The position numbers and the translations under genes were made by a program. The notes under the pieces were generated by a model. It worked only from the letters and a program-made list of their open reading frames with translations, was not told where the DNA came from and did no database searches. From assembly GCF_035573695.1 (NCBI RefSeq), contig NZ_CP121694.1, positions 2,270,501 through 2,334,500 of the forward strand: a stretch of 64,000 bases of DNA. The letters are read 5' to 3'. Position 1 is the stretch's first letter. Each line of letters starts with the position of its first letter. Shown here one piece after another: positions 1 to 64,000 of this stretch. Origin of the DNA: Metallumcola ferriviriculae. GTDB taxonomy: Bacteria > Bacillota > JADQBR01.

Positions 1-748
1 TTAAATTAAATAAAAACATCATCACAGGCATCATAGAGACCATAATATGATTGACATTAATGGCGGTGCCTGTCAGGTCTCCATTGGCACGATTGAAACG
101 AACACTTTCGTATTCTGATCGGTTAAAAGCTCGTATTACCCTGATGCCGGTCAGACTTTCTCTTAAGACACGGTTTAGTTTATCTAGCTTTACCTGCAAT
201 GCCTTAAACAATGGTAGCCCTTTCCGGGCAATAACAAAAATAGCGACGGAAAGCAGCGGAATGACAACCAGGATAATTATTGATAACTGCGCATCTTTGG
301 ATACAGCCATGATGACGCCACCAATAATCATCATCGGTGCGCTGATGACCATCCGCAGCATCAGCATCGTTACCTGTTGAACTTGCGTAATGTCATTTGT
401 AGTTCTAGTAATGAGAGAAGCAGTTCCTATCTTGTTAAATCCCTGCAGTGAAAAACTTTCAATGTGGGTAAAGACCTTATTTCTTAAAATTTTACCAAAC
501 CCGGTAGCGCTTTTCGCGGAAAGATAACTGGCGGCAATTGTGGCGACAGTCCCCCCTGCAGCTATAAACAGCATTACTACGCCAACCTTAAAAATGTAGC
601 GGGTATCGCCTTGCACTATGCCAATATCAACGATATCAGACATCAAGGTAGGCAGGTACAATTGAGATAGTGATTGGATAAATAGTAATATAAAGACCGC
701 AGTAATCGACAACGTGTATGGCTTCAGATACCTCGTTAATTTAAGCAT
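1..748 (-). CDS. ABC exporter half, transmembrane domain (partial, runs off window)
   Basis: This is the N-terminal part (about 249 residues) of an exporter-type ABC transporter half. It begins at ATG 748 after a GGAGATGATT ribosome binding site and is cut off by the window edge. The visible part is the six-helix ABC membrane domain: helix 1 near residues 12-32 (AVFILLFIQSLSQLYLPTL), then the intracellular coupling region with GFGKILRNKVF and SLITRTTNDITQVQQ, both typical of this domain. LRESLTGIRVIRAFNR is also characteristic. The nucleotide-binding domain would lie beyond base 1. Such halves are usually encoded in pairs behind a MarR-type regulator, and a possible MarR remnant lies just upstream. 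A multidrug or lipid exporter role is inferred from family only. Confidence 0.85.
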   Translation of the reverse strand, partial: MLKLTRYLKPYTLSITAVFILLFIQSLSQLYLPTLMSDIVDIGIVQGDTRYIFKVGVVMLFIAAGGTVATIAASYLSAKSATGFGKILRNKVFTHIESFSLQGFNKIGTASLITRTTNDITQVQQVTMLMLRMVISAPMMIIGGVIMAVSKDAQLSIIILVVIPLLSVAIFVIARKGLPLFKALQVKLDKLNRVLRESLTGIRVIRAFNRSEYESVRFNRANGDLTGTAINVNHIMVSMMPVMMFLFNL

Positions 749-787
749 CTTTTCTAATCATCTCCAGTCAAATCTGCTGTAATAGGT

Positions 788-1036
788 TTATTCAATCTGA
801 TTATCGCGGTCGTTGGCTTTTTCTAATGCACTTTGAAGCTGCTTTAAGCCCGTCATCAATTCTTTAACGCTGACCTCAGGCATTTGGGACATGATAGCCG
901 CTATCCGCTCGTGAACAATAGACTTTACATGACCAATCTGATGTTCCGCATCACCCTTGAGATACAGCCTTATATTATACCCATTATATTTCTCATTTAC
1001 AATAGCAATAACAGGAAAAAAACCGAGGTGAAATGC
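788..1036 (-). pseudogene. Possible MarR-family regulator remnant (C-terminal helices only)
   Basis: On the minus strand an open stretch of about 82 codons ends at TAA 788-790, 40 bp before the ABC transporter start. Its sequence (IGHVKSIVHERIAAIMSQM, then ELMTGLKQLQSALEKANDR) resembles the C-terminal dimerisation helices of MarR regulators, which commonly precede this type of ABC exporter. A TGA at 1037-1039 closes the frame, and no DNA-binding winged helix can be read upstream in any frame. I therefore read it as a decayed gene. The assignment rests on position and helix character, not on a strong motif, so it is tentative. Confidence 0.35.
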
Positions 1037-1327
1037 TCAATAGTTTGACCAATTGTTATATTTTGCAAAAATCAAGCATGTCAGCCACTAAATAACCAAT
1101 ATAGGTGCATCTACGAAATGCTCGGTGCGTTAACACACCGGGTTCACTGAGCAAAATTTTTTCTTCCATGGCATTACTGAGTTAATTATAATATAGCAAT
1201 TCCCGTGCCTGTCATTCCTAAATCCGTGTATTAAATAGGGCCCGTTTCGAAAAATGGCATGAAACTTGCTACATTATTAACAGATTAATGTTTCATGTTG
1301 TAAATCAAATTTTATAAGGAGGTAAAT

Positions 1328-2104
1328 ATGGTGAAGTATGAAAAGCTTATAGTGGAAAAACAGCCAGGTTTTGTTGTGGCAGTTATCAACAACCCCCCGG
1401 CCAACGCTTTAGGGCAGCCAGTTTTGCGGGACTTAAACAGCCTGTTAGACCAATGTTTTAGCGATGAGGAGGTCAGAGCCATCGTAATCACCGGCGCGGG
1501 AGAGAAACTGTTTTCAGCCGGAGCTGACATTAGCGAATTTTCTGCCATTCAGGATGGTAGTACGCCAAAAATCAGTGGCCATGATTTATTTTTGAAAATT
1601 GAAAACTATCCTAAACCTATTATTGCTGCTCTTCAAGGCAGCGCCTTCGGCGGCGGTAACGAATTGGCCATGAGCTGTCACCTACGAATTTTATCCGAAA
1701 CGGCAAAAATCGGCCTGCCAGAAGTGAAGTTAGGCATTATACCTGGTTGGGGCGGTACCCAGCGATTACCCAGATTGATTGGTAAAACCAAGGCCTTAGA
1801 AGTAATGATCACCGGAGACCCCTTAAGCGCTGGAGAGGCACTGAGCTATGGCTTGGTAAATATAGTTGTTGCTGCTGATAAAGTACTAGACGAAGCGAAA
1901 ACTTTGGCGGGAAAGCTGGCCAAAGGGGCTCCTATCGCCATTAGGGAAATATTAAAGGCCGTCACCCAAGGACTCAACACCACTATTGAGGAAGGCATCA
2001 AACTAGAACAGGGCGGTTCTGCCGTAGTATTTGCCAGTGAAGATGCCAAGGAAGGCGGTATGGCTTTCTTCCAGAAGAGGGCTCCCCAGTTTAAGGGTAA
2101 ATAA
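1328..2104 (+). CDS. Enoyl-CoA hydratase (crotonase family)
   Basis: A 258-residue crotonase-fold enzyme that probably hydrates 2-enoyl-CoA to 3-hydroxyacyl-CoA in fatty acid beta-oxidation. The start ATG 1328 follows AAGGAGG at 1316-1322. The first oxyanion-hole segment is SAGADI (about residues 63-68) and the second is GSAFGGGNEL (104-113). Both catalytic glutamates of true hydratases appear to be present: the E of GGGNEL (about 112) and the E of GLPEVKLG (about 132). GWGGTQRLPRLIG is also characteristic. It lies upstream of and co-directional with a thiolase (about 75 bp gap), a usual beta-oxidation pairing. It contrasts with the second crotonase gene in this window, which lacks both glutamates. 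Chain-length preference cannot be read from sequence. Confidence 0.9.
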   Translation: MVKYEKLIVEKQPGFVVAVINNPPANALGQPVLRDLNSLLDQCFSDEEVRAIVITGAGEKLFSAGADISEFSAIQDGSTPKISGHDLFLKIENYPKPIIAALQGSAFGGGNELAMSCHLRILSETAKIGLPEVKLGIIPGWGGTQRLPRLIGKTKALEVMITGDPLSAGEALSYGLVNIVVAADKVLDEAKTLAGKLAKGAPIAIREILKAVTQGLNTTIEEGIKLEQGGSAVVFASEDAKEGGMAFFQKRAPQFKGK

Positions 2105-2178
2105 ATTTGCTGAAGTCTAAGGAAATTACTTGGCACTAGCTTAAGTTAAATTAAAATGAAATGAGGTATCACTATAAA

Positions 2179-3351
2179 ATGAAGGAATGTGTAATAATAG
2201 ACGGTGTCCGAACAGCCAATGGACGGGCGCATAAAGATAAAGGGTGGTTTAGAAACAAACGTCCGGATGAGCTATTGACCTCAGTATATAGCGGGTTGTT
2301 TGAAAGAAATAAACAAATCAGTCCCGAAGAGGTAGAAGCCGTATTTATCGGCTCTGCTGCCCAGGTGGGCATGCAAAACGATATTGGCCGGCTTGCCTGG
2401 CTTGCTGGCGGTTTCCCGGAAAATGTAGCGGCAAATACTATCTGCCAGCAATGTCCTTCAGGAATGTCTGCCATTGAACATGCTGCAAGAGCTATTATGG
2501 CAGGTGAGGGTGACATCTATATCGCCGGTGGCGTAGAAGATATGCTTCATGTTCCTATGGGTATGGCTTTGGACCTCCCGCCCAGACTGGCACAGCGTTA
2601 TAACCCTAACGATATTCCTATGGGTCCTACTGCGGAAAAGGTCGCGGAACAATGGAATGTATCCAGTGAAGACATGATGCAGATGGCTTATTACAGTCAC
2701 AAAAATTCGGCCGCGGCTCGGGATGCAGGTAAGTTTGGTAACGAAATTATCCCAGTGGAAGGTGAAAAAGAAGACGGAACGAAATTCATGGTTGAGCATG
2801 ACCAATGGATTCGCGATAATATCTCTATAGACGGAATGGCCGGTATGAAGTCGCCCTTTAAGCCGGATGGTGTGGTTACTGCTGCACTTTCATCGCCTCT
2901 TACTGCCGGAGCATGCGCCCTTATCTTAATGAGCAGAGAAAAAGCCGATGAGCTAGGATTGGCTTATCATCTGAAATATAAAGCCGGCGCTATGGCTGGT
3001 TGTGACCCTACCATAATGGGAATTGGGCCTATATACGCAGTAAAGAAACTTTTTGAAAGAACAGGACTAACTGCGGATGATATCGATGTGGTAGAGATTA
3101 ACGAAGCATTTGCTAGCCAATCCTTGGCTTCACTGCGGGAGCTTGGTATTGAGGAAAATGCTCCCTTTAAAAGAACCAATCTTTGGGGAGGCGCCCTGGC
3201 ATTGGGTCATCCTTTGGGTGAATCCGGGGCCAGGATCGTAATCACGTTAAACAATATTATGAAAACCGATATGCCTGAAGCAAAATACGGCTTGGCAACA
3301 CTATGCGGCGGCTTTGGCAACGCCAATGCCACCCTTTGGGAGAAAGTATAA
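2179..3351 (+). CDS. Acetyl-CoA acetyltransferase / 3-ketoacyl-CoA thiolase
   Basis: Thiolase of about 390 residues, which cleaves 3-ketoacyl-CoA with CoA (beta-oxidation) or condenses two acetyl-CoA. The open frame extends to an ATG at 2161, but ATG 2179 is the better start: the protein then begins MKECVIIDGVRTANGRA as thiolases do, with a TGAGGT sequence about 11 bases upstream. The nucleophilic cysteine sits in CPSGMSAIEHA, the catalytic histidine in HPLGESGAR and the second cysteine in CGGFGNA near the C-terminus. Its length is normal for the family. It follows the enoyl-CoA hydratase and ends just before an intrinsic terminator shared with the convergent acyl-CoA ligase gene. Confidence 0.93.
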   Translation: MKECVIIDGVRTANGRAHKDKGWFRNKRPDELLTSVYSGLFERNKQISPEEVEAVFIGSAAQVGMQNDIGRLAWLAGGFPENVAANTICQQCPSGMSAIEHAARAIMAGEGDIYIAGGVEDMLHVPMGMALDLPPRLAQRYNPNDIPMGPTAEKVAEQWNVSSEDMMQMAYYSHKNSAAARDAGKFGNEIIPVEGEKEDGTKFMVEHDQWIRDNISIDGMAGMKSPFKPDGVVTAALSSPLTAGACALILMSREKADELGLAYHLKYKAGAMAGCDPTIMGIGPIYAVKKLFERTGLTADDIDVVEINEAFASQSLASLRELGIEENAPFKRTNLWGGALALGHPLGESGARIVITLNNIMKTDMPEAKYGLATLCGGFGNANATLWEKV

Positions 3352-3398
3352 TTACCCTAAAGTGCGGACTTTTAAAACTAAAGGTGAAGCAGATAAGA

Positions 3399-3431
3399 AA
3401 AACCCGACAGGTTTGCCCCGTCGGGTTTTAT
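3399..3431. terminator. Bidirectional intrinsic terminator
   Basis: AACCCGAC (3401-3408) pairs with GTCGGGTT (3420-3427), with an A-rich run before and a T-rich run after. It lies between the convergent thiolase and acyl-CoA ligase genes and can serve both. Confidence 0.85.
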
Positions 3432-3439
3432 TTATGGGG

Positions 3440-5074
3440 TTATGCTTTCTTTTCCTGCTCCAACTTTGCCTTCTCTTCTTCAATCAGCTTGCGGCGCAGC
3501 AGCTTGCCTACTGTGGTTTTAGGTAGTTCGTCCCTAAATTCCACTTTTTTCGGTACTTTATATGGTGCCAGCCGCTCTTTGCAGAAATCAATCAATTCCT
3601 CTCCTGTACAGGTTTCTCCCTGTTTTAAAACAACAAAGGCCTTTACCGTTTCCCCGCGGTAAGTGTCAGGAACTCCCGCTACTACAACTTCTTGAACTTT
3701 GGGGTGTTCAAAGAGTACTTCTTCAATTTCCCTAGGATAAATATTGTAGCCACTGGCAATGATCATATCTTTTTTTCGGTCAACAATATAAAAATAGCCA
3801 TCTTCGTCCATTTTACCCATATCGCCAGTAAATAAGAACCCATTACGCAGTGTTTTCTCTGTTTGTTCCGGCATATTCCAGTAGCCCTTCATCACCTGGG
3901 GACCCTTTATAACTAGTTCACCCACTTCCCCTATTGGCAGGAAGTCACCACTTTCCGAGTTCACAATGGCTGCATCCGTACCCGGGAAGGGAATACCAAT
4001 ACTGCCAGGTTTACCGTCACCAAATATTGGGTTGCAATGCGTAGTGGGTGACGATTCCGACAAGCCGTATCCTTCACCTATCTCCGATTCAGTTCCTTCT
4101 AATAACTTTTCGAATTTAAGCAGTACATCAACCGGCATTGGCGCCCCGCCCGAGTTGTACACCATTACATTGGTCGCGTCTTTAAAATCAGGATGATTTA
4201 ACAAGGCGATGAACATGGTAGGAACACCAGGGAAAAAAGTCGGTTTGTAATCCTTGATAATTTTAGCTATCTCAGCAGGGTCGAACCGAGGAACTAGAAT
4301 CAAAGTAGTTCCCGCTGCCATGGCTAAGTTCATACAGGATGACATGCCGTAGACATGAAAGAAAGGCAAAACTGCAAGAGTAAGCTGTTTCTTTTCATCG
4401 CCAATAAAGAAATGGTCGGTCTGTTGAGAATTAGCGTAGAGATTAAAGTGGGTTAACATGGCACCCTTAGAAACCCCGGTAGTACCCCCAGTATATTGTA
4501 AAACAGCTAAATCTTCTTCGGGGTTGATATCAATTTTAGGGGGTTCCGGTCGGTCTTTAGCATAGAAATCTGGAAACCAAAGAGTATCATCAGGCATAGT
4601 TTCCGGCTTACCCGCAAATCCAGTGAGAATGACCTTCTCCAACGCTGTATTATCTCGAATATTCTTAACCCGGAAATAAAGGTCATTTAGAGTAATTATC
4701 ATATTAGACCCTGAGTCGTTTACCTGATGTTCAATTTCTCTTTCAACATACATCGGGTTAGTATTGACAACAATACCACCTAAACTGAGAATGGCGTAAT
4801 ACGCGATAACAAAGTCAGGACAGTTAGGCAGCATTACAGCAATCCGGTCACCCTTACATACCCCGATATCGTAAAATACTGATGCTGCTCTTTTGACACA
4901 TGCCGCCAGTTGTGCATAGGACACCTCATGACCATAAAAAATCAATGCAGTTTTGTGAGGGTTTTTTTGACTGGAGCGAAATAATAAACTTGGCAATGCT
5001 GTGGGTTCAAGCTTGATGTCCCAATTTACTCCCGCTTGCTCATACTCTTTTAGATAGGGTTTTTGAAAACTCAT
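3440..5074 (-). CDS. Long-chain-fatty-acid--CoA ligase (AMP-forming)
   Basis: An adenylate-forming acyl-CoA synthetase of 544 residues that activates fatty acids to acyl-CoA via an acyl-AMP intermediate. ATG 5074 is chosen over the longer frame (5098) because GGAGGT (5081-5086) is placed correctly for it. Family motifs are all present: the phosphate-binding loop YTGGTTGVSKGAMLTH, the adenine-binding GYGLSESSP, the hinge region FTGDMGKMDEDGYFYIVDRK, and the C-terminal catalytic lysine in LPKTTVGKLLRR. It is convergent with the hydratase/thiolase pair and probably supplies substrates to the same pathway. Chain length is inferred from overall resemblance to FadD-type enzymes; a medium-chain or aryl acid substrate is possible. 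Confidence 0.92.
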   Translation of the reverse strand: MSFQKPYLKEYEQAGVNWDIKLEPTALPSLLFRSSQKNPHKTALIFYGHEVSYAQLAACVKRAASVFYDIGVCKGDRIAVMLPNCPDFVIAYYAILSLGGIVVNTNPMYVEREIEHQVNDSGSNMIITLNDLYFRVKNIRDNTALEKVILTGFAGKPETMPDDTLWFPDFYAKDRPEPPKIDINPEEDLAVLQYTGGTTGVSKGAMLTHFNLYANSQQTDHFFIGDEKKQLTLAVLPFFHVYGMSSCMNLAMAAGTTLILVPRFDPAEIAKIIKDYKPTFFPGVPTMFIALLNHPDFKDATNVMVYNSGGAPMPVDVLLKFEKLLEGTESEIGEGYGLSESSPTTHCNPIFGDGKPGSIGIPFPGTDAAIVNSESGDFLPIGEVGELVIKGPQVMKGYWNMPEQTEKTLRNGFLFTGDMGKMDEDGYFYIVDRKKDMIIASGYNIYPREIEEVLFEHPKVQEVVVAGVPDTYRGETVKAFVVLKQGETCTGEELIDFCKERLAPYKVPKKVEFRDELPKTTVGKLLRRKLIEEEKAKLEQEKKA

Positions 5075-5335
5075 TGAAGCACCTCCATTTTTAAACAAAT
5101 AAACACAACCATCGACATTAGTATTTCAATTGTGACTATTCTAATAATTGGTGCTGCATCCCTCCCCTTACTCAGGCCTTTAAATCCCGTGTATATCCAA
5201 TGATGATATTCCATTTATGAATAAACGTCGTCGACACACAGCAAAAATGTTTTTTTATAATTCTGAATATTAGAGATCTATGCAAATATCATTTGCTTTT
5301 ATTTCAAATGAATATGCAAATGAATATGAAATTGT
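5075..5335. other. Intergenic region without a recognised gene
   Basis: AT-rich stretch upstream of the acyl-CoA ligase and downstream of the DUF362 gene. Apart from the ligase ribosome binding site and the terminator that follows at 5336, I see no coding signature, repeat or structured element. It presumably carries the ligase promoter, but no convincing -35/-10 pair stands out. Confidence 0.5.
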
Positions 5336-5369
5336 AAGAAGCTTCTCTCCTCTTGGAGAGGAGCTTCTT
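5336..5369 (-). terminator. Intrinsic terminator of the DUF362 gene
   Basis: AAGAAGCT-CTCTCC pairs with GGAGAG-AGCTTCTT around a TCTT loop, just downstream of the DUF362 stop codon on the minus strand. The following T-run is weak, so termination efficiency is uncertain. Confidence 0.65.
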
Positions 5370-5381
5370 GATTATTGTCTG

Positions 5382-6674
5382 TTACACTTTAAACAATTCC
5401 AAATCAAATCCGTCCTCGGGCTTATAGCGGTTAAATAGATAGTGACGATATTTGACATATTCATTGTAATCGCAGGCAATTCCTTCTTCATTCATTGCCT
5501 TTTCAAACTCTTCTAAATCTGGCGGGCACCCTTTGATGGCGATTGCTTTATTTATATTGGGGTTGTCTTTGTTCAAGGAATAGGGGCACTTACCGAAAAG
5601 AACCGTCTTATCAAAGCCAGGTGACGCTTCCTGTACCTTGCCACTAAGCACTTCAACGTTAGGGAATGGCTCACCCTTATACGCTGACATGAACATGATC
5701 AGCAGCGGATTAAACAACATCGAACATCCCGTGCACATGGTACTGTCATATTTACGTAGTGCCAGGCCCGTAATGCCGCGTTTCTCGAAACCTGCCGGCC
5801 CAGTGTTAGCTTCAGTCCACTCCCAATCGAAATCGAGGAAAGTGCTGTTTTCTTCTACCTTCTCTCCCCTCACGTCAATGTCATTGATGTCTAAGCTGCC
5901 ACCATTGCGACTGCTGAAGTAAACCAGGTGCTCTACTTCTTTTGCTGGATAACCCAGTAATGCCGCACCTACCACATCTGCTGCAAATGTATCACGAGAT
6001 GCCACCAAGAGATTTAACCTTTCGGCCTTTCCAGTTGGTCCTGGTCCCTTCGCCATCCCAAATACCCCGTCAATAATGGTCAGAGCCACCGGCAGTTTTT
6101 CGATAATGTGGGGGAAAATGTTACTTAGGTCAGTATCCTTATTATGACAGAACATCTTAGATTTTCGATTAATTACACCCTTGAAGTTTTTTATCCCCAA
6201 TGAAACCTTCGTCTGATTATGTGTCTTCAACACTGGGACATTGATAATTTTGTCGGCTTGCAGTACTTTCTCAGCGATGGAAAGTTCGTATCCGTCACAG
6301 TCAATTTTACTGAACTTTTCCTCGTTAAAGTCAACTAATTTGACACCATACTTTTCGGCTAGAACATCATATCCTAATTCTTTATACATGGCCTGTCCGA
6401 TAGTCTTAGGAACCATTAATGGTGCTTCACCAATAGTTAGGTCATTAAATCCTTCTTCTGACAAGATTTTAACCAGCGCTGACATAATAGCAGATGTTGC
6501 TACTACACCATAAGGAGGAAACGGCAGGTCAAAATCCCACGATACCAAATTAGGCTTAATTAATATTTTATCTCTCTTCCTCAGTCCCTCTAGCCCACAG
6601 CTTAAGTCTAATGCCTGGCGTAAAGATCGGTATGCATCTTCAAATTTAACCACAGAAACAATAGGTTTTGTCAT
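5382..6674 (-). CDS. DUF362 domain-containing protein
   Basis: A 430-residue protein that opens with the DUF362 pattern: an early KILIKPNLV segment, ADKIINVPVLKTHNQTKVS and SLGIKNFKGVI in the middle. These proteins are common in anaerobes and many carry iron-sulfur domains. This one has no ferredoxin repeat but keeps a C-terminal cysteine set (MCTGCSMLFNPLL, GKCPYSL, KGCPPD) that could bind metal. The start MTKPIVSVV follows an AGGTGTCG sequence. It is the first gene of a run of co-directional acyl-CoA genes (DUF362, monooxygenase, thioesterase, acyl-CoA dehydrogenase and crotonase all lie on this strand). A redox role beside beta-oxidation is inferred from context; no reaction is established. 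Confidence 0.8.
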   Translation of the reverse strand: MTKPIVSVVKFEDAYRSLRQALDLSCGLEGLRKRDKILIKPNLVSWDFDLPFPPYGVVATSAIMSALVKILSEEGFNDLTIGEAPLMVPKTIGQAMYKELGYDVLAEKYGVKLVDFNEEKFSKIDCDGYELSIAEKVLQADKIINVPVLKTHNQTKVSLGIKNFKGVINRKSKMFCHNKDTDLSNIFPHIIEKLPVALTIIDGVFGMAKGPGPTGKAERLNLLVASRDTFAADVVGAALLGYPAKEVEHLVYFSSRNGGSLDINDIDVRGEKVEENSTFLDFDWEWTEANTGPAGFEKRGITGLALRKYDSTMCTGCSMLFNPLLIMFMSAYKGEPFPNVEVLSGKVQEASPGFDKTVLFGKCPYSLNKDNPNINKAIAIKGCPPDLEEFEKAMNEEGIACDYNEYVKYRHYLFNRYKPEDGFDLELFKV

Positions 6675-6758
6675 TGTAGTACGACACCTCCACTATTAAT
6701 TATTCTTATAAAATCAAATATACCAATGCTATGTGAACAATTCGAAACCCCCAGCAGA

Positions 6759-7049
6759 CTACTTAATTTCTTTAAGCATTTGAATATCAACAGGTTCCGC
6801 CAATAATTCTTTAAATTTTCCAGCGGCTAGTTTATAATGTGCACTTTGGCTGTGGTTATTTAAAGCATCGCGGTCCGTATACTTTTCAACCAGAATAATT
6901 TCTGTCGGGTCTTTAATTGAAACATGCGGCAAATACATTATGCACCCTTCCTCTTTCTGCTTCACCTCTTCTGCAAGTAGAGAACAAGCCTCTGCTAATA
7001 GGGTTTCTTTCCCGGGCTGTGCCTTTAATTTAGCGACCAATGTTATCAT
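6759..7049 (-). CDS. Antibiotic biosynthesis monooxygenase (ABM)-fold protein, YgiN-like
   Basis: A 96-residue ferredoxin-like ABM-fold protein. MITLVAKLKAQPGKE at the N-terminus, the central EEGCIMYLPHVS and IILVEKYTDRDALNNHSQS match the usual pattern of small putative quinol monooxygenases. The final region (YKLAAGKFKELLAEPVDI) completes the dimeric barrel. Such proteins are cofactorless, and in many cases their substrates are unknown. It lies 25 bp after the thioesterase gene on the same strand, so it is probably part of the acyl-CoA operon, though its function there is unclear. Confidence 0.8.
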   Translation of the reverse strand: MITLVAKLKAQPGKETLLAEACSLLAEEVKQKEEGCIMYLPHVSIKDPTEIILVEKYTDRDALNNHSQSAHYKLAAGKFKELLAEPVDIQMLKEIK

Positions 7050-7074
7050 AGAATCAATCCTTTCTTTTTTAAAA

Positions 7075-7506
7075 TTAAGACTGGAAGACCTTTGGTACAG
7101 GTCTAGTAATTGCTTTGGTCACTCGGGCTTCGGCGATCAAATTTACATCATAATCTGTAACCTCCACATTTATGAACGCAAGCCTCCGAGTGCGCTTAGC
7201 GACCTTGGCTTTATATAAAATAGGGCCATTGCGGGTTCCTTTATATATGCTGCAATGAATATCAATAGTTACTGCGAATTCATCCTCGCAAAGAATTGAA
7301 CCAATAGCTGAAAAGGCAGCAACATCTGCTGCCAAGTAAACCACTCCCCCATGCAGACTTCCTGCCGGGTTCAATGTGCTGCCCTGAACTGGCATTGATA
7401 GTAGCGCTTCACCATTTTCAATTTTTTCAATATTAAGCCCCAAAAACTTATGCAAAGATGCTTCTTCGATGTTTTTCTTGTAGGTGTATGCTCTGTCAGC
7501 GTCCAA
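7075..7506 (-). CDS. PaaI-type hotdog thioesterase
   Basis: A 143-residue single hotdog-domain protein. TTG 7506 follows CAGGAGGGG and is the likely start. The segment NPAGSLHGGVVYLAADVAAF contains the HGG motif on the central hotdog helix that defines PaaI-type thioesterases, and TIDIHCSIYKG and RTRRLAFINVEV form the later strands. It probably hydrolyses aryl- or acyl-CoA esters, recycling CoA when the pathway stalls. It sits between the acyl-CoA dehydrogenase (30 bp upstream) and the ABM protein in one co-directional cluster, which supports a housekeeping role in acyl-CoA turnover. Confidence 0.85.
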   Translation of the reverse strand: MDADRAYTYKKNIEEASLHKFLGLNIEKIENGEALLSMPVQGSTLNPAGSLHGGVVYLAADVAAFSAIGSILCEDEFAVTIDIHCSIYKGTRNGPILYKAKVAKRTRRLAFINVEVTDYDVNLIAEARVTKAITRPVPKVFQS

Positions 7507-7536
7507 AAATAAAACCCCTCCTGTAAATTGGATGAA

Positions 7537-8676
7537 TTAAAATAACCGTCTGGCGATGGTCATTTTTTCTGCTTCTTTGGCCCCCTCATAGATTTCCAAT
7601 ATTTTAGCATCGCGGTAAAACCTTTGTACATCATATTCATCGATATAGCCATAACCACCGTGCAGCTGGAGGGCTTTATCCACCACCCACACAGCAGTCT
7701 CTCCAGAATAATACTTAGCCATTGCGTTTAAGGAAGGATCCAACGCCCCATTATCCGCAGTCCAGGCTGCCTTATAAGTAATGGTTCGGGCCAACTCCAC
7801 CCGGGTAGCCATTTCTGCTAATTGAAACTGAATGCCTTGATTGGCAGCCAGCGGCTGCCCAAAAGTCTTTCTTTCCTGAACATATTGAACGGTTTTATCC
7901 AACGCCCCTTGAGCTAGTCCCACTCCCTGTGAAGCTACCATAATCCGGGTCATGTCAAAGAAATGCATTAACTGATAAAAACCTCGGCCTTCTTTACCAA
8001 TCAGGTTTTCCTGAGGAACACGGACATCTTCGAAAACAATTTCTGCGGTGTCAGAAGCACGAATGCCCATTTTCCCCTTAATCTTAATTCTCTTAATTCC
8101 CGCGCTGTTTGCATCTACAATGATGAGACTGTGACGTTGGGTCCTCTTCTCTGCTTCGGGATTGGTAACGCATAATACTGCCATGTAATCAGACACCGTG
8201 CCGTTAGTAATAAACATCTTACTACCGTTGATAATATAATCATTCCCGTCTTTGTCAGCTCGAGTGCTGGTGCCGGCAACATCTGTTCCGGCATTAGGTT
8301 CAGTATATGCACCGGCAAAAATAATCTCACCATTGACCAGGGCCGGTAAATACCGCTGTTTCTGTTCCTCTGAACCGTACAGAAGAATGTTTTCTGCACC
8401 AAATGTTGCAGCGGTTACCACCAGTCCTAAGCCCATATCAATTCGTGACAACTGTTCCGTAATTATGGCGGTTTCGATCCATCCTCCGCCCACACCGCCA
8501 TACCTTTCCGGTACAATAACGCCAACCAAGCCCACCTCACATGCTTTCGCCCATACTTCTCTGGGATACTTCTCTTCCCTGTCACACTCCTGCGCTATGG
8601 GCTCAAACTCATTCTTTGCAAATTTATACGCCATGTCTTGAAGTGCTGTTTGTTCTTCACTAAATTCAAAATTCAT
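7537..8676 (-). CDS. Acyl-CoA dehydrogenase
   Basis: FAD-dependent acyl-CoA dehydrogenase (379 residues) that introduces the 2,3 double bond into acyl-CoA and passes electrons to ETF. ATG 8676 is preferred over the longer frame because GGAGGGGAG lies 5-12 bases upstream. Motifs include FAGAYTEPNAGTDVAGTSTR (substrate/FAD binding), the MGIRASDTAEIVFEDV segment, and the C-terminal QLHGGYGYIDEYDVQRFYRD followed by ILEIYEGAKE, whose glutamate is at the catalytic base position of short- and medium-chain enzymes. ETF genes are not in this window. It lies in the cluster with the thioesterase and PaaG-like crotonase. Confidence 0.93.
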   Translation of the reverse strand: MNFEFSEEQTALQDMAYKFAKNEFEPIAQECDREEKYPREVWAKACEVGLVGVIVPERYGGVGGGWIETAIITEQLSRIDMGLGLVVTAATFGAENILLYGSEEQKQRYLPALVNGEIIFAGAYTEPNAGTDVAGTSTRADKDGNDYIINGSKMFITNGTVSDYMAVLCVTNPEAEKRTQRHSLIIVDANSAGIKRIKIKGKMGIRASDTAEIVFEDVRVPQENLIGKEGRGFYQLMHFFDMTRIMVASQGVGLAQGALDKTVQYVQERKTFGQPLAANQGIQFQLAEMATRVELARTITYKAAWTADNGALDPSLNAMAKYYSGETAVWVVDKALQLHGGYGYIDEYDVQRFYRDAKILEIYEGAKEAEKMTIARRLF

Positions 8677-8733
8677 GGTTCTCCCCTCCAAAAGAAATTT
8701 CCTTGTAATTTCTTTGCCTCTAAAATTACGGCC

Positions 8734-9525
8734 TTATTTACCTTCAAATTTTGGTGCTCTTTTTTCCAGAAAGCTTGCCGTACCTTCTTTAAAATCATCG
8801 GTATCCACAGCAACCGCCTGAAGATAAGTTTCCAATTCCAAGAGATCGGAAAAGGACGTTTCCATGCTTTTATTCAATGCTTGTTTGGCCATTCCCAAAG
8901 CCTTGGTCGGGCCTGCAGCCAACCTCTTAGCTACAGCCAGCCCTTCGTCAATTAGGTTCTCACGCTTTACAACACTATTAATGAGCCCCATTTCTAATGC
9001 TTCGTTAGCAGAAATATATTTAGCAGTAAGAACTAATTCTTTTGCCTTAGCCATACCGACAAGCCTTGGCAGGAAATAGAGGGCACCCAAGTCGGGTACC
9101 AAGCCAATTTTTGCAAAAGCGGTACTAAACTGAGTATCATCGGAAGCGATAATTAAATCAGCCATCATTGCCATACTCATGCCTGCTCCCACTGCATACC
9201 CATGCACTGCCGCAACGACTGGTTTCTCTAATGCGGCCAACTTCTTTACCCACTGGTGGGCTTGAGACATTTGTTCTTTTCTGTTTATAACTGCAGCTTC
9301 CTTCATACCAGAAAGCATGCTTTTGATATCACCACCCGCACAAAATGCCCTTCCGTTTCCGGACAGGAGAACGGCTCTGACAGTTTCATCTTCCCTCAAG
9401 TCGTCCACTATGACAGCCAGGTCATCCTGAATAGATCGATCCAAAGCATTTAAATGATCAGGCCTGTTCAGCGTCACATTAGCGACACCGTCTTCTTTGG
9501 AATATATTACTGCGGTTAAATCCAT
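8734..9525 (-). CDS. Crotonase-family protein, PaaG/isomerase-like
   Basis: A 263-residue crotonase-fold protein. ATG 9525 has an AAGGGGAAAG site, so I prefer it to the ATG 21 bases upstream. The oxyanion-hole motifs are present (CAGGDIKSM, GYAVGAGMSMAMM), but both hydratase glutamates are replaced: GAGMSMA has serine where GGGxEL has glutamate, and the second site reads AFAKIGLVPD. The segment KIGLVPDLGALYFLPRLVG matches PaaG-type 2-enoyl-CoA isomerases, which use an aspartate at the VPD position. I infer a delta-isomerase or ring-epoxide isomerase role in unsaturated or aromatic acyl-CoA breakdown rather than simple hydration. It is the most upstream gene of this minus-strand cluster. Confidence 0.85.
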   Translation of the reverse strand: MDLTAVIYSKEDGVANVTLNRPDHLNALDRSIQDDLAVIVDDLREDETVRAVLLSGNGRAFCAGGDIKSMLSGMKEAAVINRKEQMSQAHQWVKKLAALEKPVVAAVHGYAVGAGMSMAMMADLIIASDDTQFSTAFAKIGLVPDLGALYFLPRLVGMAKAKELVLTAKYISANEALEMGLINSVVKRENLIDEGLAVAKRLAAGPTKALGMAKQALNKSMETSFSDLLELETYLQAVAVDTDDFKEGTASFLEKRAPKFEGK

Positions 9526-9965
9526 GCTCTTTCCCCTTTCTAACATTTATTTGCGAAGCACTTTTCCAATTCACCGGGCATTAACACGTTCAACAACCAC
9601 CCCTTTCTGACTTATTAAAATGTTCAGATAACTGATTATTAAAAAAACATTGAATTGGATTTGACGTCTCCCCAAATAAGCATTCACGGTGCAAATCCCC
9701 ACCACCCTTGAGCATAAGTGCACCAAATGTATTTTATATGTCTGACCCTATTTAATAGCATTTATTTGGTTACTTCCATTACTGTATTTATATTACCTGC
9801 AAGAATCTGCTAACACCTGCAAAACGTTAATTGTGTAACTTATCCCTTGAGCGTCCAACCAACTGGTTATAGATACCTTCTACCTATTAACAAGCAATAT
9901 CCGTGCCATTCTTCTCTCACATTCAGTCAAACACTTCTTGGTAATACCACCACTAATTTAAAGAT
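9526..9965. other. Long intergenic region without a recognised gene
   Basis: Roughly 440 bp upstream of the PaaG-like gene with many stops in all frames. It presumably holds the promoter of the minus-strand acyl-CoA cluster. I found no repeat, operator-like palindrome or structured RNA that I can support. Confidence 0.5.
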
Positions 9966-10005
9966 TAAAAAAAAAAAACAGCCTCAAGGAAATTGCCTCG
10001 GACTG
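9966..10005 (-). terminator. Intrinsic terminator of the polyamine operon
   Basis: On the minus strand an imperfect stem (CAGTCCGAGG with CCTTGAGGCTG, apex CAATTT) is followed directly by a run of 11-12 T residues (A-run at 9967-9978 on the plus strand). It lies 40 bp downstream of the arginine decarboxylase stop. Confidence 0.85.
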
Positions 10006-10045
10006 CTAAATCTTGTTAGCAAAACAGGTTATTATAAAATTTTAT

Positions 10046-10504
10046 TCAATACCACATTGGAGCTGCGGCCAATGCACAACCGATTTTGTTCACCTTATGT
10101 TCCACTACCGATACTTTAGTCTCCATCAGCGTCATTCCTCGCATTTCGAATGACTCACCTACCATTTGGCGAATTCTCTCTTCTGCTTCATGTTTAGTAA
10201 ACTTACCCACTAATTCCATAATCACCCCAAAAGAGTCCTGGGAAAGACCCACTGCAATTGCCGCAGATATGATCGTTCCGGGTTCTGTACTAATAATGCT
10301 GCCATAGGCGGTAGGTACCAGCGCTCCGGCCGGCAGTTCCATGCCCGGTGTGAACTCGGCATGGGGCGGAAGGATACTGCTCACTTTGATAAGATTAATA
10401 TTCCCAATGCCGGCATTCAAAAGTGCACCATCAAAGGCTGTTAATTCAGATCTTCCTTCTGCACACCCTGCTGTTAAAAAAAACCTTTTCGGGGTTGGGA
10501 GCAT
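10046..10504 (-). CDS. Pyruvoyl-dependent arginine decarboxylase (proenzyme)
   Basis: A 152-residue protein matching the PvlArgDC family, which decarboxylates arginine to agmatine using a pyruvoyl group made by self-cleavage. The cleavage site is visible as VSSILPPHAEF, with serines at about residues 42-43; the second serine becomes the pyruvoyl. GALVPTAYGSI and PGTIISAAIAVGLS are also typical. The start ATG 10504 follows AAGGAGATG. It lies 22 bp after the SAM decarboxylase gene, so both are probably co-transcribed and together supply agmatine and decarboxylated SAM for spermidine synthesis. Agmatinase and spermidine synthase genes are not in the window. Confidence 0.9.
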   Translation of the reverse strand: MLPTPKRFFLTAGCAEGRSELTAFDGALLNAGIGNINLIKVSSILPPHAEFTPGMELPAGALVPTAYGSIISTEPGTIISAAIAVGLSQDSFGVIMELVGKFTKHEAEERIRQMVGESFEMRGMTLMETKVSVVEHKVNKIGCALAAAPMWY

Positions 10505-10526
10505 TTCACTACATCTCCTTCATATT

Positions 10527-11348
10527 TTATCGTGGTAAATTTCTGCCATAAAATATCTCTAACATTTCTTTCTTAATCCGTTTTTTAATCTTCTTACGTT
10601 CGCCTGGTTTTAATTCTTTTTTCTTTATACCAAACAAATAATGGTCCATGTCAAACTCCTTAAGCAGCATTTTTGTATGAAAGATATTCTCTTGATAAAC
10701 ATTTACATCAATCATTTGATACTGTTCCCTGGTCTTACCGCTCATATAATTTTGGATGGAATTAATCTTATGATCAATAAAATATTTTTTGCCGTTAACA
10801 TTTCGGGTAAAGCCCCTCACTCGGTAATCAATATAGGCTATGTCCGGTTCAAAACTGGTTATCAGGTAATTGAGCGCTTTTAATGGTGAAATATGACCGC
10901 AGGTAGAAACATCAATGTCAGCACGGAAGGTACTAATTCCGTTGACCGGGTGACTTTCCGGATATGTGTGCACGGTAATATGGCTTTTATCCAAATGTCC
11001 CACAACATCTTCAGCATGTGGGCCCGGTGCTTCATTTTCCATCAGATCAATTGTATCTTCCTCACAACAAATTTTGTTCTCGGCCACCAGCATGGTCACA
11101 CTTGCCCCTTGCGGGTCGTAATCTTGGTTGGCTACATTTAAAATGTTTGCGCCAATGATTTCCGCTACATCATGCAGAATGTTAGACAATCTCTGGGCAT
11201 TATATTCTTCATCTATGTATTCAATGTATTCTTTAGTGTGTTCGCGGTTTATTGTATAACAAATGTCATAGAGGTTAAAACTTAAGGTCTTTGTTAAATT
11301 GTTAAAACCATAAAGCTTCATCTTGCTGTCTAGCGGTTTTATTTGCAT
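10527..11348 (-). CDS. speD: S-adenosylmethionine decarboxylase proenzyme (long, E. coli-type SpeD)
   Basis: A 273-residue SAM decarboxylase proenzyme of the long class known from Escherichia coli, not the short SpeH form usual in Bacillus. ATG 11348 is chosen because GGATGGTG lies just upstream; the ATG at 11363 has no site. The self-cleavage region is [16 protein letters not shown] (serine near residue 122), followed by [38 protein letters not shown] and [20 protein letters not shown], all hallmark segments. The product forms a pyruvoyl enzyme that makes decarboxylated SAM, the aminopropyl donor for spermidine. It is the first gene of a two-gene operon with the arginine decarboxylase. Confidence 0.95.
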
Positions 11349-11478
11349 CGTTTCACCATCCACAAAAACAAATTATCAAAATGCCAATCTCGTTAATTAG
11401 TGTATGGGTAATCAGAAACTATCATACCTGCCAAACTACACCTCCAACTACATAAAAACATAACTTTTGTACTGATGA

Positions 11479-12273
11479 TCACCTGTTTTCCAAAACTGAT
11501 CTTACCAAATGCTCAGAGTCCCATTCCCTTATGGAAAAGTAGGTTAACAATTGCTTGTTCGGAAATAACTTATTGGCAATAGCCCGTGATGGCCAGCCGC
11601 GGTCAGACAGTTCAATGATTTTTCCCATCAGGTTTTCTAAATAATCAATTTTACGATTAACCATTTCCCTTCCGTTTTTAACAGGTCCTGCATGAGCGCA
11701 ATACAAGTCTTGATAATCCAGTCCATTTAAAGTTTTCAACGATGCTATTATCTTTGGAATGCTCTCAAACCGGAATATCCCCTTAGGTCTGGGGGTAACG
11801 ACCAAATCACCGGTAAATACCGCACCTCTGTTTCGGTTTAGCAACACTACATGGTCAGAAGCATGTCCCGGAGCGGCCACCGCTTCCCAATCACAGTTAT
11901 TTTCACTGAATTGTCCGGCCAAAGCAATGGCTCTAAAACCCTGGCGCTTCCCCCAAAAAAGATATCTATAAAAAGGAAGTAACGCCCTGCGCTGCAGTAA
12001 ATCATGGGCACTTTCATGAGCATATACGGGGATACCAATATCAGTAAGCAGTTTGGCATTGCCGCTGTGGTCTTCATGATGGTGAGTTATCACCGCTCTG
12101 CTAATAGTACGTGATTTAAAAAAGTCTAAATATTCTCGACTGAACCTTCCGGGACCGGTGTCCACAAGTACACCGTCTGCTAAGTAAGTGAAAACATTCA
12201 ATCGAAACGTAAACAGCTTAACCGTTGCTTTTGCATATACTATTCCGTTATGTCGAGCGACAACAATGGTCAA
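11479..12273 (-). CDS. Metallo-beta-lactamase-fold hydrolase
   Basis: A 264-residue MBL-fold protein. The zinc-binding signature THHHEDHSGN lies near residue 80, preceded by DGVLVDTGPG. GAVFTGDLVV (with its metal-bridging aspartate) and a C-terminal YCAHAGPVKNGRE supply the remaining ligands. The probable start is TTG 12273, about 9 bases after GGAGGATGG. The overall layout resembles glyoxalase II-like and lactonase-like hydrolases, but the substrate is unknown. It is divergent from the ABC-F gene and separated from speD by about 130 bp, so it is probably transcribed alone. Confidence 0.85.
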   Translation of the reverse strand: MTIVVARHNGIVYAKATVKLFTFRLNVFTYLADGVLVDTGPGRFSREYLDFFKSRTISRAVITHHHEDHSGNAKLLTDIGIPVYAHESAHDLLQRRALLPFYRYLFWGKRQGFRAIALAGQFSENNCDWEAVAAPGHASDHVVLLNRNRGAVFTGDLVVTPRPKGIFRFESIPKIIASLKTLNGLDYQDLYCAHAGPVKNGREMVNRKIDYLENLMGKIIELSDRGWPSRAIANKLFPNKQLLTYFSIREWDSEHLVRSVLENR

Positions 12274-12419
12274 AGGCCCATCCTCCTATGCGATTATTTA
12301 TCCGATTGCTTTAATTATAACGCTATTACCACATATTTCAATGTTTACAGTTACCTTAGCCCGCCACTTGTCCATTCCGGGTGGTTGAGTTAAACTGAGA
12401 TAGGCGAGGTGATAATTAG

Positions 12420-14342
12420 ATGATTTTGCTGCAATGTTCACATACATCCAAGAGTTTTGGTTCAGAAGTTATCTTGCACGATGTCAGCTTATCCGTTCAA
12501 ACAAAAGAACGTGTAGGTTTAGTTGGCGCTAATGGTGCAGGCAAAACCACGTTATTAAAGATAATTGGCGGGCAAATGGAATCTGACCACGGTCAGGTAT
12601 CTTTTGCTAAAGATGTCCAAATTGGGTATCTGTCTCAAAATAGTACTCCTAATTCTTCCAGAACTGTCTGGGAGGAAATGCTCAGCGCATACACCGTATT
12701 ATTGGAACAAGAAAATGAGTTGCGCAGTTTGGAAGACCGCATTGGGGACCCTCAGGTTCTTGCAGATAGGGCGCTCTATCGTAAAGTTTCTGACCGCTAT
12801 GCCCTTCTTTCGGAACAATTTCGCATTACTGGCGGTTATACCTTTCGTGCTGACACCCGCGCAGTGCTACATGGCTTAAAGTTCCTTAACAATGACTTCG
12901 ACAGACCGATATCAAGCCTCAGCGGCGGCCAAAAAACCCGCCTCGCTTTGGCGCGCCTTCTAGCTAGAAAACCTGATCTTCTGATATTAGACGAACCCAC
13001 TAATTATTTGGATATGGAAAGTTCCGTCTGGTTGGAAAAATACCTGCAATCATATCCCGGCGCAATATTAATTGTTTCTCATGACCGCCTTTTTTTGGAT
13101 AATGTAGTGGGTACTATCTATGAACTGGAAAGAGGTAAAACCACCAGATATACAGGAAACTATACCTCTTTTTTAAAACAAAAAGAGCAGTTATTCGGCC
13201 AACAGATGGAGGAATATAAAAAACAATCTCACAAACAAAACCAACTTGCCGAATTCGTACAAAAAAACATGGCCCGGGCTTCTACATCCGGGCGGGCTAA
13301 AGCAAAATTAAAACAGCTTAATAAAATGCAGTCGGTGGAAAAACCTAAGTCATCAGTTGGAAAGACACGATTTAGCCTTGATGCAGGGTTGGCCAGCGGC
13401 AGCGATGTATTAAACCTTCAAGATATTGCCGTCGGTTACAATGGTACAGTGATAGCAAATAATATTAATTTTGATTTGTCTCGGGGTGAAAGAGTGGCCT
13501 TGCTGGGTCCTAACGGTTGTGGCAAAACCACATTACTAAAGACTATCGCCGGTGACCTAATTCCTATCCATGGAGACATCCGCACCGGATTTAATGTTGA
13601 AATTGCTGTATACCGCCAGGAGCAGGATTTTTCAGGTACTACTACGGTGCTGGACCAGTTGTGGAATCAATATCCTGATATGGATGAACAGGATGTACGT
13701 GGTGTGTTGGGTAGGTTCCTTTTTCACGGAGAGGATGTCTTTAAGCCAACCTGCGATTTAAGCGGGGGTGAAAAAGCCCGCTTGGCTCTAGCCGCTTTAC
13801 TATGCAAGAAGGCCAACTTTCTCATTCTTGACGAACCGACTAACCATCTTGATTATCAGGGACGGGAAGCACTAGAGGATGCTCTATTAGATTATCCGGG
13901 CACTTTGTTACTGATTTCTCATGACCGTTATTTCTTAAAAAAACTGGCCCAAAGGGTACTGGAGCTAACCGCTAATGGTACTATTGACTACCCCGGTGGA
14001 TATGACTACTATCAGGATAAAAGGCAAGACTTCCAACAAAAGCAAGCTGTGGAAACTGCATCAAAAGAGGATATCAAAATAGGTTCAGCTAAATCATTTT
14101 ATCTGGAAACCAAGGAAAGAGAAAAGAACGAGCGCAAACGCCGTCGGCGTATCAATCAACTGGAAACATTAGTTCATGATACCCAAAGTGAAATCGACCT
14201 ATTGGAACAGGAATTAAGCCAACCCGATAGCAGCAGTGAATATCACATTTACCAGGAAAAAGGAGCCCGCTTACAAGACCTGCAGCGGCTTTTGGATCAA
14301 TATCTTGAAGATTGGGTCTCCTTAGAAGAGGAAATTGACTAA
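12420..14342 (+). CDS. ABC-F family ATPase
   Basis: A 640-residue soluble protein with two fused ABC ATPase domains and no membrane domain, so it belongs to the ABC-F translation-factor group that acts on the ribosomal E site. Domain 1 has Walker A GANGAGKTT (about 36-44), signature LSGGQKTRLALARLL and Walker B LLILDEPTNYLDM. Domain 2 has Walker A GPNGCGKTT (about 363), signature LSGGEKARLALAALL and FLILDEPTNHLDY. The linker between them (residues about 245-300, rich in K, Q and E) is the P-site tRNA interaction motif region. A C-terminal charged coiled coil (about 560-640) resembles YdiF/Uup. Whether it is housekeeping or protects against an antibiotic cannot be told from sequence. Confidence 0.93.
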   Translation: MILLQCSHTSKSFGSEVILHDVSLSVQTKERVGLVGANGAGKTTLLKIIGGQMESDHGQVSFAKDVQIGYLSQNSTPNSSRTVWEEMLSAYTVLLEQENELRSLEDRIGDPQVLADRALYRKVSDRYALLSEQFRITGGYTFRADTRAVLHGLKFLNNDFDRPISSLSGGQKTRLALARLLARKPDLLILDEPTNYLDMESSVWLEKYLQSYPGAILIVSHDRLFLDNVVGTIYELERGKTTRYTGNYTSFLKQKEQLFGQQMEEYKKQSHKQNQLAEFVQKNMARASTSGRAKAKLKQLNKMQSVEKPKSSVGKTRFSLDAGLASGSDVLNLQDIAVGYNGTVIANNINFDLSRGERVALLGPNGCGKTTLLKTIAGDLIPIHGDIRTGFNVEIAVYRQEQDFSGTTTVLDQLWNQYPDMDEQDVRGVLGRFLFHGEDVFKPTCDLSGGEKARLALAALLCKKANFLILDEPTNHLDYQGREALEDALLDYPGTLLLISHDRYFLKKLAQRVLELTANGTIDYPGGYDYYQDKRQDFQQKQAVETASKEDIKIGSAKSFYLETKEREKNERKRRRRINQLETLVHDTQSEIDLLEQELSQPDSSSEYHIYQEKGARLQDLQRLLDQYLEDWVSLEEEID

Positions 14343-14456
14343 AACCAATTCATTACCCCAGATTTTGGTGGATTTTGTCTACCTCCCATCACGCATTTCA
14401 CCATATTATGCAGATAAACTGTTGTAATATGTAAGAGAGTGGTTGGGAGGTTATTT

Positions 14457-15236
14457 TTGTTGAATAAAACCTTGTTTATATTATTGGTTGTCATAGGAAT
14501 TACAGTTACTGTCACTTCTATCGCAGATGGTGCTGACGGCTCGAATATACCAGCAATACAGGTAATAGCAGGGTCAACACCGCAAAATACTGTTTATCTA
14601 GATCAGCATCCGGTGCCGGAAATAATCGATGGAAGCGTTTTCGTCCCCGTACGGCAGTTAAGCGATGCATTAACTTTGACTTTATCATGGAATGAAGAAA
14701 AACAAACCATCTCACTCAATAAAAGCGAGACGGTTTTAACCTTCGCATTGACTGATAAGGAAGCGACAGTTAATTCAGGTATAGTTAATATTGGTAACCC
14801 GCCTGTGAACAAAGACGGATACACTTATGTACCGCTTCGTTTTGTGGCTGAGGTATTTCATTTTTATATTCACTTTGAAAAGGACTTTCAAGGTCAACCC
14901 ACTGTTTGGATTACTCCTTATTCATTGATTACTGCAAAAGATTATACTGATCTGACCGATTCTTATTCGAAGACCAGGGATATTACCTTAGATTATGGTT
15001 GGCAATCCGACTTATACATATTAAATGAAAAAGAACAAACCTTCCGCGGGATTGGCCTTGGAGACACTTTTAACCAAGTATTACAGTCCTACGGTGTGCC
15101 GTTCCAGCAAGACCTCCAAGAGAATAAAAGCGGTACCATAATGTACCCTTATTTACCCATCCCCTTTTCTGAACCTTCAGCCGGCATGCTATTTACTTTT
15201 GACCGTGGTACACTTGTTCAAGTATTGATTTTCTGA
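14457..15236 (+). CDS. Exported protein with copper amine oxidase N-terminal-like (stalk) domain
   Basis: About 259 residues. A TTG start at 14457 (or 14460) fits GGGAGG at 14445-14450 better than the upstream GTG. An N-terminal hydrophobic segment (FILLVVIGITVTVTS) should act as a signal peptide or anchor. Residues about 45-155 form a copper amine oxidase N-terminal-like domain: an IDGSVFVPVRQLSDAL unit, then EATVNSGIVNIGNPPVNKDG and YTYVPLRFVAEVF. Such domains are non-enzymatic cell-surface modules common in Clostridia. The C-terminal part (GIGLGDTFNQVLQSYGVP) resembles periplasmic ligand-binding segments seen after this domain. Function is unknown; it follows the ABC-F gene by about 115 bp. 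Confidence 0.75.
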   Translation: MLNKTLFILLVVIGITVTVTSIADGADGSNIPAIQVIAGSTPQNTVYLDQHPVPEIIDGSVFVPVRQLSDALTLTLSWNEEKQTISLNKSETVLTFALTDKEATVNSGIVNIGNPPVNKDGYTYVPLRFVAEVFHFYIHFEKDFQGQPTVWITPYSLITAKDYTDLTDSYSKTRDITLDYGWQSDLYILNEKEQTFRGIGLGDTFNQVLQSYGVPFQQDLQENKSGTIMYPYLPIPFSEPSAGMLFTFDRGTLVQVLIF

Positions 15237-15301
15237 TGAGTGGCTATAAATTAAGTGCCAATTAACATAACCGATGTGAAGTGCCGGCAAAATACAATCA
15301 C

Positions 15302-15961
15302 CTATTGTTTCTCGTTTTTTCTTGACCATCTTTCAGCAAACCAATTAAAAAAGCGGCGGCCGATACCCACCTGATGAATCCAGTAAACCATTCCTATCAT
15401 GGCCACGATTAACAGTGCCCCAACCCAACTGTACCGGTCAACCAAGGTCAAAGCATAGCGCCAATTACTGCCTAAAACGTATCCCAGGACCACCATATAA
15501 ATTACCCAGGGAGTTACCCCAAGCCATGTATAGAAATAAAAACGCTGCGGGGCCATCTGATTCAGGCCGGCAAAATAAGAAACATAATTACGAAAGAATA
15601 ACAAGCGGCCGAAAGCTACTATCGGCACCCCAAATTTGGAAAACCATTGCTCAGTTTCTTCAAAACGCTTCTGGGAAAAACCGATGTACCTGCCATAATG
15701 CAGCAGTACCGGTCTACCCCCTACCCTTCCAAGCCAATAAGGAAAAGTACAAGCAATTGTATACCCAAGTGATGCACTTGAAATAGCTAAAAGTAGCGAT
15801 GTCTTCCCCTGGGAAGCTAAAAAACCGTAAAACAAGAGAAAAGTTCCTCCGGGAAACGGTATGGTTAACCCTTCAATAAATAATGCTGCCGCCGCCCCCC
15901 AATAACCCAACTGAGCCGCAAAGTCAAATAGTTGTGAAAAGTCTATACCCCAGATATGCAA
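15302..15961 (-). CDS. DedA family membrane protein
   Basis: A 219-residue integral membrane protein of the DedA/VTT superfamily, whose members act in lipid (undecaprenyl-phosphate or phospholipid) transport across the membrane. Visible features are the re-entrant region FIEGLTIPFPGGTFLLFYGF near residues 28-47, FPYWLGRVGGRPVLLHYGRY, and FGRLLFFRNYVSYFAGLNQM, which corresponds to the conserved F-x-R-x3-G block of the family. About four to five hydrophobic helices are seen. The start is probably TTG 15961 after GGGGTGT. It is monocistronic as far as I can see. Confidence 0.88.
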   Translation of the reverse strand: MHIWGIDFSQLFDFAAQLGYWGAAAALFIEGLTIPFPGGTFLLFYGFLASQGKTSLLLAISSASLGYTIACTFPYWLGRVGGRPVLLHYGRYIGFSQKRFEETEQWFSKFGVPIVAFGRLLFFRNYVSYFAGLNQMAPQRFYFYTWLGVTPWVIYMVVLGYVLGSNWRYALTLVDRYSWVGALLIVAMIGMVYWIHQVGIGRRFFNWFAERWSRKNEKQ

Positions 15962-16023
15962 ACTGCTACACCCCTAACACCCAATATAAGTGCCCAATCC
16001 AATATTAAATAAAATGTTAAATT

Positions 16024-16060
16024 TTAAAGCCCTAACAGTAGATAGGGCTTTAAAAAATTA
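16024..16060. terminator. Intrinsic terminator (probably bidirectional)
   Basis: TTAAAGCCCTA (16024-16034) pairs with TAGGGCTTTAA (16043-16053), followed by A-rich sequence and preceded by T-rich sequence. It lies downstream of a possible 38-residue open frame on the minus strand. Confidence 0.7.
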
Positions 16061-16075
16061 TAACATATTTCAACT

Positions 16076-16192
16076 TCAATTGTAACGCGTTCTATGACGT
16101 AAAAACATATACAACGCTGACGCTGATACCACTAGTGCTGCACCAGTCGCTAAGGGATATTCCCGCAGTAGAAATAACAGGTTTAAATCCAA
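16076..16192 (-). CDS. Possible 38-residue single-pass membrane peptide
   Basis: A short open frame with TTG start at 16192, five bases after GGGGTGA, reads MDLNLLFLLREYPLATGAAL and then VVSASALYMFLRHRTRYN. It has one hydrophobic helix (about residues 15-31) and a basic C-terminal tail, a typical small membrane protein layout. A terminator follows the stop by about 16 bp. I do not recognise it, and the TTG start makes it uncertain. Confidence 0.4.
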   Translation of the reverse strand: MDLNLLFLLREYPLATGAALVVSASALYMFLRHRTRYN

Positions 16193-16282
16193 TCGTTTCA
16201 CCCCAGAAAACTATTAATCCAACTTAATTAATAGTGTCCCCTTTTTAGGGGTAATTAGTATTTGGGGCTTTTACATATAAAT

Positions 16283-17104
16283 TTATTTATTACGAAACTT
16301 AGAAAGGTTTTCTTTGATTTGTTGCCGATTTTCCATGAACCTGTCTTTAGTAACAAATATCCACTCTGCCAAGTGACGTTTACGATGATCCGGGGTCCAA
16401 AAACTTTCTTGATTTTCCTTCACTTCTAACCTGTCTTCCTTAATGCTTGACTCAGTGAGACAAAATGCACACTGGGCATTATCCTTGTCAGAAATACGCA
16501 CACAGCGGCTAAAACACACGGGGCACTGATACCCATCCGGCTGCCGGCGTTTCGCTTCCGGGTCTAGTAATTTAACCCCAAGTTGTTCCGCTGACACCAT
16601 GCTGTCGTCGTTAAGAGTCACTTCTCCGGGTCCCGGTGCATAAGCTTCCAGGTAATCAATAACACTAAAGCCAAAAGCAAAACAAAATTGATTTAGAAAT
16701 TCAACGCCTAGGGGGTTCCATAATTTATTTCCAGCCACAGTAATGGATACGGCCGGCCTACTTATGTCTACTTCATCTAAGTATGACGACATCATCAAGG
16801 CACGGTCTATCATGGTTTTGATTATGCCGCTTGGACTAAACAGATATGTAGGCGCAGCAATAACAAGACCATCTGCCTTAAGCATTTTCGAAATCAACTC
16901 AGTCATATCGTCTTTTTGCACACAGGCACCTTTAAAGGCACAGGCTAAACAGCCTCGGCAAATTCGGATGTCCAGTTCATCCAAATAGATAATTTCTACT
17001 TCTGCTTCCATGTCAGCACATTTTGACAGCACCGTACGTACCAATACATCGGAATTTCCTAAGCGTCTTTTGGAACCAACAAAGCCTAATATTTTCTTTG
17101 CCAT
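16283..17104 (-). CDS. NADPH-dependent FMN reductase / iron-sulfur flavoprotein-like
   Basis: A 273-residue flavodoxin-fold protein. The N-terminus KILGFVGSKRRLGNSDVLV is the FMN phosphate-binding loop of the NAD(P)H:FMN reductase family. A compact cysteine motif CRGCLACAFKGAC at about 48-60 resembles the cluster-binding motif of archaeal/clostridial iron-sulfur flavoproteins (Isf). DGLVIAAPTYLFSPSGIIKT is the second flavin-contact loop. The C-terminal third adds a likely zinc ribbon (CPVCFSRC then CAFC). The ATG start follows GGAAGGGG inside the end of the upstream hydrolase gene, with a gap of 2 bp, so the two are co-translated. Electron carrier function is inferred. Confidence 0.82.
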   Translation of the reverse strand: MAKKILGFVGSKRRLGNSDVLVRTVLSKCADMEAEVEIIYLDELDIRICRGCLACAFKGACVQKDDMTELISKMLKADGLVIAAPTYLFSPSGIIKTMIDRALMMSSYLDEVDISRPAVSITVAGNKLWNPLGVEFLNQFCFAFGFSVIDYLEAYAPGPGEVTLNDDSMVSAEQLGVKLLDPEAKRRQPDGYQCPVCFSRCVRISDKDNAQCAFCLTESSIKEDRLEVKENQESFWTPDHRKRHLAEWIFVTKDRFMENRQQIKENLSKFRNK

Positions 17105-17106
17105 AA

Positions 17107-17844
17107 TTATTTAGCCCCTTCCCCTTGAAGAAACTTTGTTATTGCCTGGTTGACGGCCTCAGGCCGTTCTATCATTACCATATGACCGGCCTCAGGAATT
17201 AATTCTAGATGCGCCATTGGTATTCCTCTACGTAATTCTTCACTTAAGGAAACTGGCGTAAGCATATCATCAACACCGCAGATGACCAAAGTTGGTACAT
17301 TAATACCGCCCAAATTCTTTATGACGTTATAACCTTGGCAGGCCGCAAAGTCATTATATGCAAGTTTTGCATCTTGAAGCATCAGCTCATTTTTTGCTTG
17401 CTCAACAAACTGCCGGTCTGTAGCTCGCGAATAAGCATAATCAAGAAATTTTGCATCAAAGTGGCCGTCCTTCAAACTTGCTAAAAGAGTATCAGAAACC
17501 GGAAGCCGAGCACCGCTTCCCACTAATACCAAGCGGTCCACCATTTCAGCATGGTTAATAGTTAGAGTTAGGGAGACGGCACCGCCCATTGAGTGTCCCA
17601 CCAATATAATCGGCGGTTTGACATTAGCCCGAAGCCATTGATATAAGCTGTCCGCAAAAGAAGCGACGGTTTCTGCCGGCAGCTCATTGGAGCGCCCATG
17701 CCCGGGTAAGTCCACAGCAATGCAGTTAATGTGTTGACGGAAGTAATTGACCTGATCCAGCCATTGACGATGAACGCCTATGGCGCCATGCACAAACACC
17801 ATGGTTTCAGCACTCCCATCATTACCACGTTGAATATGATACAC
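17107..17844 (-). CDS. Alpha/beta-fold hydrolase
   Basis: A 245-residue alpha/beta hydrolase with GTG start 17844 after AGAGGGAAT. The oxyanion segment is FVHGAIGVHRQWLDQ, the nucleophile elbow is LVGHSMGGAV (serine near residue 89), the acid is in ICGVDDMLTPVSLSEEL, and the catalytic histidine is in IPEAGHMVMIERPEAV. The triad is therefore complete. The layout is like carboxylesterases and MenH-type enzymes, but no substrate can be assigned. It forms a two-gene operon with the flavoprotein gene and is divergent from the asparaginase gene across a 65-bp promoter region that has a TATAAT at 17873-17878 for the plus strand. Confidence 0.88.
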   Translation of the reverse strand: MYHIQRGNDGSAETMVFVHGAIGVHRQWLDQVNYFRQHINCIAVDLPGHGRSNELPAETVASFADSLYQWLRANVKPPIILVGHSMGGAVSLTLTINHAEMVDRLVLVGSGARLPVSDTLLASLKDGHFDAKFLDYAYSRATDRQFVEQAKNELMLQDAKLAYNDFAACQGYNVIKNLGGINVPTLVICGVDDMLTPVSLSEELRRGIPMAHLELIPEAGHMVMIERPEAVNQAITKFLQGEGAK

Positions 17845-17909
17845 TGATAATTCCCTCTTTCTAAAGTAATGTTATAATAGTTAATGACAAACCATAGGAG
17901 GCATAAAAG

Positions 17910-18914
17910 ATGGAAAAACTGGCTGCCGTTTTCCGCGGCGTTTTAGAAGAAAGCAGTCACTTCGGTCACCTAGTTATAGCTGACACCCATGGGAAAGTGG
18001 TAAGCTCATTGGGTGATGCTAACCATATAACTTACATCCGTTCCGCGGCAAAACCCCTACAGGTAGTTCCATTGCTGCTAGATGGATTGGACCAAGAATT
18101 TTCCTTCACTAATCAAGAGTTAGCCGTAATGTGTGGCTCCCATGGTGGAGAAGAAATTCATCAAAAAGCCGTGGGAAGCATCTTAACAAAAATTGGTTTG
18201 GACCCGTCGTATCTCCTTTGTGGCATCCATCGCCCCTTCTCTTCCACTGAAAACAAACGCCTGCGGGACCGAAATGAAAAACCGAGTACTTTACATAACA
18301 ATTGTTCCGGTAAACATGCCGCGATGTTAGCACTCTGTATTAAGCATAATTATGACCTGTCAAGTTATTTAGAATTGACTCATCCTGTACAACAAACTAT
18401 GTTAGCCACCGTCGCGTTATTTGCTCAGTTAAACCAAAGCTCAATTGTTACCGGGGTTGACGGCTGCGGTGTACCAGTTTTTGGCCTCTCTCTTTCACGC
18501 ATGGCCATGTCCTATGCGCGGCTTACCAACACAACATCTCTCGCTCCTGAATACGCATCAGCCTGTGACAAAGTGGTCCAGGCAATGTCCCAGCACCCGG
18601 AAATGGTAAGTGCCACCGATGGCCTGGATTGCAGAGTGATTTCGGCTGTGCCGGGCCCGATAGTTGCTAAAGTGGGTGCAGAAGCTGTTTACTGCATTGG
18701 ACTGCCTGGCACAGGTCTTGGTATCGCCTTAAAAATTATTGATGGTAACCAAAGAGCCCTACCTCCGGTCGTAATCAGCTTGCTTTCCCAACTAAGGTTG
18801 CTCAACCAGGCAGCCAAAGGGGACTTGGCTGAGTTTCACCACCCGCCAATAAAAAATAATCGCGGCGAAATTATCGGTCACCTGGAAGCGACATTCAAAT
18901 TACCAACGTTTTAG
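17910..18914 (+). CDS. L-asparaginase II-type amidohydrolase
   Basis: A 334-residue protein of the asparaginase II family found in Rhizobium and many Bacillota (a beta-lactamase-like fold unrelated to E. coli AnsA/B). Recognisable segments are SAAKPLQVVPLL (with the S-x-x-K motif of the serine-lysine active site), CGSHGGEEIHQ, LHNNCSGKHAAMLALC, GVDGCGVPVFGLSL and EMVSATDGLDC. The start ATG follows AGGAGG. It would hydrolyse asparagine to aspartate and ammonia in the cytoplasm. It is monocistronic, divergent from the hydrolase/flavoprotein pair. Confidence 0.9.
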   Translation: MEKLAAVFRGVLEESSHFGHLVIADTHGKVVSSLGDANHITYIRSAAKPLQVVPLLLDGLDQEFSFTNQELAVMCGSHGGEEIHQKAVGSILTKIGLDPSYLLCGIHRPFSSTENKRLRDRNEKPSTLHNNCSGKHAAMLALCIKHNYDLSSYLELTHPVQQTMLATVALFAQLNQSSIVTGVDGCGVPVFGLSLSRMAMSYARLTNTTSLAPEYASACDKVVQAMSQHPEMVSATDGLDCRVISAVPGPIVAKVGAEAVYCIGLPGTGLGIALKIIDGNQRALPPVVISLLSQLRLLNQAAKGDLAEFHHPPIKNNRGEIIGHLEATFKLPTF

Positions 18915-19092
18915 TTCATGCCGCTTACTCAACAACTTCCCGCAGAATAATAATTCTTTACCGAAGTACCCATTCCTGCCTATTATTAAGAATATTATGT
19001 TATTTCCCTGCTTTTGCGTTGTTACTAGCAGGAAAACTATGGGACTGAGAAGAATACCTTCCACATAAACTATATTTTGGAGGTGGTTTTTT

Positions 19093-19725
19093 GTGTTTGT
19101 AAGAGATCATATGACATCAAACCCAATTACTATTGCTAAGGATATGTCCGTGCTGGATGCACTTGAATTGATGCGTCAGCACAATATTCGCCGTCTACCG
19201 GTTACTAACGGAGGTAAATTGTTAGGGCTGGTTACAGAACAGGATTTACAAAAGGTCTCCCCGTCACCAGCGTCTACCCTAAGTGTTTTTGAAATGAATT
19301 ACCTCATATCAAAAATGGCGGTAAAAGACGTCATGAATAAACAGCCCGCCACGGTAGATCCTGATACCCCCATTGAAGAAGCGGCGCGTATAATGCGGGA
19401 CGAGAAAAAAAATGAATTGTTAGTTGTGACTGAAAACCAATTACTTGGAATTATTTCTCAGACAGACCTATTTGAAGCATTGATTAGAATGTTTGGCTTC
19501 CGCCGACCCGGTATCAGAATTACCCTAGAAGTAGAGGACCAAGTCGGCGTTCTGGCTAATGTAACTAAAATTGTTAAAGATGCTCAGATTAATATTATTA
19601 GTATCGCTAACCGCCAAGCTGAAGCCGGTCAGATCGAAGTAGTTCTTAGATTAAGCACTTCCGATAGTGCTGCAATCACCCAAAAATTTGAAGCAGCGGG
19701 TTACGTTATTCGTCACATTGATTAA
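19093..19725 (+). CDS. CBS-pair and ACT domain protein (AcuB-like)
   Basis: A 210-residue cytoplasmic protein with GTG start 19093 after GGAGGTGG. Two CBS motifs cover about residues 1-60 (VRDHMTSNPITIAKDMSVLD and LRRLPVT-like NIRRLPVTNGGKLLGLVTEQ) and 75-135 (VKDVMNKQPATVDPDTPIEE). The C-terminal 70 residues are an ACT domain (RITLEVEDQVGVLANVTKIV). The architecture equals Bacillus AcuB. Such proteins bind adenine nucleotides and amino acids and regulate unknown targets; acetoin use is not supported here because no acu genes are adjacent. A strong terminator follows directly. Confidence 0.88.
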   Translation: MFVRDHMTSNPITIAKDMSVLDALELMRQHNIRRLPVTNGGKLLGLVTEQDLQKVSPSPASTLSVFEMNYLISKMAVKDVMNKQPATVDPDTPIEEAARIMRDEKKNELLVVTENQLLGIISQTDLFEALIRMFGFRRPGIRITLEVEDQVGVLANVTKIVKDAQINIISIANRQAEAGQIEVVLRLSTSDSAAITQKFEAAGYVIRHID

Positions 19726-19743
19726 TAAGTTATCAAAAAAATC

Positions 19744-19780
19744 AACGGTGCAGTCGCAAAAGACTGTACCGTTTGTTTTT
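19744..19780 (+). terminator. Intrinsic terminator of the CBS-ACT gene
   Basis: AACGGTGCAGTC (19744-19755) pairs with GACTGTACCGTT (19762-19773) around GCAAAA, followed by TGTTTTT. Confidence 0.93.
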
Positions 19781-19791
19781 GTTGACTTATT

Positions 19792-20640
19792 CTATTGAAG
19801 TTTTTCCAAGGTTTCCATATATTTTATGGCATCTTCCGCCTGCCTATCGCTTGACTCGCAAATTATGGTGGGAGATAGATTTCTTTCCTTAATTATTTCT
19901 GCTAACGGGGAAAAATCAGGGCCGAACCCCTCATCCTCAAGATTACGGTGCCGTTTTTCGCCTCCCGCAGTGTACTCTATCGGACTGAAGTGCACATGTA
20001 AGTTTTTAAGAACCTTCATTCCTAACACTGCCTCTACCCTGTCCACTATTTCTTCGAAATGTTCTCGTGCCGTTAATCCTCCGCCACTTACCGCATGTAA
20101 ATGGGCAAAATCAACAGTTGGCACAATGTTGTCTGCTACCTGACACAATGCCAACACCTCTTCAACTGTGCCTAATTGATTCCTTTTACCCATGGTTTCT
20201 GGTGCTAATTTGATTTGGGAAAGTCCTTTCTGCTGGATCAAGTTAACAGTTTCTTCAAGGTTTTTTTGTGCTAGCAACAGCGCTTCCTTTCTATCCATCT
20301 TTCCAACCCCGCCAGGGTGAAATACTACTGTCGAGGCACCCATCCAACTGGCTGCGTATAATGATTTCATAATATGATTTTGACTCTTCCCCAATGCTTC
20401 ACGGTCCTCTTTTACTAAGTTGATATAGTATGGGGCATGGATACTGACAGCTATATCATATTTTCTAGCCGCATCACCAATTTCCTTAGCAGTCTGCTCC
20501 TTAATTCGCACCCCACGACCGCATTGATATTCGTATGCGTTCAAACCGATACTTTTTAACCATGCCGGCACTTCCGCAGATGTTTTGCCACCGGATTGAT
20601 AAAACAGCGGTGAATTTCCTGCAGGACCAAATTTTGTCAT
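19792..20640 (-). CDS. TIM-barrel protein, AP endonuclease family 2 / endonuclease IV-like
   Basis: About 282 residues. ATG 20640 (MTKFGPAGNSPLFYQ) with AAAGGAA upstream is preferred to the longer frame. Conserved points of the AP endonuclease 2 superfamily are visible: SIHAPYYINL, VVFHPGGVGKM, APETMGKRNQLGTVEEVLAL, PTVDFAHLHAVSGG and LHVHFSPIEY near the end, which together provide the His/Glu/Asp zinc ligands of endonuclease IV. It may repair abasic sites, but xylose isomerase-like members share this fold, so the DNA-repair role is not certain. It is convergent with the CBS-ACT gene. Confidence 0.82.
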   Translation of the reverse strand: MTKFGPAGNSPLFYQSGGKTSAEVPAWLKSIGLNAYEYQCGRGVRIKEQTAKEIGDAARKYDIAVSIHAPYYINLVKEDREALGKSQNHIMKSLYAASWMGASTVVFHPGGVGKMDRKEALLLAQKNLEETVNLIQQKGLSQIKLAPETMGKRNQLGTVEEVLALCQVADNIVPTVDFAHLHAVSGGGLTAREHFEEIVDRVEAVLGMKVLKNLHVHFSPIEYTAGGEKRHRNLEDEGFGPDFSPLAEIIKERNLSPTIICESSDRQAEDAIKYMETLEKLQ

Positions 20641-20741
20641 ATCAAGCATTCCTTTCTTTATTGAGCACAAAATATATTGCACCTGCCCCGCATAACAGGA
20701 AAACGCGGTATACTATGATGCCTAGACAATATCTAGCTCTT

Positions 20742-21149
20742 CTAAGCATTTAAAGACCTGGAATAAGAGTGGCGTGACTTAGCACTGAGTTTTTCCGCTG
20801 CGAACAAGGCAGCAACACAAGTAATAAAAGCCAAAATAATTTGAACCATCCATATCAGTGGTGACAATTTGATACCGGCAAAACCGGACAAAAAAGTAAC
20901 CAACAGAAAAAATGTACTGCTAACCATAATCCCTGACAGAAAATGCTTTCCCTTTCGGATGCCGACTAAAGTGCCCCAAAACATCGCAAGGTAAAGTGCA
21001 ATACCGCCACCAATACCGCCGGCAGGATCAGTGCCGTAAAAAAAATCCAAGGTTCCAAACACAATAGCCGCCAAAATACAGGCATTTATTGTAGACTTAA
21101 GGCCTTTTTTATATCCTATCCAAATAAAAGCCAGGACTAGTCTCCGCAT
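20742..21149 (-). CDS. Hypothetical membrane protein, four helices
   Basis: A 135-residue protein starting MRRLVLAFIWIGYKKG at ATG 21149, three bases after AAGGAGGAG; the longer frame to 21218 lacks a site. It has about four hydrophobic segments and a small glycine patch (DPAGGIGGGIALYLA), with a basic C-terminal tail (EKLSAKSRHSYSRS). I do not recognise the family. It lies downstream of the UPF0182 gene and its terminator, and is probably expressed separately. Confidence 0.6.
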   Translation of the reverse strand: MRRLVLAFIWIGYKKGLKSTINACILAAIVFGTLDFFYGTDPAGGIGGGIALYLAMFWGTLVGIRKGKHFLSGIMVSSTFFLLVTFLSGFAGIKLSPLIWMVQIILAFITCVAALFAAEKLSAKSRHSYSRSLNA

Positions 21150-21187
21150 TTTCTCCTCCTTAGGAATAATCGTCAATGGTAGATTTA

Positions 21188-21220
21188 ATTGCCGGATAAA
21201 GTGCCATCTATCCGGCAATT
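21188..21220 (-). terminator. Intrinsic terminator of the UPF0182 gene
   Basis: AATTGCCGGATA pairs with TATCCGGCAATT around a ten-base loop, seven bases downstream of the UPF0182 stop on the minus strand. The stem is long, but the following T-run is short. Confidence 0.7.
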
Positions 21221-21226
21221 ATTGAA

Positions 21227-23977
21227 CTAGTTTCCCTGTGCAGGGTTATTTGATATCTGTTCCAATTGGTTTAAGATTGTATCTAATTCGTTAATTGCGT
21301 CACCGTAGCCGTTCCAGTCACCTTGACGTAGTTTTTCCTGAGCCAGGTTAAATAATTGGTTAGCAGATTTAATTAGCTCATCGACATTCTGGTTATTCCC
21401 TGTGGGCAGCTCCGGCTGCGGATTCGGCTCCGGCTGCGGTGCTGGCACGGGCACTTCATCTTTAAATAAGGTTTCTAGTGCTTGTTCAAATGTTTTTGCC
21501 ATAACGATATTGTCTTTGTATGCCACAATTACCCGACGCAGCTCCGGCAGACGACTTTGTTCTCCTTGGAGGAAAAGCGGCTCAACATATAGGATTGAAT
21601 CCTTGATGGGAATTACCAATAAATTGCCTCTGATGATTTCTGAGCCACGTTGGTTCCAGAGTGTCAGCTGGCTTGATATTTCGGAATCTTGGTCTATTCT
21701 TGCTTCAATCTGCATCGGTCCAAAAACTAAACTGTCCCTGGGGAAACGGAAGTCAATCATACCACCATATTCCTTAGGCGAATTACGCACAGCTAGCCAA
21801 GAAGTCATATTTAGTTTCTTTGCCGGTGTAAAAGGCAGCATTAAAAGATACTCATTCTTTTCTTCATCAGGAAGCCGCATCACTGTATAGTACGGCTCCA
21901 TCGGTACTTTCTTATCACCTACTATTTCCATGGGCAAATTCCATTGGCCTTCCTTATTATAAAAATCCCTGGGATCTGTCATGTGATAGGTTGAATATTG
22001 CTGCGCCTGAAGCATAAACAAATCCACAGGATAACGAACATGGCTGCGAAGAGCCGACGGCATCTTTTCTAGCGGTAAAAATGTGCCGGGGAAAATGGCA
22101 GCGTAACTTCGGATTATCGGATCATTAGGCTCCGCAAGATAAAATCTTACTGAGCCGTCATAGGCATTCACGACAATTTTTACTGAATTACGAATGTAAT
22201 TGACTCCACCCATCGTTTCTGAATATGGGAATTTATTGGTGGTGGTATACGCATCTTGCATCCAGAATAGCTCACCGTCAGCCAACACCAGATAAGGGTC
22301 GCGGTCATATTCTAAGAAAGGCGCAATTTTTCTCATGCGCTGTCCGATAGTTCTGTTTAACAGTAACCTGCTGTCAGCGTTCAAATCACCGGCAAGGAGG
22401 ATCTTTATATCTTGAAGGTATGCCGCCAAAGCCAGACGTTTAAAAATTGAGCCTAGCTTGATACCATTGTCTGCTTGGTATACTGTGTCATGGTTCTCGC
22501 CCGACGCGGCAGGATAGTCAAATTCCGTTGTGCCTGTCTTTACAAAAACATAACTGTCAGTTTGTTCGCCATAATATATTTGCGGCTTTTTCACATTAAC
22601 GTCAGAAACCGAGGCCTTAGACGGTATGTCTTTTAAATAAAATGCCGGCAACCCTTCTTCAGTAACTGCGCTGGCCGGGCTCATCACCAATCCGTACCCA
22701 TGGGTATATCTTAACTTTTGATTGATCCACGTTTTGGCCTGCTCGGGTAGTTGTCCTTGATTTAATTCCCTGGCAGAAAGCATTACCTGCCGTAATTGAC
22801 CGTCAATTTGATATCTGTCAACATCCACACTACCGAAATTATAATAAAGCTGAATTTCTTGAAGTTGAGAATATGTCTGTATCAGTGGGCGCCAATCCCA
22901 AATACGTACATTATCGAGGGTCCCTTGGTTAGCCTTAATGTCCTCCCCGGCAAATTGATTAGTAACCGAAAAAAACTGATTATCGATGCCATCCAAATCA
23001 AATGCTTGACGGGTAAAGTCAATATTGTGTTCCAAATACGGTTCTTCCTTTCGGAATTCATCCGGTTCTACGATGAATTTTTGCATTAATCCAGGAAAAA
23101 CGCTTCCCAGCACTACCGAGGAAATAACAAGCAATATAATACTAGTCAGCACCCAGCGGAATTTTTTCAAAAAGACATTTACCAGGACTGCAGCGGCGGC
23201 TACAAGTGCCAAAACAAACATGATTTTTAGCGCAGGCAATTGGGCATGTACATCGGTATAACTGGCACCAAAAGCCACTCCTCGCGGGGAAAGCAGCAGA
23301 TCATACATAGCTAATCGGTAGCCAACCGCTTTTAACATTAATATCAGGCTTACCAACACGGAAAGATGAATTTTGCCTCTGGTGAACGCCTTATTTAAAG
23401 AAAATTGGCTGGGGTCAGTCAAGAAATGCACAGCTGCAACCAACAATGTGCTGACAACTAAACCAGTCATCAAAATTGTATAGATAAGATTAAAAAATGG
23501 CAGTTGAAAAACATAAAATCCTGCATCCAAGTTAAATAATGGTTCAGTAATATTGAAGGGCTGCCTATGAAGAAATTTCAGAACCGTTAACCACTGACCG
23601 CTTGCAACTACGGAAAGTAATGCAGCCAAAAGAATACTGACAACGGTATAGATTGCTACCAGCCGTTTGCCTGTTAAAAAATCCGATAAATAATAGTTTT
23701 TTAAGGGAATAACATTCTCTGTTTCTGGTAAAGAGATTCTCTGCAGTACATGTTTCCTAGTCAACAATAAGTTAACCAGCAATAAAATGAATAATGATAA
23801 CAGTACTACTAATCTCACAAGCCAATCGTAATATACCGTCTTCAAAAATATCTGACTATAGTCTACCGAATTAAACCAAAGCCAATCTACATAAAGGTTA
23901 AGCCCTAACTTAGAGAAAAATACCAGTGCCATTACTGCTAATATTACTGTGCCTAATAAATAGCGTCTAAAACGCAT
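21227..23977 (-). CDS. UPF0182 family large membrane protein
   Basis: A 916-residue protein of the UPF0182 family. Seven hydrophobic helices occupy about residues 8-300 (for example LGTVILAVMALVFFSKLGLN and the LVRLVVLLSLFILLLVNLLL segment), followed by a large extracytoplasmic region with the conserved WDWRPLIQTYSQLQ, YTHGYGLVMSPA and RNSVKIVVNAYDGSVRFY blocks. A proline-rich spacer (PVPAPQPEPNPQPELPTG) precedes a C-terminal helical segment (EKLRQGDWNGYGDAINEL) typical of the family. The biochemical role is not known. The upstream gene encodes a small anchored protein, 70 bp away, on the same strand. Confidence 0.9.
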   Translation of the reverse strand: MRFRRYLLGTVILAVMALVFFSKLGLNLYVDWLWFNSVDYSQIFLKTVYYDWLVRLVVLLSLFILLLVNLLLTRKHVLQRISLPETENVIPLKNYYLSDFLTGKRLVAIYTVVSILLAALLSVVASGQWLTVLKFLHRQPFNITEPLFNLDAGFYVFQLPFFNLIYTILMTGLVVSTLLVAAVHFLTDPSQFSLNKAFTRGKIHLSVLVSLILMLKAVGYRLAMYDLLLSPRGVAFGASYTDVHAQLPALKIMFVLALVAAAAVLVNVFLKKFRWVLTSIILLVISSVVLGSVFPGLMQKFIVEPDEFRKEEPYLEHNIDFTRQAFDLDGIDNQFFSVTNQFAGEDIKANQGTLDNVRIWDWRPLIQTYSQLQEIQLYYNFGSVDVDRYQIDGQLRQVMLSARELNQGQLPEQAKTWINQKLRYTHGYGLVMSPASAVTEEGLPAFYLKDIPSKASVSDVNVKKPQIYYGEQTDSYVFVKTGTTEFDYPAASGENHDTVYQADNGIKLGSIFKRLALAAYLQDIKILLAGDLNADSRLLLNRTIGQRMRKIAPFLEYDRDPYLVLADGELFWMQDAYTTTNKFPYSETMGGVNYIRNSVKIVVNAYDGSVRFYLAEPNDPIIRSYAAIFPGTFLPLEKMPSALRSHVRYPVDLFMLQAQQYSTYHMTDPRDFYNKEGQWNLPMEIVGDKKVPMEPYYTVMRLPDEEKNEYLLMLPFTPAKKLNMTSWLAVRNSPKEYGGMIDFRFPRDSLVFGPMQIEARIDQDSEISSQLTLWNQRGSEIIRGNLLVIPIKDSILYVEPLFLQGEQSRLPELRRVIVAYKDNIVMAKTFEQALETLFKDEVPVPAPQPEPNPQPELPTGNNQNVDELIKSANQLFNLAQEKLRQGDWNGYGDAINELDTILNQLEQISNNPAQGN

Positions 23978-24022
23978 CTTTTTGCCCCCTTTACCAATCT
24001 ATCCCTATTGTACGCATAATTA

Positions 24023-24050
24023 CAAAAAAAATAAACCCCGTTGGGGCTAA
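24023..24050 (-). terminator. Intrinsic terminator
   Basis: On the minus strand AGCCCC-AAC-GGGGTT is followed by TATTTTTTTT. It overlaps the stop codon region of the 125-residue anchored protein gene and lies about 46 bp before the UPF0182 start. Confidence 0.85.
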
Positions 24051-24424
24051 TAAGGTCTAAACTCGTCAACTGCCAGTCCATAATGGGGCTTAACTTTACA
24101 GTGTGCTATGGTACTATCCCAAACCACAACTAAATCTTTCACTCTGTTAGAGGTATAAACTGCTTGGTTACCTTCCACAACCACATCATACCAAATATTA
24201 ATTACAGCACTACTACCGAAGATCTCCGCATCTGCCTTTCGTATGCCCGGCATCTGCGATATTTCAAACTCTAAACGCTGCACGGTATTGATAGGCGCAT
24301 TATTACTATTAGACCTAAAGTATTCTCCCGTGGAACTTTGATTAGCTACTACGCCTAAAGACAATAATAATCCTAACACTACAATCAATAAATCCAATTT
24401 AATAAAATACGAGCGTTTATCCAT
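24047..24424 (-). CDS. Hypothetical signal-anchored protein (125 residues)
   Basis: A short protein with one N-terminal hydrophobic helix (LLIVVLGLLLSLGVVAN, about residues 11-28) that should anchor or export it. The rest is a small soluble domain with a RKADAEIFGSSAVINIWYDV strand-rich stretch and an AHCKVKPHYG loop. I do not recognise it. It is co-directional with and directly upstream of the UPF0182 gene, but the terminator between them suggests mostly separate transcription. Confidence 0.65.
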   Translation of the reverse strand: MDKRSYFIKLDLLIVVLGLLLSLGVVANQSSTGEYFRSNSNNAPINTVQRLEFEISQMPGIRKADAEIFGSSAVINIWYDVVVEGNQAVYTSNRVKDLVVVWDSTIAHCKVKPHYGLAVDEFRPY

Positions 24425-24535
24425 GCCTAATCCCCTTTCTATCTCTTAGTTTGCTGCGCTTGGGAAGGATTATACATGATTTGATTAAGTGCTATAATAT
24501 TAGTAAGATTCGATAAGGTCAAGGGGGAGATTATA

Positions 24536-25012
24536 ATTATCCTTATATCAGCGTGCTTAGCAGGTCGAAACTGCCGTTACGACAGTGGTACTCACGGCAC
24601 TGATTATCTGAAAATAATGGAAAAATATGTGCTCATGCCCGTTTGCCCGGAACAATTGGGCAATTTATCCACCCCGAGACAACCGGCGGAAATACTTGGT
24701 GGTACCGGGTTAGATGTAATAAAAGGTAACGCTAAGGTAATGACAGAGGAAGGTGGTGATGTTACGCGTAACTTTATACAGGGCGCAGCGGAAGTATTGG
24801 ACATCGCTTTAAAAAACTATGTTCAATGCGCCGTGTTTAAGGAGAGAAGCCCTTCATGCGGCTGCAGATATCTGTATGACGGTACATTTAGCGGAAAGTT
24901 AATTCGCGGTGGAGGTGTAACTACTGCCCTGCTGAAACAAAATCAAATACCGGTATTTTCTGAAGAAGATTTAACAGCAGCTTGCCTGATTAAACGCATA
25001 CTAAAGCCCTGA
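24536..25012 (+). CDS. DUF523 family protein, apparent ATT start
   Basis: A 158-residue DUF523 protein. Family members begin M-I-L-[IV]-S-A-C-L; here the frame reads ATT-ATC-CTT-ATA-TCA-GCG-TGC, so the codon at the methionine position is ATT (24536), six bases after AGGGGGAGA (24522-24530). The first in-frame ATG is only at 24617, which would remove the conserved CLAGRNCRYDSGTHG motif. Later hallmarks are present: CPEQLGNLSTPRQPAE, RSPSCGCRYLYDGTFSG and GGGVTTALLKQNQIPVFSEE. The conserved cysteines suggest metal or cluster binding. Function is unknown. The start is either a genuine rare ATT codon or a sequencing/mutation difference. Confidence 0.8.
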   Translation: MILISACLAGRNCRYDSGTHGTDYLKIMEKYVLMPVCPEQLGNLSTPRQPAEILGGTGLDVIKGNAKVMTEEGGDVTRNFIQGAAEVLDIALKNYVQCAVFKERSPSCGCRYLYDGTFSGKLIRGGGVTTALLKQNQIPVFSEEDLTAACLIKRILKP

Positions 25013-25050
25013 TATTTTCGCAAGAAAAACTTTCTTTAGCCACAGTACCG

Positions 25051-26463
25051 CTACTTTCCCCTACCTATTTTGCCGGCCAGAAGGCGAAAAGGATATCGAA
25101 TTAGGCCCAGTGTAAAAAACACTGCAATTGCCCGATAAGTTAGTTCGCCGGTTGATAATGCCCGCAAAGCGCCGTGCACCCAAGATCCGTCTTCGGTATC
25201 CGTCTCCGACCTTGCGGCGGCAATAAAATATCGGGAAAACCACTTTTGGTTTTGCAATCTTTTATTAATATTAAATAAGTGTCTGCCGAATAAATTGTCC
25301 TTTGGAAAGTGCTTTAAACGCTTGTGATACCCCTTCTTCAAGGAACGTTTATCTGAACCATAATAAATCAACGTTTCTGCCGCTAACCTGGCACCCAGAA
25401 AAGCAGCAAAATAACCATCCTTTAAAATACGACCGTATCCCGTCAAATCGCCGATAATCAACCAATCGTCGCCATAGAAATTTACTGACGCACCGGTGTA
25501 CACCTGAGCACTACAAAGAGTGTGACAGCGCAAAGAATTTGCTGCATCCGGCAGGTCAATATATTTTTTCACCTCAGGATGCTGGAAGAGCTCTGTAATA
25601 TCCTGTTTTTCCAATTTCCGGTTTAATACGGTTAACGTCAGCCATTTTGGTCCTTTGGGCACAAAAGCCACTACGCAGTCCTTAATAATACCGTCTAAGA
25701 TAAACATACGGTTGTCTATCTTATTATATATTGCGCCACTGGTATCAACTTCCGTCACTGAAGCAGGAATGGTTTGAGGCGGCTTATAACCTGTTAAGTG
25801 TTGAAAGTTTTCCAACATGGGACGTTTTAAAGCTCTGAATCCACAGGCAATTACCACAACATCAGTATCAATAACCATATTGGTATTATCCGAATTTCTT
25901 TTACTGAGAATGACCCGCCATTTATGCTTACCGTCGTTATTTTTTTCCACCTTTTTAGCTAAAGTAGGTTCAATTATTTCAATATTAGCTGCTGTCTCTG
26001 CTGACAAACCATCAGTGATACGTTCCTTGATAGAATCATCAAATCCCGGCAGCCCAAAACGGCTGGTTCGAAGCGTAGCAGTAAGTGGGTGAGGCAGATG
26101 AACGGTAACACTGCCTTCCTGATTAATATAAATACATTCATCAACTTGTTTGAGCACTAAGTTATCGGGTACTTCTAATTTGTACATTTGAGATAATGTA
26201 TCGAGGGCTACATTTGTGATTAAACCACCACAATAATTGCAATTGGTGCTGTTTACCATAGAAATTTTAATGGACTTATCATGTTCTTGTGCTAAAGAGG
26301 CCAACTGGCGCGCAAAAGCACTGCCGGCAATGCCGCCACCGATAACCGTCACATGACTTCCATCCTTCAGACCATTTGGCAAGGTATCCTTAAGCGGACG
26401 GTAATGATCAGCCAATCCTTTACTTAAATATTTTTCTAATCCGGCCACCAGTGTCTTAGTCAT
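25051..26463 (-). CDS. FAD-dependent oxidoreductase
   Basis: A 470-residue flavoprotein with a dinucleotide-binding motif VTVIGGGIAGSAFARQLA at about residues 39-56 (GxGxxG). A later VVIACGFRAL and the C-terminal DWLIIGDLTGYGRILKDGYF fit a geranylgeranyl-reductase/lycopene-cyclase-like or glutamate-synthase-like FAD fold. The cysteine pair in NCNYCGGLI (about residue 77) could bind a cofactor. A hydrophobic stretch near the C-terminus (AIAVFFTLGLIRYPF) may associate with the membrane. Its ATG overlaps the stop of the upstream ABC-ATPase gene by four bases (ATGA), so the two proteins are translationally coupled. Substrate unknown. Confidence 0.78.
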   Translation of the reverse strand: MTKTLVAGLEKYLSKGLADHYRPLKDTLPNGLKDGSHVTVIGGGIAGSAFARQLASLAQEHDKSIKISMVNSTNCNYCGGLITNVALDTLSQMYKLEVPDNLVLKQVDECIYINQEGSVTVHLPHPLTATLRTSRFGLPGFDDSIKERITDGLSAETAANIEIIEPTLAKKVEKNNDGKHKWRVILSKRNSDNTNMVIDTDVVVIACGFRALKRPMLENFQHLTGYKPPQTIPASVTEVDTSGAIYNKIDNRMFILDGIIKDCVVAFVPKGPKWLTLTVLNRKLEKQDITELFQHPEVKKYIDLPDAANSLRCHTLCSAQVYTGASVNFYGDDWLIIGDLTGYGRILKDGYFAAFLGARLAAETLIYYGSDKRSLKKGYHKRLKHFPKDNLFGRHLFNINKRLQNQKWFSRYFIAAARSETDTEDGSWVHGALRALSTGELTYRAIAVFFTLGLIRYPFRLLAGKIGRGK

Positions 26464-28184
26464 AATGTCCCTCCTCGTATCCTCAATGAGCGTAACCTAT
26501 TAATGGCAGCTGCAACCTCGTATAACCTTGGCAGGGCGTAATCTCCCGGATGCTGCCCATAAAAGGGAGAAATAATATCCAATCCATACCTTTCAATATC
26601 TTGATAAACCCTTTCCAACGCCTTTGCTAACGTGGTACCGTTTAGATAATTCTTTGACATGTAGACAATAATATCCCCTATGGCCTGGGTTTGACTTATA
26701 TCCACTAACTGTTCCACCTGGCTCAAATCTATCGTATAAACACCAAATTGCAGGCTAGTTACCCCACGAGCAGATATCTTCCTTTTCTTGCCTTTCTGAG
26801 GATTAATGCTTTTAGCATCGACAATTCTACTGGGAATGCTGCCAAAAACCGTACCCCCTTCGTCATTTCTTCCAGTTTTTATCCGGGCCGCAATATCCTT
26901 GGCAGTTCGGGTAACATCCAAAGGGTAGTACTCATCCATCATTATTACCGTATCCGCTACATCAAGATAATCACCGGACCCGCCGACCACCAGAACCGTA
27001 GACACTTCCAACTGATTTACCAATAGTCTAACCTTATCAATAAAAGGAGTGATGGGCTCCTTATTTTTTGTAACCAATTGCTGCATTCTTACATCACGAA
27101 TCATAAAATTTGTAGCACTGGTATCTTCATCCAGAAGCAGTAGCTCAGATTGAATTTCTAAGGCCTCCATGATGTTTGCCGCTTGTGAAGTACTACCGCT
27201 GGCATCTTCAGAAGAAAAGTTCTTGGTGTTCAGACCATAAGGCAAATTATTGATAAAAGGACTGATGTCCACTCTCTCTACTCTTCTTCCATCTTCCGCC
27301 CTTATCTTGACCGCTGAAGGCAGGCTAACTACCTTTTCCCGGCCATCGCCGGGAATATGATTATATATCCCTTTTTGTATGGCCTGCAGCAGCGTTGATT
27401 TGCCATGATACCCACCGCCGGTAATCAACGTTACTCCGTTAGTAAAGCCCATACCAGTTACTTTACCCGCATGTGGTAATTCAAGTGTAATTTCCAACAA
27501 AGCAGGGGATTTGAAAGAAACAGCTTTATCAATACTAAGTGGTCGGTCACTGACACCGCTTTTCCGCGGTAAAATCGAGCCGTTGCCCACAAACGCTACC
27601 AACCCTTTGTCTGCTAAACTTGCCCTGAGGTGTTCCTGGTCTTCTACAGAGTATATGTGCTCCCATAAGCTATGTTGAGGCAAAGAGTTGTACAATAAGC
27701 AGTTATCTATTATCTGAGGCAGTTCATCCAAAAACATGGCAGCTGCCTGTTTCCCCAATACTCTTCTCCCTCTAGCCGGAAGACCGATGCTGGCCCTAAG
27801 CTCCACAAAGTCATTATTAATTGCCACTGCTGTTCTGCTTAGTATCTGTTGACCCGGCTTGTCAACGGCAATCATTCCGCTTTTCCCTGTTCCACGTGAT
27901 CCCTTAGCCGATTTTTCGATGGCCTTAACGGCTTGGCGGTTGAGAAAGTCTGTCAGTGCAGTATTCCTAATTCTCGTACTGTATGAATCCACAGGAAATA
28001 ATGCAGTTTGTTGAGCTACGCACAGTCTCACCCTGGATGGCGATGCAAATGGGTCCCCTTGAACATAATCAATATATAACTTAAAATTCTCCCCTTGGTA
28101 TTGACCGGCAATATTTTTATAGGCCTTATACCCCTTACCATCAATGTTAAATAACTTTTCTCGTAATTGTTGCAGTGTTAACAA
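26460..28184 (-). CDS. Unusual ABC-ATPase (PF09818-type)
   Basis: A 574-residue predicted ATPase of the group annotated as ABC-ATPase / isopentenyl-diphosphate delta-isomerase-like (structurally related to trypanosome MRB1590). TTG 28184 follows GGTAGGAGGG. The central domain holds a P-loop written ITGGGYHGKSTLLQAIQKG (about residue 250) and a LLLDEDTSATNFMIRD Walker B-like region; VLVVGGSGDYLDVADTVIMM and DEYYPLDVT complete the ABC core. The N-terminal YKNIAGQY...YIDYVQGDPFASPSRVR block is characteristic of the family. Nucleic acid binding is suggested by the relatives. It is translationally coupled to the FAD oxidoreductase and lies just upstream (in genome order) of the cytochrome island. 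Confidence 0.85.
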   Translation of the reverse strand: MLTLQQLREKLFNIDGKGYKAYKNIAGQYQGENFKLYIDYVQGDPFASPSRVRLCVAQQTALFPVDSYSTRIRNTALTDFLNRQAVKAIEKSAKGSRGTGKSGMIAVDKPGQQILSRTAVAINNDFVELRASIGLPARGRRVLGKQAAAMFLDELPQIIDNCLLYNSLPQHSLWEHIYSVEDQEHLRASLADKGLVAFVGNGSILPRKSGVSDRPLSIDKAVSFKSPALLEITLELPHAGKVTGMGFTNGVTLITGGGYHGKSTLLQAIQKGIYNHIPGDGREKVVSLPSAVKIRAEDGRRVERVDISPFINNLPYGLNTKNFSSEDASGSTSQAANIMEALEIQSELLLLDEDTSATNFMIRDVRMQQLVTKNKEPITPFIDKVRLLVNQLEVSTVLVVGGSGDYLDVADTVIMMDEYYPLDVTRTAKDIAARIKTGRNDEGGTVFGSIPSRIVDAKSINPQKGKKRKISARGVTSLQFGVYTIDLSQVEQLVDISQTQAIGDIIVYMSKNYLNGTTLAKALERVYQDIERYGLDIISPFYGQHPGDYALPRLYEVAAAINRLRSLRIRGGTL

Positions 28185-28245
28185 GTTATCCCTCCTACCA
28201 TGTTTAATTTTCTCCTTAATGATCTAATTATCCTCCTCTAAAAGC

Positions 28246-28284
28246 AAAAAGAGACTGCCCCAAGAAGGTTCGAGGCAGTCTCTT
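28246..28284 (-). terminator. Intrinsic terminator of cytochrome module A
   Basis: AAGAGACTGCC pairs with GGCAGTCTCTT, followed by TTTGCTTTTA on the minus strand, ten bases after the stop of the twelve-heme cytochrome. Confidence 0.92.
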
Positions 28285-28294
28285 GATATATCTG

Positions 28295-29386
28295 TTATAT
28301 TCTTCCATCTTTACGTGCCTGTTTATGACACGATGCACAACTAGAGGCATCATGACAGTCGTAACATTGGGCGTCTCCGTCCTGATGAACTTTATTTTTA
28401 TGGTTCGGTTCCCAATCTGCCGGGTGTAAGCTAAAATGGCATTGCTCGCAATATACTTGGGTTGTAGGAGCAGATACCACCTGCTCCTCTTTATCTTTAT
28501 TATGACAAGCCAAGCAGCCTTCCGGGAAAGCCCTGGCCTTCTCGGGATGATCCACCGAATATACCTTGGTGTGACTTTGCGGACGATCAATGTGGCAGTT
28601 ATAGCAGAAGGCATTAGTTCTGGCTACCTTGCGCACGTTAATCAATGTGTCGTCCTCTGACTGAAACTCACCTTTTTTCGCAACATCGTATTCATGGCAA
28701 GCATTACAACCATCAACATTTTTAAAGGCCTCTATCCCATGTCTTATCGCCCATGTCTCATTACCATGATTAGTTGGTGCTGTCTTATCATTATGACATG
28801 CATTGCAATCTCTAGTGGCCATGGCACCGTTATGGCATTCCATACATTTATCCATTGGAATCCTGTTACCCATTGTGGCAACTTTGGCCGCATCATCAAT
28901 AGTAAACGTATTCGGGTCTATCCCCGCAGCGATCACCTTTTCTGAAACATTGGCGTGGGTAACATTATCGTGACAGTCAATACAGTCAATTCCTTTTTCC
29001 AAATGCAAATAGTGGGGAATAACCAAATCGCCCGGGGGTGTCACGATTCTTTTAGGGTTATGACAGCCCAAACAGGTTTCATCCTCCACCAGCACATCAG
29101 TTGTCAGCGGCAGTTTGTACCTTTCAGTCATTTGCCTAAATGCAAACGTTGGCAGAGATACATTCTTATGACACGCATCGCATTTAATATTGTTATGCGC
29201 CGTAACCTGCCATGTTTTTACCTGGGGTTTCATAGCATGACACCCACTGCATGCGTTAGGATTGCTGCTATATTTTAGGTAGGATCCTAAACCGAACCCG
29301 ACCACAGCAATTACAAGATAGATAATAAGCAGCCTTCCTTTGCCTTTCTTAGGGCGCCTTTCGGTGTAAAGTTTCTTTGAACCCAT
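28295..29386 (-). CDS. Twelve-heme c-type cytochrome, NapC/NirT N-terminal (module A)
   Basis: A 363-residue membrane-anchored cytochrome. ATG 29386 follows GGAGGGCG, so the longer frame is not used. One N-terminal helix (LLIIYLVIAVVGFGLGSYL) precedes a NapC/NirT-like segment. Twelve CxxCH heme-binding motifs are visible in order: CSGCH, CDACH, CLGCH, CIDCH, CMECH, CNACH, CNACH, CYNCH, CLACH, CEQCH, CYDCH, CASCH. Conserved histidines such as those in VTAHNNIKCDACH, LVIPHYLHLEKG and HTKVYSVDHPEKA are likely distal ligands. It should sit outside the membrane and accept electrons from a quinol or partner cytochrome. It is last in an operon with a b-type and a seven-heme cytochrome and is clearly paralogous to the protein at 32740-33822. 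Confidence 0.93.
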   Translation of the reverse strand: MGSKKLYTERRPKKGKGRLLIIYLVIAVVGFGLGSYLKYSSNPNACSGCHAMKPQVKTWQVTAHNNIKCDACHKNVSLPTFAFRQMTERYKLPLTTDVLVEDETCLGCHNPKRIVTPPGDLVIPHYLHLEKGIDCIDCHDNVTHANVSEKVIAAGIDPNTFTIDDAAKVATMGNRIPMDKCMECHNGAMATRDCNACHNDKTAPTNHGNETWAIRHGIEAFKNVDGCNACHEYDVAKKGEFQSEDDTLINVRKVARTNAFCYNCHIDRPQSHTKVYSVDHPEKARAFPEGCLACHNKDKEEQVVSAPTTQVYCEQCHFSLHPADWEPNHKNKVHQDGDAQCYDCHDASSCASCHKQARKDGRI

Positions 29387-29399
29387 ATTTCGCCCTCCT

Positions 29400-30230
29400 C
29401 TACACAAACAGTAGTGGAATAAATGTTACCATAAGTAGAATAACTACCGTAACATAGACCACCAGTTCGAAAATGATTAACTTGCGACTCTTAGCAAAAC
29501 GACTATGATGTTCATGCTTAACCACCGGAACCCCATCCTTGCGGTATTGTTCTAAGAGCTTTTCATACTCCAACAAGTGTTCTTCTTCCATATGCTCTCT
29601 GGATATGCTGCCGTTAATCCAAACTTTACTGCTGGGAAATACATGGGGATTGAAGTGTACTGAAAAAAAGTGCCCCAATACTACTGCCAGCATGGCCACA
29701 AACGCTTCATTGGTGTGGGCAATACGCGTAATGTGTAAGCCGGTAGTTGTCAGCCAGCCGAACATACCGGGAAACCACAGTATCAAACCGCTTCCGCCCA
29801 TCACGATAATTCCCCAAAAAACTGCTAGGTACTCAAATTTTTCCAAGTAGGTGTATCTATCATATCGAGGCGGCTCTTTGGTTATGCCAAGTAAGAACTT
29901 TGCATGGTGAACTGCGTCTTTAACATCCTTAAAGGTAGGAACCATGGCCCAACTGGGGCCCTTTCTGGCAAAATACCCTACCATCCAAATAAGATGATAC
30001 ACACCGCTGATAAGCATGATAACCCCGAATGTTAAGTGCGTCATAAACATATTATGGAAGCTACCAAATAGGTCCACGACCACCTGGGACCAGCCCCAAC
30101 TTCCATATTTGATTGGGAAGCCGGTTATTACCAACATAATTACACTTAAGGCTAGCAATAAATGTTGGTAGCGCTGGTGTCTGTTCCATCTTTTGATCTT
30201 CTTCGGAATTACAATTTCTTTAGTACTCAT
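29400..30230 (-). CDS. Membrane b-type cytochrome (module A)
   Basis: A 276-residue integral membrane protein resembling di-heme cytochrome b subunits of formate dehydrogenase, hydrogenase and CbcB-like complexes. Four or more helices are visible: LLLALSVIMLVITGFPIKY, MTHLTFGVIMLISGVYHLIW, LAVFWGIIVMGGSGLILWF and LAVVLGHFFSVHF. Histidines in HQRYQH, FHNMFMTHLTF, VYHLIW and LGHFFSVHFNPH are candidates for heme b ligation. The ATG follows GGGGGGTGAGCTA. It lies between the seven-heme gene (12 bp) and the twelve-heme gene (13 bp) in a tight operon; I infer it oxidises menaquinol and passes electrons to the c-type cytochromes. Confidence 0.88.
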   Translation of the reverse strand: MSTKEIVIPKKIKRWNRHQRYQHLLLALSVIMLVITGFPIKYGSWGWSQVVVDLFGSFHNMFMTHLTFGVIMLISGVYHLIWMVGYFARKGPSWAMVPTFKDVKDAVHHAKFLLGITKEPPRYDRYTYLEKFEYLAVFWGIIVMGGSGLILWFPGMFGWLTTTGLHITRIAHTNEAFVAMLAVVLGHFFSVHFNPHVFPSSKVWINGSISREHMEEEHLLEYEKLLEQYRKDGVPVVKHEHHSRFAKSRKLIIFELVVYVTVVILLMVTFIPLLFV

Positions 30231-30242
30231 TAGCTCACCCCC

Positions 30243-31199
30243 CTAAGCATTTAGACCCGTATCTTTGGATTTTGTATGTTTCTTAACTTCGTTCACACCG
30301 CGCAGCTGACGTATCAATTCAAAGATAACTATGCTTCCGTCCTTGGCAAAATCAAAGATTATCAAAACGATAAATATCTTCCAAACTATATATAAAGGAA
30401 GTGCCGCTTTTTTGTCTTGTGGCGTAACGTGCTCCATGCCTTTTGCAAACCCGTCTCTGGCAAAAAAATGGCATTGAGCACATGTTTCCGGTCTATTCTG
30501 GGCTGATACCATTGACTGTGGGTCCTCAGCTGCCAATATAGTGTGGTTTCCATGACAATCCGCGCATGTAGCCGCCTTGGTGTAGCCAAAATTAACTGCA
30601 GTACCGTGGAAGCTATATTTGTATGTGTCCATCACTTTACCGTCATGACAATTAGCACAAGTGTCTGAGATATTCAACCGGTAGTAAATAGCTTCCGGAT
30701 TTTCCTTCTTTAAGACGTTATGGGAACCATGACAATCGCCGCAGTACGCGGTTTCTTTGCCCGCGGAGGCCAATTTGCCGTGCACGCTGGTACGATAGTC
30801 TTTGGTAACCTTATCATGACATGCCTCACATTCCTGTAAGACTTTCTGCTGCAATGCCTGTCCGTATACTGCCGATTTATGCGGCATATCCTTCTCCATT
30901 CCCGGGTGACAAGTGGTGCAGGCGTTTGTACCATGTACGGATTCTTTATAGGTCGCTTCCGAGACAAACAGGGAAATATTTTTCCCATCTCGCTGCACCG
31001 TAAAACCTTTTTCACCATGACATTGCAAACATTGTTGATTTATTAATTCCGCTGCCTGAGAACTATCCACTGCAAAAGCAGTCCTAGCAAAGAGGAAGAA
31101 ACCAAAAAACATTCCTGATACTATTACCACTAGAAAGATTGTTACGAATAAGCCAGATAATACGTATGCACAGATGTTTCCCAACTTATTTTTCCACAT
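30243..31199 (-). CDS. Seven-heme c-type cytochrome (module A)
   Basis: A 318-residue cytochrome with an N-terminal signal anchor (AYVLSGLFVTIFLVVIVSGM) and a second membrane helix near the C-terminus (LYIVWKIFIVLIIFDF). Between them are seven CxxCH motifs: CLQCH, CTTCH, CEACH, CGDCH, CANCH, CADCH, CAQCH. Repeated SVHG/SFHG and GDCHGSH-type segments supply likely distal histidines. The arrangement of seven-heme c cytochrome plus b-type cytochrome is like the CbcBA menaquinol oxidoreductase of Geobacter (family knowledge; homology not tested). Its ribosome binding site, GAGGAGTGAG, can pair with an upstream leader sequence (31280-31288). It is first in the module A operon. Confidence 0.92.
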   Translation of the reverse strand: MWKNKLGNICAYVLSGLFVTIFLVVIVSGMFFGFFLFARTAFAVDSSQAAELINQQCLQCHGEKGFTVQRDGKNISLFVSEATYKESVHGTNACTTCHPGMEKDMPHKSAVYGQALQQKVLQECEACHDKVTKDYRTSVHGKLASAGKETAYCGDCHGSHNVLKKENPEAIYYRLNISDTCANCHDGKVMDTYKYSFHGTAVNFGYTKAATCADCHGNHTILAAEDPQSMVSAQNRPETCAQCHFFARDGFAKGMEHVTPQDKKAALPLYIVWKIFIVLIIFDFAKDGSIVIFELIRQLRGVNEVKKHTKSKDTGLNA

Positions 31200-31203
31200 A
31201 CGA

Positions 31204-31288
31204 ACTCACTCCTCTCGTTAGCCTTTAACGGCTGTGGCTTGAATTTCCTCAAGCTTATTCTCTAGGCTGCGGGGCCTTCGGAGTGAGT
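31204..31288 (-). promoter_or_regulatory. Structured leader with ribosome-site-sequestering stem, upstream of seven-heme cytochrome A
   Basis: On the minus strand ACTCACTCC (31280-31288) is the exact complement of GGAGTGAGT (31204-31212), which contains the ribosome binding site of the cytochrome gene. Between these arms lie three further hairpins: GGC-CCCGCA-GCC, GCTTGA-GGAAAT-TCAAGC and AGCC-GTTAAA-GGCT. The whole would form a four-way junction that hides the ribosome site. This is a riboswitch- or translation-repressor-like layout. It does not match a class I recognise. Confidence 0.6.
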
Positions 31289-31314
31289 CTTTGGGTTACC
31301 CTAGATAAATAATC

Positions 31315-31443
31315 TCATACTACTGCATGGTATAACATCGTGAGCAGGAAAAGTACGCCGGACAATGTTATCAAAGCAAAGGCGACAACAAACCATGCTG
31401 TTAAAAAGTACGTGAAAAAGTTACCTAGTGCGATACGCATCAT
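31315..31443 (-). CDS. Small single-pass membrane protein (42 residues) of cytochrome module A
   Basis: A short gene reading MMRIALGNFFTYFLTAWFVV then AFALITLSGVLFLLTMLYHAVV. Its start ATG 31443 follows AGAGGTGAG by about six bases. Almost the whole length is one hydrophobic helix. It lies between a Com-like zinc-ribbon gene and the leader of the seven-heme cytochrome, on the same strand. Small membrane peptides of this sort often stabilise respiratory complexes (compare CcoQ or CydX, by analogy only). A comparable 37-residue peptide exists in module B, which supports both being real. Confidence 0.65.
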   Translation of the reverse strand: MMRIALGNFFTYFLTAWFVVAFALITLSGVLFLLTMLYHAVV

Positions 31444-31491
31444 TATGGCTCACCTCTTTCTTATTGATTTGGGCTATACGCCTTAAAAAAC

Positions 31492-31689
31492 TTACTTATC
31501 ACATTCATCAAACTCAATGATTTGGGGTTCTCCTTTGCCAGTGTCCGCAGTAAGTTTGAACTGGATACTGTTGATACCCTTTGTATTAATGTGTACATAA
31601 CGCTTACAATGACGGCATTTGATGATAATGGTATCCTCTACAACTTGGCAAACTATCTTTTTACACTGGCAGCGGAAAAAATCATTCAT
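31492..31689 (-). CDS. Com-like zinc-ribbon protein E (65 residues)
   Basis: One of five paralogous small proteins in this island. It reads MNDFFRCQCKKIVCQ, then IIIKCRHCKRYVHIN. The cysteine pattern C-x-C-x4-C followed by CRHCKR about 14 residues later resembles the zinc finger of phage Mu Com, an RNA-binding translational activator, although homology is inferred from motif only. The C-terminal tail (about 25 residues, acidic) differs from its paralogues. The ATG follows GGGAGGTAAGAGCC. It is preceded by two leader elements with terminators (31711-31790 and 31829-31910). Metal binding is likely; nucleic acid binding is my inference. Confidence 0.75.
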   Translation of the reverse strand: MNDFFRCQCKKIVCQVVEDTIIIKCRHCKRYVHINTKGINSIQFKLTADTGKGEPQIIEFDECDK

Positions 31690-31710
31690 GGCTCTTACCT
31701 CCCTCAGGTG

Positions 31711-31790
31711 TATTTAAAAACACAAAAGACTAACCCCGTGATAACGGTGCTAGTCTTTCTGGCTTGTAAACGCCTAACAGACCTCGACCT
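31711..31790 (-). promoter_or_regulatory. Leader element L7b: divergent repeat-box motif plus terminator
   Basis: Minus strand. A terminator hairpin (AAAGACTA with TAGTCTTT, inner ACCG/CGGGGT region) is followed by TGTGTTTTT. Directly upstream lies a divergent copy of the island leader motif, AGGTCGAGGTCTGTTAGG and then TTTACAAGCCAGAAAG; here the short hairpin is GGC/GCC instead of GACTT/AAGTC. It precedes the Com-like gene E by about 25 bases. Confidence 0.5.
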
Positions 31791-31810
31791 GCTGTATATG
31801 CACTTTTAAT

Positions 31811-31829
31811 GCGTGTTCGAACATCCTCT
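31811..31829. repeat. Terminal-only remnant of the 155-bp palindromic element
   Basis: GCGTGTTC followed directly by GAACATCCTCT equals the first eight and last eleven bases of the 155-bp elements at 36880-37034 and 48218-48372, with everything between missing. This could be a deletion product between the terminal inverted repeats or an excision footprint. Confidence 0.6.
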
Positions 31830-31910
31830 AAAACAAATAGACTGGTACCCATATGAAAAAACACATGGTCACCAGTCTATCGGACTTTAAAGTCTACCAG
31901 ACTACGGACT
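31829..31910 (-). promoter_or_regulatory. Leader element L7a: repeat-box motif plus terminator
   Basis: Minus strand. The motif AGTCCGTAGTCTGGTAGACT then TTAAAGTCCG is followed by a terminator with a perfect ten-base stem ATAGACTGGT/ACCAGTCTAT (31838-31847 and 31871-31880) and TTTGTTTT. GACTTTAAAGTC forms the short middle hairpin. It lies just after the stop of Com-like gene D and about 140 bases before gene E. Confidence 0.6.
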
Positions 31911-31945
31911 GTAAAGGTATTAACTTTTTTCACGTCCAAATTAAT

Positions 31946-32113
31946 CTAGCCGATGTTTAGGTGCTTAACAGCGTCGTCCACTTTAAACTCAACGTCAATT
32001 AATCCTTTGGTATGAATATGAATGTAACGCTTGCAATGACGGCATTTGATGATTACCACATCGCCCTCTATTTGACAAACAATCTTCTTACAGGTACACC
32101 GGAAGTCTTTCAT
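31946..32113 (-). CDS. Com-like zinc-ribbon protein D (55 residues)
   Basis: Starts at ATG 32113 (MKDFRCTCKKIVCQIEGD) after GGGGGAATCCTA; the longer frame upstream is not needed. The second cysteine pair lies in VIIKCRHCKRYIHIHTKG, nearly identical to that of proteins C and E. A short variable tail follows. It is preceded by leader element L6 (32134-32190), whose terminator hairpin ends about 20 bases before the ribosome site. Same predicted metal-binding, possibly RNA-binding role as its paralogues; no enzymatic motif is present. Confidence 0.75.
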   Translation of the reverse strand: MKDFRCTCKKIVCQIEGDVVIIKCRHCKRYIHIHTKGLIDVEFKVDDAVKHLNIG

Positions 32114-32133
32114 TAGGATTCCCCCTTGAATAA

Positions 32134-32190
32134 TAGCAAAAGCCAGCATCCACCCCCGATGCTAGCCTTTTGACTCTTAGTCTATAGACT
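32134..32190 (-). promoter_or_regulatory. Leader element L6: repeat-box motif plus terminator
   Basis: Minus strand. AGTCTATAGACTAAGAGTC then AAAAGG, with the middle hairpin GACT-AAG-AGTC, leads into a terminator stem GGCTAGCATC/GATGCTGGCT (one mismatch) and TTTTGC. The motif overlaps the stop codon of Com-like gene C and lies directly upstream of gene D. Confidence 0.6.
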
Positions 32191-32364
32191 ACTTATCTTT
32201 TTATAGTCCATATTTACTTTTTTGTCATTCACCGAGGTCTCCACCGTCACATCGCCATGGGTTCGAATAATGATAAATCTTTTGCAATGACGGCATTTAA
32301 TTACAATTGCGCCCTCGTCTACTTGACATATAATCTTATTGCACACACATCTTATGTCCTGCAT
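32182..32364 (-). CDS. Com-like zinc-ribbon protein C (60 residues)
   Basis: Starts at ATG 32364 (MQDIRCVCNKIICQVDEG) after GGTGGGGATTTT. The second half of the finger is IVIKCRHCKRFIIIRTHGD. A polar, lysine-rich tail follows (VNDKKVNMDYKKISSL). The gene stands about 375 bp downstream of the stop of the twelve-heme cytochrome B gene and is preceded by leader element L5 (32473-32527). Its stop codon lies inside leader element L6, which serves the next Com-like gene. Family and role as for the paralogues. Confidence 0.75.
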   Translation of the reverse strand: MQDIRCVCNKIICQVDEGAIVIKCRHCKRFIIIRTHGDVTVETSVNDKKVNMDYKKISSL

Positions 32365-32472
32365 AAAATCCCCACCCAACCCTTAAAATGATCAAGTATT
32401 AGAATTAGCTTTTTTCTTATATCCCTCCTCTCAGTTTCCTAACAACCATCTTCCAGATACTATCTAACTGGT

Positions 32473-32527
32473 ATAAAAAATGGCCATCCCCAAAATAGGT
32501 AGGCCATACTTAAAAATCTCACGGACT
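32473..32527 (-). promoter_or_regulatory. Leader element L5: repeat-box motif plus terminator
   Basis: Minus strand. AGTCCGTGAGATTTTTAAGT leads into a stem ATGGCC/GGCCAT (32502-32507 with 32480-32485) followed by ATTTTTTAT. The second box is degenerate (AAGTATGG) compared with the other copies. It sits about 110 bases upstream of Com-like gene C. Confidence 0.5.
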
Positions 32528-32739
32528 CATCCTATCGGTTAGGGGTCTTATAGAGTTGCATTTTTAGTTTTAATTGTACTCTAATTCACAAACTTTCTTA
32601 CATCCTCTCGTCTCTTTGATACATTATATTCTTCACCGATAGAAAAATTCCTTCAACAATTCAAAAAAAGTTTAGAAATTTTTAACAAAAAATTAACAGT
32701 TACGGCAGGTACCGTAACTGTCATTATTATCTGAGAAAA

Positions 32740-33822
32740 CTATTTTCTTTTCGAGTGACACGAAGCGCAGCTTGTAGCGGCATGACAAGAATAACAAGTC
32801 GCGTCTCCATCTGCCCTCACCTTTTCAGGGTGTTTTATTTGCCAGTTGGACGGATGCAGAGTAAAGTGACACTGTTCGCAATACACATTAGTGGTTGGCG
32901 GCGCTACCTCGGTTTCAGGTTCCTTCTCTTTATTATGACAAGCCAGGCAACCTTTCGCAAATTCACGTGCCTTATCCGGATGATCCACTGAATAAACCTT
33001 AGTATGGGTCACCGGTCTCTGAATGTGACAATTATAACAAAAACCATTTGTACGCGCTTCACGCTGCACATTAATTAACGGGTCAGCGCTAGCATCATAC
33101 GCTTGTTTCTTAGCAAGATTATATTCATGACACTCATTACAGCTATTGATGTTTTTAAAAGCCTCACGACCGTGCCCGGTACCCCATTGGAGCTCATCAT
33201 GAGATGGCGGCGACTGTTTATCAGTATGGCAGACATTACAATCTCTCGGGGCCTTAGCACCATTATGACATTGCATACATTTATCCATTGGGATTCTATT
33301 ACCGTGCTCGGTCAATTCCTGCGCCATTTCCAAAGTAAAGTCTCCCGGGTCTAATCCTTCGGTCATCACCTCTTTATTAACATTTGCATGGACCACCGCT
33401 TCATGACAATCAATGCAATCCACGCCCTTTTCCATATGCAGAGTATGTGGAATTACCAGGTCCCCCGGCGGAGTAACAATCCGCTTTGGGTTATGACATT
33501 GGAGACATACATCGTCTTCCATGAACTTAGTATTTTCAATCGGCAAACGATAGCGCCCGGTTCCCTCTCTAAACTTAAAGGTGGCCATAGACAAATCCTC
33601 ATGACAGGTAACGCAATCTATATTATTATGGGCTGTAACCTGCCAGGTTTTCACCTGGGGCTGCATTGCATGACAGCCGCCACAGGCCTCCGGGTTTTTA
33701 TCATATTTCAAAAAAGAACCAAGCCCGTAGCCAACAATGGCTATTACTGCATAGATCAACAGTAGTTTAAGTAAACGCCGACGCTTTTTCGGTGGCGCAT
33801 CGTTGTACGGTGATGAACTCAT
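32740..33822 (-). CDS. Twelve-heme c-type cytochrome, NapC/NirT N-terminal (module B)
   Basis: A 360-residue paralogue of the module A twelve-heme cytochrome. One N-terminal helix (LLKLLLIYAVIAIVGYGLGS) precedes twelve CxxCH motifs: CGGCH, CVTCH, CLQCH, CIDCH, CMQCH, CNVCH, CNECH, CYNCH, CLACH, CEQCH, CYSCH, CASCH. Identical stretches shared with module A include CHNPKRIVTPPGDLVIPH and HTKVYSVDHP. The ATG follows GGGAGGTAGCTT. It should face the outside of the cell membrane and relay electrons. It follows the b-type cytochrome gene, with a 37-residue membrane peptide encoded between them. Confidence 0.93.
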   Translation of the reverse strand: MSSSPYNDAPPKKRRRLLKLLLIYAVIAIVGYGLGSFLKYDKNPEACGGCHAMQPQVKTWQVTAHNNIDCVTCHEDLSMATFKFREGTGRYRLPIENTKFMEDDVCLQCHNPKRIVTPPGDLVIPHTLHMEKGVDCIDCHEAVVHANVNKEVMTEGLDPGDFTLEMAQELTEHGNRIPMDKCMQCHNGAKAPRDCNVCHTDKQSPPSHDELQWGTGHGREAFKNINSCNECHEYNLAKKQAYDASADPLINVQREARTNGFCYNCHIQRPVTHTKVYSVDHPDKAREFAKGCLACHNKEKEPETEVAPPTTNVYCEQCHFTLHPSNWQIKHPEKVRADGDATCYSCHAATSCASCHSKRK

Positions 33823-33842
33823 AAGCTACCTCCCTTCTCCGG

Positions 33843-33956
33843 TTACATAAGACCTACCGGCAGAAACGATTTAAGAAACCACAAAAGTATTAAAGCGTAT
33901 ATCGCCATTTCACTAATAATGAGGATTCTATTACCGTTGTACTTGTTACTACTCAT
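33843..33956 (-). CDS. Small single-pass membrane protein (37 residues) of cytochrome module B
   Basis: A short gene reading MSSNKYNGNRILIISEMAI then YALILLWFLKSFLPVGLM, with ATG 33956 preceded by GAGGGGGAAG. It has a polar N-terminus and one hydrophobic helix (about residues 11-36). It lies between the b-type cytochrome gene (13 bp away) and the twelve-heme gene (20 bp), all on one strand, so co-transcription is nearly certain if it is real. It may be a complex-stabilising subunit. Confidence 0.65.
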   Translation of the reverse strand: MSSNKYNGNRILIISEMAIYALILLWFLKSFLPVGLM

Positions 33957-33969
33957 CTTATCTTCCCCC

Positions 33970-34731
33970 TCATATATTTAATCTGGAGGTATCATCTTCT
34001 GGAACCTTCGGATCCTTTTTCTCATTGGCACCTTGCTCTTTTTCCAAGATTTTATTCAGCTCCGCAGGATGCTCATGCTCCATTAACTCATGGGACATCT
34101 TGCCATGGAACCAGACAAAGTTCATTGGGAAAAAGTCGGGACTGAAATGGACGTTGTAAAAGTGCCAAATAAAGATAGCCAAGATGGCCAACATCGCCTC
34201 ATCACTATGGGCAATACGCGTGCTCTCAATCAACCATCTGGGGAATAGGCCGGCAGAAAAACTTGGAAACCACATCATTAGGCCTGAACCACCCATGATG
34301 AAAATTCCCCAGAATACAGCCCAGTAGTCAAATTTCTCCTTGTAGGAATAGCGATCGAAGCGGGCCTTTTCTTTTGTCAAACCCAAAAGGTAGCGCATAT
34401 GCTGATTGATATCTCTAACATCTTTTAGTGCGGGTACTGTTGCGATACTTATTTGTTTCTTGATAATAGGATAAATAATTAGGTAAAACAGGTGATATGC
34501 AGAAGATGCCAGCATAATGGCAGCACCGATAAGGTGAACGGTAAACATAGTGTCAAAGCCGCCAAACAGCGCAGTAACTTTTGGTGCCCACCAACTGTGA
34601 TTATATTTGATCGGCAAGCCGGTAAAAGTGCACATAAAGAAACTGACGAACATCATAATATGTTGAATTCTTTGATGGATGTTAAACCGCTCAAACTTTC
34701 GGGTGCGTTTACCATAGGCACTAGAAAACAT
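33970..34731 (-). CDS. Membrane b-type cytochrome (module B)
   Basis: A 253-residue paralogue of the module A cytochrome b. Helices: HIMMFVSFFMCTFTGLPIKY, FTVHLIGAAIMLASSAYHLF, FWGIFIMGGSGLMMWF and AILAIFIWHFYNVHFSPDFF, with the same ordered histidines (HQRIQH, TVHLIG, AYHLF, WHFYNVHF). The loop DRYSYKEKFDYWAVFWGIFI closely matches DRYTYLEKFEYLAVFWGII of module A. It lacks the C-terminal extra helix of module A and ends in a charged tail. The ATG follows GGGGGGGAAGAT. It is encoded directly after the seven-heme cytochrome (16 bp). Confidence 0.88.
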   Translation of the reverse strand: MFSSAYGKRTRKFERFNIHQRIQHIMMFVSFFMCTFTGLPIKYNHSWWAPKVTALFGGFDTMFTVHLIGAAIMLASSAYHLFYLIIYPIIKKQISIATVPALKDVRDINQHMRYLLGLTKEKARFDRYSYKEKFDYWAVFWGIFIMGGSGLMMWFPSFSAGLFPRWLIESTRIAHSDEAMLAILAIFIWHFYNVHFSPDFFPMNFVWFHGKMSHELMEHEHPAELNKILEKEQGANEKKDPKVPEDDTSRLNI

Positions 34732-34747
34732 ATCTTCCCCCCCCTTC

Positions 34748-35617
34748 TTAATGTTGGTTATCCTGACCCTCTTTGGCCTCCTTGTATTTTCGAACCAATT
34801 CTAACTCAATATGAATAACCAATAATGTAACAGTCATTATAGTCAACCAAGTGAAAAACTTTAACGTCCAGTACATGGGTGCCCCGGGCCCAGTTGGCTC
34901 AAAAGTCCAATGCTCAATGCCTTTCGCATAATTAGGTTGTGCCTTAAAATGGCACTTCGCACAGGTTTCGGGAAGGTTTTCTTTGCTTACTGTAGATTTA
35001 GGGTCTTCCGGCCCTAATATTTTATGACCGGTGTGGCAGCTGACACAAGTAGCTGCGTTACTGCTTCCTAGGTTCACCGCCTTACCATGAAAACTTTCGG
35101 CATAACTTTCTTTTACCTCTTCGTCATGACACTTAGTACATGTATTGGTAATATTATTGCGGTGAATTAATGATTCGGGATCCTCTTTTTTCCTAATCCC
35201 GTGGGTCCCGTGACAATCGGCACAAAGCGCCGTACTTTCCCCTTTGGCTTCTAACTGCCCATGAACGCTGGAACGATATTCAGCATTTACATCGCCATGA
35301 CATGTTTCACACTCTTCGGCAATTTCCGCGGCCAACTTTTCATCGTACACTACATTTTTATGGGGAATACTGTCAATATTGGCATGACAGGATGTACATA
35401 AATTAGTCCCATGTGTTGACTGCTGAAATTTTTCAATATCTACATATAATGGAATGGTTTTGCCCTCTCGCTCTACACTAAAGTTTTTGGCTCCGTGGCA
35501 TTGAAGACATGTTTCGTTACTGAAATCATTGTCCTCTGCAGCCAGCGCCACAGCCGTGGTAATCAGCATAAGCATCATACACAGCAGCACCGAAAATAAA
35601 ATTCTTTTGTATGCCAC
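34748..35617 (-). CDS. Seven-heme c-type cytochrome (module B)
   Basis: A 289-residue paralogue of the module A seven-heme protein. GTG 35617 is the best start, seven bases after AAGGGGTGA. A signal peptide (ILFSVLLCMMLMLITTAVAL) ends in ALAAEDN, so cleavage is plausible. Seven CxxCH motifs follow: CLQCH, CTSCH, CETCH, CADCH, CTKCH, CVSCH, CAKCH. A C-terminal helix (YWTLKFFTWLTIMTVTLLVI) anchors it. It is the first gene of module B and is preceded, about 31 bases upstream, by leader element L4 with its terminator, so its transcription may be controlled by attenuation. Confidence 0.92.
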   Translation of the reverse strand: MAYKRILFSVLLCMMLMLITTAVALAAEDNDFSNETCLQCHGAKNFSVEREGKTIPLYVDIEKFQQSTHGTNLCTSCHANIDSIPHKNVVYDEKLAAEIAEECETCHGDVNAEYRSSVHGQLEAKGESTALCADCHGTHGIRKKEDPESLIHRNNITNTCTKCHDEEVKESYAESFHGKAVNLGSSNAATCVSCHTGHKILGPEDPKSTVSKENLPETCAKCHFKAQPNYAKGIEHWTFEPTGPGAPMYWTLKFFTWLTIMTVTLLVIHIELELVRKYKEAKEGQDNQH

Positions 35618-35642
35618 GTGGGATTCACCCCTTTCCAAGAAA

Positions 35643-35690
35643 ATAGTGACCGGCAGATTTTAACCGGCCTCTGGATATATCTCTGGACTC
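35643..35690 (-). promoter_or_regulatory. Leader element L4: repeat-box motif plus terminator, before seven-heme cytochrome B
   Basis: Minus strand. AGTCCAGAGATATATCCAGA places the two boxes around a GATA/TATC hairpin (GACTT/AAGTC in copies L1-L3, so paired bases changed together). A stem GGCCGG/CCGGTC and ACTATTTTC follow. The motif starts right after the Com-like gene B stop and ends about 20 bases before the cytochrome ribosome site. Confidence 0.6.
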
Positions 35691-35870
35691 TTACTTGTAT
35701 TCAACTTTTCTTTCCCCTCCGCCAGTGGTTTCAAACCCCTTGGTATTGATGATAATAAAGCGTTTGCAGTGGCGGCATTTAATTACCACGACTTGTTCCT
35801 TTAGCTGGCAGACAATTTTGCCGCATTGGCACCTTAAATTTTCTAATTCGCCCATCACATCCTTTGCCAT
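35691..35870 (-). CDS. Com-like zinc-ribbon protein B (59 residues)
   Basis: ATG 35870 follows GGGGGGATAGT. The protein has a slightly longer N-terminus (MAKDVMGELENLRCQCGK), then IVCQLKEQVVVIKCRHCKRF and IIINTKGFE, with the same cysteine pattern as the other four copies, and a basic C-terminal tail. It is the last small gene before the module B cytochromes, separated from them only by leader L4, so it may be co-transcribed with them. This makes it the copy most directly linked to cytochrome expression. Confidence 0.75.
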   Translation of the reverse strand: MAKDVMGELENLRCQCGKIVCQLKEQVVVIKCRHCKRFIIINTKGFETTGGGERKVEYK

Positions 35871-35955
35871 ACTATCCCCCCTTCATTACTTTCAATTATG
35901 CGGTCAATTTCCGGCCTGCTTTTCGTGTGCTAGTCACTACCTCTTGATGATTAAA

Positions 35956-36162
35956 TTACATCGGTAAAAAAGGCGGCCAGACAACGACCAAAGCCACTGC
36001 GAAAGTTACTACGCTAATCGCCGTGCCGAAAACAAAAGTGGAAGCAATAGATAAAGCACCCTCAGTCCATCCCATTACATACCTGCTCAAATATAAACCA
36101 CTGGAAAAACCAAAAGTTACAGCCAACAGCGCACCAGCTACCAGGATCAAAAACAATGTCAT
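35956..36162 (-). CDS. Small membrane protein with two helices (68 residues)
   Basis: Reads MTLFLILVAGALLAVTFGFS, GLYLSRYVMGWTEGALSIAS, then TFVFGTAISVVTFAVALVVV. Two hydrophobic helices flank a short polar loop. The ATG follows AAAGGAGGAAATTTAA. Not a family I recognise. It is preceded at about 25 bases by leader element L3, which has a perfect 12-bp terminator stem, and followed by Com-like gene B. A role with the cytochromes or in sensing is possible from context only. Confidence 0.7.
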   Translation of the reverse strand: MTLFLILVAGALLAVTFGFSSGLYLSRYVMGWTEGALSIASTFVFGTAISVVTFAVALVVVWPPFLPM

Positions 36163-36185
36163 TTAAATTTCCTCCTTTCAATCAT

Positions 36186-36236
36186 AAAAGGCCAGCGCAA
36201 ATTTGCGCTGGCCTCTGGACTTAAAGTCTCCGGACT
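36186..36236 (-). promoter_or_regulatory. Leader element L3: repeat-box motif plus terminator
   Basis: Minus strand. AGTCCGGAGACTTTAAGTCC then AGAG is followed by a perfect palindrome GGCCAGCGCAAA/TTTGCGCTGGCC (36190-36213) and TTTT. It lies 24 bases upstream of the ATG of the two-helix protein gene. A 31-codon frame starting at 36254 reads through the element and ends in an ATGA overlap with that gene. Confidence 0.7.
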
Positions 36237-36267
36237 CATGAAACTATTTTTCATTGTACTTCCCAAT

Positions 36268-36330
36268 TTACCTGATAGACGCCTTTCCTTCCCACCCGAT
36301 TTTTGTCAGATTTGCATGCCCTTTCCCCAT
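36268..36330 (-). CDS. Possible 20-residue peptide between leaders L2 and L3
   Basis: ATG 36330 follows GGGGGGTGA closely and the frame reads MGKGHANLTKIGWEGKASIR before TAA. It is the only candidate gene between leader L2 and leader L3; without it, L2 would have no nearby target. It is too short to judge by composition. Confidence 0.3.
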   Translation of the reverse strand: MGKGHANLTKIGWEGKASIR

Positions 36331-36364
36331 TCACCCCCCTGGCTAGAGTTCCATCATTGACAGG

Positions 36365-36419
36365 AAAAGGCCAGCGTGAAAAAATTTCTGCTGGCCTCTG
36401 GACTTAAAGTCTCCGGACT
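36365..36419 (-). promoter_or_regulatory. Leader element L2: repeat-box motif plus terminator
   Basis: Minus strand. The same AGTCCGGAGACTTTAAGTCC core as L1 and L3, then GGCCAGC/GCTGGCC (36369-36375 with 36390-36396) and TTTTCC. It begins at the stop codon of Com-like gene A. Confidence 0.65.
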
Positions 36420-36584
36420 TCAAATTGCAATTTTCTCTTTAATTTTCTTGCTCTTTTCACTAACTTCATTTATTCCTTTGACTTTTATTACCACATTCCT
36501 TTTACAGTGACGGCATTTTATTATGACCTCATTACCTTCCAACTGACAAATAATCTTATTACATTCACAGCGAATGTCTTTCAT
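36420..36584 (-). CDS. Com-like zinc-ribbon protein A (54 residues)
   Basis: ATG 36584 follows GGTGGGGGGAATACA. It reads MKDIRCECNKIICQLEG, then NEVIIKCRHCKRNVVIK, with a lysine/glutamate-rich C-terminus (VSEKSKKIKEKIAI) that makes it the most basic of the five copies. Cysteine spacing matches the others. It is the most upstream gene of the island on this strand, preceded by leader L1 (about 105 bases) and followed immediately by leader L2. Function as proposed for its paralogues; unproven. Confidence 0.72.
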   Translation of the reverse strand: MKDIRCECNKIICQLEGNEVIIKCRHCKRNVVIKVKGINEVSEKSKKIKEKIAI

Positions 36585-36687
36585 TGTATTCCCCCCACCC
36601 TTTACTAAGCGTTCCGTCCGACGACCTTAAAGCGGCCAAAAAGCTTATCCCCCCCAACAAATAGAAAAAAATGCTAGCATTAAAATA

Positions 36688-36736
36688 CAAAAAGCCAGCA
36701 TTCTCTGCTGGCCTCTGGACTTAAAGTCTCCGGACT
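36688..36736 (-). promoter_or_regulatory. Leader element L1: repeat-box motif plus terminator
   Basis: Minus strand. AGTCCGGAGACTTTAAGTCC then AGAG (36713-36736), followed by GCCAGCA/TGCTGGC (36694-36712) and TTTTTG. It is the first copy of the motif on this strand, about 105 bases upstream of Com-like gene A. Confidence 0.65.
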
Positions 36737-36879
36737 TTTGTAATATTAAGTTGTAAGTTAGATATTTCACAACCAAGCCTAAACTTTTAGATTACTCTTA
36801 GATTACTCTATAAAATGTTATTCGGCGTCAAAAGAAAAATCCCTTTATTTATTTAAAATAAATTTAAACTTTTTTAAGT

Positions 36880-37034
36880 GCGTGTTCAAAAAGTCCATTG
36901 TAGCAGGAGCAAGAAGTTCAAGGCGCGAAGGCTTTCAGACGCGGAGCGTACTGGTGGCGTACGTGAGCAGTCTCAAAGACTGAGCAACGCAGAAATTCGC
37001 CGCTCACCTGCAATGGACTTTTTGAACATCCTCT
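36880..37034. repeat. 155-bp palindromic element, copy 1
   Basis: Starts GCGTGTTCAAAAAGTCCATT and ends AATGGACTTTTTGAACATCC plus TCT. The ends form an inverted repeat of about 19 bp, GTTCAAAAAGTCCATTG with CAATGGACTTTTTGAAC. Inside are a CAGTCT-CAA-AGACTG hairpin and a GCGTAC repeat. The second copy at 48218-48372 is nearly identical. It lies between the Com-like gene A promoter region and ddl, and has no coding capacity that I can support. Confidence 0.85.
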
Positions 37035-37210
37035 TTAACAAAGTTATTCTTACTATATAGATATGATGGTAGAAGCAAAACTTGCCTGTCCTATCAAAAA
37101 AACACAGAAATTAAATAAGTCGTTACGATTAATCAACCCTAAGAATTAGTAAAAGGGGCTTATATGCCCAAATATAGATACAATTTTCGGCTACTTAAAT
37201 CTTAATACCT

Positions 37211-37246
37211 TAAAAATTACCCCACGGTTAACTATAACTGCGGGGC
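37211..37246 (-). terminator. Intrinsic terminator of ddl
   Basis: CCCCGCAGTTA pairs imperfectly with TAACCGTGGGG, followed by TAATTTTTAAGG on the minus strand, about 50 bases after the ddl stop. Confidence 0.7.
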
Positions 37247-37294
37247 TCGAGGTTAGCTTATTATATTCAGACGTTACAACTCACAGCGGTGTTG

Positions 37295-38218
37295 TTATTC
37301 CATCGCTAAACGAACCAATTCTGCTACCAGTTCAGGGAAGGACCTTCCGGCAGCTCTGGCAGCATCAGGGAAAAGGCTGGTTTCTGTCATTCCGGGGATG
37401 GTGTTCACTTCCAATACGAAGGGGTCACCCTCTTCTGTCACCATGAAATCCACCCGTGCCAGCCCTTTACATCCTAGAGCACGGTATGTCTCCACTGAAA
37501 GCTTTTCAACTACTTTTGTAGCATCCTGGGTGATACGCGCCGGAATAACATGGTCACTTAACCCTTTTGTGTATTTAGCTTTATAATCATATACGCCGGT
37601 ATGCGAAACGATTTCTATCAACGGTAGAACTTCAGGTTTATCATTGCCAATCACTGAAGCTGTCACTTCAATACCCGATATAAATCGCTCAATTAAAATT
37701 TTCTTATCATATTTTAACGCTTCTTTTATTGCATTTTCCAGATTGTCTTGGGGTTCCACAAAGTAAATACCAATACTAGATCCCTGATTAGGTGCTTTAA
37801 CCACCAATTTGCCGGAAATGTTTTTGCGGATGACCTTTGAGTTTTCTTCAAGGTTATCTTTACCACTGTCAAAAACAGCATAGGCGGCGGTAGCTATACC
37901 TGTAACATCTAAAATCCTTTTGGTGACAATCTTATCCATAGCCATTGCACTGGCCAGCACTCCACTGCCGGTATAAGGAATACCGATAGTTTCCAATAAT
38001 CCTTGGATTGCGCCATCCTCGCCGCCAGGGCCATGCAGGGCGATAAAAGCTACATCAGGTGAAATCGTCTGCAGTTCGGCAGCGACATTTCGGCTCACAT
38101 CAATTAAACCTGCTGTAAAACCGGCATCCATGAGTGCCTGGTAAACAGCTTTACCAGTATTTAAAGAGACCTCTCGCTCCGCCGACTGCCCACCGTATAA
38201 CACGGCTACTTTAATCAC
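37295..38218 (-). CDS. ddl: D-alanine--D-alanine ligase
   Basis: ATP-grasp ligase of 307 residues that joins two D-alanines for peptidoglycan synthesis. GTG 38218 follows AAGGGAGGAACAGCT and gives the normal length; the longer frame is unlikely. Visible motifs are KVAVLYGGQSAEREVSLNTG at the N-terminus, ALHGPGGEDGAIQGLLETIG, the KAPNQGSSIGIY phosphate/ATP loop, and the C-terminal LEVNTIPGMTETSLFPDAA metal-binding block. It is transcribed alone between the cytochrome island and tRNA-Trp. Confidence 0.95.
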   Translation of the reverse strand: MIKVAVLYGGQSAEREVSLNTGKAVYQALMDAGFTAGLIDVSRNVAAELQTISPDVAFIALHGPGGEDGAIQGLLETIGIPYTGSGVLASAMAMDKIVTKRILDVTGIATAAYAVFDSGKDNLEENSKVIRKNISGKLVVKAPNQGSSIGIYFVEPQDNLENAIKEALKYDKKILIERFISGIEVTASVIGNDKPEVLPLIEIVSHTGVYDYKAKYTKGLSDHVIPARITQDATKVVEKLSVETYRALGCKGLARVDFMVTEEGDPFVLEVNTIPGMTETSLFPDAARAAGRSFPELVAELVRLAME

Positions 38219-38355
38219 AGCTGTTCCTCCCTTATTTATAAGCTTACATTCTATTTCCGAAAGCATATATAAGTTACTATCTTAAATTTTAGCGGAAGAT
38301 AGCAAAAACTGCAACTTGCAAAGTAACATAAAACCTGTTAAAATATATATTGCTG

Positions 38356-38432
38356 AAGGGGAGTGGCTCAACTGGTAGAGTAGCGGATTCCAAATCCGTT
38401 GGTTGCGGGTTCGATTCCTGTCTCCCCTGCCA
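38356..38432 (+). tRNA. tRNA-Trp (anticodon CCA)
   Basis: A complete cloverleaf: acceptor AGGGGAG/CTCCCCT, D arm GCTC/GAGT, anticodon stem GCGGA/TCCGT with loop TTCCAAA, T arm GCGGG-TTCGATT-CCTGT, and an encoded 3' CCA. The anticodon CCA reads UGG (tryptophan). Confidence 0.97.
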
Positions 38433-38437
38433 CTAGT

Positions 38438-38462
38438 CGTATCAATGGATACGGCTTTTTTC
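38438..38462 (+). terminator. Intrinsic terminator of tRNA-Trp
   Basis: CGTATC-AATG-GATACG followed by GCTTTTTTC, six bases after the tRNA 3' end. Confidence 0.88.
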
Positions 38463-38639
38463 TATTTATAGCAGGGGTTTATCGGCCTCTGCTATCTTTA
38501 TTATATGCGTTATAGGATCTAGATATTTGCCGCATACCGGTTCCTCTGGTATAATTTAGTTGATTTGCTAGGGTTTAAAGGATCCACTGAATGGGGGTCC
38601 ATAATTTGATTTTGAATCAATAAAAAAGGTGGCGATGAT

Positions 38640-38852
38640 ATGCCAAAAAAACATTTGACGACCAAAAGATACATCCATGGGCATGATTGGCGCGGCAACA
38701 ACGCTGCTTTTACCTGTCCGGTATGTCGCAAGGTATTTATAGTCAGTCAGTTTTTTGATAAAAACGGCAGGAAATGCCCGGAATGTAAAAAGTCTACCGC
38801 TTACTGCACCGGAGGACCGGGAAAGGGGCAGGCATTTATTGAATGGGAATAA
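38640..38852 (+). CDS. Zinc-ribbon protein (70 residues)
   Basis: A small soluble protein with two CxxC pairs: TCPVCRKVF (about residues 25-33) and KCPECKKST (45-53), forming a single zinc ribbon. The N-terminus is basic (MPKKHLTTKRYIHGHDWRG) and the C-terminal TGGPGKGQAFIEW is glycine-rich. ATG 38640 follows AAGGTGGCGATGAT. Short conserved zinc-ribbon proteins of this type occur in Clostridia without assigned function. It lies between tRNA-Trp and a strong bidirectional terminator, transcribed alone. Confidence 0.75.
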   Translation: MPKKHLTTKRYIHGHDWRGNNAAFTCPVCRKVFIVSQFFDKNGRKCPECKKSTAYCTGGPGKGQAFIEWE

Positions 38853-38884
38853 GAATCTCGGTTTTTTAACTTCCTATATTAAAA

Positions 38885-38924
38885 CAGACGGAACCGCCCT
38901 TATTGGCGGTTCCGTCTGTTTTTC
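38885..38924. terminator. Strong bidirectional intrinsic terminator
   Basis: CAGACGGAACCGCC pairs perfectly with GGCGGTTCCGTCTG (38885-38898, 38905-38918), with AAAA before and TTTTTC after. It separates the convergent zinc-ribbon and EF-G-like genes. Confidence 0.95.
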
Positions 38925-38945
38925 TACCATTTCAGGTAAAAAGAA

Positions 38946-40979
38946 CTATTCCCCTTCTGCTTTGGATTCTTCTATTATCTTCTGGGCAATGTTCTCAGGC
39001 ACCTGCTCATAGTGATCAAATTCCATATGAAAAGTACCTCGGCCCTGGGTAATAGACTTCAAATCGATGGGATACCTATGCAGTTCACCCAACGGTGCTT
39101 GAGCCTTAATCACCTGATATTTGCCCTTGGGCTCCATACCCATAATCTTACCCCTTTTACCGTTCAAGTCGCCCATAATATCACCCATGTAAGACGACGG
39201 CACAGTAACTTCTAAATTCATTACAGGTTCCAGCAGTATTGGTGATGCCTGCTGCATAGCCTTTCTGAAAGCAAGAGCACCAGCAATTTTGAAGGCCATT
39301 TCTGATGAATCAACTGCATGGTATGACCCATCCACCAACACAACTTTGAGGTTGGTTACCGGATAACCGGCAATGCTGCCTTCCACCATCGCCTCTTGAA
39401 TACCTTTTTCAACTGCCGGGAAATACTGTTTGGGTACTGAACCTCCAAAAATTGTCTGTTCGAAGATAAAATCCTCATCTGCCGGTACCATATCAACGTA
39501 TACATGCCCGTATTGACCGTGACCGCCGGATTGTTTCTTATGCTTGCCTTCCACCTTTTGGACGGCTTTACGAATTGTCTCCCGGTAAGGAATTCTGGGT
39601 GGAAAACTTTCCACCTCTACATTAAATCGATTTTGTAGTCTTTCTACAATGATGTCTAAATGAAGTTCTCCCATACCGGTTAACAAAGTCTGCTTGGTCT
39701 CAATATTTTTTTCTAATTTGATGGACGGGTCTTCCTCCATGATTTTGGCGAGAGCACTACCCACTTTTTCTTCGTCTCCCTTAGATTTAGGCGAAATCGC
39801 AACCGTTAGGTGCGCAACCGGGAAATCAAGTCCTTCCAAGAGCTGCGGATCTTGCTTAATGGTCAATGTGTCCCCGGTAGTAGTATACTGAAGTTTGGTA
39901 ACCGCACCGATATCGCCCGGGTTTATCTCCGGCACAGAGTGCTGTGTCTTGCCCTGCATTACAAATACCTGACTAATTTTTTCATCTTCTTCCTTATTGG
40001 CATTATAAACAGATGTATCTGCCTTGAATACCCCTGAAAAAACCCTAAATAAGGTCAGCCTGCCGACATATGGATCTGCAATTGTTTTGAATGCCTGCGC
40101 TGCTAACGGCTTTTCATGTAAATTATCCCCTTCCATTACATCTAATGGGGACGGTGCATGACTTGATAAGAAGTCTAGAAGCATGTCAACTCCCATGTTA
40201 TTTATTGCCGACCCACACAAAACCGGAGTAACTTTACCACTTTTAATTCCCGCCTTCAAACCCTTTTTGATTTCATCCTCAGTTAGTTCTTCACCATCTA
40301 AATACTTCATCAAAAGTTCGTCATCGGCTTCAGCAGCTGCTTCAATCAAAGCTTCACGGTAAATCTTAGCATTGTCTGTAAGTTCCGGCGGGATGTCGCC
40401 TTTGCTGGCTTTCCCATCTGCATAAACATATGCCTGCATTTCTAACAGGTTAACGACTCCTTTAAAACTGTCCTGCTCGCCAATAGGCAGTTGTATCGGA
40501 ACGATGCTGCTCCCTTCCAATATTTCCTTCATATTGTTCACTACACGGTAGAAGTTTGCATTCTCACGATCTATTTTGTTAATAAAAGCTATCTTAGGTT
40601 TTTGTTTACCCTGAGCATATTCCCAAATAATTTCCGTCTGCACTTCCACGCCGGAAACGGCACAGAGAGTAAATAGGAGACTGTCCACAACTCGCATGGC
40701 CCCTTTTACTTCTCCAATAAAGTCGGAGTAACCAGGAGTATCCAAGAGATTAACCTTTACATTTTTCCAGACACAGGGTGCCAAGGCGGTGTTTATTGTA
40801 ACCTTACGATTAATTTCTTCCGGCAAGTAATCTGTAGTCGTATTTCCTTCATCCACTTTACCCAAACGTGACAGGACTCCCGTATTGTAAAGCATAGCTT
40901 CTACCAGAGAAGTCTTACCTGCTCCGCCGTGGGACACAACACCAACATTTCTAATTTTGTCGGACTGAAATACTTGCAT
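38946..40979 (-). CDS. Elongation factor G-like GTPase
   Basis: A 677-residue translational GTPase with EF-G domain order. G1 is VVSHGGAGKTSLVEA (about residues 14-28), G3 is LLDTPGYSDFIGEV, and G4 is FINKIDREN. Domains II-V follow, with GMGELHLDIIVERLQNRF and a C-terminal ITQGRGTFHMEFDHYEQVP. The G1 sequence SHGGAGKT differs from AHIDAGKT of the main EF-G and matches the EF-G-like paralogue group, so this is probably not the housekeeping factor; no rpsL/rpsG/tuf neighbours are present. The ATG follows GGAGGAGAAAG. Its exact role (translocation, recycling or other) is unknown. Confidence 0.88.
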   Translation of the reverse strand: MQVFQSDKIRNVGVVSHGGAGKTSLVEAMLYNTGVLSRLGKVDEGNTTTDYLPEEINRKVTINTALAPCVWKNVKVNLLDTPGYSDFIGEVKGAMRVVDSLLFTLCAVSGVEVQTEIIWEYAQGKQKPKIAFINKIDRENANFYRVVNNMKEILEGSSIVPIQLPIGEQDSFKGVVNLLEMQAYVYADGKASKGDIPPELTDNAKIYREALIEAAAEADDELLMKYLDGEELTEDEIKKGLKAGIKSGKVTPVLCGSAINNMGVDMLLDFLSSHAPSPLDVMEGDNLHEKPLAAQAFKTIADPYVGRLTLFRVFSGVFKADTSVYNANKEEDEKISQVFVMQGKTQHSVPEINPGDIGAVTKLQYTTTGDTLTIKQDPQLLEGLDFPVAHLTVAISPKSKGDEEKVGSALAKIMEEDPSIKLEKNIETKQTLLTGMGELHLDIIVERLQNRFNVEVESFPPRIPYRETIRKAVQKVEGKHKKQSGGHGQYGHVYVDMVPADEDFIFEQTIFGGSVPKQYFPAVEKGIQEAMVEGSIAGYPVTNLKVVLVDGSYHAVDSSEMAFKIAGALAFRKAMQQASPILLEPVMNLEVTVPSSYMGDIMGDLNGKRGKIMGMEPKGKYQVIKAQAPLGELHRYPIDLKSITQGRGTFHMEFDHYEQVPENIAQKIIEESKAEGE

Positions 40980-41267
40980 CTTTCTCCTCCTTTAACTATT
41001 TGCCGTATTGATTAAGCTAAAGCTGCCTAAATCGCCTCTTAAATATACTTATTTCCCACAAATAGTAAAAAACCCTTTTTTCCTTAGTCAAAATTTAGTT
41101 GTAATATTCTGCTTATTGTATTATTGGATGTATCTTGGCATTTGATAATTATAACCTGTATTTCTTAATATGTTACCCATGGAAATTTATACCTATTCCT
41201 ACACGTCTATTGTTTCTAATCATCTTTTTTCCAGCATATAAATTTAACAGTGGACAGGAGGTGAATT

Positions 41268-42803
41268 ATGACAAAACAGACTTTCTTAAAAGGTGCCATC
41301 ATACTTGTTACGGCTAGTTTCTATAACCGTTTACTAGGATTCATCTATAAAATCTTGGTCATACGGTTGATAGGAACAGAAGGAATTGGTCTCTATGAAA
41401 TGGTTTTTCCCTTTTACATTCTGGTATTAGTAATTACCACAGCTGGCGTTCCCCTGGCCATTTCCAAATTAGTGGCAGAAGAAATGGCAAAGGATAATCT
41501 CTCTGGTGCATATCGAATTTTTCGCATTGCTCTATCATTCCTTACCGTTGCCGGTGCCACGGTAACGCTTATTCTTTACAAGACCCTTCCCTTTATAATA
41601 GACCATTTCTACAGCGACCCGCGGGTATATTGGAGTTTCTGGGTAATGATACCGGCAATATTTATTATTTCAGTGTGTTCGGCTTTTAGGGGGTTTTTTC
41701 AAGGGTTGCAGCAAATGACGCCCACCGCAGTAAGTCAGGTAGTAGAACAGACTATCAGATTTTTCGTGGGTTTATGGTTTGCTAATTATTTTCTTCCATA
41801 TGGTGTGGAATTCGCGGCTATGGGTATGGCCATCGGCATGGCTGCAGGAGAATTTATCGGACTGCTGCTGATGATTGGAATTTTCCTTTTCAAGAGACCG
41901 CGGCTGCAGCCGCATGAGCGTTCGAGGACTAGAAGTTTACGCGCGTTATCTGTTATTAAGGGGATATTTTATCTGGCATTTCCTATTACACTGACAAGGA
42001 TTGTTTACAGCACTTCCATGACCATTCAGGCTTCTCTGGTACCCCAACGACTTCAAGCCACCGGCTTGTCCATCAGGGAAGCAACAGAAATGTTCGGACA
42101 ATATTCCGGTATCGCCGTTACTCTACTACACCTGCCCACCATGGTTACGGTATCACTAGCCATCACACTGGTTCCGGCAATATCCGAAGCAATCACGGCT
42201 GGGAACAGTCATCAAATTATGCAGCGAATTAATCAAGCTTTGCGGATTACCTTAATACTGGGATTACCCAGTGTAGTTATTTTTCTTCTCTTTCCCTACC
42301 GTTTGAGTGAACTGCTTTTTGCCACTTCCAGTGCCGGCGTACCCTTAAAGGTATTAGCTTGGGGCGCACTCTTTCTTTATCTACAGCAGACCACAACCGG
42401 TATTCTCCAGGGTTTGGGGAAAGTAGGTACTTCACTATTCAACGCCGCCTGCGGAGCAGCTATTACCCTGACCGGCATTTACTATCTTACCGCACTACCT
42501 GACCTGGGTATAAGGGGGACTGCCATTGCGGCAAATATGGGTTTCTTCATTGTTGCTACCCTAAACCTATTAACCATTTGGCAGACAGTGGGTTTTAGAA
42601 TTAATTTTATTAAAACTTTTCTCACGCCAGCCGGTGCTGCTTTAATCATGGCATTTACGGCATATTATATGGATAATTACCTGCAAACATATAATCCATG
42701 GTTGATACTGCCCATACTGGGATTCAGCGGCGGACTCTACTTGCTAATTTTAGTACTGACTAAATCTATCAGCATCAACCAATTTCAAAGGTTTATTAAA
42801 TGA
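41268..42803 (+). CDS. SpoVB-type polysaccharide flippase (MVF/MATE superfamily)
   Basis: A 511-residue multispanning membrane protein with about 14 hydrophobic helices. The N-terminus FLKGAIILVTASFYNRLLGF and FYKILVIRLIGTEGIGLYEM-like segment (residues about 5-45), then GVPLAISKLVAEEMA, are characteristic of SpoVB/YtgP proteins that move lipid-linked glycans during spore cortex or wall formation. The ATG follows GACAGGAGGTG. Its last codons lie inside the first unit of a 102-bp tandem repeat array (42795-43227). Sporulation-specific expression is expected but was not established here. YtgP-like or other lipid II flippase roles are equally possible. Confidence 0.85.
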   Translation: MTKQTFLKGAIILVTASFYNRLLGFIYKILVIRLIGTEGIGLYEMVFPFYILVLVITTAGVPLAISKLVAEEMAKDNLSGAYRIFRIALSFLTVAGATVTLILYKTLPFIIDHFYSDPRVYWSFWVMIPAIFIISVCSAFRGFFQGLQQMTPTAVSQVVEQTIRFFVGLWFANYFLPYGVEFAAMGMAIGMAAGEFIGLLLMIGIFLFKRPRLQPHERSRTRSLRALSVIKGIFYLAFPITLTRIVYSTSMTIQASLVPQRLQATGLSIREATEMFGQYSGIAVTLLHLPTMVTVSLAITLVPAISEAITAGNSHQIMQRINQALRITLILGLPSVVIFLLFPYRLSELLFATSSAGVPLKVLAWGALFLYLQQTTTGILQGLGKVGTSLFNAACGAAITLTGIYYLTALPDLGIRGTAIAANMGFFIVATLNLLTIWQTVGFRINFIKTFLTPAGAALIMAFTAYYMDNYLQTYNPWLILPILGFSGGLYLLILVLTKSISINQFQRFIK

Positions 42804-43227
42804 AACTTGGCTTGGGCCAAGTCTAAGTCTTTTTTAGACGCAGGCGGAAGCCCTAGTTGAATTAATGCCTCCCCAGAGCTATGCTTTCTGACTGGTATTA
42901 AATGAAACTTGGCTTGGGCCAAGTCTAAGTCTTTTTTAGACGCAGGCGGAAGCCCTAGTTGAATTAATGCCTCCCCAGAACTATGCTTTCTAACTGGTAT
43001 TAAATGAAACTTGGCTTGGGCCAAGTCTAAGTCTTTTTTAGACGCAGGCGGAAGCCCTAGTTGAATTAATGCCTCCCCAGAGCTATGCTTTCTGACTGGT
43101 ATTAAATGAAACTTGGCTTGGGCCAAGTCTAAGTCTTTTTTAGACGCAGGCGGAAGCCCTAGTTGAATTAATGCCTCCCCAGAGCTATGCTTTCTAACTG
43201 GTATTAAATGAAACTTGGCTTGGGCCA
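42795..43227. repeat. 102-bp tandem repeat array (four full copies plus 25 bp)
   Basis: Units begin at 42795, 42897, 42999 and 43101, with a partial fifth from 43203. Each begins ATTAAATGAAACTTGG. Within a unit, CTTGG-CTTGGG-CCAAG and GTCTAA-GTCTTTT-TTAGAC can form hairpins, the first followed by a T-rich stretch like an intrinsic terminator. Copies differ at only two positions (AGAGCTATG or AGAACTATG; TCTGACTGG or TCTAACTGG). Because 102 is divisible by three, an open frame of 147 codons persists on the minus strand, but it has no ribosome site. Confidence 0.95.
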
Positions 43228-43253
43228 TAGAAGACTTAGCAGTTTGATATTAA

Positions 43254-43279
43254 ATAAAGTTCCCCGGTACCTGGGAACT
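43254..43279 (-). terminator. Intrinsic terminator of surE
   Basis: AAGTTCCC pairs with GGGGAACTT around AGGTACC, directly after the surE stop on the minus strand, followed by TATTTAAT. Confidence 0.8.
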
Positions 43280-44029
43280 TTAAATTTCTAACTGCCACGA
43301 TCTAATTTGCTCTAATATACGATAGTTGGTCAGGTCAAAATGTACCGGAGTCAATGAGACAAACTGTTCATTGACTGCAGCGATATCCGTATCGTCTCCG
43401 GCACTTATATCTTCAACCCTTCCAGCTAACCAATAATAACTTTTACCTCGGGGGTCCTTCCGTTCCTGCACCGCATCCACATAACGCCTCAGACCGAGCG
43501 TTGTAATCTTAATACCTTTCAACTGCTGATATTGTACGGCAGGAACATTAATATTGAGCAGCGTTTCCGGAGGTACTTCATTCAGATGTACCCTCCTGCA
43601 TAATTTTGCCGTAACCTCTGCCGCTGAATTGAAATCACTATCCCCATCATGTGAAACCAACGAGACCGCAAAAGATGGTATCCCCGCCATAATTCCTTCC
43701 ACGGCTGCTGAGACAGTACCTGAATAGAGTACGTCCGTACCTAGGTTAGGCCCTAGATTTATGCCGGAAATAATTAAGTCCGGCGGCGCGGGCATCAAGG
43801 CTTCCAAAGCCAGTTTCACACAGTCTGCCGGTGTACCGGAAACAGCGTATTGCCTTTTCTCTCTTTCATCTGCCCGCAGTGGTTTATGTACGGTAATACC
43901 ATGCCCGGATGCGCTGCGCTCCCTTTCTGGAGCTACGATATAAGTCTCGCCAAGTTCTTTAATATGCTGGTAAAGGACATTAATGCCTTTAGCATTTATT
44001 CCATCATCGTTGGTCAGTAATATTCGCAT
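43280..44029 (-). CDS. surE: 5'-nucleotidase SurE
   Basis: A 249-residue metal-dependent phosphatase acting on nucleoside 5'-monophosphates. ATG 44029 (MRILLTNDDGINAKGI) follows CTGGAGGATTAG; the DD pair is the metal-binding site at the N-terminus. Further motifs are APERERSASGHGITVHKPLR, VSGTPADCVKLALEAL, ISGINLGPNLGTDVLYSGTV and AAVEGIMAGIPSFAVSL. Length is normal. It lies 20 bp after lepB and is followed by a terminator. Confidence 0.95.
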   Translation of the reverse strand: MRILLTNDDGINAKGINVLYQHIKELGETYIVAPERERSASGHGITVHKPLRADEREKRQYAVSGTPADCVKLALEALMPAPPDLIISGINLGPNLGTDVLYSGTVSAAVEGIMAGIPSFAVSLVSHDGDSDFNSAAEVTAKLCRRVHLNEVPPETLLNINVPAVQYQQLKGIKITTLGLRRYVDAVQERKDPRGKSYYWLAGRVEDISAGDDTDIAAVNEQFVSLTPVHFDLTNYRILEQIRSWQLEI

Positions 44030-44049
44030 ACATTCTAATCCTCCAGTTA

Positions 44050-44574
44050 TTAATGTAGCATAGCAAAATGTTTTAGTGGCCAATAACGCAAAAATGCTTT
44101 TCCTTTTATTCTATCCAGGGTCAGCCAAGCACCCCAGGCATGACTATCATAACTCTCATTTCTATTATCACCCAAAACAAAAATTGCATTATCCGGCACC
44201 CTTACCGGCCCAAAATTATAATCGGGACGGTCATGCTGGTATGATTCTTTTAAAGCTACCCCATTAATAAAGACTTCACCACTTTTGACCTCTACCACTT
44301 CTCCAGGCAGCCCAATAACCCTCTTTAAATAATCGTTTTCCGAACTTAATACTTCAGGAGGCGCAAATACTATAATCTCACCCCTCTCCGGAGTGGTGAA
44401 ATCATAAATAAACTTATTTACCAACAAGCGGTCGTTAATTTGAATTGTTGGCAGCATTGACCCTGTTGGAACCACCCTTGCTTCAACAACATAAGTACGT
44501 AGTACCAGTGATAGTGCCAATGCCACCAGCAGTGTTATTACCGTTTCCTTTATTAACATCCACAGCCTTTTCAT
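44050..44574 (-). CDS. lepB: Signal peptidase I
   Basis: A 174-residue type I signal peptidase with one N-terminal membrane helix (VITLLVALALSLVLRTYVV). The catalytic serine is in PTGSMLPTIQINDRLLVN (about residue 39), and the lysine general base is in DYLKRVIGLPGEVVEV (about 84). The C-terminal box is VLGDNRNESYDSHAWG. The ATG follows TTAAGGAGTAAAATT. It lies at the distal end of a co-directional run from queD to surE, though the run is not necessarily one transcript. Confidence 0.94.
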   Translation of the reverse strand: MKRLWMLIKETVITLLVALALSLVLRTYVVEARVVPTGSMLPTIQINDRLLVNKFIYDFTTPERGEIIVFAPPEVLSSENDYLKRVIGLPGEVVEVKSGEVFINGVALKESYQHDRPDYNFGPVRVPDNAIFVLGDNRNESYDSHAWGAWLTLDRIKGKAFLRYWPLKHFAMLH

Positions 44575-44598
44575 AATTTTACTCCTTAATGGACCAGT

Positions 44599-44760
44599 TC
44601 AGCGGCCAATTTTAATAGTACCGTCGGCAAAGCAAGTATGCATTGTCCGGCAACGGGGGCAGCGAATAACTAACATATTCGGTAGCGAAAAAACCAATTC
44701 CCAATCCTTTCCGGACAGGGTCAAATAACATTTCAAGCAGTAATCCAATACCTCCATCAT
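44599..44760 (-). CDS. Zinc-ribbon-like small protein (53 residues)
   Basis: A short gene reading MMEVLDYCLKCYLTLSGKDW then ELVFSLPNMLVIRCPRCRTM. Two cysteine pairs (CLKC and CPRC) fit a zinc ribbon. Start ATG 44760 (or 44757) follows GGAAGGAGCAGC. It lies between lepB (24 bp) and the YpmA-like gene on the same strand. It is distinct in sequence from the Com-like proteins of the cytochrome island, though the VIRCPRC segment is similar in kind. Function unknown. Confidence 0.65.
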   Translation of the reverse strand: MMEVLDYCLKCYLTLSGKDWELVFSLPNMLVIRCPRCRTMHTCFADGTIKIGR

Positions 44761-44818
44761 GCTGCTCCTTCCAACATCCTTTACTGCATCTTATGATAAA
44801 GGAGCTGACATTGACAAA

Positions 44819-44986
44819 TTAGACACGATAAATACTTATAGTCATCGTGCCTGCCTCGGTATCTTTGGTTAGGCCGAACATCACATTATCCTCTTTTAAA
44901 CTCTTATTCAAAAAGTCAACCATTTGAAAGAGCTTGTCGTCCGCCGGCAGCGTTTTGGTAGCAAATGGTATCAATTTCTCAGCCAC
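44819..44986 (-). CDS. YpmA-like protein (DUF4264), 55 residues
   Basis: GTG 44986 follows GGGGGGAACTG. The protein reads MAEKLIPFATKTLPADDKLF, then QMVDFLNKSLKEDNVMFGLT and ends ISIYRV. The LNKSLK...VMFGL...IYR pattern matches Bacillus YpmA/DUF4264 proteins, whose function is unknown. It lies 12 bp downstream of folE on the same strand, so it is probably cotranscribed with the pterin/queuosine genes. Confidence 0.75.
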   Translation of the reverse strand: MAEKLIPFATKTLPADDKLFQMVDFLNKSLKEDNVMFGLTKDTEAGTMTISIYRV

Positions 44987-44997
44987 CAGTTCCCCCC

Positions 44998-45561
44998 CTA
45001 ACTATTTTCACGTATTAAGCTGAACGCTTCCGCTCTAGTTGCTTCATTTGCCCTAAATATCCCTCGGACAGCAGATGTAAGGGTCTTAGACCCTGGTTTT
45101 TTAACACCTCGCATAGTCATACACATGTGTTCTGCTTCCACAACCACTATTACTCCTCTAGGATTTAGCGATTCCATTATTGAATCAGCAATCTGAGAAG
45201 TCAGCCTTTCCTGGAGTTGAGGCCGCTTTGCATATCCTTCTACTACCCGGGCCAGTTTACTTAACCCGGTTATTTTACCCTTTCGTGGAATATACGCAAC
45301 ATGCGCCTTGCCGTAAAAAGGAAGCAGGTGATGTTCGCACATGGAATAAAGAGGAATATCCTTCACCAAAACCATCTCCTCATGATCTTCGGTGAACAGT
45401 ACCTGCAAGTACTCCTTGGGGTCTTGTTCCAGACCGCAGAAAATCTCTTTGTACATACGCGCGACCCTAGCAGGAGTATCCTGTAACCCTTCTCGTCCGG
45501 GGTCCTCTCCGATAGCCTCCAAGATCATTTTGACGCCTTCTTCAACTCGTTTTAAATCCAT
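44998..45561 (-). CDS. folE: GTP cyclohydrolase I (FolE)
   Basis: A 187-residue enzyme converting GTP to 7,8-dihydroneopterin triphosphate. ATG 45561 follows TTGGAGGTTAATAAA. Family landmarks: [17 protein letters not shown], the zinc-binding [40 protein letters not shown] and the C-terminal [17 protein letters not shown]. The product feeds QueD, encoded in the same run, for queuosine synthesis as well as folate. It is separated from queE by 21 bp, supporting one operon with queD-queC-DUF366-queE-folE. Confidence 0.96.
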
Positions 45562-45582
45562 TTTATTAACCTCCAAGCCTGT

Positions 45583-46320
45583 TTAACGTACTCCCATCAA
45601 CTTATGCAGCTGGGGTAAAATCCTTACTTCAGTCAGCATATCAGCCAACTCCCATTGGTAGTAATCCAACATCTCGTGCCAGTAGATATCCCCGTTTTCA
45701 GAAGTCACTGGCTGTAAAATCACGGGAATGGAGCAGTCTACCGCTGCCACCATATTCGCTATATCCTTAAGCAGTCCCAGAGTTACTTCGGGGGTTATCA
45801 CCATTTTAACATAAACAGAGGAACATGCCTCTGCTGCCGTAGCTAAAAATTCCTGCTGTGTCCTCCAAACTGTTGCCGAAACTGCCGGTGGCAATTTTAT
45901 ATCCATACTGACAATGTCTATCGCATGGGAAACTTTCCTAAAAGCATCCAGCAGGGTTCCATTGGTTTCCAGTAACACCCTGCCGCCATTATCCTGCCAA
46001 TGTTCTGCCGCCTCCATTACAGCCATTGGCTGCATAAGCGGCTCGCCACCGGTAATACTCAAACTGTGATGCCTTTCCGGCTTCATTGCAGCCAGTATTT
46101 GAAACAACTTTTCTTTGGTGAAAGGATTTGCCACCATTTCCGGGTCAGAGCTGCCGGGATAAGATACAGACGCTTTTGCCGGGGGGTAAAAACTCACTCG
46201 GGTGTCGCAATACATACAGCGTAAGTTGCACCCGGATAAGCGTAAAAAGAGATGGCGGCAGCCGCTGAAAAGACCCTCACCCTGCACTGAAGAGAAAATT
46301 TCATGCACGTTTATTGCCAT
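45583..46320 (-). CDS. queE: 7-carboxy-7-deazaguanine synthase (QueE)
   Basis: A 245-residue radical SAM enzyme that makes 7-carboxy-7-deazaguanine from 6-carboxytetrahydropterin. The N-terminus INVHEIFSSVQGEGLFSG is typical, and the [4Fe-4S] motif is CNLRCMYCDT (Cx3Cx2C). SLSITGGEPLMQP and VLLETNGTL follow. Its ATG overlaps the stop of the DUF366 gene (TAATG), so translation is coupled. Confidence 0.95.
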   Translation of the reverse strand: MAINVHEIFSSVQGEGLFSGCRHLFLRLSGCNLRCMYCDTRVSFYPPAKASVSYPGSSDPEMVANPFTKEKLFQILAAMKPERHHSLSITGGEPLMQPMAVMEAAEHWQDNGGRVLLETNGTLLDAFRKVSHAIDIVSMDIKLPPAVSATVWRTQQEFLATAAEACSSVYVKMVITPEVTLGLLKDIANMVAAVDCSIPVILQPVTSENGDIYWHEMLDYYQWELADMLTEVRILPQLHKLMGVR

Positions 46321-46874
46321 TAAAAGACCCCTCTCACTTTACACCTTGCCCGATCGATTGATTGAACCTCAGCCACATACGCATCCAATATTTTCCGAGC
46401 CAGATCGCTGACATCACTAATAGCCAAATCCTCCAAAGAAGCAGTTTTCACGGGAGTCCCCTCATTTGTAATATTAAGCGCCAAATGAATAAGTCCGGAT
46501 ACCGGACTCAATGTGGCAATTGATACCGATAATTTTCCATCGAAAAATAAGTCGTCGCCCTGTCGCACAATTTTTTCTTTACTCACTGTTTCGAGCACTT
46601 CCTTGACTATCAACACCAAAAGCCGCTGTCGTGTCACCATTAATGACATATCGTTAATGAAATGTTCCACAATGAAATGCAGCATCATATCGGAACTGAT
46701 AGGAGCATTATCCAGCACATCCTCCACGTCCACCATTTCACTTAATTGAACGCGGCAAGGACCTTGAAAAGCAATAATGGAATCTCCTAACAGTTGGAAT
46801 CTTTTGTATGCAAACAATGAACTTAGTTGGGTTCCATCGTAGGTAAGCGCTTTATCTATCCATAAGCTTTGCAT
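46320..46874 (-). CDS. DUF366 family protein
   Basis: A 184-residue protein starting MQSLWIDKALTYDGTQLSSL at ATG 46874, with AGGGGCAGGTG upstream inside the end of queC (23-bp overlap). The opening block and LLGDSIIAFQGPCRV match DUF366. A conserved MMLHFIVEHF and DLFFDGKLSVSIATLSP follow. No reaction is known to me. Its position, overlapping queC and coupled to queE, strongly suggests a role in 7-deazaguanine/pterin metabolism. The longer frame to 46949 is unlikely. Confidence 0.85.
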   Translation of the reverse strand: MQSLWIDKALTYDGTQLSSLFAYKRFQLLGDSIIAFQGPCRVQLSEMVDVEDVLDNAPISSDMMLHFIVEHFINDMSLMVTRQRLLVLIVKEVLETVSKEKIVRQGDDLFFDGKLSVSIATLSPVSGLIHLALNITNEGTPVKTASLEDLAISDVSDLARKILDAYVAEVQSIDRARCKVRGVF

Positions 46875-47532
46875 AATTAACACCTGCCCCTTTAAACGCT
46901 CGTAACAATCGTAAGCAGCTTTCACACTGGCCGCATAAACTGTCCCCACCGGTATAACAACTCCACATATAGTGCCATGGAACCCCCAATCTAATTCCTT
47001 CTCGTACTATATCGGTCTTGTCCATATGCTGTGTTGGTGCCCATATCGCCACATCGGACAATGTTGATAATTCCAAGTAATCATTGACCCGCTTCACAAA
47101 TTGCTCACTATTATCAGGAAAAGTTACCGCTTCTTCATGATTAAAACCAGCAATTATATATTCCATGCCAAGACTTTCAGCAAAGCACGCAGCTATACTT
47201 GTGAAAAGCCCATTGCGGTTGGGAACCCATACCGCTGCCGCTGCTTTTCCAGCAGCATCAGGATTATCAATATCTTTATCATTCATCTGAGGTAAATTGC
47301 CGGTCATTTGTAATGCCGATTTATCAATTTCCTTTAACCAAGGTAATTGTACCACCTGATGTGCCAAGCTATAATAGTTACATATACCTACTGCCGCAGC
47401 AATTTCTTTTTTCGCAGCCTGCTGCCCGTAATCAAATGTCAGAGCAAAAGATACCTGCAGCTTTTCCCGAGCCAATGCCAAACTGACCAAAGAATCCAAA
47501 CCACCTGACAATAAAACCAAGGCCCCGCTCAA
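46852..47532 (-). CDS. queC: 7-cyano-7-deazaguanine synthase (QueC)
   Basis: A 226-residue ATP-dependent preQ0 synthase. TTG 47532 follows GGAGGATAAG and overlaps the queD end. The PP-loop is VLLSGGLDSLVSLALA (about residues 6-21). VWVPNRNGLFTSIAACFAES is the second block, and the zinc-binding cysteines are in CYTGGDSLCGQCESC. It converts 7-carboxy-7-deazaguanine to preQ0 and sits between queD and DUF366 in the operon. Confidence 0.96.
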   Translation of the reverse strand: MSGALVLLSGGLDSLVSLALAREKLQVSFALTFDYGQQAAKKEIAAAVGICNYYSLAHQVVQLPWLKEIDKSALQMTGNLPQMNDKDIDNPDAAGKAAAAVWVPNRNGLFTSIAACFAESLGMEYIIAGFNHEEAVTFPDNSEQFVKRVNDYLELSTLSDVAIWAPTQHMDKTDIVREGIRLGVPWHYMWSCYTGGDSLCGQCESCLRLLRAFKGAGVNYAKLMDR

Positions 47533-47904
47533 TTACTTATCCTCCTTATAAACAGCGGAAGCATCAGGGGATTCCCACACGGTGACACAGTCCACTGACA
47601 CATGTTTTGGCAAAAATTCTTTAACCTTATCAAAAATTATCCGTGCCATGTTTTCAGCAGTGGGATTAACCTCATGAAAATCTGGTAGTTCATTAAGGTA
47701 ACGATGGTCATAATCCCCTACCAGTTTTTCCAGTTGGCCCTTTAGATAACCAAAATCCAGCAGCATCCCTTTATCATCCAATTCACTTCCAAAAACATTT
47801 ATTTCCACCAACCAGGTATGTCCGTGCAGGTTGGCACATTTACCCTGGTAATTATTAAGTAAATGAGCAGCGCTAAACCGTTTTTTTACTGTCAAAACAT
47901 ACAT
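47533..47904 (-). CDS. queD: 6-carboxy-5,6,7,8-tetrahydropterin synthase (QueD)
   Basis: A 123-residue pterin enzyme of the PTPS family. Zinc histidines lie in FSAAHLL and NLHGHTWLVEI, and the catalytic cysteine is in GKCANLHGH. DKGMLLDFGYLKGQL and NPTAENMARIIFD are further conserved blocks. ATG 47904 follows GGGGGAAAGCAG. It is the first gene of the queuosine operon; I see no preQ1 riboswitch in the approximately 100 bp upstream. Confidence 0.95.
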   Translation of the reverse strand: MYVLTVKKRFSAAHLLNNYQGKCANLHGHTWLVEINVFGSELDDKGMLLDFGYLKGQLEKLVGDYDHRYLNELPDFHEVNPTAENMARIIFDKVKEFLPKHVSVDCVTVWESPDASAVYKEDK

Positions 47905-47994
47905 CTGCTTTCCCCCGTCAATTTTTCGACATATCTATGTAAAATTCTTGCTATAACTTAATTTTCCCTGCTCAGCCGAATAAAATAGCTTAAA

Positions 47995-48032
47995 ATTTAA
48001 AAATCCCCTGCATTAGTTTCACACAGGGGATT
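47995..48032 (-). terminator. Intrinsic terminator after the 45-residue gene
   Basis: AATCCCCTG pairs with CAGGGGATT, followed by TTTAAATT on the minus strand. It isolates the queD operon from the small gene upstream. Confidence 0.85.
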
Positions 48033-48042
48033 GCAATTAAGT

Positions 48043-48180
48043 TTACTTAAAGCTATGAATATAGCTCATTTTCCAATCTTCATGGCTATGATTATGAAGC
48101 ATGGTATCAGTAGCCGCAAAAGCTTCTTGAAAACGGGAAATACGTTTTTGAGCTAGACTATCCGTAAAAATTTTAAACAT
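48043..48180 (-). CDS. Hypothetical 45-residue protein
   Basis: ATG 48180 is preceded by an ideal site (GGAGGAGAGGAC) and the frame reads MFKIFTDSLAQKRISRFQEA, then FAATDTMLHNHSHEDWKMSY. It is hydrophilic, with a central histidine group, and has no membrane segment. An intrinsic terminator follows the stop by about 10 bases. It lies between queD and the second palindromic element. I do not recognise it, but the strong ribosome site and own terminator argue that it is real. Confidence 0.6.
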   Translation of the reverse strand: MFKIFTDSLAQKRISRFQEAFAATDTMLHNHSHEDWKMSYIHSFK

Positions 48181-48217
48181 GTCCTCTCCTCCTTCAGAAG
48201 AAATTATTTCTAGTAGT

Positions 48218-48372
48218 GCGTGTTCAAAAAGGCCATCGTAGCAGGAGCAAGAAGTTCAAGGCGCGAAGGCTTTCAGACGCGGAGCGTACTAGTGGCGTAC
48301 GTGAGCAGTCTCAAAGACTGAGCAACGCAGAAATTCGCCGCTCACCTGCGATGGACTTTTTGAACATCCTCT
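48218..48372. repeat. 155-bp palindromic element, copy 2
   Basis: Nearly identical to copy 1 at 36880-37034. In the terminal stem, CCATTG/CAATGG of copy 1 is CCATCG/CGATGG here, a compensatory change that keeps the pairing; one other terminal position (AAGTCC to AAGGCC) is not compensated. Its last two bases overlap the fur stop codon (TAG, 48371-48373). Confidence 0.85.
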
Positions 48373-48805
48373 AGTAGCATCCACTGCAATAGCCGTAAAA
48401 CTTCACCTTATGATCAATAATTTTAAAATCTATTTTTGCCGTGATCTGTTCTTCTAACGCTTCCAATAGGTCATCGCCAAATTCTAACACTTTGCCACAG
48501 TTAAGACATATCAGGTGATGATGATGATGTATTTCACTATCATTTAACTCATAACGGTTTTTTCCATCATCAAAACTGAGTTTTTGCAACACATCTAATT
48601 CAGCAAACAAGTCAAGAGTTCTATATACAGTTGCCAGCCCGATTTCCGGATGCGATTCTTGTAACACCCGATAAACCTCTTCCGCGCTCAGATGTTCTCC
48701 GTCCTTCTTTAAAAACAACGTAAGTATTTCTTTACGCTGAGGCGTCACCTTATAATCTTTTTGTTTCAACATTTCAAAAACCTTATTAGCGCGTTCATGT
48801 TGCAT
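48371..48805 (-). CDS. Fur family metalloregulator
   Basis: A 144-residue repressor. ATG 48805 follows GGGTGGG. The N-terminal winged helix contains YKVTPQRKEILTLFLKKDGEHLS-type sequence and GLATVYRTLDLFAELDVL (recognition helix). The metal site is HHHHHLICLNCGKVLEF, and the final CSGCY supplies a second cysteine pair, so a structural zinc is expected. The type (Fur, Zur or PerR) cannot be settled from the motif. A perfect 8-3-8 inverted repeat 16 bases upstream (48822-48840) suggests autoregulation. Confidence 0.88.
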   Translation of the reverse strand: MQHERANKVFEMLKQKDYKVTPQRKEILTLFLKKDGEHLSAEEVYRVLQESHPEIGLATVYRTLDLFAELDVLQKLSFDDGKNRYELNDSEIHHHHHLICLNCGKVLEFGDDLLEALEEQITAKIDFKIIDHKVKFYGYCSGCY

Positions 48806-48821
48806 TAATGTTTCCCACCCC

Positions 48822-48840
48822 ATTGATAACTTTTATCAAT
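48822..48840 (-). promoter_or_regulatory. Probable Fur-family operator
   Basis: ATTGATAA-CTT-TTATCAAT is a perfect inverted repeat related to the TGATAATnATTATCA Fur box but with a three-base centre. It lies directly upstream of the fur ribosome site, where binding would block its own expression. Confidence 0.65.
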
Positions 48841-48901
48841 TACATTTTACTACCAAAGTTCCTTCTTGTCAACTTTAACAAAGCAACCAACCCGTCACAT
48901 T

Positions 48902-49864
48902 TTAATGATCCAGATGTTCCCATTTGCCGCAGCGGCTCCCCCACCGCGCCAATAAGGAATCATTTTGGTGAATATTGATAATCTCACAGTTATTTGCACA
49001 GCCTTTACACTCAAAGCTTTTAGCAATAAATTCATAGTCCGCGGTAACTAGACCCTTAAACTTAGTTATGCCCGTTTCCCGATAGTTACGAAGCGCTAGG
49101 TAAGCCACGCCTAGGGCTCCCATTACATCATAATATTTTGGAACAGTTACCTTCTGCCCCAAAATTTCTTCAAAGGCCTTGGCAATACCGCCGTTGGCAG
49201 CAACTCCGCCCTGAAAAACTATTGGAGCAAGTATTTCTTTACCCTTACCAACATTATTAAGGTAATTTCTTACTAGAGCCTCGCAAAGGCCGGCGATAAT
49301 CTCCTCTAAATTATACCCAAGTTGCTGCTTATGTATCATATCAGATTCGGCAAATACGCCGCAGCGCCCAGCGATACGCACCGGGTTCCTGGCTGCCAGG
49401 GCCATTTTCCCGAAATCTTCTATGGGAATGCTCAACCGACTGGCCTGCTGATCTAAAAACGAGCCTGTACCTGCTGCACAGACAGTATTCATGGCAAAAT
49501 CAGTAACAATACCATTACGGAGAATAATTATTTTAGAATCCTGCCCGCCTATCTCAAAAATAGTCTGCGCATCCGGAATAATTCGCGATACTGCCACAGC
49601 GTGGGCAGTAATTTCATTTTTGATTATATCAGCACCGACCATTATACCGGAAAGATTTCTCGCACTCCCGGTAGCTCCTGCAGCAATTATTTCCATCTTT
49701 CCTTTCAAGATATTACGTACATGCTGTAATCCTGCTTTGATGGTTTTAATAGGCTGTCCTTTGGTTCTAATATATAAGGTTTCTATTACCCGGGCGTCTT
49801 CGGCCAGTATCACGAAATTGGTGCTCACAGACCCTACGTCAATTCCCAAAAATCCCTGTTGCAT
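48902..49864 (-). CDS. CoA-substrate-specific enzyme activase (BcrAD/BadFG family)
   Basis: A 320-residue ASKHA ATPase that reduces 2-hydroxyacyl-CoA dehydratase-type enzymes through a [4Fe-4S] cluster bridging its dimer. ATG 49864 follows GGGGGA. Blocks: LGIDVGSVSTNFVILAED (phosphate 1), GGQDSKIIIL, NTVCAAGTGSFLDQQASRL (cluster cysteine) and GRCGVFAESDMIHKQQLG (second cysteine), then FQGGVAANGGIAKAFEEILG. A C-terminal cysteine group (ECKGCANNCEIINI) is typical of the larger family members. It overlaps the upstream gene by 26 bp. Confidence 0.9.
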   Translation of the reverse strand: MQQGFLGIDVGSVSTNFVILAEDARVIETLYIRTKGQPIKTIKAGLQHVRNILKGKMEIIAAGATGSARNLSGIMVGADIIKNEITAHAVAVSRIIPDAQTIFEIGGQDSKIIILRNGIVTDFAMNTVCAAGTGSFLDQQASRLSIPIEDFGKMALAARNPVRIAGRCGVFAESDMIHKQQLGYNLEEIIAGLCEALVRNYLNNVGKGKEILAPIVFQGGVAANGGIAKAFEEILGQKVTVPKYYDVMGALGVAYLALRNYRETGITKFKGLVTADYEFIAKSFECKGCANNCEIINIHQNDSLLARWGSRCGKWEHLDH

Positions 49865-50945
49865 CCAAATCCCCCTTGTTCCTTCGCTTTTGTAATAATA
49901 AATCTGTAAACGCTTCCAGTCGGGTTTGAGCACCGGCTGTTCCCGTTTGTTCATCCAAAAACAAGGTCAATACCGGTATGTTTAAGTCACGGCTGACCCT
50001 ATTAAGAATGCTCTTAGCAACAATTTCCGGGATACAGGTAAACGGTGCCAACTGAATAACACCATCGAAGCCGTTGCTGGCATAGAGTACTGTTTCACCG
50101 ACAGAATTTATACCATGACCTCCTATCAATTGATTTAGATAGGGCTTAGCAGCATTCTTAATGTCCTTTTCTCCGTCAAACACCGTATTATCCCTGGTCC
50201 AGTCCGTTAGATAAATGGACCGATGGGTTTCCACGCCCATTTCCCCCAAAGTTTTTTCTATATCTAGGTTTATGAAAGGTTCTAACACCACGTATATTTC
50301 CCCGATTAGCCCTATACGCAGCGGTTTTCTGGACCGGTCTTGGGTAACATCCCTTAGCAGCATCTCTGCCGCCTGTCCTGCACTGTCAAGTTCTTGTCTG
50401 GTTTCGGCCTTATCAATTAAAGTAAGCGCTTCTTTAAAAGCTCTGGTGGTTTCCCCTCGAATCACTTCATAAGGACGGATCTGATGGGACAAAATTTCCG
50501 TCTCATCAAGGATAATTAACTTCTGCCAGGAAGTCTTGAACACTTTTATGAATGTTGGCCAACTTACTCTAGTAGGTCTGATAACCCTGCCAATTTTTTT
50601 GATGAAGTCCAATAAACCCCGTAGCGGCGGCTCGAAAATTAACATTTCAAAATCGTAACCTAAATCCTTAAGAATTTCTTCATGCAGCAATCCATAAATT
50701 CCCGCGCGGCACGGTCCTACCCCTCCTGAAGAGATTATCATTTCTGCACCGTTTTCCAGCGCTTCTATGTAACTACCCAACAGTATCTTAAACGGGATAC
50801 ATGCAAATTCCGGTGCATGCCGGACCCCTAAAGATAAAGTTCGCTTACTTGGGGCAGGCGGAACAATCGCTTCATGACCTAAGTTGTTTATCAAATGTTT
50901 AAAGGCAATATGAGAGGTCCCCATATGGGGGAAAGTAACCCTCAT
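49839..50945 (-). CDS. Activase-related protein, 2-hydroxyglutaryl-CoA dehydratase-like
   Basis: A 368-residue protein beginning MRVTFPHMGTSHIAFKHLIN. Segments FACIPFKILLGSYIEALENG, IISSGGVGPCRAGIYGLLHE and IGEIYVVLEPFINLDIEKTL match the C-terminal (HGD-D-like) part of large dehydratase activases. The cysteines in FACIPFK and GPCRAGI probably bind a cluster. It is preceded by the DUF2229 gene with a 4-bp ATGA overlap and followed by the ATPase gene with a 26-bp overlap, so the three are translated together and likely form one complex. Confidence 0.8.
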   Translation of the reverse strand: MRVTFPHMGTSHIAFKHLINNLGHEAIVPPAPSKRTLSLGVRHAPEFACIPFKILLGSYIEALENGAEMIISSGGVGPCRAGIYGLLHEEILKDLGYDFEMLIFEPPLRGLLDFIKKIGRVIRPTRVSWPTFIKVFKTSWQKLIILDETEILSHQIRPYEVIRGETTRAFKEALTLIDKAETRQELDSAGQAAEMLLRDVTQDRSRKPLRIGLIGEIYVVLEPFINLDIEKTLGEMGVETHRSIYLTDWTRDNTVFDGEKDIKNAAKPYLNQLIGGHGINSVGETVLYASNGFDGVIQLAPFTCIPEIVAKSILNRVSRDLNIPVLTLFLDEQTGTAGAQTRLEAFTDLLLQKRRNKGDLDATGIFGN

Positions 50946-51910
50946 GAGCTCTCACGCCGAAAGCGCACCATATCCACAAACGCTTCCAATCGTGTCACCA
51001 CTCCTGCCTCACCGGTATGTTCATCCAACGTCAGCGTCATGAAAGGAATATCATGTTTCTTCGCCTCTAGCTGCATTAATTTATCCAGCATGGCATCCGG
51101 ACCGCAGCCGAAGGCAGACACATGGATTATACCGTCTATTTTTTTTTCCAAGTAGTGATACGTAGCCCAGAGCACCCGATTGGAATACTGCCAAAAAAGG
51201 TTTTTCGATAACCGGTGACGATATCCACCAAGTACTTTGTTGGACAGCATTTCCACCGTTCGCACTGCGACACCCATTTCATTCAATTTTTGCAGCAGAT
51301 TTACACTGATATAACTATCGTAAATTTCGTAAGGATATCCCAAAACGGCTATCCTAATTTCGGTCTCAATACTATTTAAACCCCTGCCGGTCTCTTTTGA
51401 AGGCAAAATCTTGTTTGGGAAAATTCCTCGATTAAGATTGTCTTGATACTGTCTATGGACCCACTGAGCCACCAAATAAGCATAAAACACCCTGGCAGGG
51501 TTTTGCTTCAGGAAATTGCCTATTTTGTAACAAGTTGATAATAAACCTCGAGCACCTTTCTTTAAATCAATACGCTCATCAATTAACCGAGGTAGATCAG
51601 GTATTGACCATCGAACCATATCGGGTAAACCCAAGAACTTAGGGCAAAATGTTGTTTTGCCGTCTACGCTGACCATCCTGGGAACAAACAAATAATCCAC
51701 CCTATCCTTCAGTGACATCACATGACCATGAAAAAGTTTTATGGGAATACATGCATCATTCACCGTCTCTTTAACACCCCAGTCGATTATCTGCTTTGAG
51801 GAAGCTGGTGAAATGACAACGGAAAACCCTAACGTTGTAAAAAAAGCATTCCAAAAAGGGTAGTAAGAATAATAGCTTAACGCAGTCGGGTAACCAATCG
51901 TCTCCTTCAT
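50942..51910 (-). CDS. Activase-related protein, DUF2229-like
   Basis: A 322-residue protein starting MKETIGYPTALSYYSYYPFW, the usual opening of DUF2229 (acyl-CoA dehydratase activase-related) domains. DACIPIKLFHGHVMSL and IIHVSAFGCGPDAMLDKLMQ carry the conserved cysteines. TLDEHTGEAGVVTRLEAFVD near the C-terminus is shared with the next gene (FLDEQTGTAGAQTRLEAFTD), so the two are related. It heads the three-gene operon. No dehydratase alpha/beta subunit genes are adjacent. Confidence 0.82.
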   Translation of the reverse strand: MKETIGYPTALSYYSYYPFWNAFFTTLGFSVVISPASSKQIIDWGVKETVNDACIPIKLFHGHVMSLKDRVDYLFVPRMVSVDGKTTFCPKFLGLPDMVRWSIPDLPRLIDERIDLKKGARGLLSTCYKIGNFLKQNPARVFYAYLVAQWVHRQYQDNLNRGIFPNKILPSKETGRGLNSIETEIRIAVLGYPYEIYDSYISVNLLQKLNEMGVAVRTVEMLSNKVLGGYRHRLSKNLFWQYSNRVLWATYHYLEKKIDGIIHVSAFGCGPDAMLDKLMQLEAKKHDIPFMTLTLDEHTGEAGVVTRLEAFVDMVRFRRESS

Positions 51911-52149
51911 GTAAACACCCCTATCTAAACCCTATAAGAACTTTATTGCGTAGGTTACAAAAACATGCCTGAGTACGTTCGACGGAAAGTTTTCTGTAAG
52001 GTTCTTCCACATCAGGAAACAAAATTCCTGTTTATTTTGCTCTTAGCAGCCAAATAATTCCTGGCAAAGTCAATGCAATTGACACCAAAGCATATTTTCG
52101 CTTCAATAGCATATTGTTTATAAAAAGTATTGGAGGTGACCCTAAACAA

Positions 52150-52536
52150 ATGAAAACAACTGTATCGACGTATCCTAGCACATTGAACTCCGTCTTTAAA
52201 GGCGTTGTTACCTCACTGGTATTAACTCTTATTTTTACATTTATCGCTGCTTTAGCAGTGTATATATCACCACTGTCAGAAAAATTTCTTTCACTGACGT
52301 CTTTAATCATTCTCTTAGTAAGTGTCTTTGTCGGCGGAAATATTGCGGCAAGAAGAGCCGGCGGAAAAGGATTGATCGTTGGGTTTTTGGTAGGCCTGGG
52401 TTTCTTTTTTCTCCTAATATTAATTGGACTCGTTTTTACGCCTCAGACCCTTACACTAACAACTCTATCTGTTAAGTTAGTATACACCCTGCTTGCCGGC
52501 ATATTAGGCGGGATTTCCGCCGTGGCGGCGATGTGA
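52150..52536 (+). CDS. TIGR04086-like small membrane protein
   Basis: A 128-residue protein with four hydrophobic segments: VVTSLVLTLIFTFIAALAV, TSLIILLVSVFVGGNIAA, FLVGLGFFFLLILIGLV and LVYTLLAGILGGISAVAAM. The pattern of helix 2 with GGNIAARRAGGKG fits the TIGR04086 family of sporulating Bacillota. ATG 52150 lies about 13 bases after GGAGG (52132-52136), a long spacing. Function unknown. A strong terminator follows. Confidence 0.75.
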   Translation: MKTTVSTYPSTLNSVFKGVVTSLVLTLIFTFIAALAVYISPLSEKFLSLTSLIILLVSVFVGGNIAARRAGGKGLIVGFLVGLGFFFLLILIGLVFTPQTLTLTTLSVKLVYTLLAGILGGISAVAAM

Positions 52537-52565
52537 TTTAAAGGTAATAATCAAAAGATACAGCT

Positions 52566-52600
52566 AAAGAAGGTGCGACCACGGTCGCACCTTCTTTGGT
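52566..52600. terminator. Strong bidirectional intrinsic terminator
   Basis: AAAGAAGGTGCGACC pairs perfectly with GGTCGCACCTTCTTT (52566-52580 and 52583-52597). It separates the TIGR04086-like gene from the convergent minus-strand genes. Confidence 0.92.
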
Positions 52601-52604
52601 TAAT

Positions 52605-52694
52605 TTATAAGCTTAGTATCACTAATACAATTCCAGTTAAGATGAAAAATGCAGCCACAACCATCCTAAAAGTAAGAACGCCGGACTTTTTCAT
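52605..52694 (-). CDS. Small single-pass membrane peptide (29 residues)
   Basis: ATG 52694 follows GAGGAGACGGAGATT. It reads MKKSGVLTFRMVVAAFFILT then GIVLVILSL: a basic N-terminus and a single hydrophobic helix. It lies 20 bp after the 256-residue anchored protein gene on the same strand and directly before a strong terminator, so it would be the last gene of that transcript. Not recognised. Confidence 0.55.
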   Translation of the reverse strand: MKKSGVLTFRMVVAAFFILTGIVLVILSL

Positions 52695-52714
52695 AATCTC
52701 CGTCTCCTCAAGCA

Positions 52715-53485
52715 CTATTTCTCTGCTGCGGTGCCAACAATATCAGTAATACGCCATTCCCTGCCATCATGCTTTTTAAGGTGTACATTTACTTCTTGAA
52801 TTATTGCGTCATCTGGTTGACCTGTAACCAATTGTCCTTTCACCCATGCCTCCCCGTCAACAACAGCAAAGTCCTCAGGCAAGTACCGCATTATGCCTTT
52901 AAACTGTTGTCTCGACATCACACTCAAGACAGCTGCTTCTCCAGCTAAATCACCTGCTGCATCCCAATTTTGTTGGGAAACCGCCGCGAAAAACTGACCG
53001 ACCTGGTCAACAACGGGATAAAAGATAATATCGTCTATCAGCCAATTATTTTTGGATTTTTTAAGGATAACTTTTTGTGTGGTGTCGGGGATTACATCTT
53101 TAGCAGAAACCCATACAGCACGCCCAAGCACCCAAGTAGTATCACTATCTGCTTCTCCCCAACGCATCACTACGAAAGAGACATAATCAATACTACTATC
53201 TTTGGCAAGCTGCAACTGCCAATACTTTAAAAATCCGCTTTTATTTAACTTATCCCAAGCCTGCTGCGATATCTTTCGCTCAAGCCGGTGCCAGTCCCCC
53301 TGCTCTACCGAACGATACATACTGCTTACCGCCGCAAGCGGGTGACTGATCGTGCTGGTAGCATTGCCGGACCGTGCCGGTAAGGGGTTCCCATGAATAT
53401 ATAGCGTACTGAATATTGCAATACTAAATAATATCATTCCGGGTACCCACATTAACCTTTTGTCCACCACCTGACACCTGCCCAT
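52715..53485 (-). CDS. Hypothetical signal-anchored protein (about 256 residues)
   Basis: An N-terminal hydrophobic helix (MWVPGMILFSIAIFSTLYI) should anchor the protein outside the membrane. The rest looks like two similar alpha/beta units: VSSMYRSVEQGDWHRLERKI and VGQFFAAVSQQNWDAAGDLA are parallel openings, each followed by a strand-rich part, as in tandem NTF2/SnoaL-like lipoprotein domains. I do not recognise the family. The start is uncertain: ATG 53485 has no clear site, while GTG 53467 or the ATG at the WVPGM segment are alternatives. Confidence 0.65.
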   Translation of the reverse strand: MGRCQVVDKRLMWVPGMILFSIAIFSTLYIHGNPLPARSGNATSTISHPLAAVSSMYRSVEQGDWHRLERKISQQAWDKLNKSGFLKYWQLQLAKDSSIDYVSFVVMRWGEADSDTTWVLGRAVWVSAKDVIPDTTQKVILKKSKNNWLIDDIIFYPVVDQVGQFFAAVSQQNWDAAGDLAGEAAVLSVMSRQQFKGIMRYLPEDFAVVDGEAWVKGQLVTGQPDDAIIQEVNVHLKKHDGREWRITDIVGTAAEK

Positions 53486-53559
53486 CCGCGAATACGTTCA
53501 AAATACAAAATCCCTTTTTACATATTACAGGGACCGCAGATGTTTTATGCCAAGAAAAC

Positions 53560-53584
53560 TGAGAGAGCGTGGGGCTCTCTCATT
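53560..53584 (-). terminator. Intrinsic terminator of the SpoVM-like gene
   Basis: TGAGAGAGC-CCCAC-GCTCTCTCA followed by GTTTTCTT on the minus strand. The stem includes the stop codon of the peptide gene. Confidence 0.85.
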
Positions 53585-53648
53585 GCCCTAAAACTTGTCG
53601 CAGAATGTTCTTTAGAAAGTTGGGCAGTGGAATAAAAATTACACGCAC
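53580..53648 (-). CDS. spoVM: SpoVM-like sporulation peptide (22 residues)
   Basis: GTG 53648 follows AGAGGTGAT by about six bases. The translation, MRVIFIPLPNFLKNILRQVL plus GQ, follows the pattern of SpoVM (Bacillus: MKFYTIKLPKFLGGIVRAML): two hydrophobic starts, the LPxFL core with proline at residue 9, an I-x-R and LG near the end. SpoVM is an amphipathic helix that recognises the convex forespore membrane and anchors the spore coat. The gene has its own terminator. The match is by motif in a very short peptide, so it needs a profile search, but the site, length and pattern agree. Confidence 0.78.
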   Translation of the reverse strand: MRVIFIPLPNFLKNILRQVLGQ

Positions 53649-53718
53649 CGTTTATCACCTCTTTAAATCAGTTTACGCTATCATTATATGAGTTGGCGGC
53701 GAAATGGTGCTTAGTTAA

Positions 53719-54270
53719 TCAAGATTTAAAATGTAATCCAAGATATACCCAAAGAGATACAGCCAAGTACCCCGCTGTGAGAAAAACTAAATAGTTCGGC
53801 TCCCGAGACAGATAAAGTATAGTCATTAACAGAGCAGCTGCCGCAACTTGGGCTAAATAAAGATTGCGGCTTAATATCAGTAGTGACAGCCACAATGCCA
53901 AAAATATCTTCAGCATAGCAGGAGCAACCACCAATAACCCGCCGCAAAATAATGGTAAACCCTTCTGACGAAATTTCTGATGAGTTATCTGCTCAACCAA
54001 AATGGCGCTTAAGATGCCCCAAGCAGCCATCCATTGCCAGTCGGTCCAAAAATTCAATGCCAACACCGCAACAAGCAAACCTTTTATCAATTCCAATACA
54101 GTAATCAATGCTATCATTTCAAATCCGATATGGGTAATTAAGTCTTTTACAGTCAGTCTTCCCTCGTTTTGTTTCAATAGAGGGGTATTCTTAATCTGTA
54201 GGAAAAGGTATTTCACGGGCAGGGCACCAATCAATGCCGCAAACGCACTAAAAAGAAAAAATTCCGGCAT
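53719..54270 (-). CDS. PlsY-like membrane protein lacking the GSGN motif
   Basis: A 183-residue membrane protein. The beginning, FFLFSAFAALIGALPVKYLF, and ITVLELIKGLLVAVLALNF resemble helices 1 and 3 of glycerol-3-phosphate acyltransferase PlsY (GSIPxGYL and LDxLKGxLAV). However, the phosphate-binding GSGNxGATN motif expected near residue 36 is absent; the sequence there is LLKQNEGRLTVKDLITHIG. Four to five helices are seen. It lies upstream of pssA/psd-type genes on the same strand, so a lipid-related role is plausible, but acyltransferase activity is doubtful. Confidence 0.6.
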   Translation of the reverse strand: MPEFFLFSAFAALIGALPVKYLFLQIKNTPLLKQNEGRLTVKDLITHIGFEMIALITVLELIKGLLVAVLALNFWTDWQWMAAWGILSAILVEQITHQKFRQKGLPLFCGGLLVVAPAMLKIFLALWLSLLILSRNLYLAQVAAAALLMTILYLSREPNYLVFLTAGYLAVSLWVYLGLHFKS

Positions 54271-54367
54271 TTAAATCCCTCCAAATGGTTATTTAACAAA
54301 CCATATGTTTGTCCAACAGGGAATATGCCAGAATTGCCTATAAAGCCTAATTCCTATTCAGTAACAA

Positions 54368-54871
54368 TTAATACTTCGGTACTTTTATGTTACTAATCAT
54401 CAAAAATCCTAATGAAATCAACAAAACCGATACCCAAAGCAAACTACTTTCACGGGCGAATAAACCAAAGACAGCCACTAATCCGCCTGCCAAAGGAATT
54501 GGAATGCCAAGGAAATACTCGCTGATATTCAATGTATTAAACCGTGCCAATCTAATCGCACCGCACAGTGCAAAAAAAGCGGGAAATAAAAAGTACCAAA
54601 AAATTGTTTGTACCTGGTAGAACTGTGCATACATTAGAATTGCCGGCGCTACGCCGAAAGACACCATGTCGGACAGTGAGTCAAGTTCCTTACCGAAAAA
54701 AGATGTACTGTTCATCCGCCGGGCAACTTTTCCGTCCAGACCGTCAAAAACCCCGGCCAGCAGAATCATCAATGATGCCGCCTGGAAATCGTTGCGTAAC
54801 ACTAATACCAGAGCCGTAATACCCAACATTAAATTGCCTAAGGTGAAACAGTTGGAAATATGTTTCTTCAC
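54368..54871 (-). CDS. pssA: CDP-diacylglycerol--serine O-phosphatidyltransferase
   Basis: A 167-residue CDP-alcohol phosphatidyltransferase that makes phosphatidylserine. The signature D-G-x2-D-G-x-A-R-x8-G-x3-D-x3-D is seen as DGLDGKVARRMNSTSFFGKE followed by LDSLSD. About five hydrophobic helices follow. GTG 54871 overlaps the psd end by four bases, so the two are translationally coupled. The smaller, membrane-integral PssA type is usual in Bacillota. Confidence 0.94.
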   Translation of the reverse strand: MKKHISNCFTLGNLMLGITALVLVLRNDFQAASLMILLAGVFDGLDGKVARRMNSTSFFGKELDSLSDMVSFGVAPAILMYAQFYQVQTIFWYFLFPAFFALCGAIRLARFNTLNISEYFLGIPIPLAGGLVAVFGLFARESSLLWVSVLLISLGFLMISNIKVPKY

Positions 54872-55500
54872 ATTTTTAACCTCCCAAGAACGGTTTCCCC
54901 GCCCTTCACTGTTTCCCCTTTGCTAACAAGAACCTCAACATCCGCAGGTACATAGACCTCAGTGCAGGACCCAAATTTAATTAAGCCAAAGATTTGGCCT
55001 CGTTTGAGCTGTCTACCCTTATCCACATCACAAACCACTCGCCGTGCCACCAGGCCGGCAATTTGGGTAACCAATACCTTGCATTCCCCATCGATGGCTA
55101 CGTAATTACGTTCATTTACCCTACTTGCTTCTTCGTTAAACGCAGGGAGATGCTTTCCCGGAAAGTAGCGCACCCATCCTATCTCTCCAGCGATAGGCAT
55201 TCTGTTTATGTGCACGTTAAAGATGTTTAGGAAGATGCTGATTTTTAGTGCCGGTCCATTAAGAAATTGGTCTTCGGTCACTTTTGCCACTTCAATAACC
55301 TTGCCGTCTGCCGGAGAAACAATAAGTCCGGGCTGCTGTGGGACCACTCTCCTCGGATTACGGAAAAAGAAAATAACCCCTGCTATTGCCAGCAAAATTA
55401 CAATAAAACCGGGGATAAAAAACAAATAAGCTGCAACCGCCGGCAGCATTAATATAGCTACATAGGTCCAAGCTTCCCTTGCAACAGGAAATTTACGCAA
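54868..55500 (-). CDS. psd: Phosphatidylserine decarboxylase (archaeal/short type)
   Basis: A 210-residue proenzyme that makes phosphatidylethanolamine and becomes pyruvoyl-dependent by cleavage. Two N-terminal helices (VAILMLPAVAAYLFFIPGFI) precede PQQPGLIVSPADGKVIEVAK. HINRMPIAGEIGWVRYFPGK and VTQIAGLVARRVVCDVDKG are conserved blocks, and the cleavage site lies in GLIKFGSCTEVYVP (GS). The length and form match the short Psd class. TTG 55500 follows TTGAGGAGGAAACTAG. Coupled to pssA. Confidence 0.94.
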   Translation of the reverse strand: MRKFPVAREAWTYVAILMLPAVAAYLFFIPGFIVILLAIAGVIFFFRNPRRVVPQQPGLIVSPADGKVIEVAKVTEDQFLNGPALKISIFLNIFNVHINRMPIAGEIGWVRYFPGKHLPAFNEEASRVNERNYVAIDGECKVLVTQIAGLVARRVVCDVDKGRQLKRGQIFGLIKFGSCTEVYVPADVEVLVSKGETVKGGETVLGRLKM

Positions 55501-55549
55501 CTAGTTTCCTCCTCAATTCTTCTCCACAGCACATCTTCCCAGCAATCAG

Positions 55550-55975
55550 TTAAGTCAGAACCAGTCCAATTTTCTGACAGGTGCGGCCTTTATCCAATTT
55601 AAACAATGCCATAAATCGTTCCTTTCGCAAATCAGTTAAGAGGTGCTGATTGCGCAGCACTATTAAAACGGTCCCATGCTCCACAGGAAGCACTTCCCGA
55701 ACCGCTTGTAAAAACAGTCGGAAGTAGTAATGGTTTTTGGGAACTGGAATGTTTAATAGGCTTTCACATGGCGCCTTCTTCAACAACTGGCCAACTATCT
55801 CTAATGCTACCAATTGGTAGAAATTACGGTCATCCAAACAATTGAGTTTAGACGCGTCGATGGTTATATGACATATTTGTGCATTACTAACAGACAATCT
55901 GTACACCTCACCATTTGCGAAAAATTGCCTTATATTAATTCTCCCGGAAACGTCCCGAATCCTGCCCAAAACCAT
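55550..55975 (-). CDS. Hypothetical protein (141 residues)
   Basis: A small soluble protein with no motif I recognise. IRQFFANGEVYRLSVSNAQI and CHITIDASKLNCLDDRNFYQ suggest a beta/alpha start, and HGTVLIVLRNQHLLTDLRKE a later strand and helix. Its ATG overlaps the stop of the large helicase gene (TAATG), so it is translationally coupled to it. It is possibly an accessory of that helicase or simply a co-transcribed gene. Confidence 0.6.
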   Translation of the reverse strand: MVLGRIRDVSGRINIRQFFANGEVYRLSVSNAQICHITIDASKLNCLDDRNFYQLVALEIVGQLLKKAPCESLLNIPVPKNHYYFRLFLQAVREVLPVEHGTVLIVLRNQHLLTDLRKERFMALFKLDKGRTCQKIGLVLT

Positions 55976-58674
55976 TATTTTTTCTGATTAAAAAAAATTT
56001 CCATTTCAGCTACTAGATTTTTTGAGTCCAATAATTTTACACCGGTGCCCGGTAGAGAACTAAAAAAGTAGCTGCCATAACGTTTGCTGATAATCCGACT
56101 GTCTAATATTACTGCTACACCCCGATCCCTTTTGCTGCGAATTAATCTACCGATACCCTGCTTAAAACGAAGAATAGCCAGCGGCAAACTCAAATGATAA
56201 AATGAGTTCTTTTGCTGTTCCTCCAACTGCTCTAGCCGAGCAGCCACAGAAGGGTCAGTCGGTGGTAGGAATGGCAGGCGCATCATAATCACACAGCGCA
56301 GGTTATCTCCTTGAATATCCACGCCTTCCCAAAAGCTTTGGGCCCCGAGTATGACAGCATTTGAATTATTTTTAAGCTCTTCTACCAACTGCCATCGGTC
56401 ACCGTCAATACCCTGCCCCAATATCTTAATACCAGTTCCCTTAAAAGAGCTCCTTAATGGATAATAGCAATCACGGAGCATCTTGTGGGAGGTAAACAAC
56501 ACCAGTGTTGATCCTCCGACAGATGAAATAATTTGTTCGATTAATGGTACGGATTTTTCTAAAAACTTTTCACTGTTTGCAGGCGGTAAATCTTTGGGAA
56601 CACATATAACCGATTGAACCCGATGATCAAAAGGCGATGCTACCTGTTTGTACTCCGCGGGCCAATCCGTTAAAGCAAGACTGTTTGCAAAAAACTTGAA
56701 TCGATTGGCAATAGTCAAGGTAGCAGATGTAAATACCAGACTATCATACTCCGCATAGAAGTCTTGTAATAAGGGCCCAACATTAATTGGGCGCCGGTTC
56801 CAAATAACTGCTTTTGCCCCAGTTAACTCAAACCAAGTAACGAAATCTCTATCATTCACCAAAAATATCTCTTGGAAATAGGTAATAATATTTCCCACCT
56901 TGTTTTCCAATCCCTGCAATTCCTTGACCCACGCTTCTGTCTGCAAATCCATCCGATCGATCTCATCCTCTAATTCTTGCAGCAATTCAAAAATATATTT
57001 AAACTTATCCTGCACTATCTGGGCCATTTTATGCCACTGCTGCCAAAAAGGAGATGCTGCCACAACCGGGGTAATCCTTAAACTTTTTTCACTGCATTGC
57101 TCTAAGTATTCAGTAGTAATAGCAGCCAATTGTCTGATGTCCTCAGCTAACTCTTTGGCATTTTCATGCAGTTTAACAAGGTTTCCTTGGGGAAAGACTG
57201 CAGCGAATTGAATAGGAGCTTTTTGAGCGGCAATATCTTGTACCAGTCCTATTAATTGTTGATGCTGAATTGTTCGTCCTAACTGTCTGGCTACTGTTTC
57301 TTCAAAATGGTGGGCTTCATCGATGATCAACCTGCTATATTCAGGCAGCACTTTTACTTCAGAGAATGCATCCGCTAAAACCAACGCATGGTTGGCTACA
57401 ATAATATTCGCTCCAGCCGCTTTACGTTTCACTCGGGTAACATAACAGGACTTAAACCATGTGCAAGAACTACCCCAGCAGGTTTCTCCCTCCGCGGCCA
57501 TTTTTTGCCATAATTCATACTGTCTTTGCTTTATGTTTAGTTCAGCTTTATCTCCTGTCCCGGTACGGGTTTGCCATATTAACACAGTGATTAAGAATTC
57601 ACGCATTTGTTCAGGCAGGGCTTCACCTTGGGCCAACCAATAATTCCATTTTCTCAGGCATAAATAATTAGTCCTCCCCTTAATCAAGGCCGCCTGAAAA
57701 TCGGCAGGCAGTATCCGTTTTAATAACGGTATATCCTTTTCCCACAGCTGCTGCTGCAAGCTTAAAGTATTAGTGCTTATCATCACCCTCTGCCCGCTGT
57801 TTAAAGACCATACGGCACTTGGCACCAAATACGCCAATGTCTTGCCGGTCCCAGTTTCTGCTTCCACCACTAAAAAACCATCCTCAGCCAATGAATGGTA
57901 AACAAATTCAGTCATATCCAACTGCTGGGACCTTTGTTCGTAATGCTCAAAAACGGAGGCCATGCCTTCAGAGCCGATAAATATTTCTCGGACAGCTTCC
58001 TTTGTAAATGGAAGTTCAGAGTTAACCGCAGGTTTATCCTTATCTTTGTCCCGCTCCTTTTTCTCAACACTATCAACATCCCAAGCCATATTTTCCAAGG
58101 CTAAGGTAAAAGCCAACTTACCTTCCCAGTTTGAAGCCACATTAATCACTCTGTGCACTGTATTAACATCAAGATTATATATCTTCTCAAAGAATAGCTG
58201 CAGCAGTAAAGCAGTGCTTTCAGCGTCTCCCAAAGCACGATGTCGGACTCCGGTATGGGACAATAGTCTCTTTTGCAGGTAATCCAGGGAATGGGATGAA
58301 AAAAGTGGGAAAAATACCCTTGCCAGCGTCAAGGTATCGATTATACCGGCCGACGTCGTAAATCCTGCGGCAGAAAGAAAGCCCACGTCAAAGGCGATAT
58401 TATGACCGGCAACCACCGAACTACCGCAGAACTTCCCCAGGTCACCATGAACTTCACCCCATGAAGGGGCATCCTTTAATTCAGCAGAGGAAATACCGGT
58501 GAGTTGACTGATAGGCGTACTTAAATCCCCATCAAAAAAAATCAGAGAATGGTATCTGTCCACAATCTCACCCTGCTGGAGTTTCACAGCTCCAACCTCA
58601 ATAATGCAGTCCCCTTTAGGATCAAGGCCGCTGGTTTCCACATCTAGCACCACAACCGCCGGGTATTTTACCAT
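55975..58674 (-). CDS. DinG-type helicase with N-terminal DEDDh exonuclease
   Basis: An 899-residue fusion. ATG 58674 follows ATGGAGGGACGG; the longer frame is not used. Residues about 1-165 are a DnaQ-like 3'-5' exonuclease: VVLDVETSGLDPKG (ExoI), VVAGHNIAFDVGFLSAAG (ExoII) and HRALGDAESTALLL (ExoIII). The helicase part has Walker A VVEAETGTGKTLAYLVPSAV, DEAH box LIIDEAHHFEETVARQL, an intervening cysteine group (CLRKWN, CWGSSCTWFKSC) that should hold the XPD-type [4Fe-4S] cluster, and late motifs LGAQSFWEGVDIQGDNLRCV and KQGIGRLIRSKRDRGVAVIL. It probably unwinds DNA or RNA-DNA structures in repair. Confidence 0.93.
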   Translation of the reverse strand: MVKYPAVVVLDVETSGLDPKGDCIIEVGAVKLQQGEIVDRYHSLIFFDGDLSTPISQLTGISSAELKDAPSWGEVHGDLGKFCGSSVVAGHNIAFDVGFLSAAGFTTSAGIIDTLTLARVFFPLFSSHSLDYLQKRLLSHTGVRHRALGDAESTALLLQLFFEKIYNLDVNTVHRVINVASNWEGKLAFTLALENMAWDVDSVEKKERDKDKDKPAVNSELPFTKEAVREIFIGSEGMASVFEHYEQRSQQLDMTEFVYHSLAEDGFLVVEAETGTGKTLAYLVPSAVWSLNSGQRVMISTNTLSLQQQLWEKDIPLLKRILPADFQAALIKGRTNYLCLRKWNYWLAQGEALPEQMREFLITVLIWQTRTGTGDKAELNIKQRQYELWQKMAAEGETCWGSSCTWFKSCYVTRVKRKAAGANIIVANHALVLADAFSEVKVLPEYSRLIIDEAHHFEETVARQLGRTIQHQQLIGLVQDIAAQKAPIQFAAVFPQGNLVKLHENAKELAEDIRQLAAITTEYLEQCSEKSLRITPVVAASPFWQQWHKMAQIVQDKFKYIFELLQELEDEIDRMDLQTEAWVKELQGLENKVGNIITYFQEIFLVNDRDFVTWFELTGAKAVIWNRRPINVGPLLQDFYAEYDSLVFTSATLTIANRFKFFANSLALTDWPAEYKQVASPFDHRVQSVICVPKDLPPANSEKFLEKSVPLIEQIISSVGGSTLVLFTSHKMLRDCYYPLRSSFKGTGIKILGQGIDGDRWQLVEELKNNSNAVILGAQSFWEGVDIQGDNLRCVIMMRLPFLPPTDPSVAARLEQLEEQQKNSFYHLSLPLAILRFKQGIGRLIRSKRDRGVAVILDSRIISKRYGSYFFSSLPGTGVKLLDSKNLVAEMEIFFNQKK

Positions 58675-58742
58675 AGTCCGTCCCTCCATTCTCTCCTTTG
58701 TTATTGTACTAAAAATGACAGGCGCTGTGTAGTACAAAAAAG

Positions 58743-58762
58743 AAAACCCCTTTCGGGGTTTA
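58743..58762 (-). terminator. Intrinsic terminator T1
   Basis: AAACCCC-GAAA-GGGGTTT followed by TCTTTTTTG on the minus strand. It is almost the same sequence as T2 at 59037-59055, and the two enclose a 230-bp palindromic element. Confidence 0.85.
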
Positions 58763-58784
58763 GACCGTAGACAAATTCAGGGGA

Positions 58785-59014
58785 GGTCAGGATTATTACC
58801 TTGAGTGAACAATCAGGGCGCAAAGTTCAAGGAGCGAACACACAGGAAGAAAAGCAGTGTCATCCTGTCTGAAGGCCCGCAGGGTCTGAGTTGCACCCGC
58901 GGGTACAAGTGCGACTAAGCCAGCAAAGCTGGCAAGTCTTCTATGTGACACTGCCTGGAGGTGTGTGAGCTCATTCCTTCGCGATCCCGTTCACGCAAGG
59001 TATTAATCCTGACC
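58785..59014. repeat. 230-bp nested palindromic element
   Basis: The outer arms, GGTCAGGATTATTACCTTGA plus GTGAAC (58785-58810) and the reverse complement at 58989-59014, match at 24 of 26 positions. Inner paired arms are GAGCGAACACAC (58832-58843) with GTGTGTGAGCTC (58961-58972) and GCAGTGTCA (58854-58862) with TGACACTGC (58946-58954). Further hairpins CCCGC/GCGGG and CAGC-AAA-GCTG lie at the centre. The whole can fold on itself. No supportable gene is present. Confidence 0.85.
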
Positions 59015-59036
59015 GGACCGTCTAGATACGTGTCCT

Positions 59037-59055
59037 AAACCCCTTTCGGGGTTCG
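59037..59055 (-). terminator. Intrinsic terminator T2 of the malic enzyme gene
   Basis: AACCCC-GAAA-GGGGTTT followed by AGGACACG on the minus strand, 16 bases after the malic enzyme stop. The T-run is short. Confidence 0.75.
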
Positions 59056-59070
59056 GACGTTATTAAATTA

Positions 59071-60300
59071 CTACTTAGCACCAGCTAATCTTCTGGTTTT
59101 CTCCGCAATTTCTTCGGGGTCAACCTTTAACTGCGCAACACCGCTTTTTATGGCTGCTGCGGCAACTGCTTTAGCCACCGCAGGCGCAACCCTGGGGTCA
59201 AAGGCACGGGGAATGACATTATCTTCGTCAAGTTCCTCCGCCGAAATCAAGCCGGCGATTGCATAGGCCGCGGCAACCTTCATATCTTCATTAATATCAG
59301 TAGCACGAGTATCAAGAGCACCGCGGAAAATCCCCGGAAAAGCCAGTACATTATTCACCTGATTAGGAAAATCAGACCGCCCGGTGCATACCACTTTTGC
59401 TCCCGCTTCTTTAGCCAAGTCAGGCATAATTTCTGGTACAGGATTAGCCATAGCCATAATTATGGCACCTTCTGCCATGTCACTCACCATAGCCGGGCTG
59501 ACCAATTCTGGTCCGGATACACCGATAAATGCATCAGCGCCCGCAAGAGCATCCGCCAGACTACCACTTCTTTTCTTACGGTTAGTAACCTCAGCTATTT
59601 CTTCTTTAGCGGGGTTCATCCCCTCGGTACGACCTTCGTAAATCATGCCCCTGCGGTCACACATGATAACATCACGCACACCCATACTGAGCAGCAGCTT
59701 GATAATAGCAATGCCTGCAGCCCCGGCGCCATTGGTTACCACCCGAATGTCTTCAAGCTTCTTATTGACGATCTTTAAAGCATTGATCATCCCGGCCATG
59801 ACTACAATGGCGGTACCATGTTGATCGTCATGAAATATCGGAATCTTAGTTTCCTTCTTCAGGCGTTTTTCAATTTCAAAGCATGCAGGCGCGGCAATGT
59901 CCTCTAAATTAACACCACCGAAAGTGGGCTCTAAAAGCTTGACCAGTTCTACGATTTTAGCGACATCCGTGGTGCCCACACAGATTGGAAAAGCATCCAC
60001 ACCTGCAAAAGCTTTAAACAATACTGCCTTGCCTTCCATTACCGGCATGGATGCCTCGGCACCAATATCGCCCAGTCCCAAAACGGCAGTACCATCACTA
60101 ACTACAGCAACAAAATTACCCTTGTTGGTGTAATCATATACTTTATTCACATCAGCGTGTATCTCTTTACAGGGTGCTGCTACACCCGGAGTATAAGCAA
60201 TGCTTAAATCGTGGCTGTCTTTGACCGGAACCTTGCTGGTTACCTCAATTTTACCCTGTTTTTCCTGATGCATCTTTATTGCTTCAGCGTTATAATCCAT
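59071..60300 (-). CDS. Malic enzyme (NAD(P)-dependent malate dehydrogenase, decarboxylating)
   Basis: A 409-residue short-type malic enzyme, giving pyruvate, CO2 and NAD(P)H from malate. ATG 60300 follows AAGGAGTGGG; the longer frame is not used. Motifs: [16 protein letters not shown] (malate binding), [40 protein letters not shown], the [20 protein letters not shown] metal/substrate block and [20 protein letters not shown] (dinucleotide binding). It lies 11 bp after the fumarase beta gene and finishes an operon that leads malate to pyruvate. Confidence 0.95.
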
Positions 60301-60311
60301 AATCCCACTCC

Positions 60312-60863
60312 TTACTTTTGGTATTTTTTGACCCCGTCCTGATAAAGGTCGCCGCCGTGGCAATCATTAATTACCACAGCCGGAAACTCTTCAACACGCA
60401 GTTTTCTGATAGCTTCCGGTCCTAACTCGGGATAAGCCACCACTTCAGCTTCCTTAATAGATTTGGCTATCAAAGCTGCGGCACCGCCAACAGCCGCCAA
60501 ATAACAGCCCTTATATTGCGCCATAGCATCTTTGACCGTTTGAGAACGAGAGCCTTTACCAATCATTGCTTTTAAACCCATTTCTAACAGTTTTGGTGCA
60601 TATGGATCCATACGATAGCTTGTGGTAGGCCCCGCAGAGCCGATAACCTGCCCGGGCTTTGCCGGGGTCGGCCCGACATAATAAATTATCTGCCCCTGCA
60701 ACTCGATGGGTAATTCTTTCCCTTCCGCCAACAAATCTACCAACCTTTTATGTGCCGCGTCCCTTGCTGTATAAATAGTCCCGGAAATAAGCACCTGGTC
60801 GCCAATTTCCAACTCCTCGACATCCTTATCCGTTAGCGGCGAAGTCAAATATTTTTTAGCCAT
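60312..60863 (-). CDS. Class I fumarate hydratase, beta subunit
   Basis: A 183-residue C-terminal (beta) subunit of the two-subunit class I fumarase/tartrate dehydratase group. Conserved blocks: LEIGDQVLISGTIYTARDAA, HKRLVDLLAEGKELPIEL, IIYYVGPTPAKPGQVIGSAG and PTTSYRMDPYAPKLLEMGLK, then MIGKGSRSQTVKDAMAQYKG. It partners the alpha subunit, encoded 11 bp upstream, to hydrate fumarate reversibly to malate. Tartrate dehydratase is a close relative, but the malic enzyme next door favours fumarase. Confidence 0.92.
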   Translation of the reverse strand: MAKKYLTSPLTDKDVEELEIGDQVLISGTIYTARDAAHKRLVDLLAEGKELPIELQGQIIYYVGPTPAKPGQVIGSAGPTTSYRMDPYAPKLLEMGLKAMIGKGSRSQTVKDAMAQYKGCYLAAVGGAAALIAKSIKEAEVVAYPELGPEAIRKLRVEEFPAVVINDCHGGDLYQDGVKKYQK

Positions 60864-60874
60864 TAATGCACCTC

Positions 60875-61723
60875 CTAAAGAACTACAGACTTATGCCTAG
60901 TGGCATGACAGTTTATATTGACGGCTACCGGCAAACTGGCAATGTGGCAGGGATGCGTCTTAATATGAACTGCTAATGCGGTTACCCTGCCCCCCATCCC
61001 CTGAGGCCCGATGCCAAGATTATTAATCTTTTCCAACAATTCTTTTTCCATCTTTGCTATATCCTCGTCCTTGTTTAATTCACCGATAGGACGAATCAAA
61101 GCCTCCTTGGCCAGCATAGCACTTTTTTCAAAATTACCACCAATGCCAACACCCACCACAATGGGGGGACAGGGATTAGGACCGGCCTTTCGTACCGTGT
61201 CGATGATAAAATCTTTAACTCCTTCTTCACCGGCTGCGGGTGCCATCATGTTTATGGCACTCATATTTTCACTGCCGCCTCCTTTAGGTGCTACGAGAAT
61301 TTTTAATTTGTCACCAGCTACCAAGTTAGTATGAATAATGGCCGGCGTATTATCCCCGGTGTTATTGCGTTTAAAAGGATTTTCGACCATTGATTTCCGT
61401 AGGTATCCGGTTTGATATCCTTCCCGTACGCCCTCTTCAACAGCATCGTAGAGCAGGCCGCCTTCCACATATACGTCCTGGCCCAGTTCCAGAAAAACTA
61501 CTGCAACACCGGTATCCTGGCACATGGGAACTTCTTCGTTGCAAGCAATATCGGCATTTTCAATTAGTTGTTCCAATACACCTTTACCGGTTGGGGATTC
61601 TTCTTGTTTCAAACCAGTTTCGAAAGCGTTAATGACATCTTCACCAAGATAGTAATTGGCATCACGGCACAATTTAGCAACAGCGTTGACAACATCAATG
61701 TAATTAATTTTACGCACATCCAT
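60875..61723 (-). CDS. Class I fumarate hydratase, alpha subunit
   Basis: A 282-residue [4Fe-4S]-containing alpha subunit. Cluster-binding cysteines are likely in ADIACNEEVPMCQDTGVAVV (about residues 55-75) and in GPNPCPPIVVGVGIGGNFE (about 180-200). KGGGSENMSAINMMAPAAGE and LGIGPQGMGGRVTALAVHIK are further conserved blocks. The start is ATG 61723 with GGAGG upstream. The gene probably begins the fumarase-malic enzyme operon, whose promoter region includes a long inverted repeat (61827-61872). Confidence 0.93.
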   Translation of the reverse strand: MDVRKINYIDVVNAVAKLCRDANYYLGEDVINAFETGLKQEESPTGKGVLEQLIENADIACNEEVPMCQDTGVAVVFLELGQDVYVEGGLLYDAVEEGVREGYQTGYLRKSMVENPFKRNNTGDNTPAIIHTNLVAGDKLKILVAPKGGGSENMSAINMMAPAAGEEGVKDFIIDTVRKAGPNPCPPIVVGVGIGGNFEKSAMLAKEALIRPIGELNKDEDIAKMEKELLEKINNLGIGPQGMGGRVTALAVHIKTHPCHIASLPVAVNINCHATRHKSVVL

Positions 61724-61826
61724 CCTCCTTTTACTTATACTCTAGCACACAGTATACAAGACCAGAGAAAAAAATAATTTACCACACCATATCCAGGGAC
61801 TACCCACCAATTCCTAGATATACTAT

Positions 61827-61872
61827 TAAGTGCAAGTAATGTACCAAAATATTGGTAGAAACCTTGCACTTA
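61827..61872. repeat. Nested inverted repeat in the fumarase promoter region
   Basis: TAAGTGCAAG (61827-61836) pairs with CTTGCACTTA (61863-61872), and inside it TACCAA pairs with TTGGTA around AATA. It is too far from a T-run to be a clear terminator. It may be an operator or a transcript hairpin between the decarboxylase beta gene stop and the fumarase alpha start. The rest of 61724-62012 shows no feature. Confidence 0.6.
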
Positions 61873-62012
61873 TTATGTCCAAAAAAAATCGGGGAAAAAG
61901 GTTATTTTCTTATATATTCCCTCTTCCCCAAAACATTCCTGCCTCAATATTTAATTTTTAGAACAATTCTATAAGTTATAATTTCTAAAATTTGTTTCTA
62001 TAAGTTAGAATT

Positions 62013-63149
62013 TTATTGTAGAATAGAGATTAATACACCTGCTGCAACTGCCGAACCAATAACCCCTGCGACATTAGGTCCCATGGCATGCATCAATAAA
62101 AAGCTTTTAGGATTGGCTTCCCTGCCTAGTTTTTGCGATAAACGTGCCGCTTCTGGAACTGCGGACACACCAGCCGCGCCAATAATGGGGTTAACCCTAC
62201 CGCCAGTCATTTTATACATAACCTTACCAAAGATCAACCCGCTTGCCGTACCGATGACAAATGCCGCTAAACCTAAAGCCAAAATCCCAATAAATTCTAA
62301 GGTAAAGAACCTCTCAGCTGTAGCACTGGCACCCACCGTAACCATCAGAAAAATTGTCACGATGTTCATAAGTTCGTTGGCGGCGGTTTTTGACAGCCGA
62401 TCAGTCAGACCGGTTTCCTTCAGCAGATTACCCAACATCAACATACCAACTAGAGGCATGGCATTAGGTACCAATAAGCCAACAAGAACTACCACAATTA
62501 TCGGGAAGATCATTTTCTGAGCTTTAGAAACCGGACGCAGCTGATGCATCATTATCGCCCGTTCCTCTTTGCTGGTCATCGCTTTAATAACCGGGGGCTG
62601 AATCATGGGTACCAAAGCAATATATGAATACGCCGCCACAGCAATTGGGGCTGCTATCTCCGGTGCCAGCAGCGCGCTGGTATAGATGGCGGTCGGGCCG
62701 TCAGCTCCACCAATAATTCCAATGGCACCCGCTTGAGCCGGTGTAAAACCTAGCAAAATAGCACCAAGAAAACTGGTGAAAATACCAAACTGAGCCGCAG
62801 CACCCAGCAGCAGGGTTACCGGATTAGCTATCAAGGGTGCAAAGTCGGTCATTGCGCCTATGCCGAGAAATATCAGCGGTGGATAAATTCCTAACCAAGT
62901 CCCCAAACCCAGGTAATGCAGCAGTCCACCAAATAATGCAGCGGAAGGTTCCCGCAGCAAGCCGGTGTTGGGAATATTAGATAAGAGAATACCAAATGAA
63001 ATGGGTACCAATAACAATGGCTCGAAATGCTTTGAAATTGACAGATACAGAAGCAGCATTGCTATTAGGATCATACCTATTTGGCCAATTTCTATGTTGT
63101 AAAATCCTGTCCAGTTAACAATAAAATTACTTAGCTTTTCCAGGAGCAA
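62013..63149 (-). CDS. Na+-transporting decarboxylase, beta subunit (OadB/MmdB/GcdB type)
   Basis: A 378-residue membrane protein with about nine helices that couples decarboxylation of a biotin-bound carboxyl group to Na+ export. The conserved ion-path region is FLGIGAMTDFAPLIANPVTL (with the essential aspartate), and IGIIGGADGPTAIYTSALLA carries the second conserved aspartate. NPIIGAAGVSAVPEAARLSQ and FLLMHAMGPNVAGVIGSAVA follow, typical of the beta subunit. TTG 63149 follows GGAGGGAGTC. It is the third visible gene of the decarboxylase operon. Confidence 0.93.
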   Translation of the reverse strand: MLLEKLSNFIVNWTGFYNIEIGQIGMILIAMLLLYLSISKHFEPLLLVPISFGILLSNIPNTGLLREPSAALFGGLLHYLGLGTWLGIYPPLIFLGIGAMTDFAPLIANPVTLLLGAAAQFGIFTSFLGAILLGFTPAQAGAIGIIGGADGPTAIYTSALLAPEIAAPIAVAAYSYIALVPMIQPPVIKAMTSKEERAIMMHQLRPVSKAQKMIFPIIVVVLVGLLVPNAMPLVGMLMLGNLLKETGLTDRLSKTAANELMNIVTIFLMVTVGASATAERFFTLEFIGILALGLAAFVIGTASGLIFGKVMYKMTGGRVNPIIGAAGVSAVPEAARLSQKLGREANPKSFLLMHAMGPNVAGVIGSAVAAGVLISILQ

Positions 63150-63183
63150 GCATGACTCCCTCCTTTCCTAATGGACCAATTTA

Positions 63184-63594
63184 TCAACCGATAACTACTA
63201 ACGTATCGCCTGAACCAACGGTAGCACCTTTTTCTGCAAGAATTTCTTTGACTTCACCGCTTGTACTGGCGGTAACCTCGTTTTCCATCTTCATCGCTTC
63301 AAGAATAATCAGCACATCACCTTCGTTAACCTGCTGCCCGACGCTTACCTTGATATCCAGCACAGTACCCGGCAGTGGTGCGGCAACTTGCTCACCAGCT
63401 GCCGTTGGTGCCGCAGGCTTAGGTGCTGCCGGTTTTGGCGCCGGTGCCGCTTTTGCCGGTGCAGCAGCGGGCTTAGGAGCGCTGACCGGGGCTTTAGCTG
63501 TTTGCCTAACAGTCTGAGAAGTACCACCCATTTCCTCTACTTCTACTTCATATAATTCACCGTTAACGGTAACGCGAAACTTTTTCACACTCAT
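63184..63594 (-). CDS. Biotin carboxyl carrier subunit of a Na+-decarboxylase
   Basis: A 136-residue protein. The N-terminus KKFRVTVNGELYEVEVEEMG is followed by a long alanine/proline linker (about residues 35-65; APAPKPAAPKPAAPTAAGEQ), and a biotinyl domain containing LIILEAMKMENEVTASTSGE, where the lysine carries biotin. The form resembles MmdC, the gamma subunit of methylmalonyl-CoA decarboxylase. Its ATG overlaps the stop of the upstream OadG/MmdD-type gene. The carboxyltransferase alpha subunit is not in the window. Confidence 0.92.
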   Translation of the reverse strand: MSVKKFRVTVNGELYEVEVEEMGGTSQTVRQTAKAPVSAPKPAAAPAKAAPAPKPAAPKPAAPTAAGEQVAAPLPGTVLDIKVSVGQQVNEGDVLIILEAMKMENEVTASTSGEVKEILAEKGATVGSGDTLVVIG

Positions 63595-64000
63595 TACCTC
63601 CCTTTTCTTTCAAAATACCGCTGTCTGGTATTAATAATTTCATTACGTCCGGCCTGAGACCAGGCCACACCGCTTCCCACTGTGGTACCGACACGCCTGA
63701 CACCGGTAACCTGTACATCTGGGGAATCCTCCCCCAGTATGGCGGCCAGCGCTGCAGTGATGGCTGCCACCACCGACCCGGGGATAGCTTCAATAGCGGG
63801 CTCTGCCGGTAGTCGCGCTGCAGTACTAGGTACCACAGGCTGTTCTTGTTTTACAGGTTTGCTCACCTGTACCTCCTGCTGAGGGGCTGATTCTTCCTTA
63901 CTGAATCTGTCCCACACTTTATTCATGGTGGCCAAAATTAGACTCAAAAGAATTAATACCAGAAAGGTTATCCCCATACCCATAATGGTTACTGTAATGG
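63594..64000 (-). CDS. Decarboxylase membrane subunit (OadG/MmdD type), partial at window end
   Basis: An oxaloacetate-decarboxylase gamma-type protein. The usual opening is a helix such as TVxGMGxVFxxL; here ITVTIMGMGITFLVLILLSL continues in frame to base 64000, so the true start lies beyond the window and the ATG at 63983 is probably internal. A proline/glutamine-rich linker (KPVKQEQPVVPSTAARLP) is followed by PGSVVAAITAALAAILGED, which resembles the C-terminal region of MmdD, where it helps assemble the complex. It is the first visible gene of the operon. Confidence 0.82.
   Translation of the reverse strand, partial: ITVTIMGMGITFLVLILLSLILATMNKVWDRFSKEESAPQQEVQVSKPVKQEQPVVPSTAARLPAEPAIEAIPGSVVAAITAALAAILGEDSPDVQVTGVRRVGTTVGSGVAWSQAGRNEIINTRQRYFERKGR

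Follow-up and report, generated by a model that had tools for sequence, protein, structure and literature searches.

What decides whether transcription passes the short repeated leaders that punctuate a group of small zinc-finger and cytochrome genes in Metallumcola ferriviriculae? In the window (the whole 64,000-nt stretch of DNA that was analyzed), eight such elements on the minus strand (L1–L6, L7a, and L7b) had originally been predicted to be shared attenuator-like leaders, and all eight do stand before a Com-like gene, a small membrane-protein gene, or a cytochrome gene. The five predicted Com-like zinc-finger genes were confirmed, all on the minus strand: Com1 (CNK type, 54 aa, 36420–36584), Com2 (CGK type, 59 aa, 35691–35870), Com3 (CNK type, 60 aa, 32182–32364), Com4 (CKK type, 55 aa, 31946–32113, with a fold model as part of the basis), and Com5 (CKK type, 65 aa, 31492–31689). 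Two paralogous operons on the same strand are putative targets of control. The first (32740–35617) contains genes for a multiheme c cytochrome (34748–35617), a b561-type cytochrome (33970–34731), and an NrfH-like multiheme cytochrome (32740–33822), as well as a 37-aa open reading frame (ORF); the second (28295–31199) encodes a multiheme c cytochrome (30243–31199), a b-type cytochrome assigned from gene-order similarity (29400–30230), and an NrfH-like cytochrome (28295–29386). To our knowledge, little is understood of how anaerobic, often metal-reducing Bacillota control the expression of multiheme cytochromes. We consider it likely that the repeats are protein-responsive transcription attenuators and that a Com-like zinc finger is the factor that stabilizes their hairpin, binding in trans and deciding termination.

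Except for L5, the elements (seven of eight) have one fold in common: between an outer stem (P1) and an inner stem (P2) lies a symmetric 4x4 internal loop, which is CNGA/CNGA in L1–L4. The 27-mer AGTCCGGAGACTTTAAGTCCAGAGGCC is identical in L1, L2, and L3 (36710–36736, 36393–36419, and 36210–36236, all minus strand), with zero copies expected from shuffled sequences and no further copy of its 20-nt core in the 3.72-Mb genome. L1, upstream of Com1, has a CGGA/CAGA internal loop between P1 and P2 and scores 56 bits with covariance model R1; it overlaps a double expression platform (36667–36715, minus) composed of hairpin A:B (GGCCAGCA/TGCTGGC) and an alternative downstream terminator B:C (ATGCTGGC/GCTAGCAT) with a U run. 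L2, which overlaps the Com1 stop codon, and L3, upstream of a gene for a 68-aa predicted membrane protein, were likewise found both by the exact 27-mer and by covariance model, and are associated with intrinsic terminators at 36367–36398 and 36188–36215 (minus), respectively, the 5' arm of the former being the 3' strand of P1. Between Com2 and the first cytochrome operon lies L4 (35662–35692, minus; boxes AGTCCAGAGA/ATCCAGAGGCC; R1 E=1e-4), whose inner stem has 2 bp only instead of 3 and whose terminator spans 35645–35672 (minus).

The remaining members differ from L1–L3 in their letters and retain the fold and an overlapping terminator. They are L6 (32161–32191, minus; TAGTC-tata-GACT-aag-AGTC-aaaa-GGCTA; terminator at 32140–32168, minus), which overlaps the Com3 stop codon upstream of Com4, L7a (31874–31903, minus; AGTCT-ggta-GACT-ttaa-AGTC-cgat-AGACT), and L7b (31752–31783, minus; GGTCT-gtta-GGC-gtttacaa-GCC-agaa-AGACT; terminator at 31724–31759, minus), upstream of Com5; shuffles did equally well in 0, 0, and 3 of 300 cases, respectively. 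L6 scores 43 bits with a second model, R2, and the best matches of this model after its own training set, which comprised five L6-type sequences only, were L1–L3 and their orthologs. The claim of eight shared leaders therefore stands for seven, on the evidence of shuffles and the covariance model. L5 (32473–32527, minus), upstream of Com3, is a terminator with one box-like stretch, and its membership is unsupported, since the fold is absent and 47 of 300 shuffles were as good.

Altogether, 115 elements were found, representing 97 distinct cores. Across these cores the single hairpin keeps 582 of 582 stem pairs, whereas a fold of two separate hairpins keeps 569; for the middle pairs of an unbiased regex set, the values are 120/120 and 115/120, and RNAalifold, unprompted, returns the same single-hairpin fold. 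Two separate mini-hairpins, losing 13 pairs over the 97 cores where the single hairpin loses none, were thus rejected as the conserved fold; they may still be the bound form. P1 is GUC/GRC, extends to as many as 5 bp in divergent copies, and is followed by P2 and a short loop. The predicted hairpin covariation (GACTT/AAGTC, GACT/AGTC, and GGC/GCC) proved real, and the outer stem covaries as well. The stems are short and many pairs invariant, which counts against the favored explanation.

The attenuator architecture also held. The 3' strand of P1 forms part of the terminator 5' arm, at its base, so that hairpin and terminator are mutually exclusive, and it covaries with the terminator 3' arm, GGC occurring with GCC or GCU and GAC with GUC or GUU. 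A hairpin that excludes an intrinsic terminator is what is expected of a protein-responsive attenuator. With a computed energy of about -5 kcal/mol, the hairpin core is weak next to the strong terminator, at about -17 kcal/mol, and hence a stabilizing factor would be needed to prevent termination. In the proposed mechanism, the RNA would fold as the P1-loop-P2 hairpin in competition with the terminator, and direct binding of a Com-like protein, which we infer, would stabilize the weak hairpin, prevent the terminator, and permit read-through, with antitermination as the presumed default outcome. Next to its own gene the protein would be an autoregulator, and it would act in trans on operons for cytochromes and other functions, which Com-like proteins probably switch on or off through RNA. 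About one fifth of the leaders can form a second terminator via a third arm, C; its pairing with arm B as an alternative terminator would reverse the polarity, suggesting that in these leaders binding could also cause termination. They also imply that a single polarity does not fit all elements, which counts against the explanation favored here.

A covariance-model search of 399 genomes of the phylum supported the predicted link to Com-like genes: the element occurred in 28 genomes, a Com-like gene in 45, and both in 26 (Fisher 1.8e-26), the two element-bearing genomes without a Com-like gene being metagenome-assembled genomes that are 61–63% complete. Among close relatives, a Com gene accompanied the element in 10 of 10. 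The element recurs in anaerobic bacteria both adjoining and far from Com-like genes. Of the 115 elements, 80 lie no farther than 1 kb from a Com ORF; the rest were recovered by whole-genome search, and many of them are distant from any Com gene. The predicted targeting of cytochromes fits in that elements precede cytochrome operons, including, in trans, a second one of the same genome, but it is too narrow, as elements also stand in trans before nuoKLMN, an MFS transporter gene, spoIIGA, and an ATPase/VWA operon. Canonical elements were not found in genomes whose Coms are of the CxCKK subtype only; Com subtype thus predicts the element. Some genomes (L038, L051, and L056) retain a CKK-type Com with no recognizable element, which counts against the link, and joint inheritance of one cytochrome cluster could partly explain the co-occurrence.

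So far, Com has been known from phage, where it activates the translation of a single gene. Homology of the Com-like proteins to the Mu Com family was found over the zinc-finger core: hhalign against Mu Com gave a probability of 95.7%, compared with 8.8% for a control zinc ribbon, and the 33 aligned columns were 39% identical; matches to PHROG gpCom reached E 8e-4 at best. The second cysteine pair, CxxC, is retained, while the first is CxC, often with a third Cys, instead of the CxxC...CxxC of Mu Com. A PDB sequence search gave zinc-finger matches at chance level only, and no significant match came from searching folds with the Com model (pLDDT 79), a result that is uninformative for a zinc protein of this size (55 aa). 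In vitro, Mu Com selects CC(N)2-3GAG RNA, its footprint covers GA and the first loop C with a C-G closing pair, and its target hairpin adjoins an inhibitory hairpin (PMC6483171). Here, every canonical element box contains CC-N-GAG, a C-G pair closes the loop, and the hairpin lies beside an inhibitory one; moreover, next to the genes of a distant Com subfamily lie CC(N)3-4GAG hairpins with terminators after them. The system differs from Mu in being cellular and multicopy with candidate trans action on many operons, in placing two boxes in one symmetric hairpin, and in that the inhibitory hairpin is a transcription terminator and not a translation-inhibiting stem. Translational activation of a modification gene does not apply, as the com genes have cytochromes and terminators for neighbors and a mom gene was not seen in their vicinity. 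Two differences count against the parallel: box spacing is N=1 compared to the N=2-3 selected by Mu Com, and Mu Com, which binds duplex weakly, favors a motif presented in a hairpin loop, whereas the covariation here favors an internal-loop fold. A viral origin was rejected, since viral contigs contained neither a Com relative nor the element and tblastn found no close phage Com.

Other factors could in principle act on the same RNA. A riboswitch, whose small-molecule ligand stabilizes the P1-loop-P2 hairpin and for which the Com genes are merely targets, would account for the aptamer-plus-terminator layout, for one aptamer with two expression platforms, and for targets spread over several operons. 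However, the core hairpin spans 27 nt, its stems are 3 bp long, no signal of a junction or pseudoknot is present, Com co-occurrence is near complete, the element changes with Com subtype, and the boxes resemble the known Com target, making a ligand less likely than the Com protein and a riboswitch unlikely overall. The original prediction matched the element to no known riboswitch class, and none of 4227 Rfam families gave a covariance-model match (tRNA alone appeared at gathering, and matches at E<=5 were at chance level); a literature search found no paper describing this element or Com-like regulators in cells. The PyrR binding loop, ARUCCNGNGAGGYU, has similar letters, but the element matched no Rfam model at E up to 5, has a tetraloop in place of a hexaloop, and no pyr genes are involved. 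Very unlikely is ribosome-coupled attenuation, in which a ribosome reaching the end of the Com ORF would occupy box 1 and refold the RNA, so that the element senses com translation: in 33 of 75 Com ORFs the element starts within 60 nt of the stop codon, often 0–5 nt past it, but many elements that precede nuo, spoIIGA, MFS, or cytochrome genes have no Com ORF before them, and L1 and its counterparts stand before the first gene of the cluster.

Recognition by another RNA-binding antiterminator, of the ANTAR or BglG/LicT type, is highly improbable. RAT hairpins of BglG/LicT are also single hairpins with internal loops that overlap terminators and are stabilized by protein, as is proposed here; however, their RNA sequence differs, the loop here is symmetric, and a search of the source genome for a CAT_RBD regulator found none. 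ANTAR leaders (NasR/EutV) likewise are repeated within one gene cluster and have tandem stem-loops of which the second overlaps with the terminator (PMC3369936), but covariation here favors one hairpin, the element loops start with C in nearly all cores and lack the A1 of the ANTAR signature and the A1/G4 hexaloop, and ANTAR proteins are not present in every carrier genome, one of which (G040) has seven elements and none. Equally little credence is given to ordinary terminators that lack any regulatory role and multiplied as the com cluster was duplicated; the identity of L1–L3 inside one cluster would fit, whereas the compensatory changes in stems, the conservation of CC-N-GAG boxes outside the terminator, the occurrence of copies ahead of unrelated genes from other families, and the recovery of canonical elements by the divergent L6-type model argue against it.

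With regulation by Com-like proteins as the preferred reading, we lean somewhat towards a broader one, in which Com-family zinc fingers are general cellular trans-acting RNA-binding regulators of termination, whose paralogs read different internal-loop codes (canonical CNGA, L6-type UAUA/AAAA, and single CC(N)3-4GAG hairpins), one aptamer serving ON and OFF platforms over a regulon of respiratory electron transfer, transport, and sporulation. If the preferred reading is right, relatives of Com would govern a regulon of chromosomal attenuation in Bacillota that are anaerobic and often metal-reducing, and antitermination systems, few of which are known, would gain a new protein-RNA pair whose RNA site is a compact 27 nt; several paralogs with matching elements in one cluster would provide a built-in specificity test. 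Mu Com is already used for RNA-protein tethering, and the pair would be a candidate tool of this kind. In addition, the gene between L3 and Com2 (35956–36162, minus), which encodes the predicted membrane protein of 68 aa, has similar small counterparts in the clusters of relatives.

Among the eight minus-strand leader elements noted in the window (L1–L6, L7a and L7b), the repetition described in the original prediction was confirmed for L1, L2 and L3, which have in common an exact 27-mer on the minus strand (AGTCCGGAGACTTTAAGTCCAGAGGCC) and are each followed by a strong downstream terminator. This 27-mer had 0 copies in shuffled sequence, and its 20-nt core had no further copy in the 3.72-Mb genome. 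L4, L6, L7a and L7b, also proposed as relatives, could be retained, L4 by its match to a covariance model built later and the other three, which are unlike the canonical copies in letters, by their common fold; this fold was not found in L5, which was removed from the family. All five Com-like zinc-finger genes of the genome (Com1–Com5) lie inside the window, interspersed among the elements and two paralogous operons, each encoding multiheme c, b-type, and NrfH-like multiheme c cytochromes.

Com-like genes were also present in 11 of 61 related genomes and in 45 of 399 genomes sampled from the phylum, and 33 named loci with such genes belong to Thermincola, Carboxydocella, Frackibacter, Symbiobacterium, and MAGs. 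Near these genes, a regex matched the 27-nt element 61 times in 0.6 Mb (60 elements once duplicates were trimmed), and a weight-matrix scan yielded 115 elements, with 0 matches at a score of at least 20 in reversed sequence.

The conserved fold is a single hairpin, returned unprompted by RNAalifold, in which an outer stem (P1, GUC/GRC) and an inner stem (P2, GRC/GYC) flank a symmetric 4x4 internal loop (CNGA/CNGA), with a terminal loop of mostly 4–8 nt. At two variable pairs, the regex set, on which no pairing constraint was imposed, agreed with the single hairpin in 120/120 cases versus 115/120 for two separate hairpins. Across 97 distinct cores, stem pairs were kept in 582/582 versus 569/582 cases; the scan behind 582/582 rewarded pairing slightly, making 120/120 the cleaner figure. 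The cores GCC-GAC-GUC-GGC (6) and GUC-GGC-GCC-GAC (4) are compatible with the single hairpin only. Covariation support is real but comes from a small number of variable positions, most stem pairs being invariant. In divergent elements, P1 is extended to 4–5 bp (UAGUC/GGCUA, GGUCU/AGACU), P2 is GACU/AGUC or GGC/GCC, and the internal loop is still 4x4 but differs in letters. A model of five L6-type sequences, none canonical, ranked L1–L3 and their orthologues directly after its training sequences, indicating that both kinds belong together.

The 5' arm of the terminator (arm A) begins with the 3' strand of P1; where this strand is GGC, its terminator partner is GCC or GCU, and where it is GAC, GUC or GUU, so that one strand tracks two partners, the pattern an attenuator would show. 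That the element is really structured and competes with terminators, in an attenuator family absent from Rfam, is well supported and almost certain. Median folding energy was -4.9 kcal/mol for the core alone versus -17.1 for the terminator, and the core was never stronger, implying that read-through requires something stabilising the hairpin. On balance, antitermination appears to be the usual outcome. The terminator's 3' arm (arm B) has a second possible partner in 21 of 114 leaders, against 2.8 expected from shuffles: a further arm C downstream, after which comes a U run. Most of these leaders lie either ahead of a cluster's first gene (as L1 does in the window) or, in Thermincola-type clusters, 0–3 nt past a Com stop. 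The A:B hairpin lacks a proper U run in several of them (loci L037, L040, L050, L064, and L071), suggesting from sequence that A:B would serve as antiterminator and that stabilisation of the element would turn the operon off.

As to what binds the element, Com-like proteins are the probable candidate. Among the 399 genomes, 28 had the element, 45 a Com-like gene, and 26 both (Fisher 1.8e-26, which treats related genomes as independent, which they are not); the proposed element–Com link was thereby borne out in 26 of 28 element genomes, the other two being MAGs 61 and 63% complete. The canonical element was absent from six of seven genomes whose Com proteins are of the CxCKK (CKK) subtype only, the seventh (G083) having one more Com match outside the classified stretch, and nearly all genomes with CGK/CNK/CDK-type Com carried it (Fisher 2.5e-5). 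ANTAR proteins as a general partner were ruled out by genome G040, with seven elements but no ANTAR protein, and no CAT_RBD protein was found in the own genome.

By hhalign, the Com-like family is homologous to phage Mu Com, an RNA-binding protein acting on mom mRNA (probability 95.7, versus 8.8 for a control zinc ribbon). Nowacka et al. reported that RNA selection with Com yielded GAG(N)2CC repeats, that binding requires 5'-CC(N)2-3GAG-3' in a loop with a C-G closing pair, that the footprint covers GA, and that Com binds the motif less strongly in a duplex (PMC6483171). Both element boxes read (A)GU-CC-N-GAG-RC, letters imposed by the regex, with C-N-GA in both boxes of ~90/97 cores in a looser scan; their CC-N-GAG spacing differs from CC(N)2-3GAG.

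Genome-wide searches also placed elements distant from Com genes, so that cis action or ribosome coupling is insufficient alone. In the own genome, L093 (G000:C1:3074735-3074767; covariance-model E 0.005) lies in trans, ~770 kb away, with a second hexaheme/b-type cytochrome operon 64 nt downstream. In two Frackibacter-family genomes (L092, L166), the element precedes a NuoK-like gene, after which come genes for large membrane subunits. Other elements precede an MFS transporter gene in several Thermincola-family genomes, an AAA ATPase gene with VWA protein genes next (Thermincola family), spoIIGA followed by sigma-factor-like ORFs (L089, genome G004), and a B12-binding radical-SAM gene (L043). 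At L092:7130-7407 (G040), upstream of nuoKLMN-like genes, tandem AGYCCAGAG boxes make up four or more element-like units within ~280 nt, exceeding the needs of one attenuator. Carboxydocella has two CbcL-like clusters tied to Fe(III) respiration (PMC6085454), presumably that species' two Com clusters.

A distant, CNRLIC-type Com subfamily (loci L180, L181, L191, L192, and L195) has GCC-C(N)1-4GA-GGC hairpins with a terminator within 34–173 nt of its Com genes, and several hairpins upstream of large surface-protein genes. This arrangement, unpredicted beforehand, supports Com, hairpin and terminator as a putatively general partnership. The hairpins are AAGCCCTTAAGAGGCAAT with terminators of GAAGAGGAG type, and an AAGAGG box could pair with the terminator 3' arm too. 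At six loci (L038, L051, L056, L174, L175, and L177), a single CKK-type Com gene adjoins a D-Ala-D-Ala ligase gene, and these loci lack both cytochromes and any recognisable element.

The window contains other repeats. On the minus strand at 42785-43228, a 147-aa ORF is built from a 34-aa unit (AQAKFHLIPVRKHSSGEALIQLGLPPASKKDLDL) in four near-identical tandem copies, and may not be a real protein. A MITE-like inverted-repeat element of ~150 bp (36885-37035; ends GTTCAAAAAGTCCATT) recurs at ~48371, with a remnant at 31828, and has 22 genome matches, 10 at 97–100% identity over nearly full length; its flank, GAGGATGTTC joined to GAACACGCA, lies between L7a and L7b and resembles an empty or excised copy.
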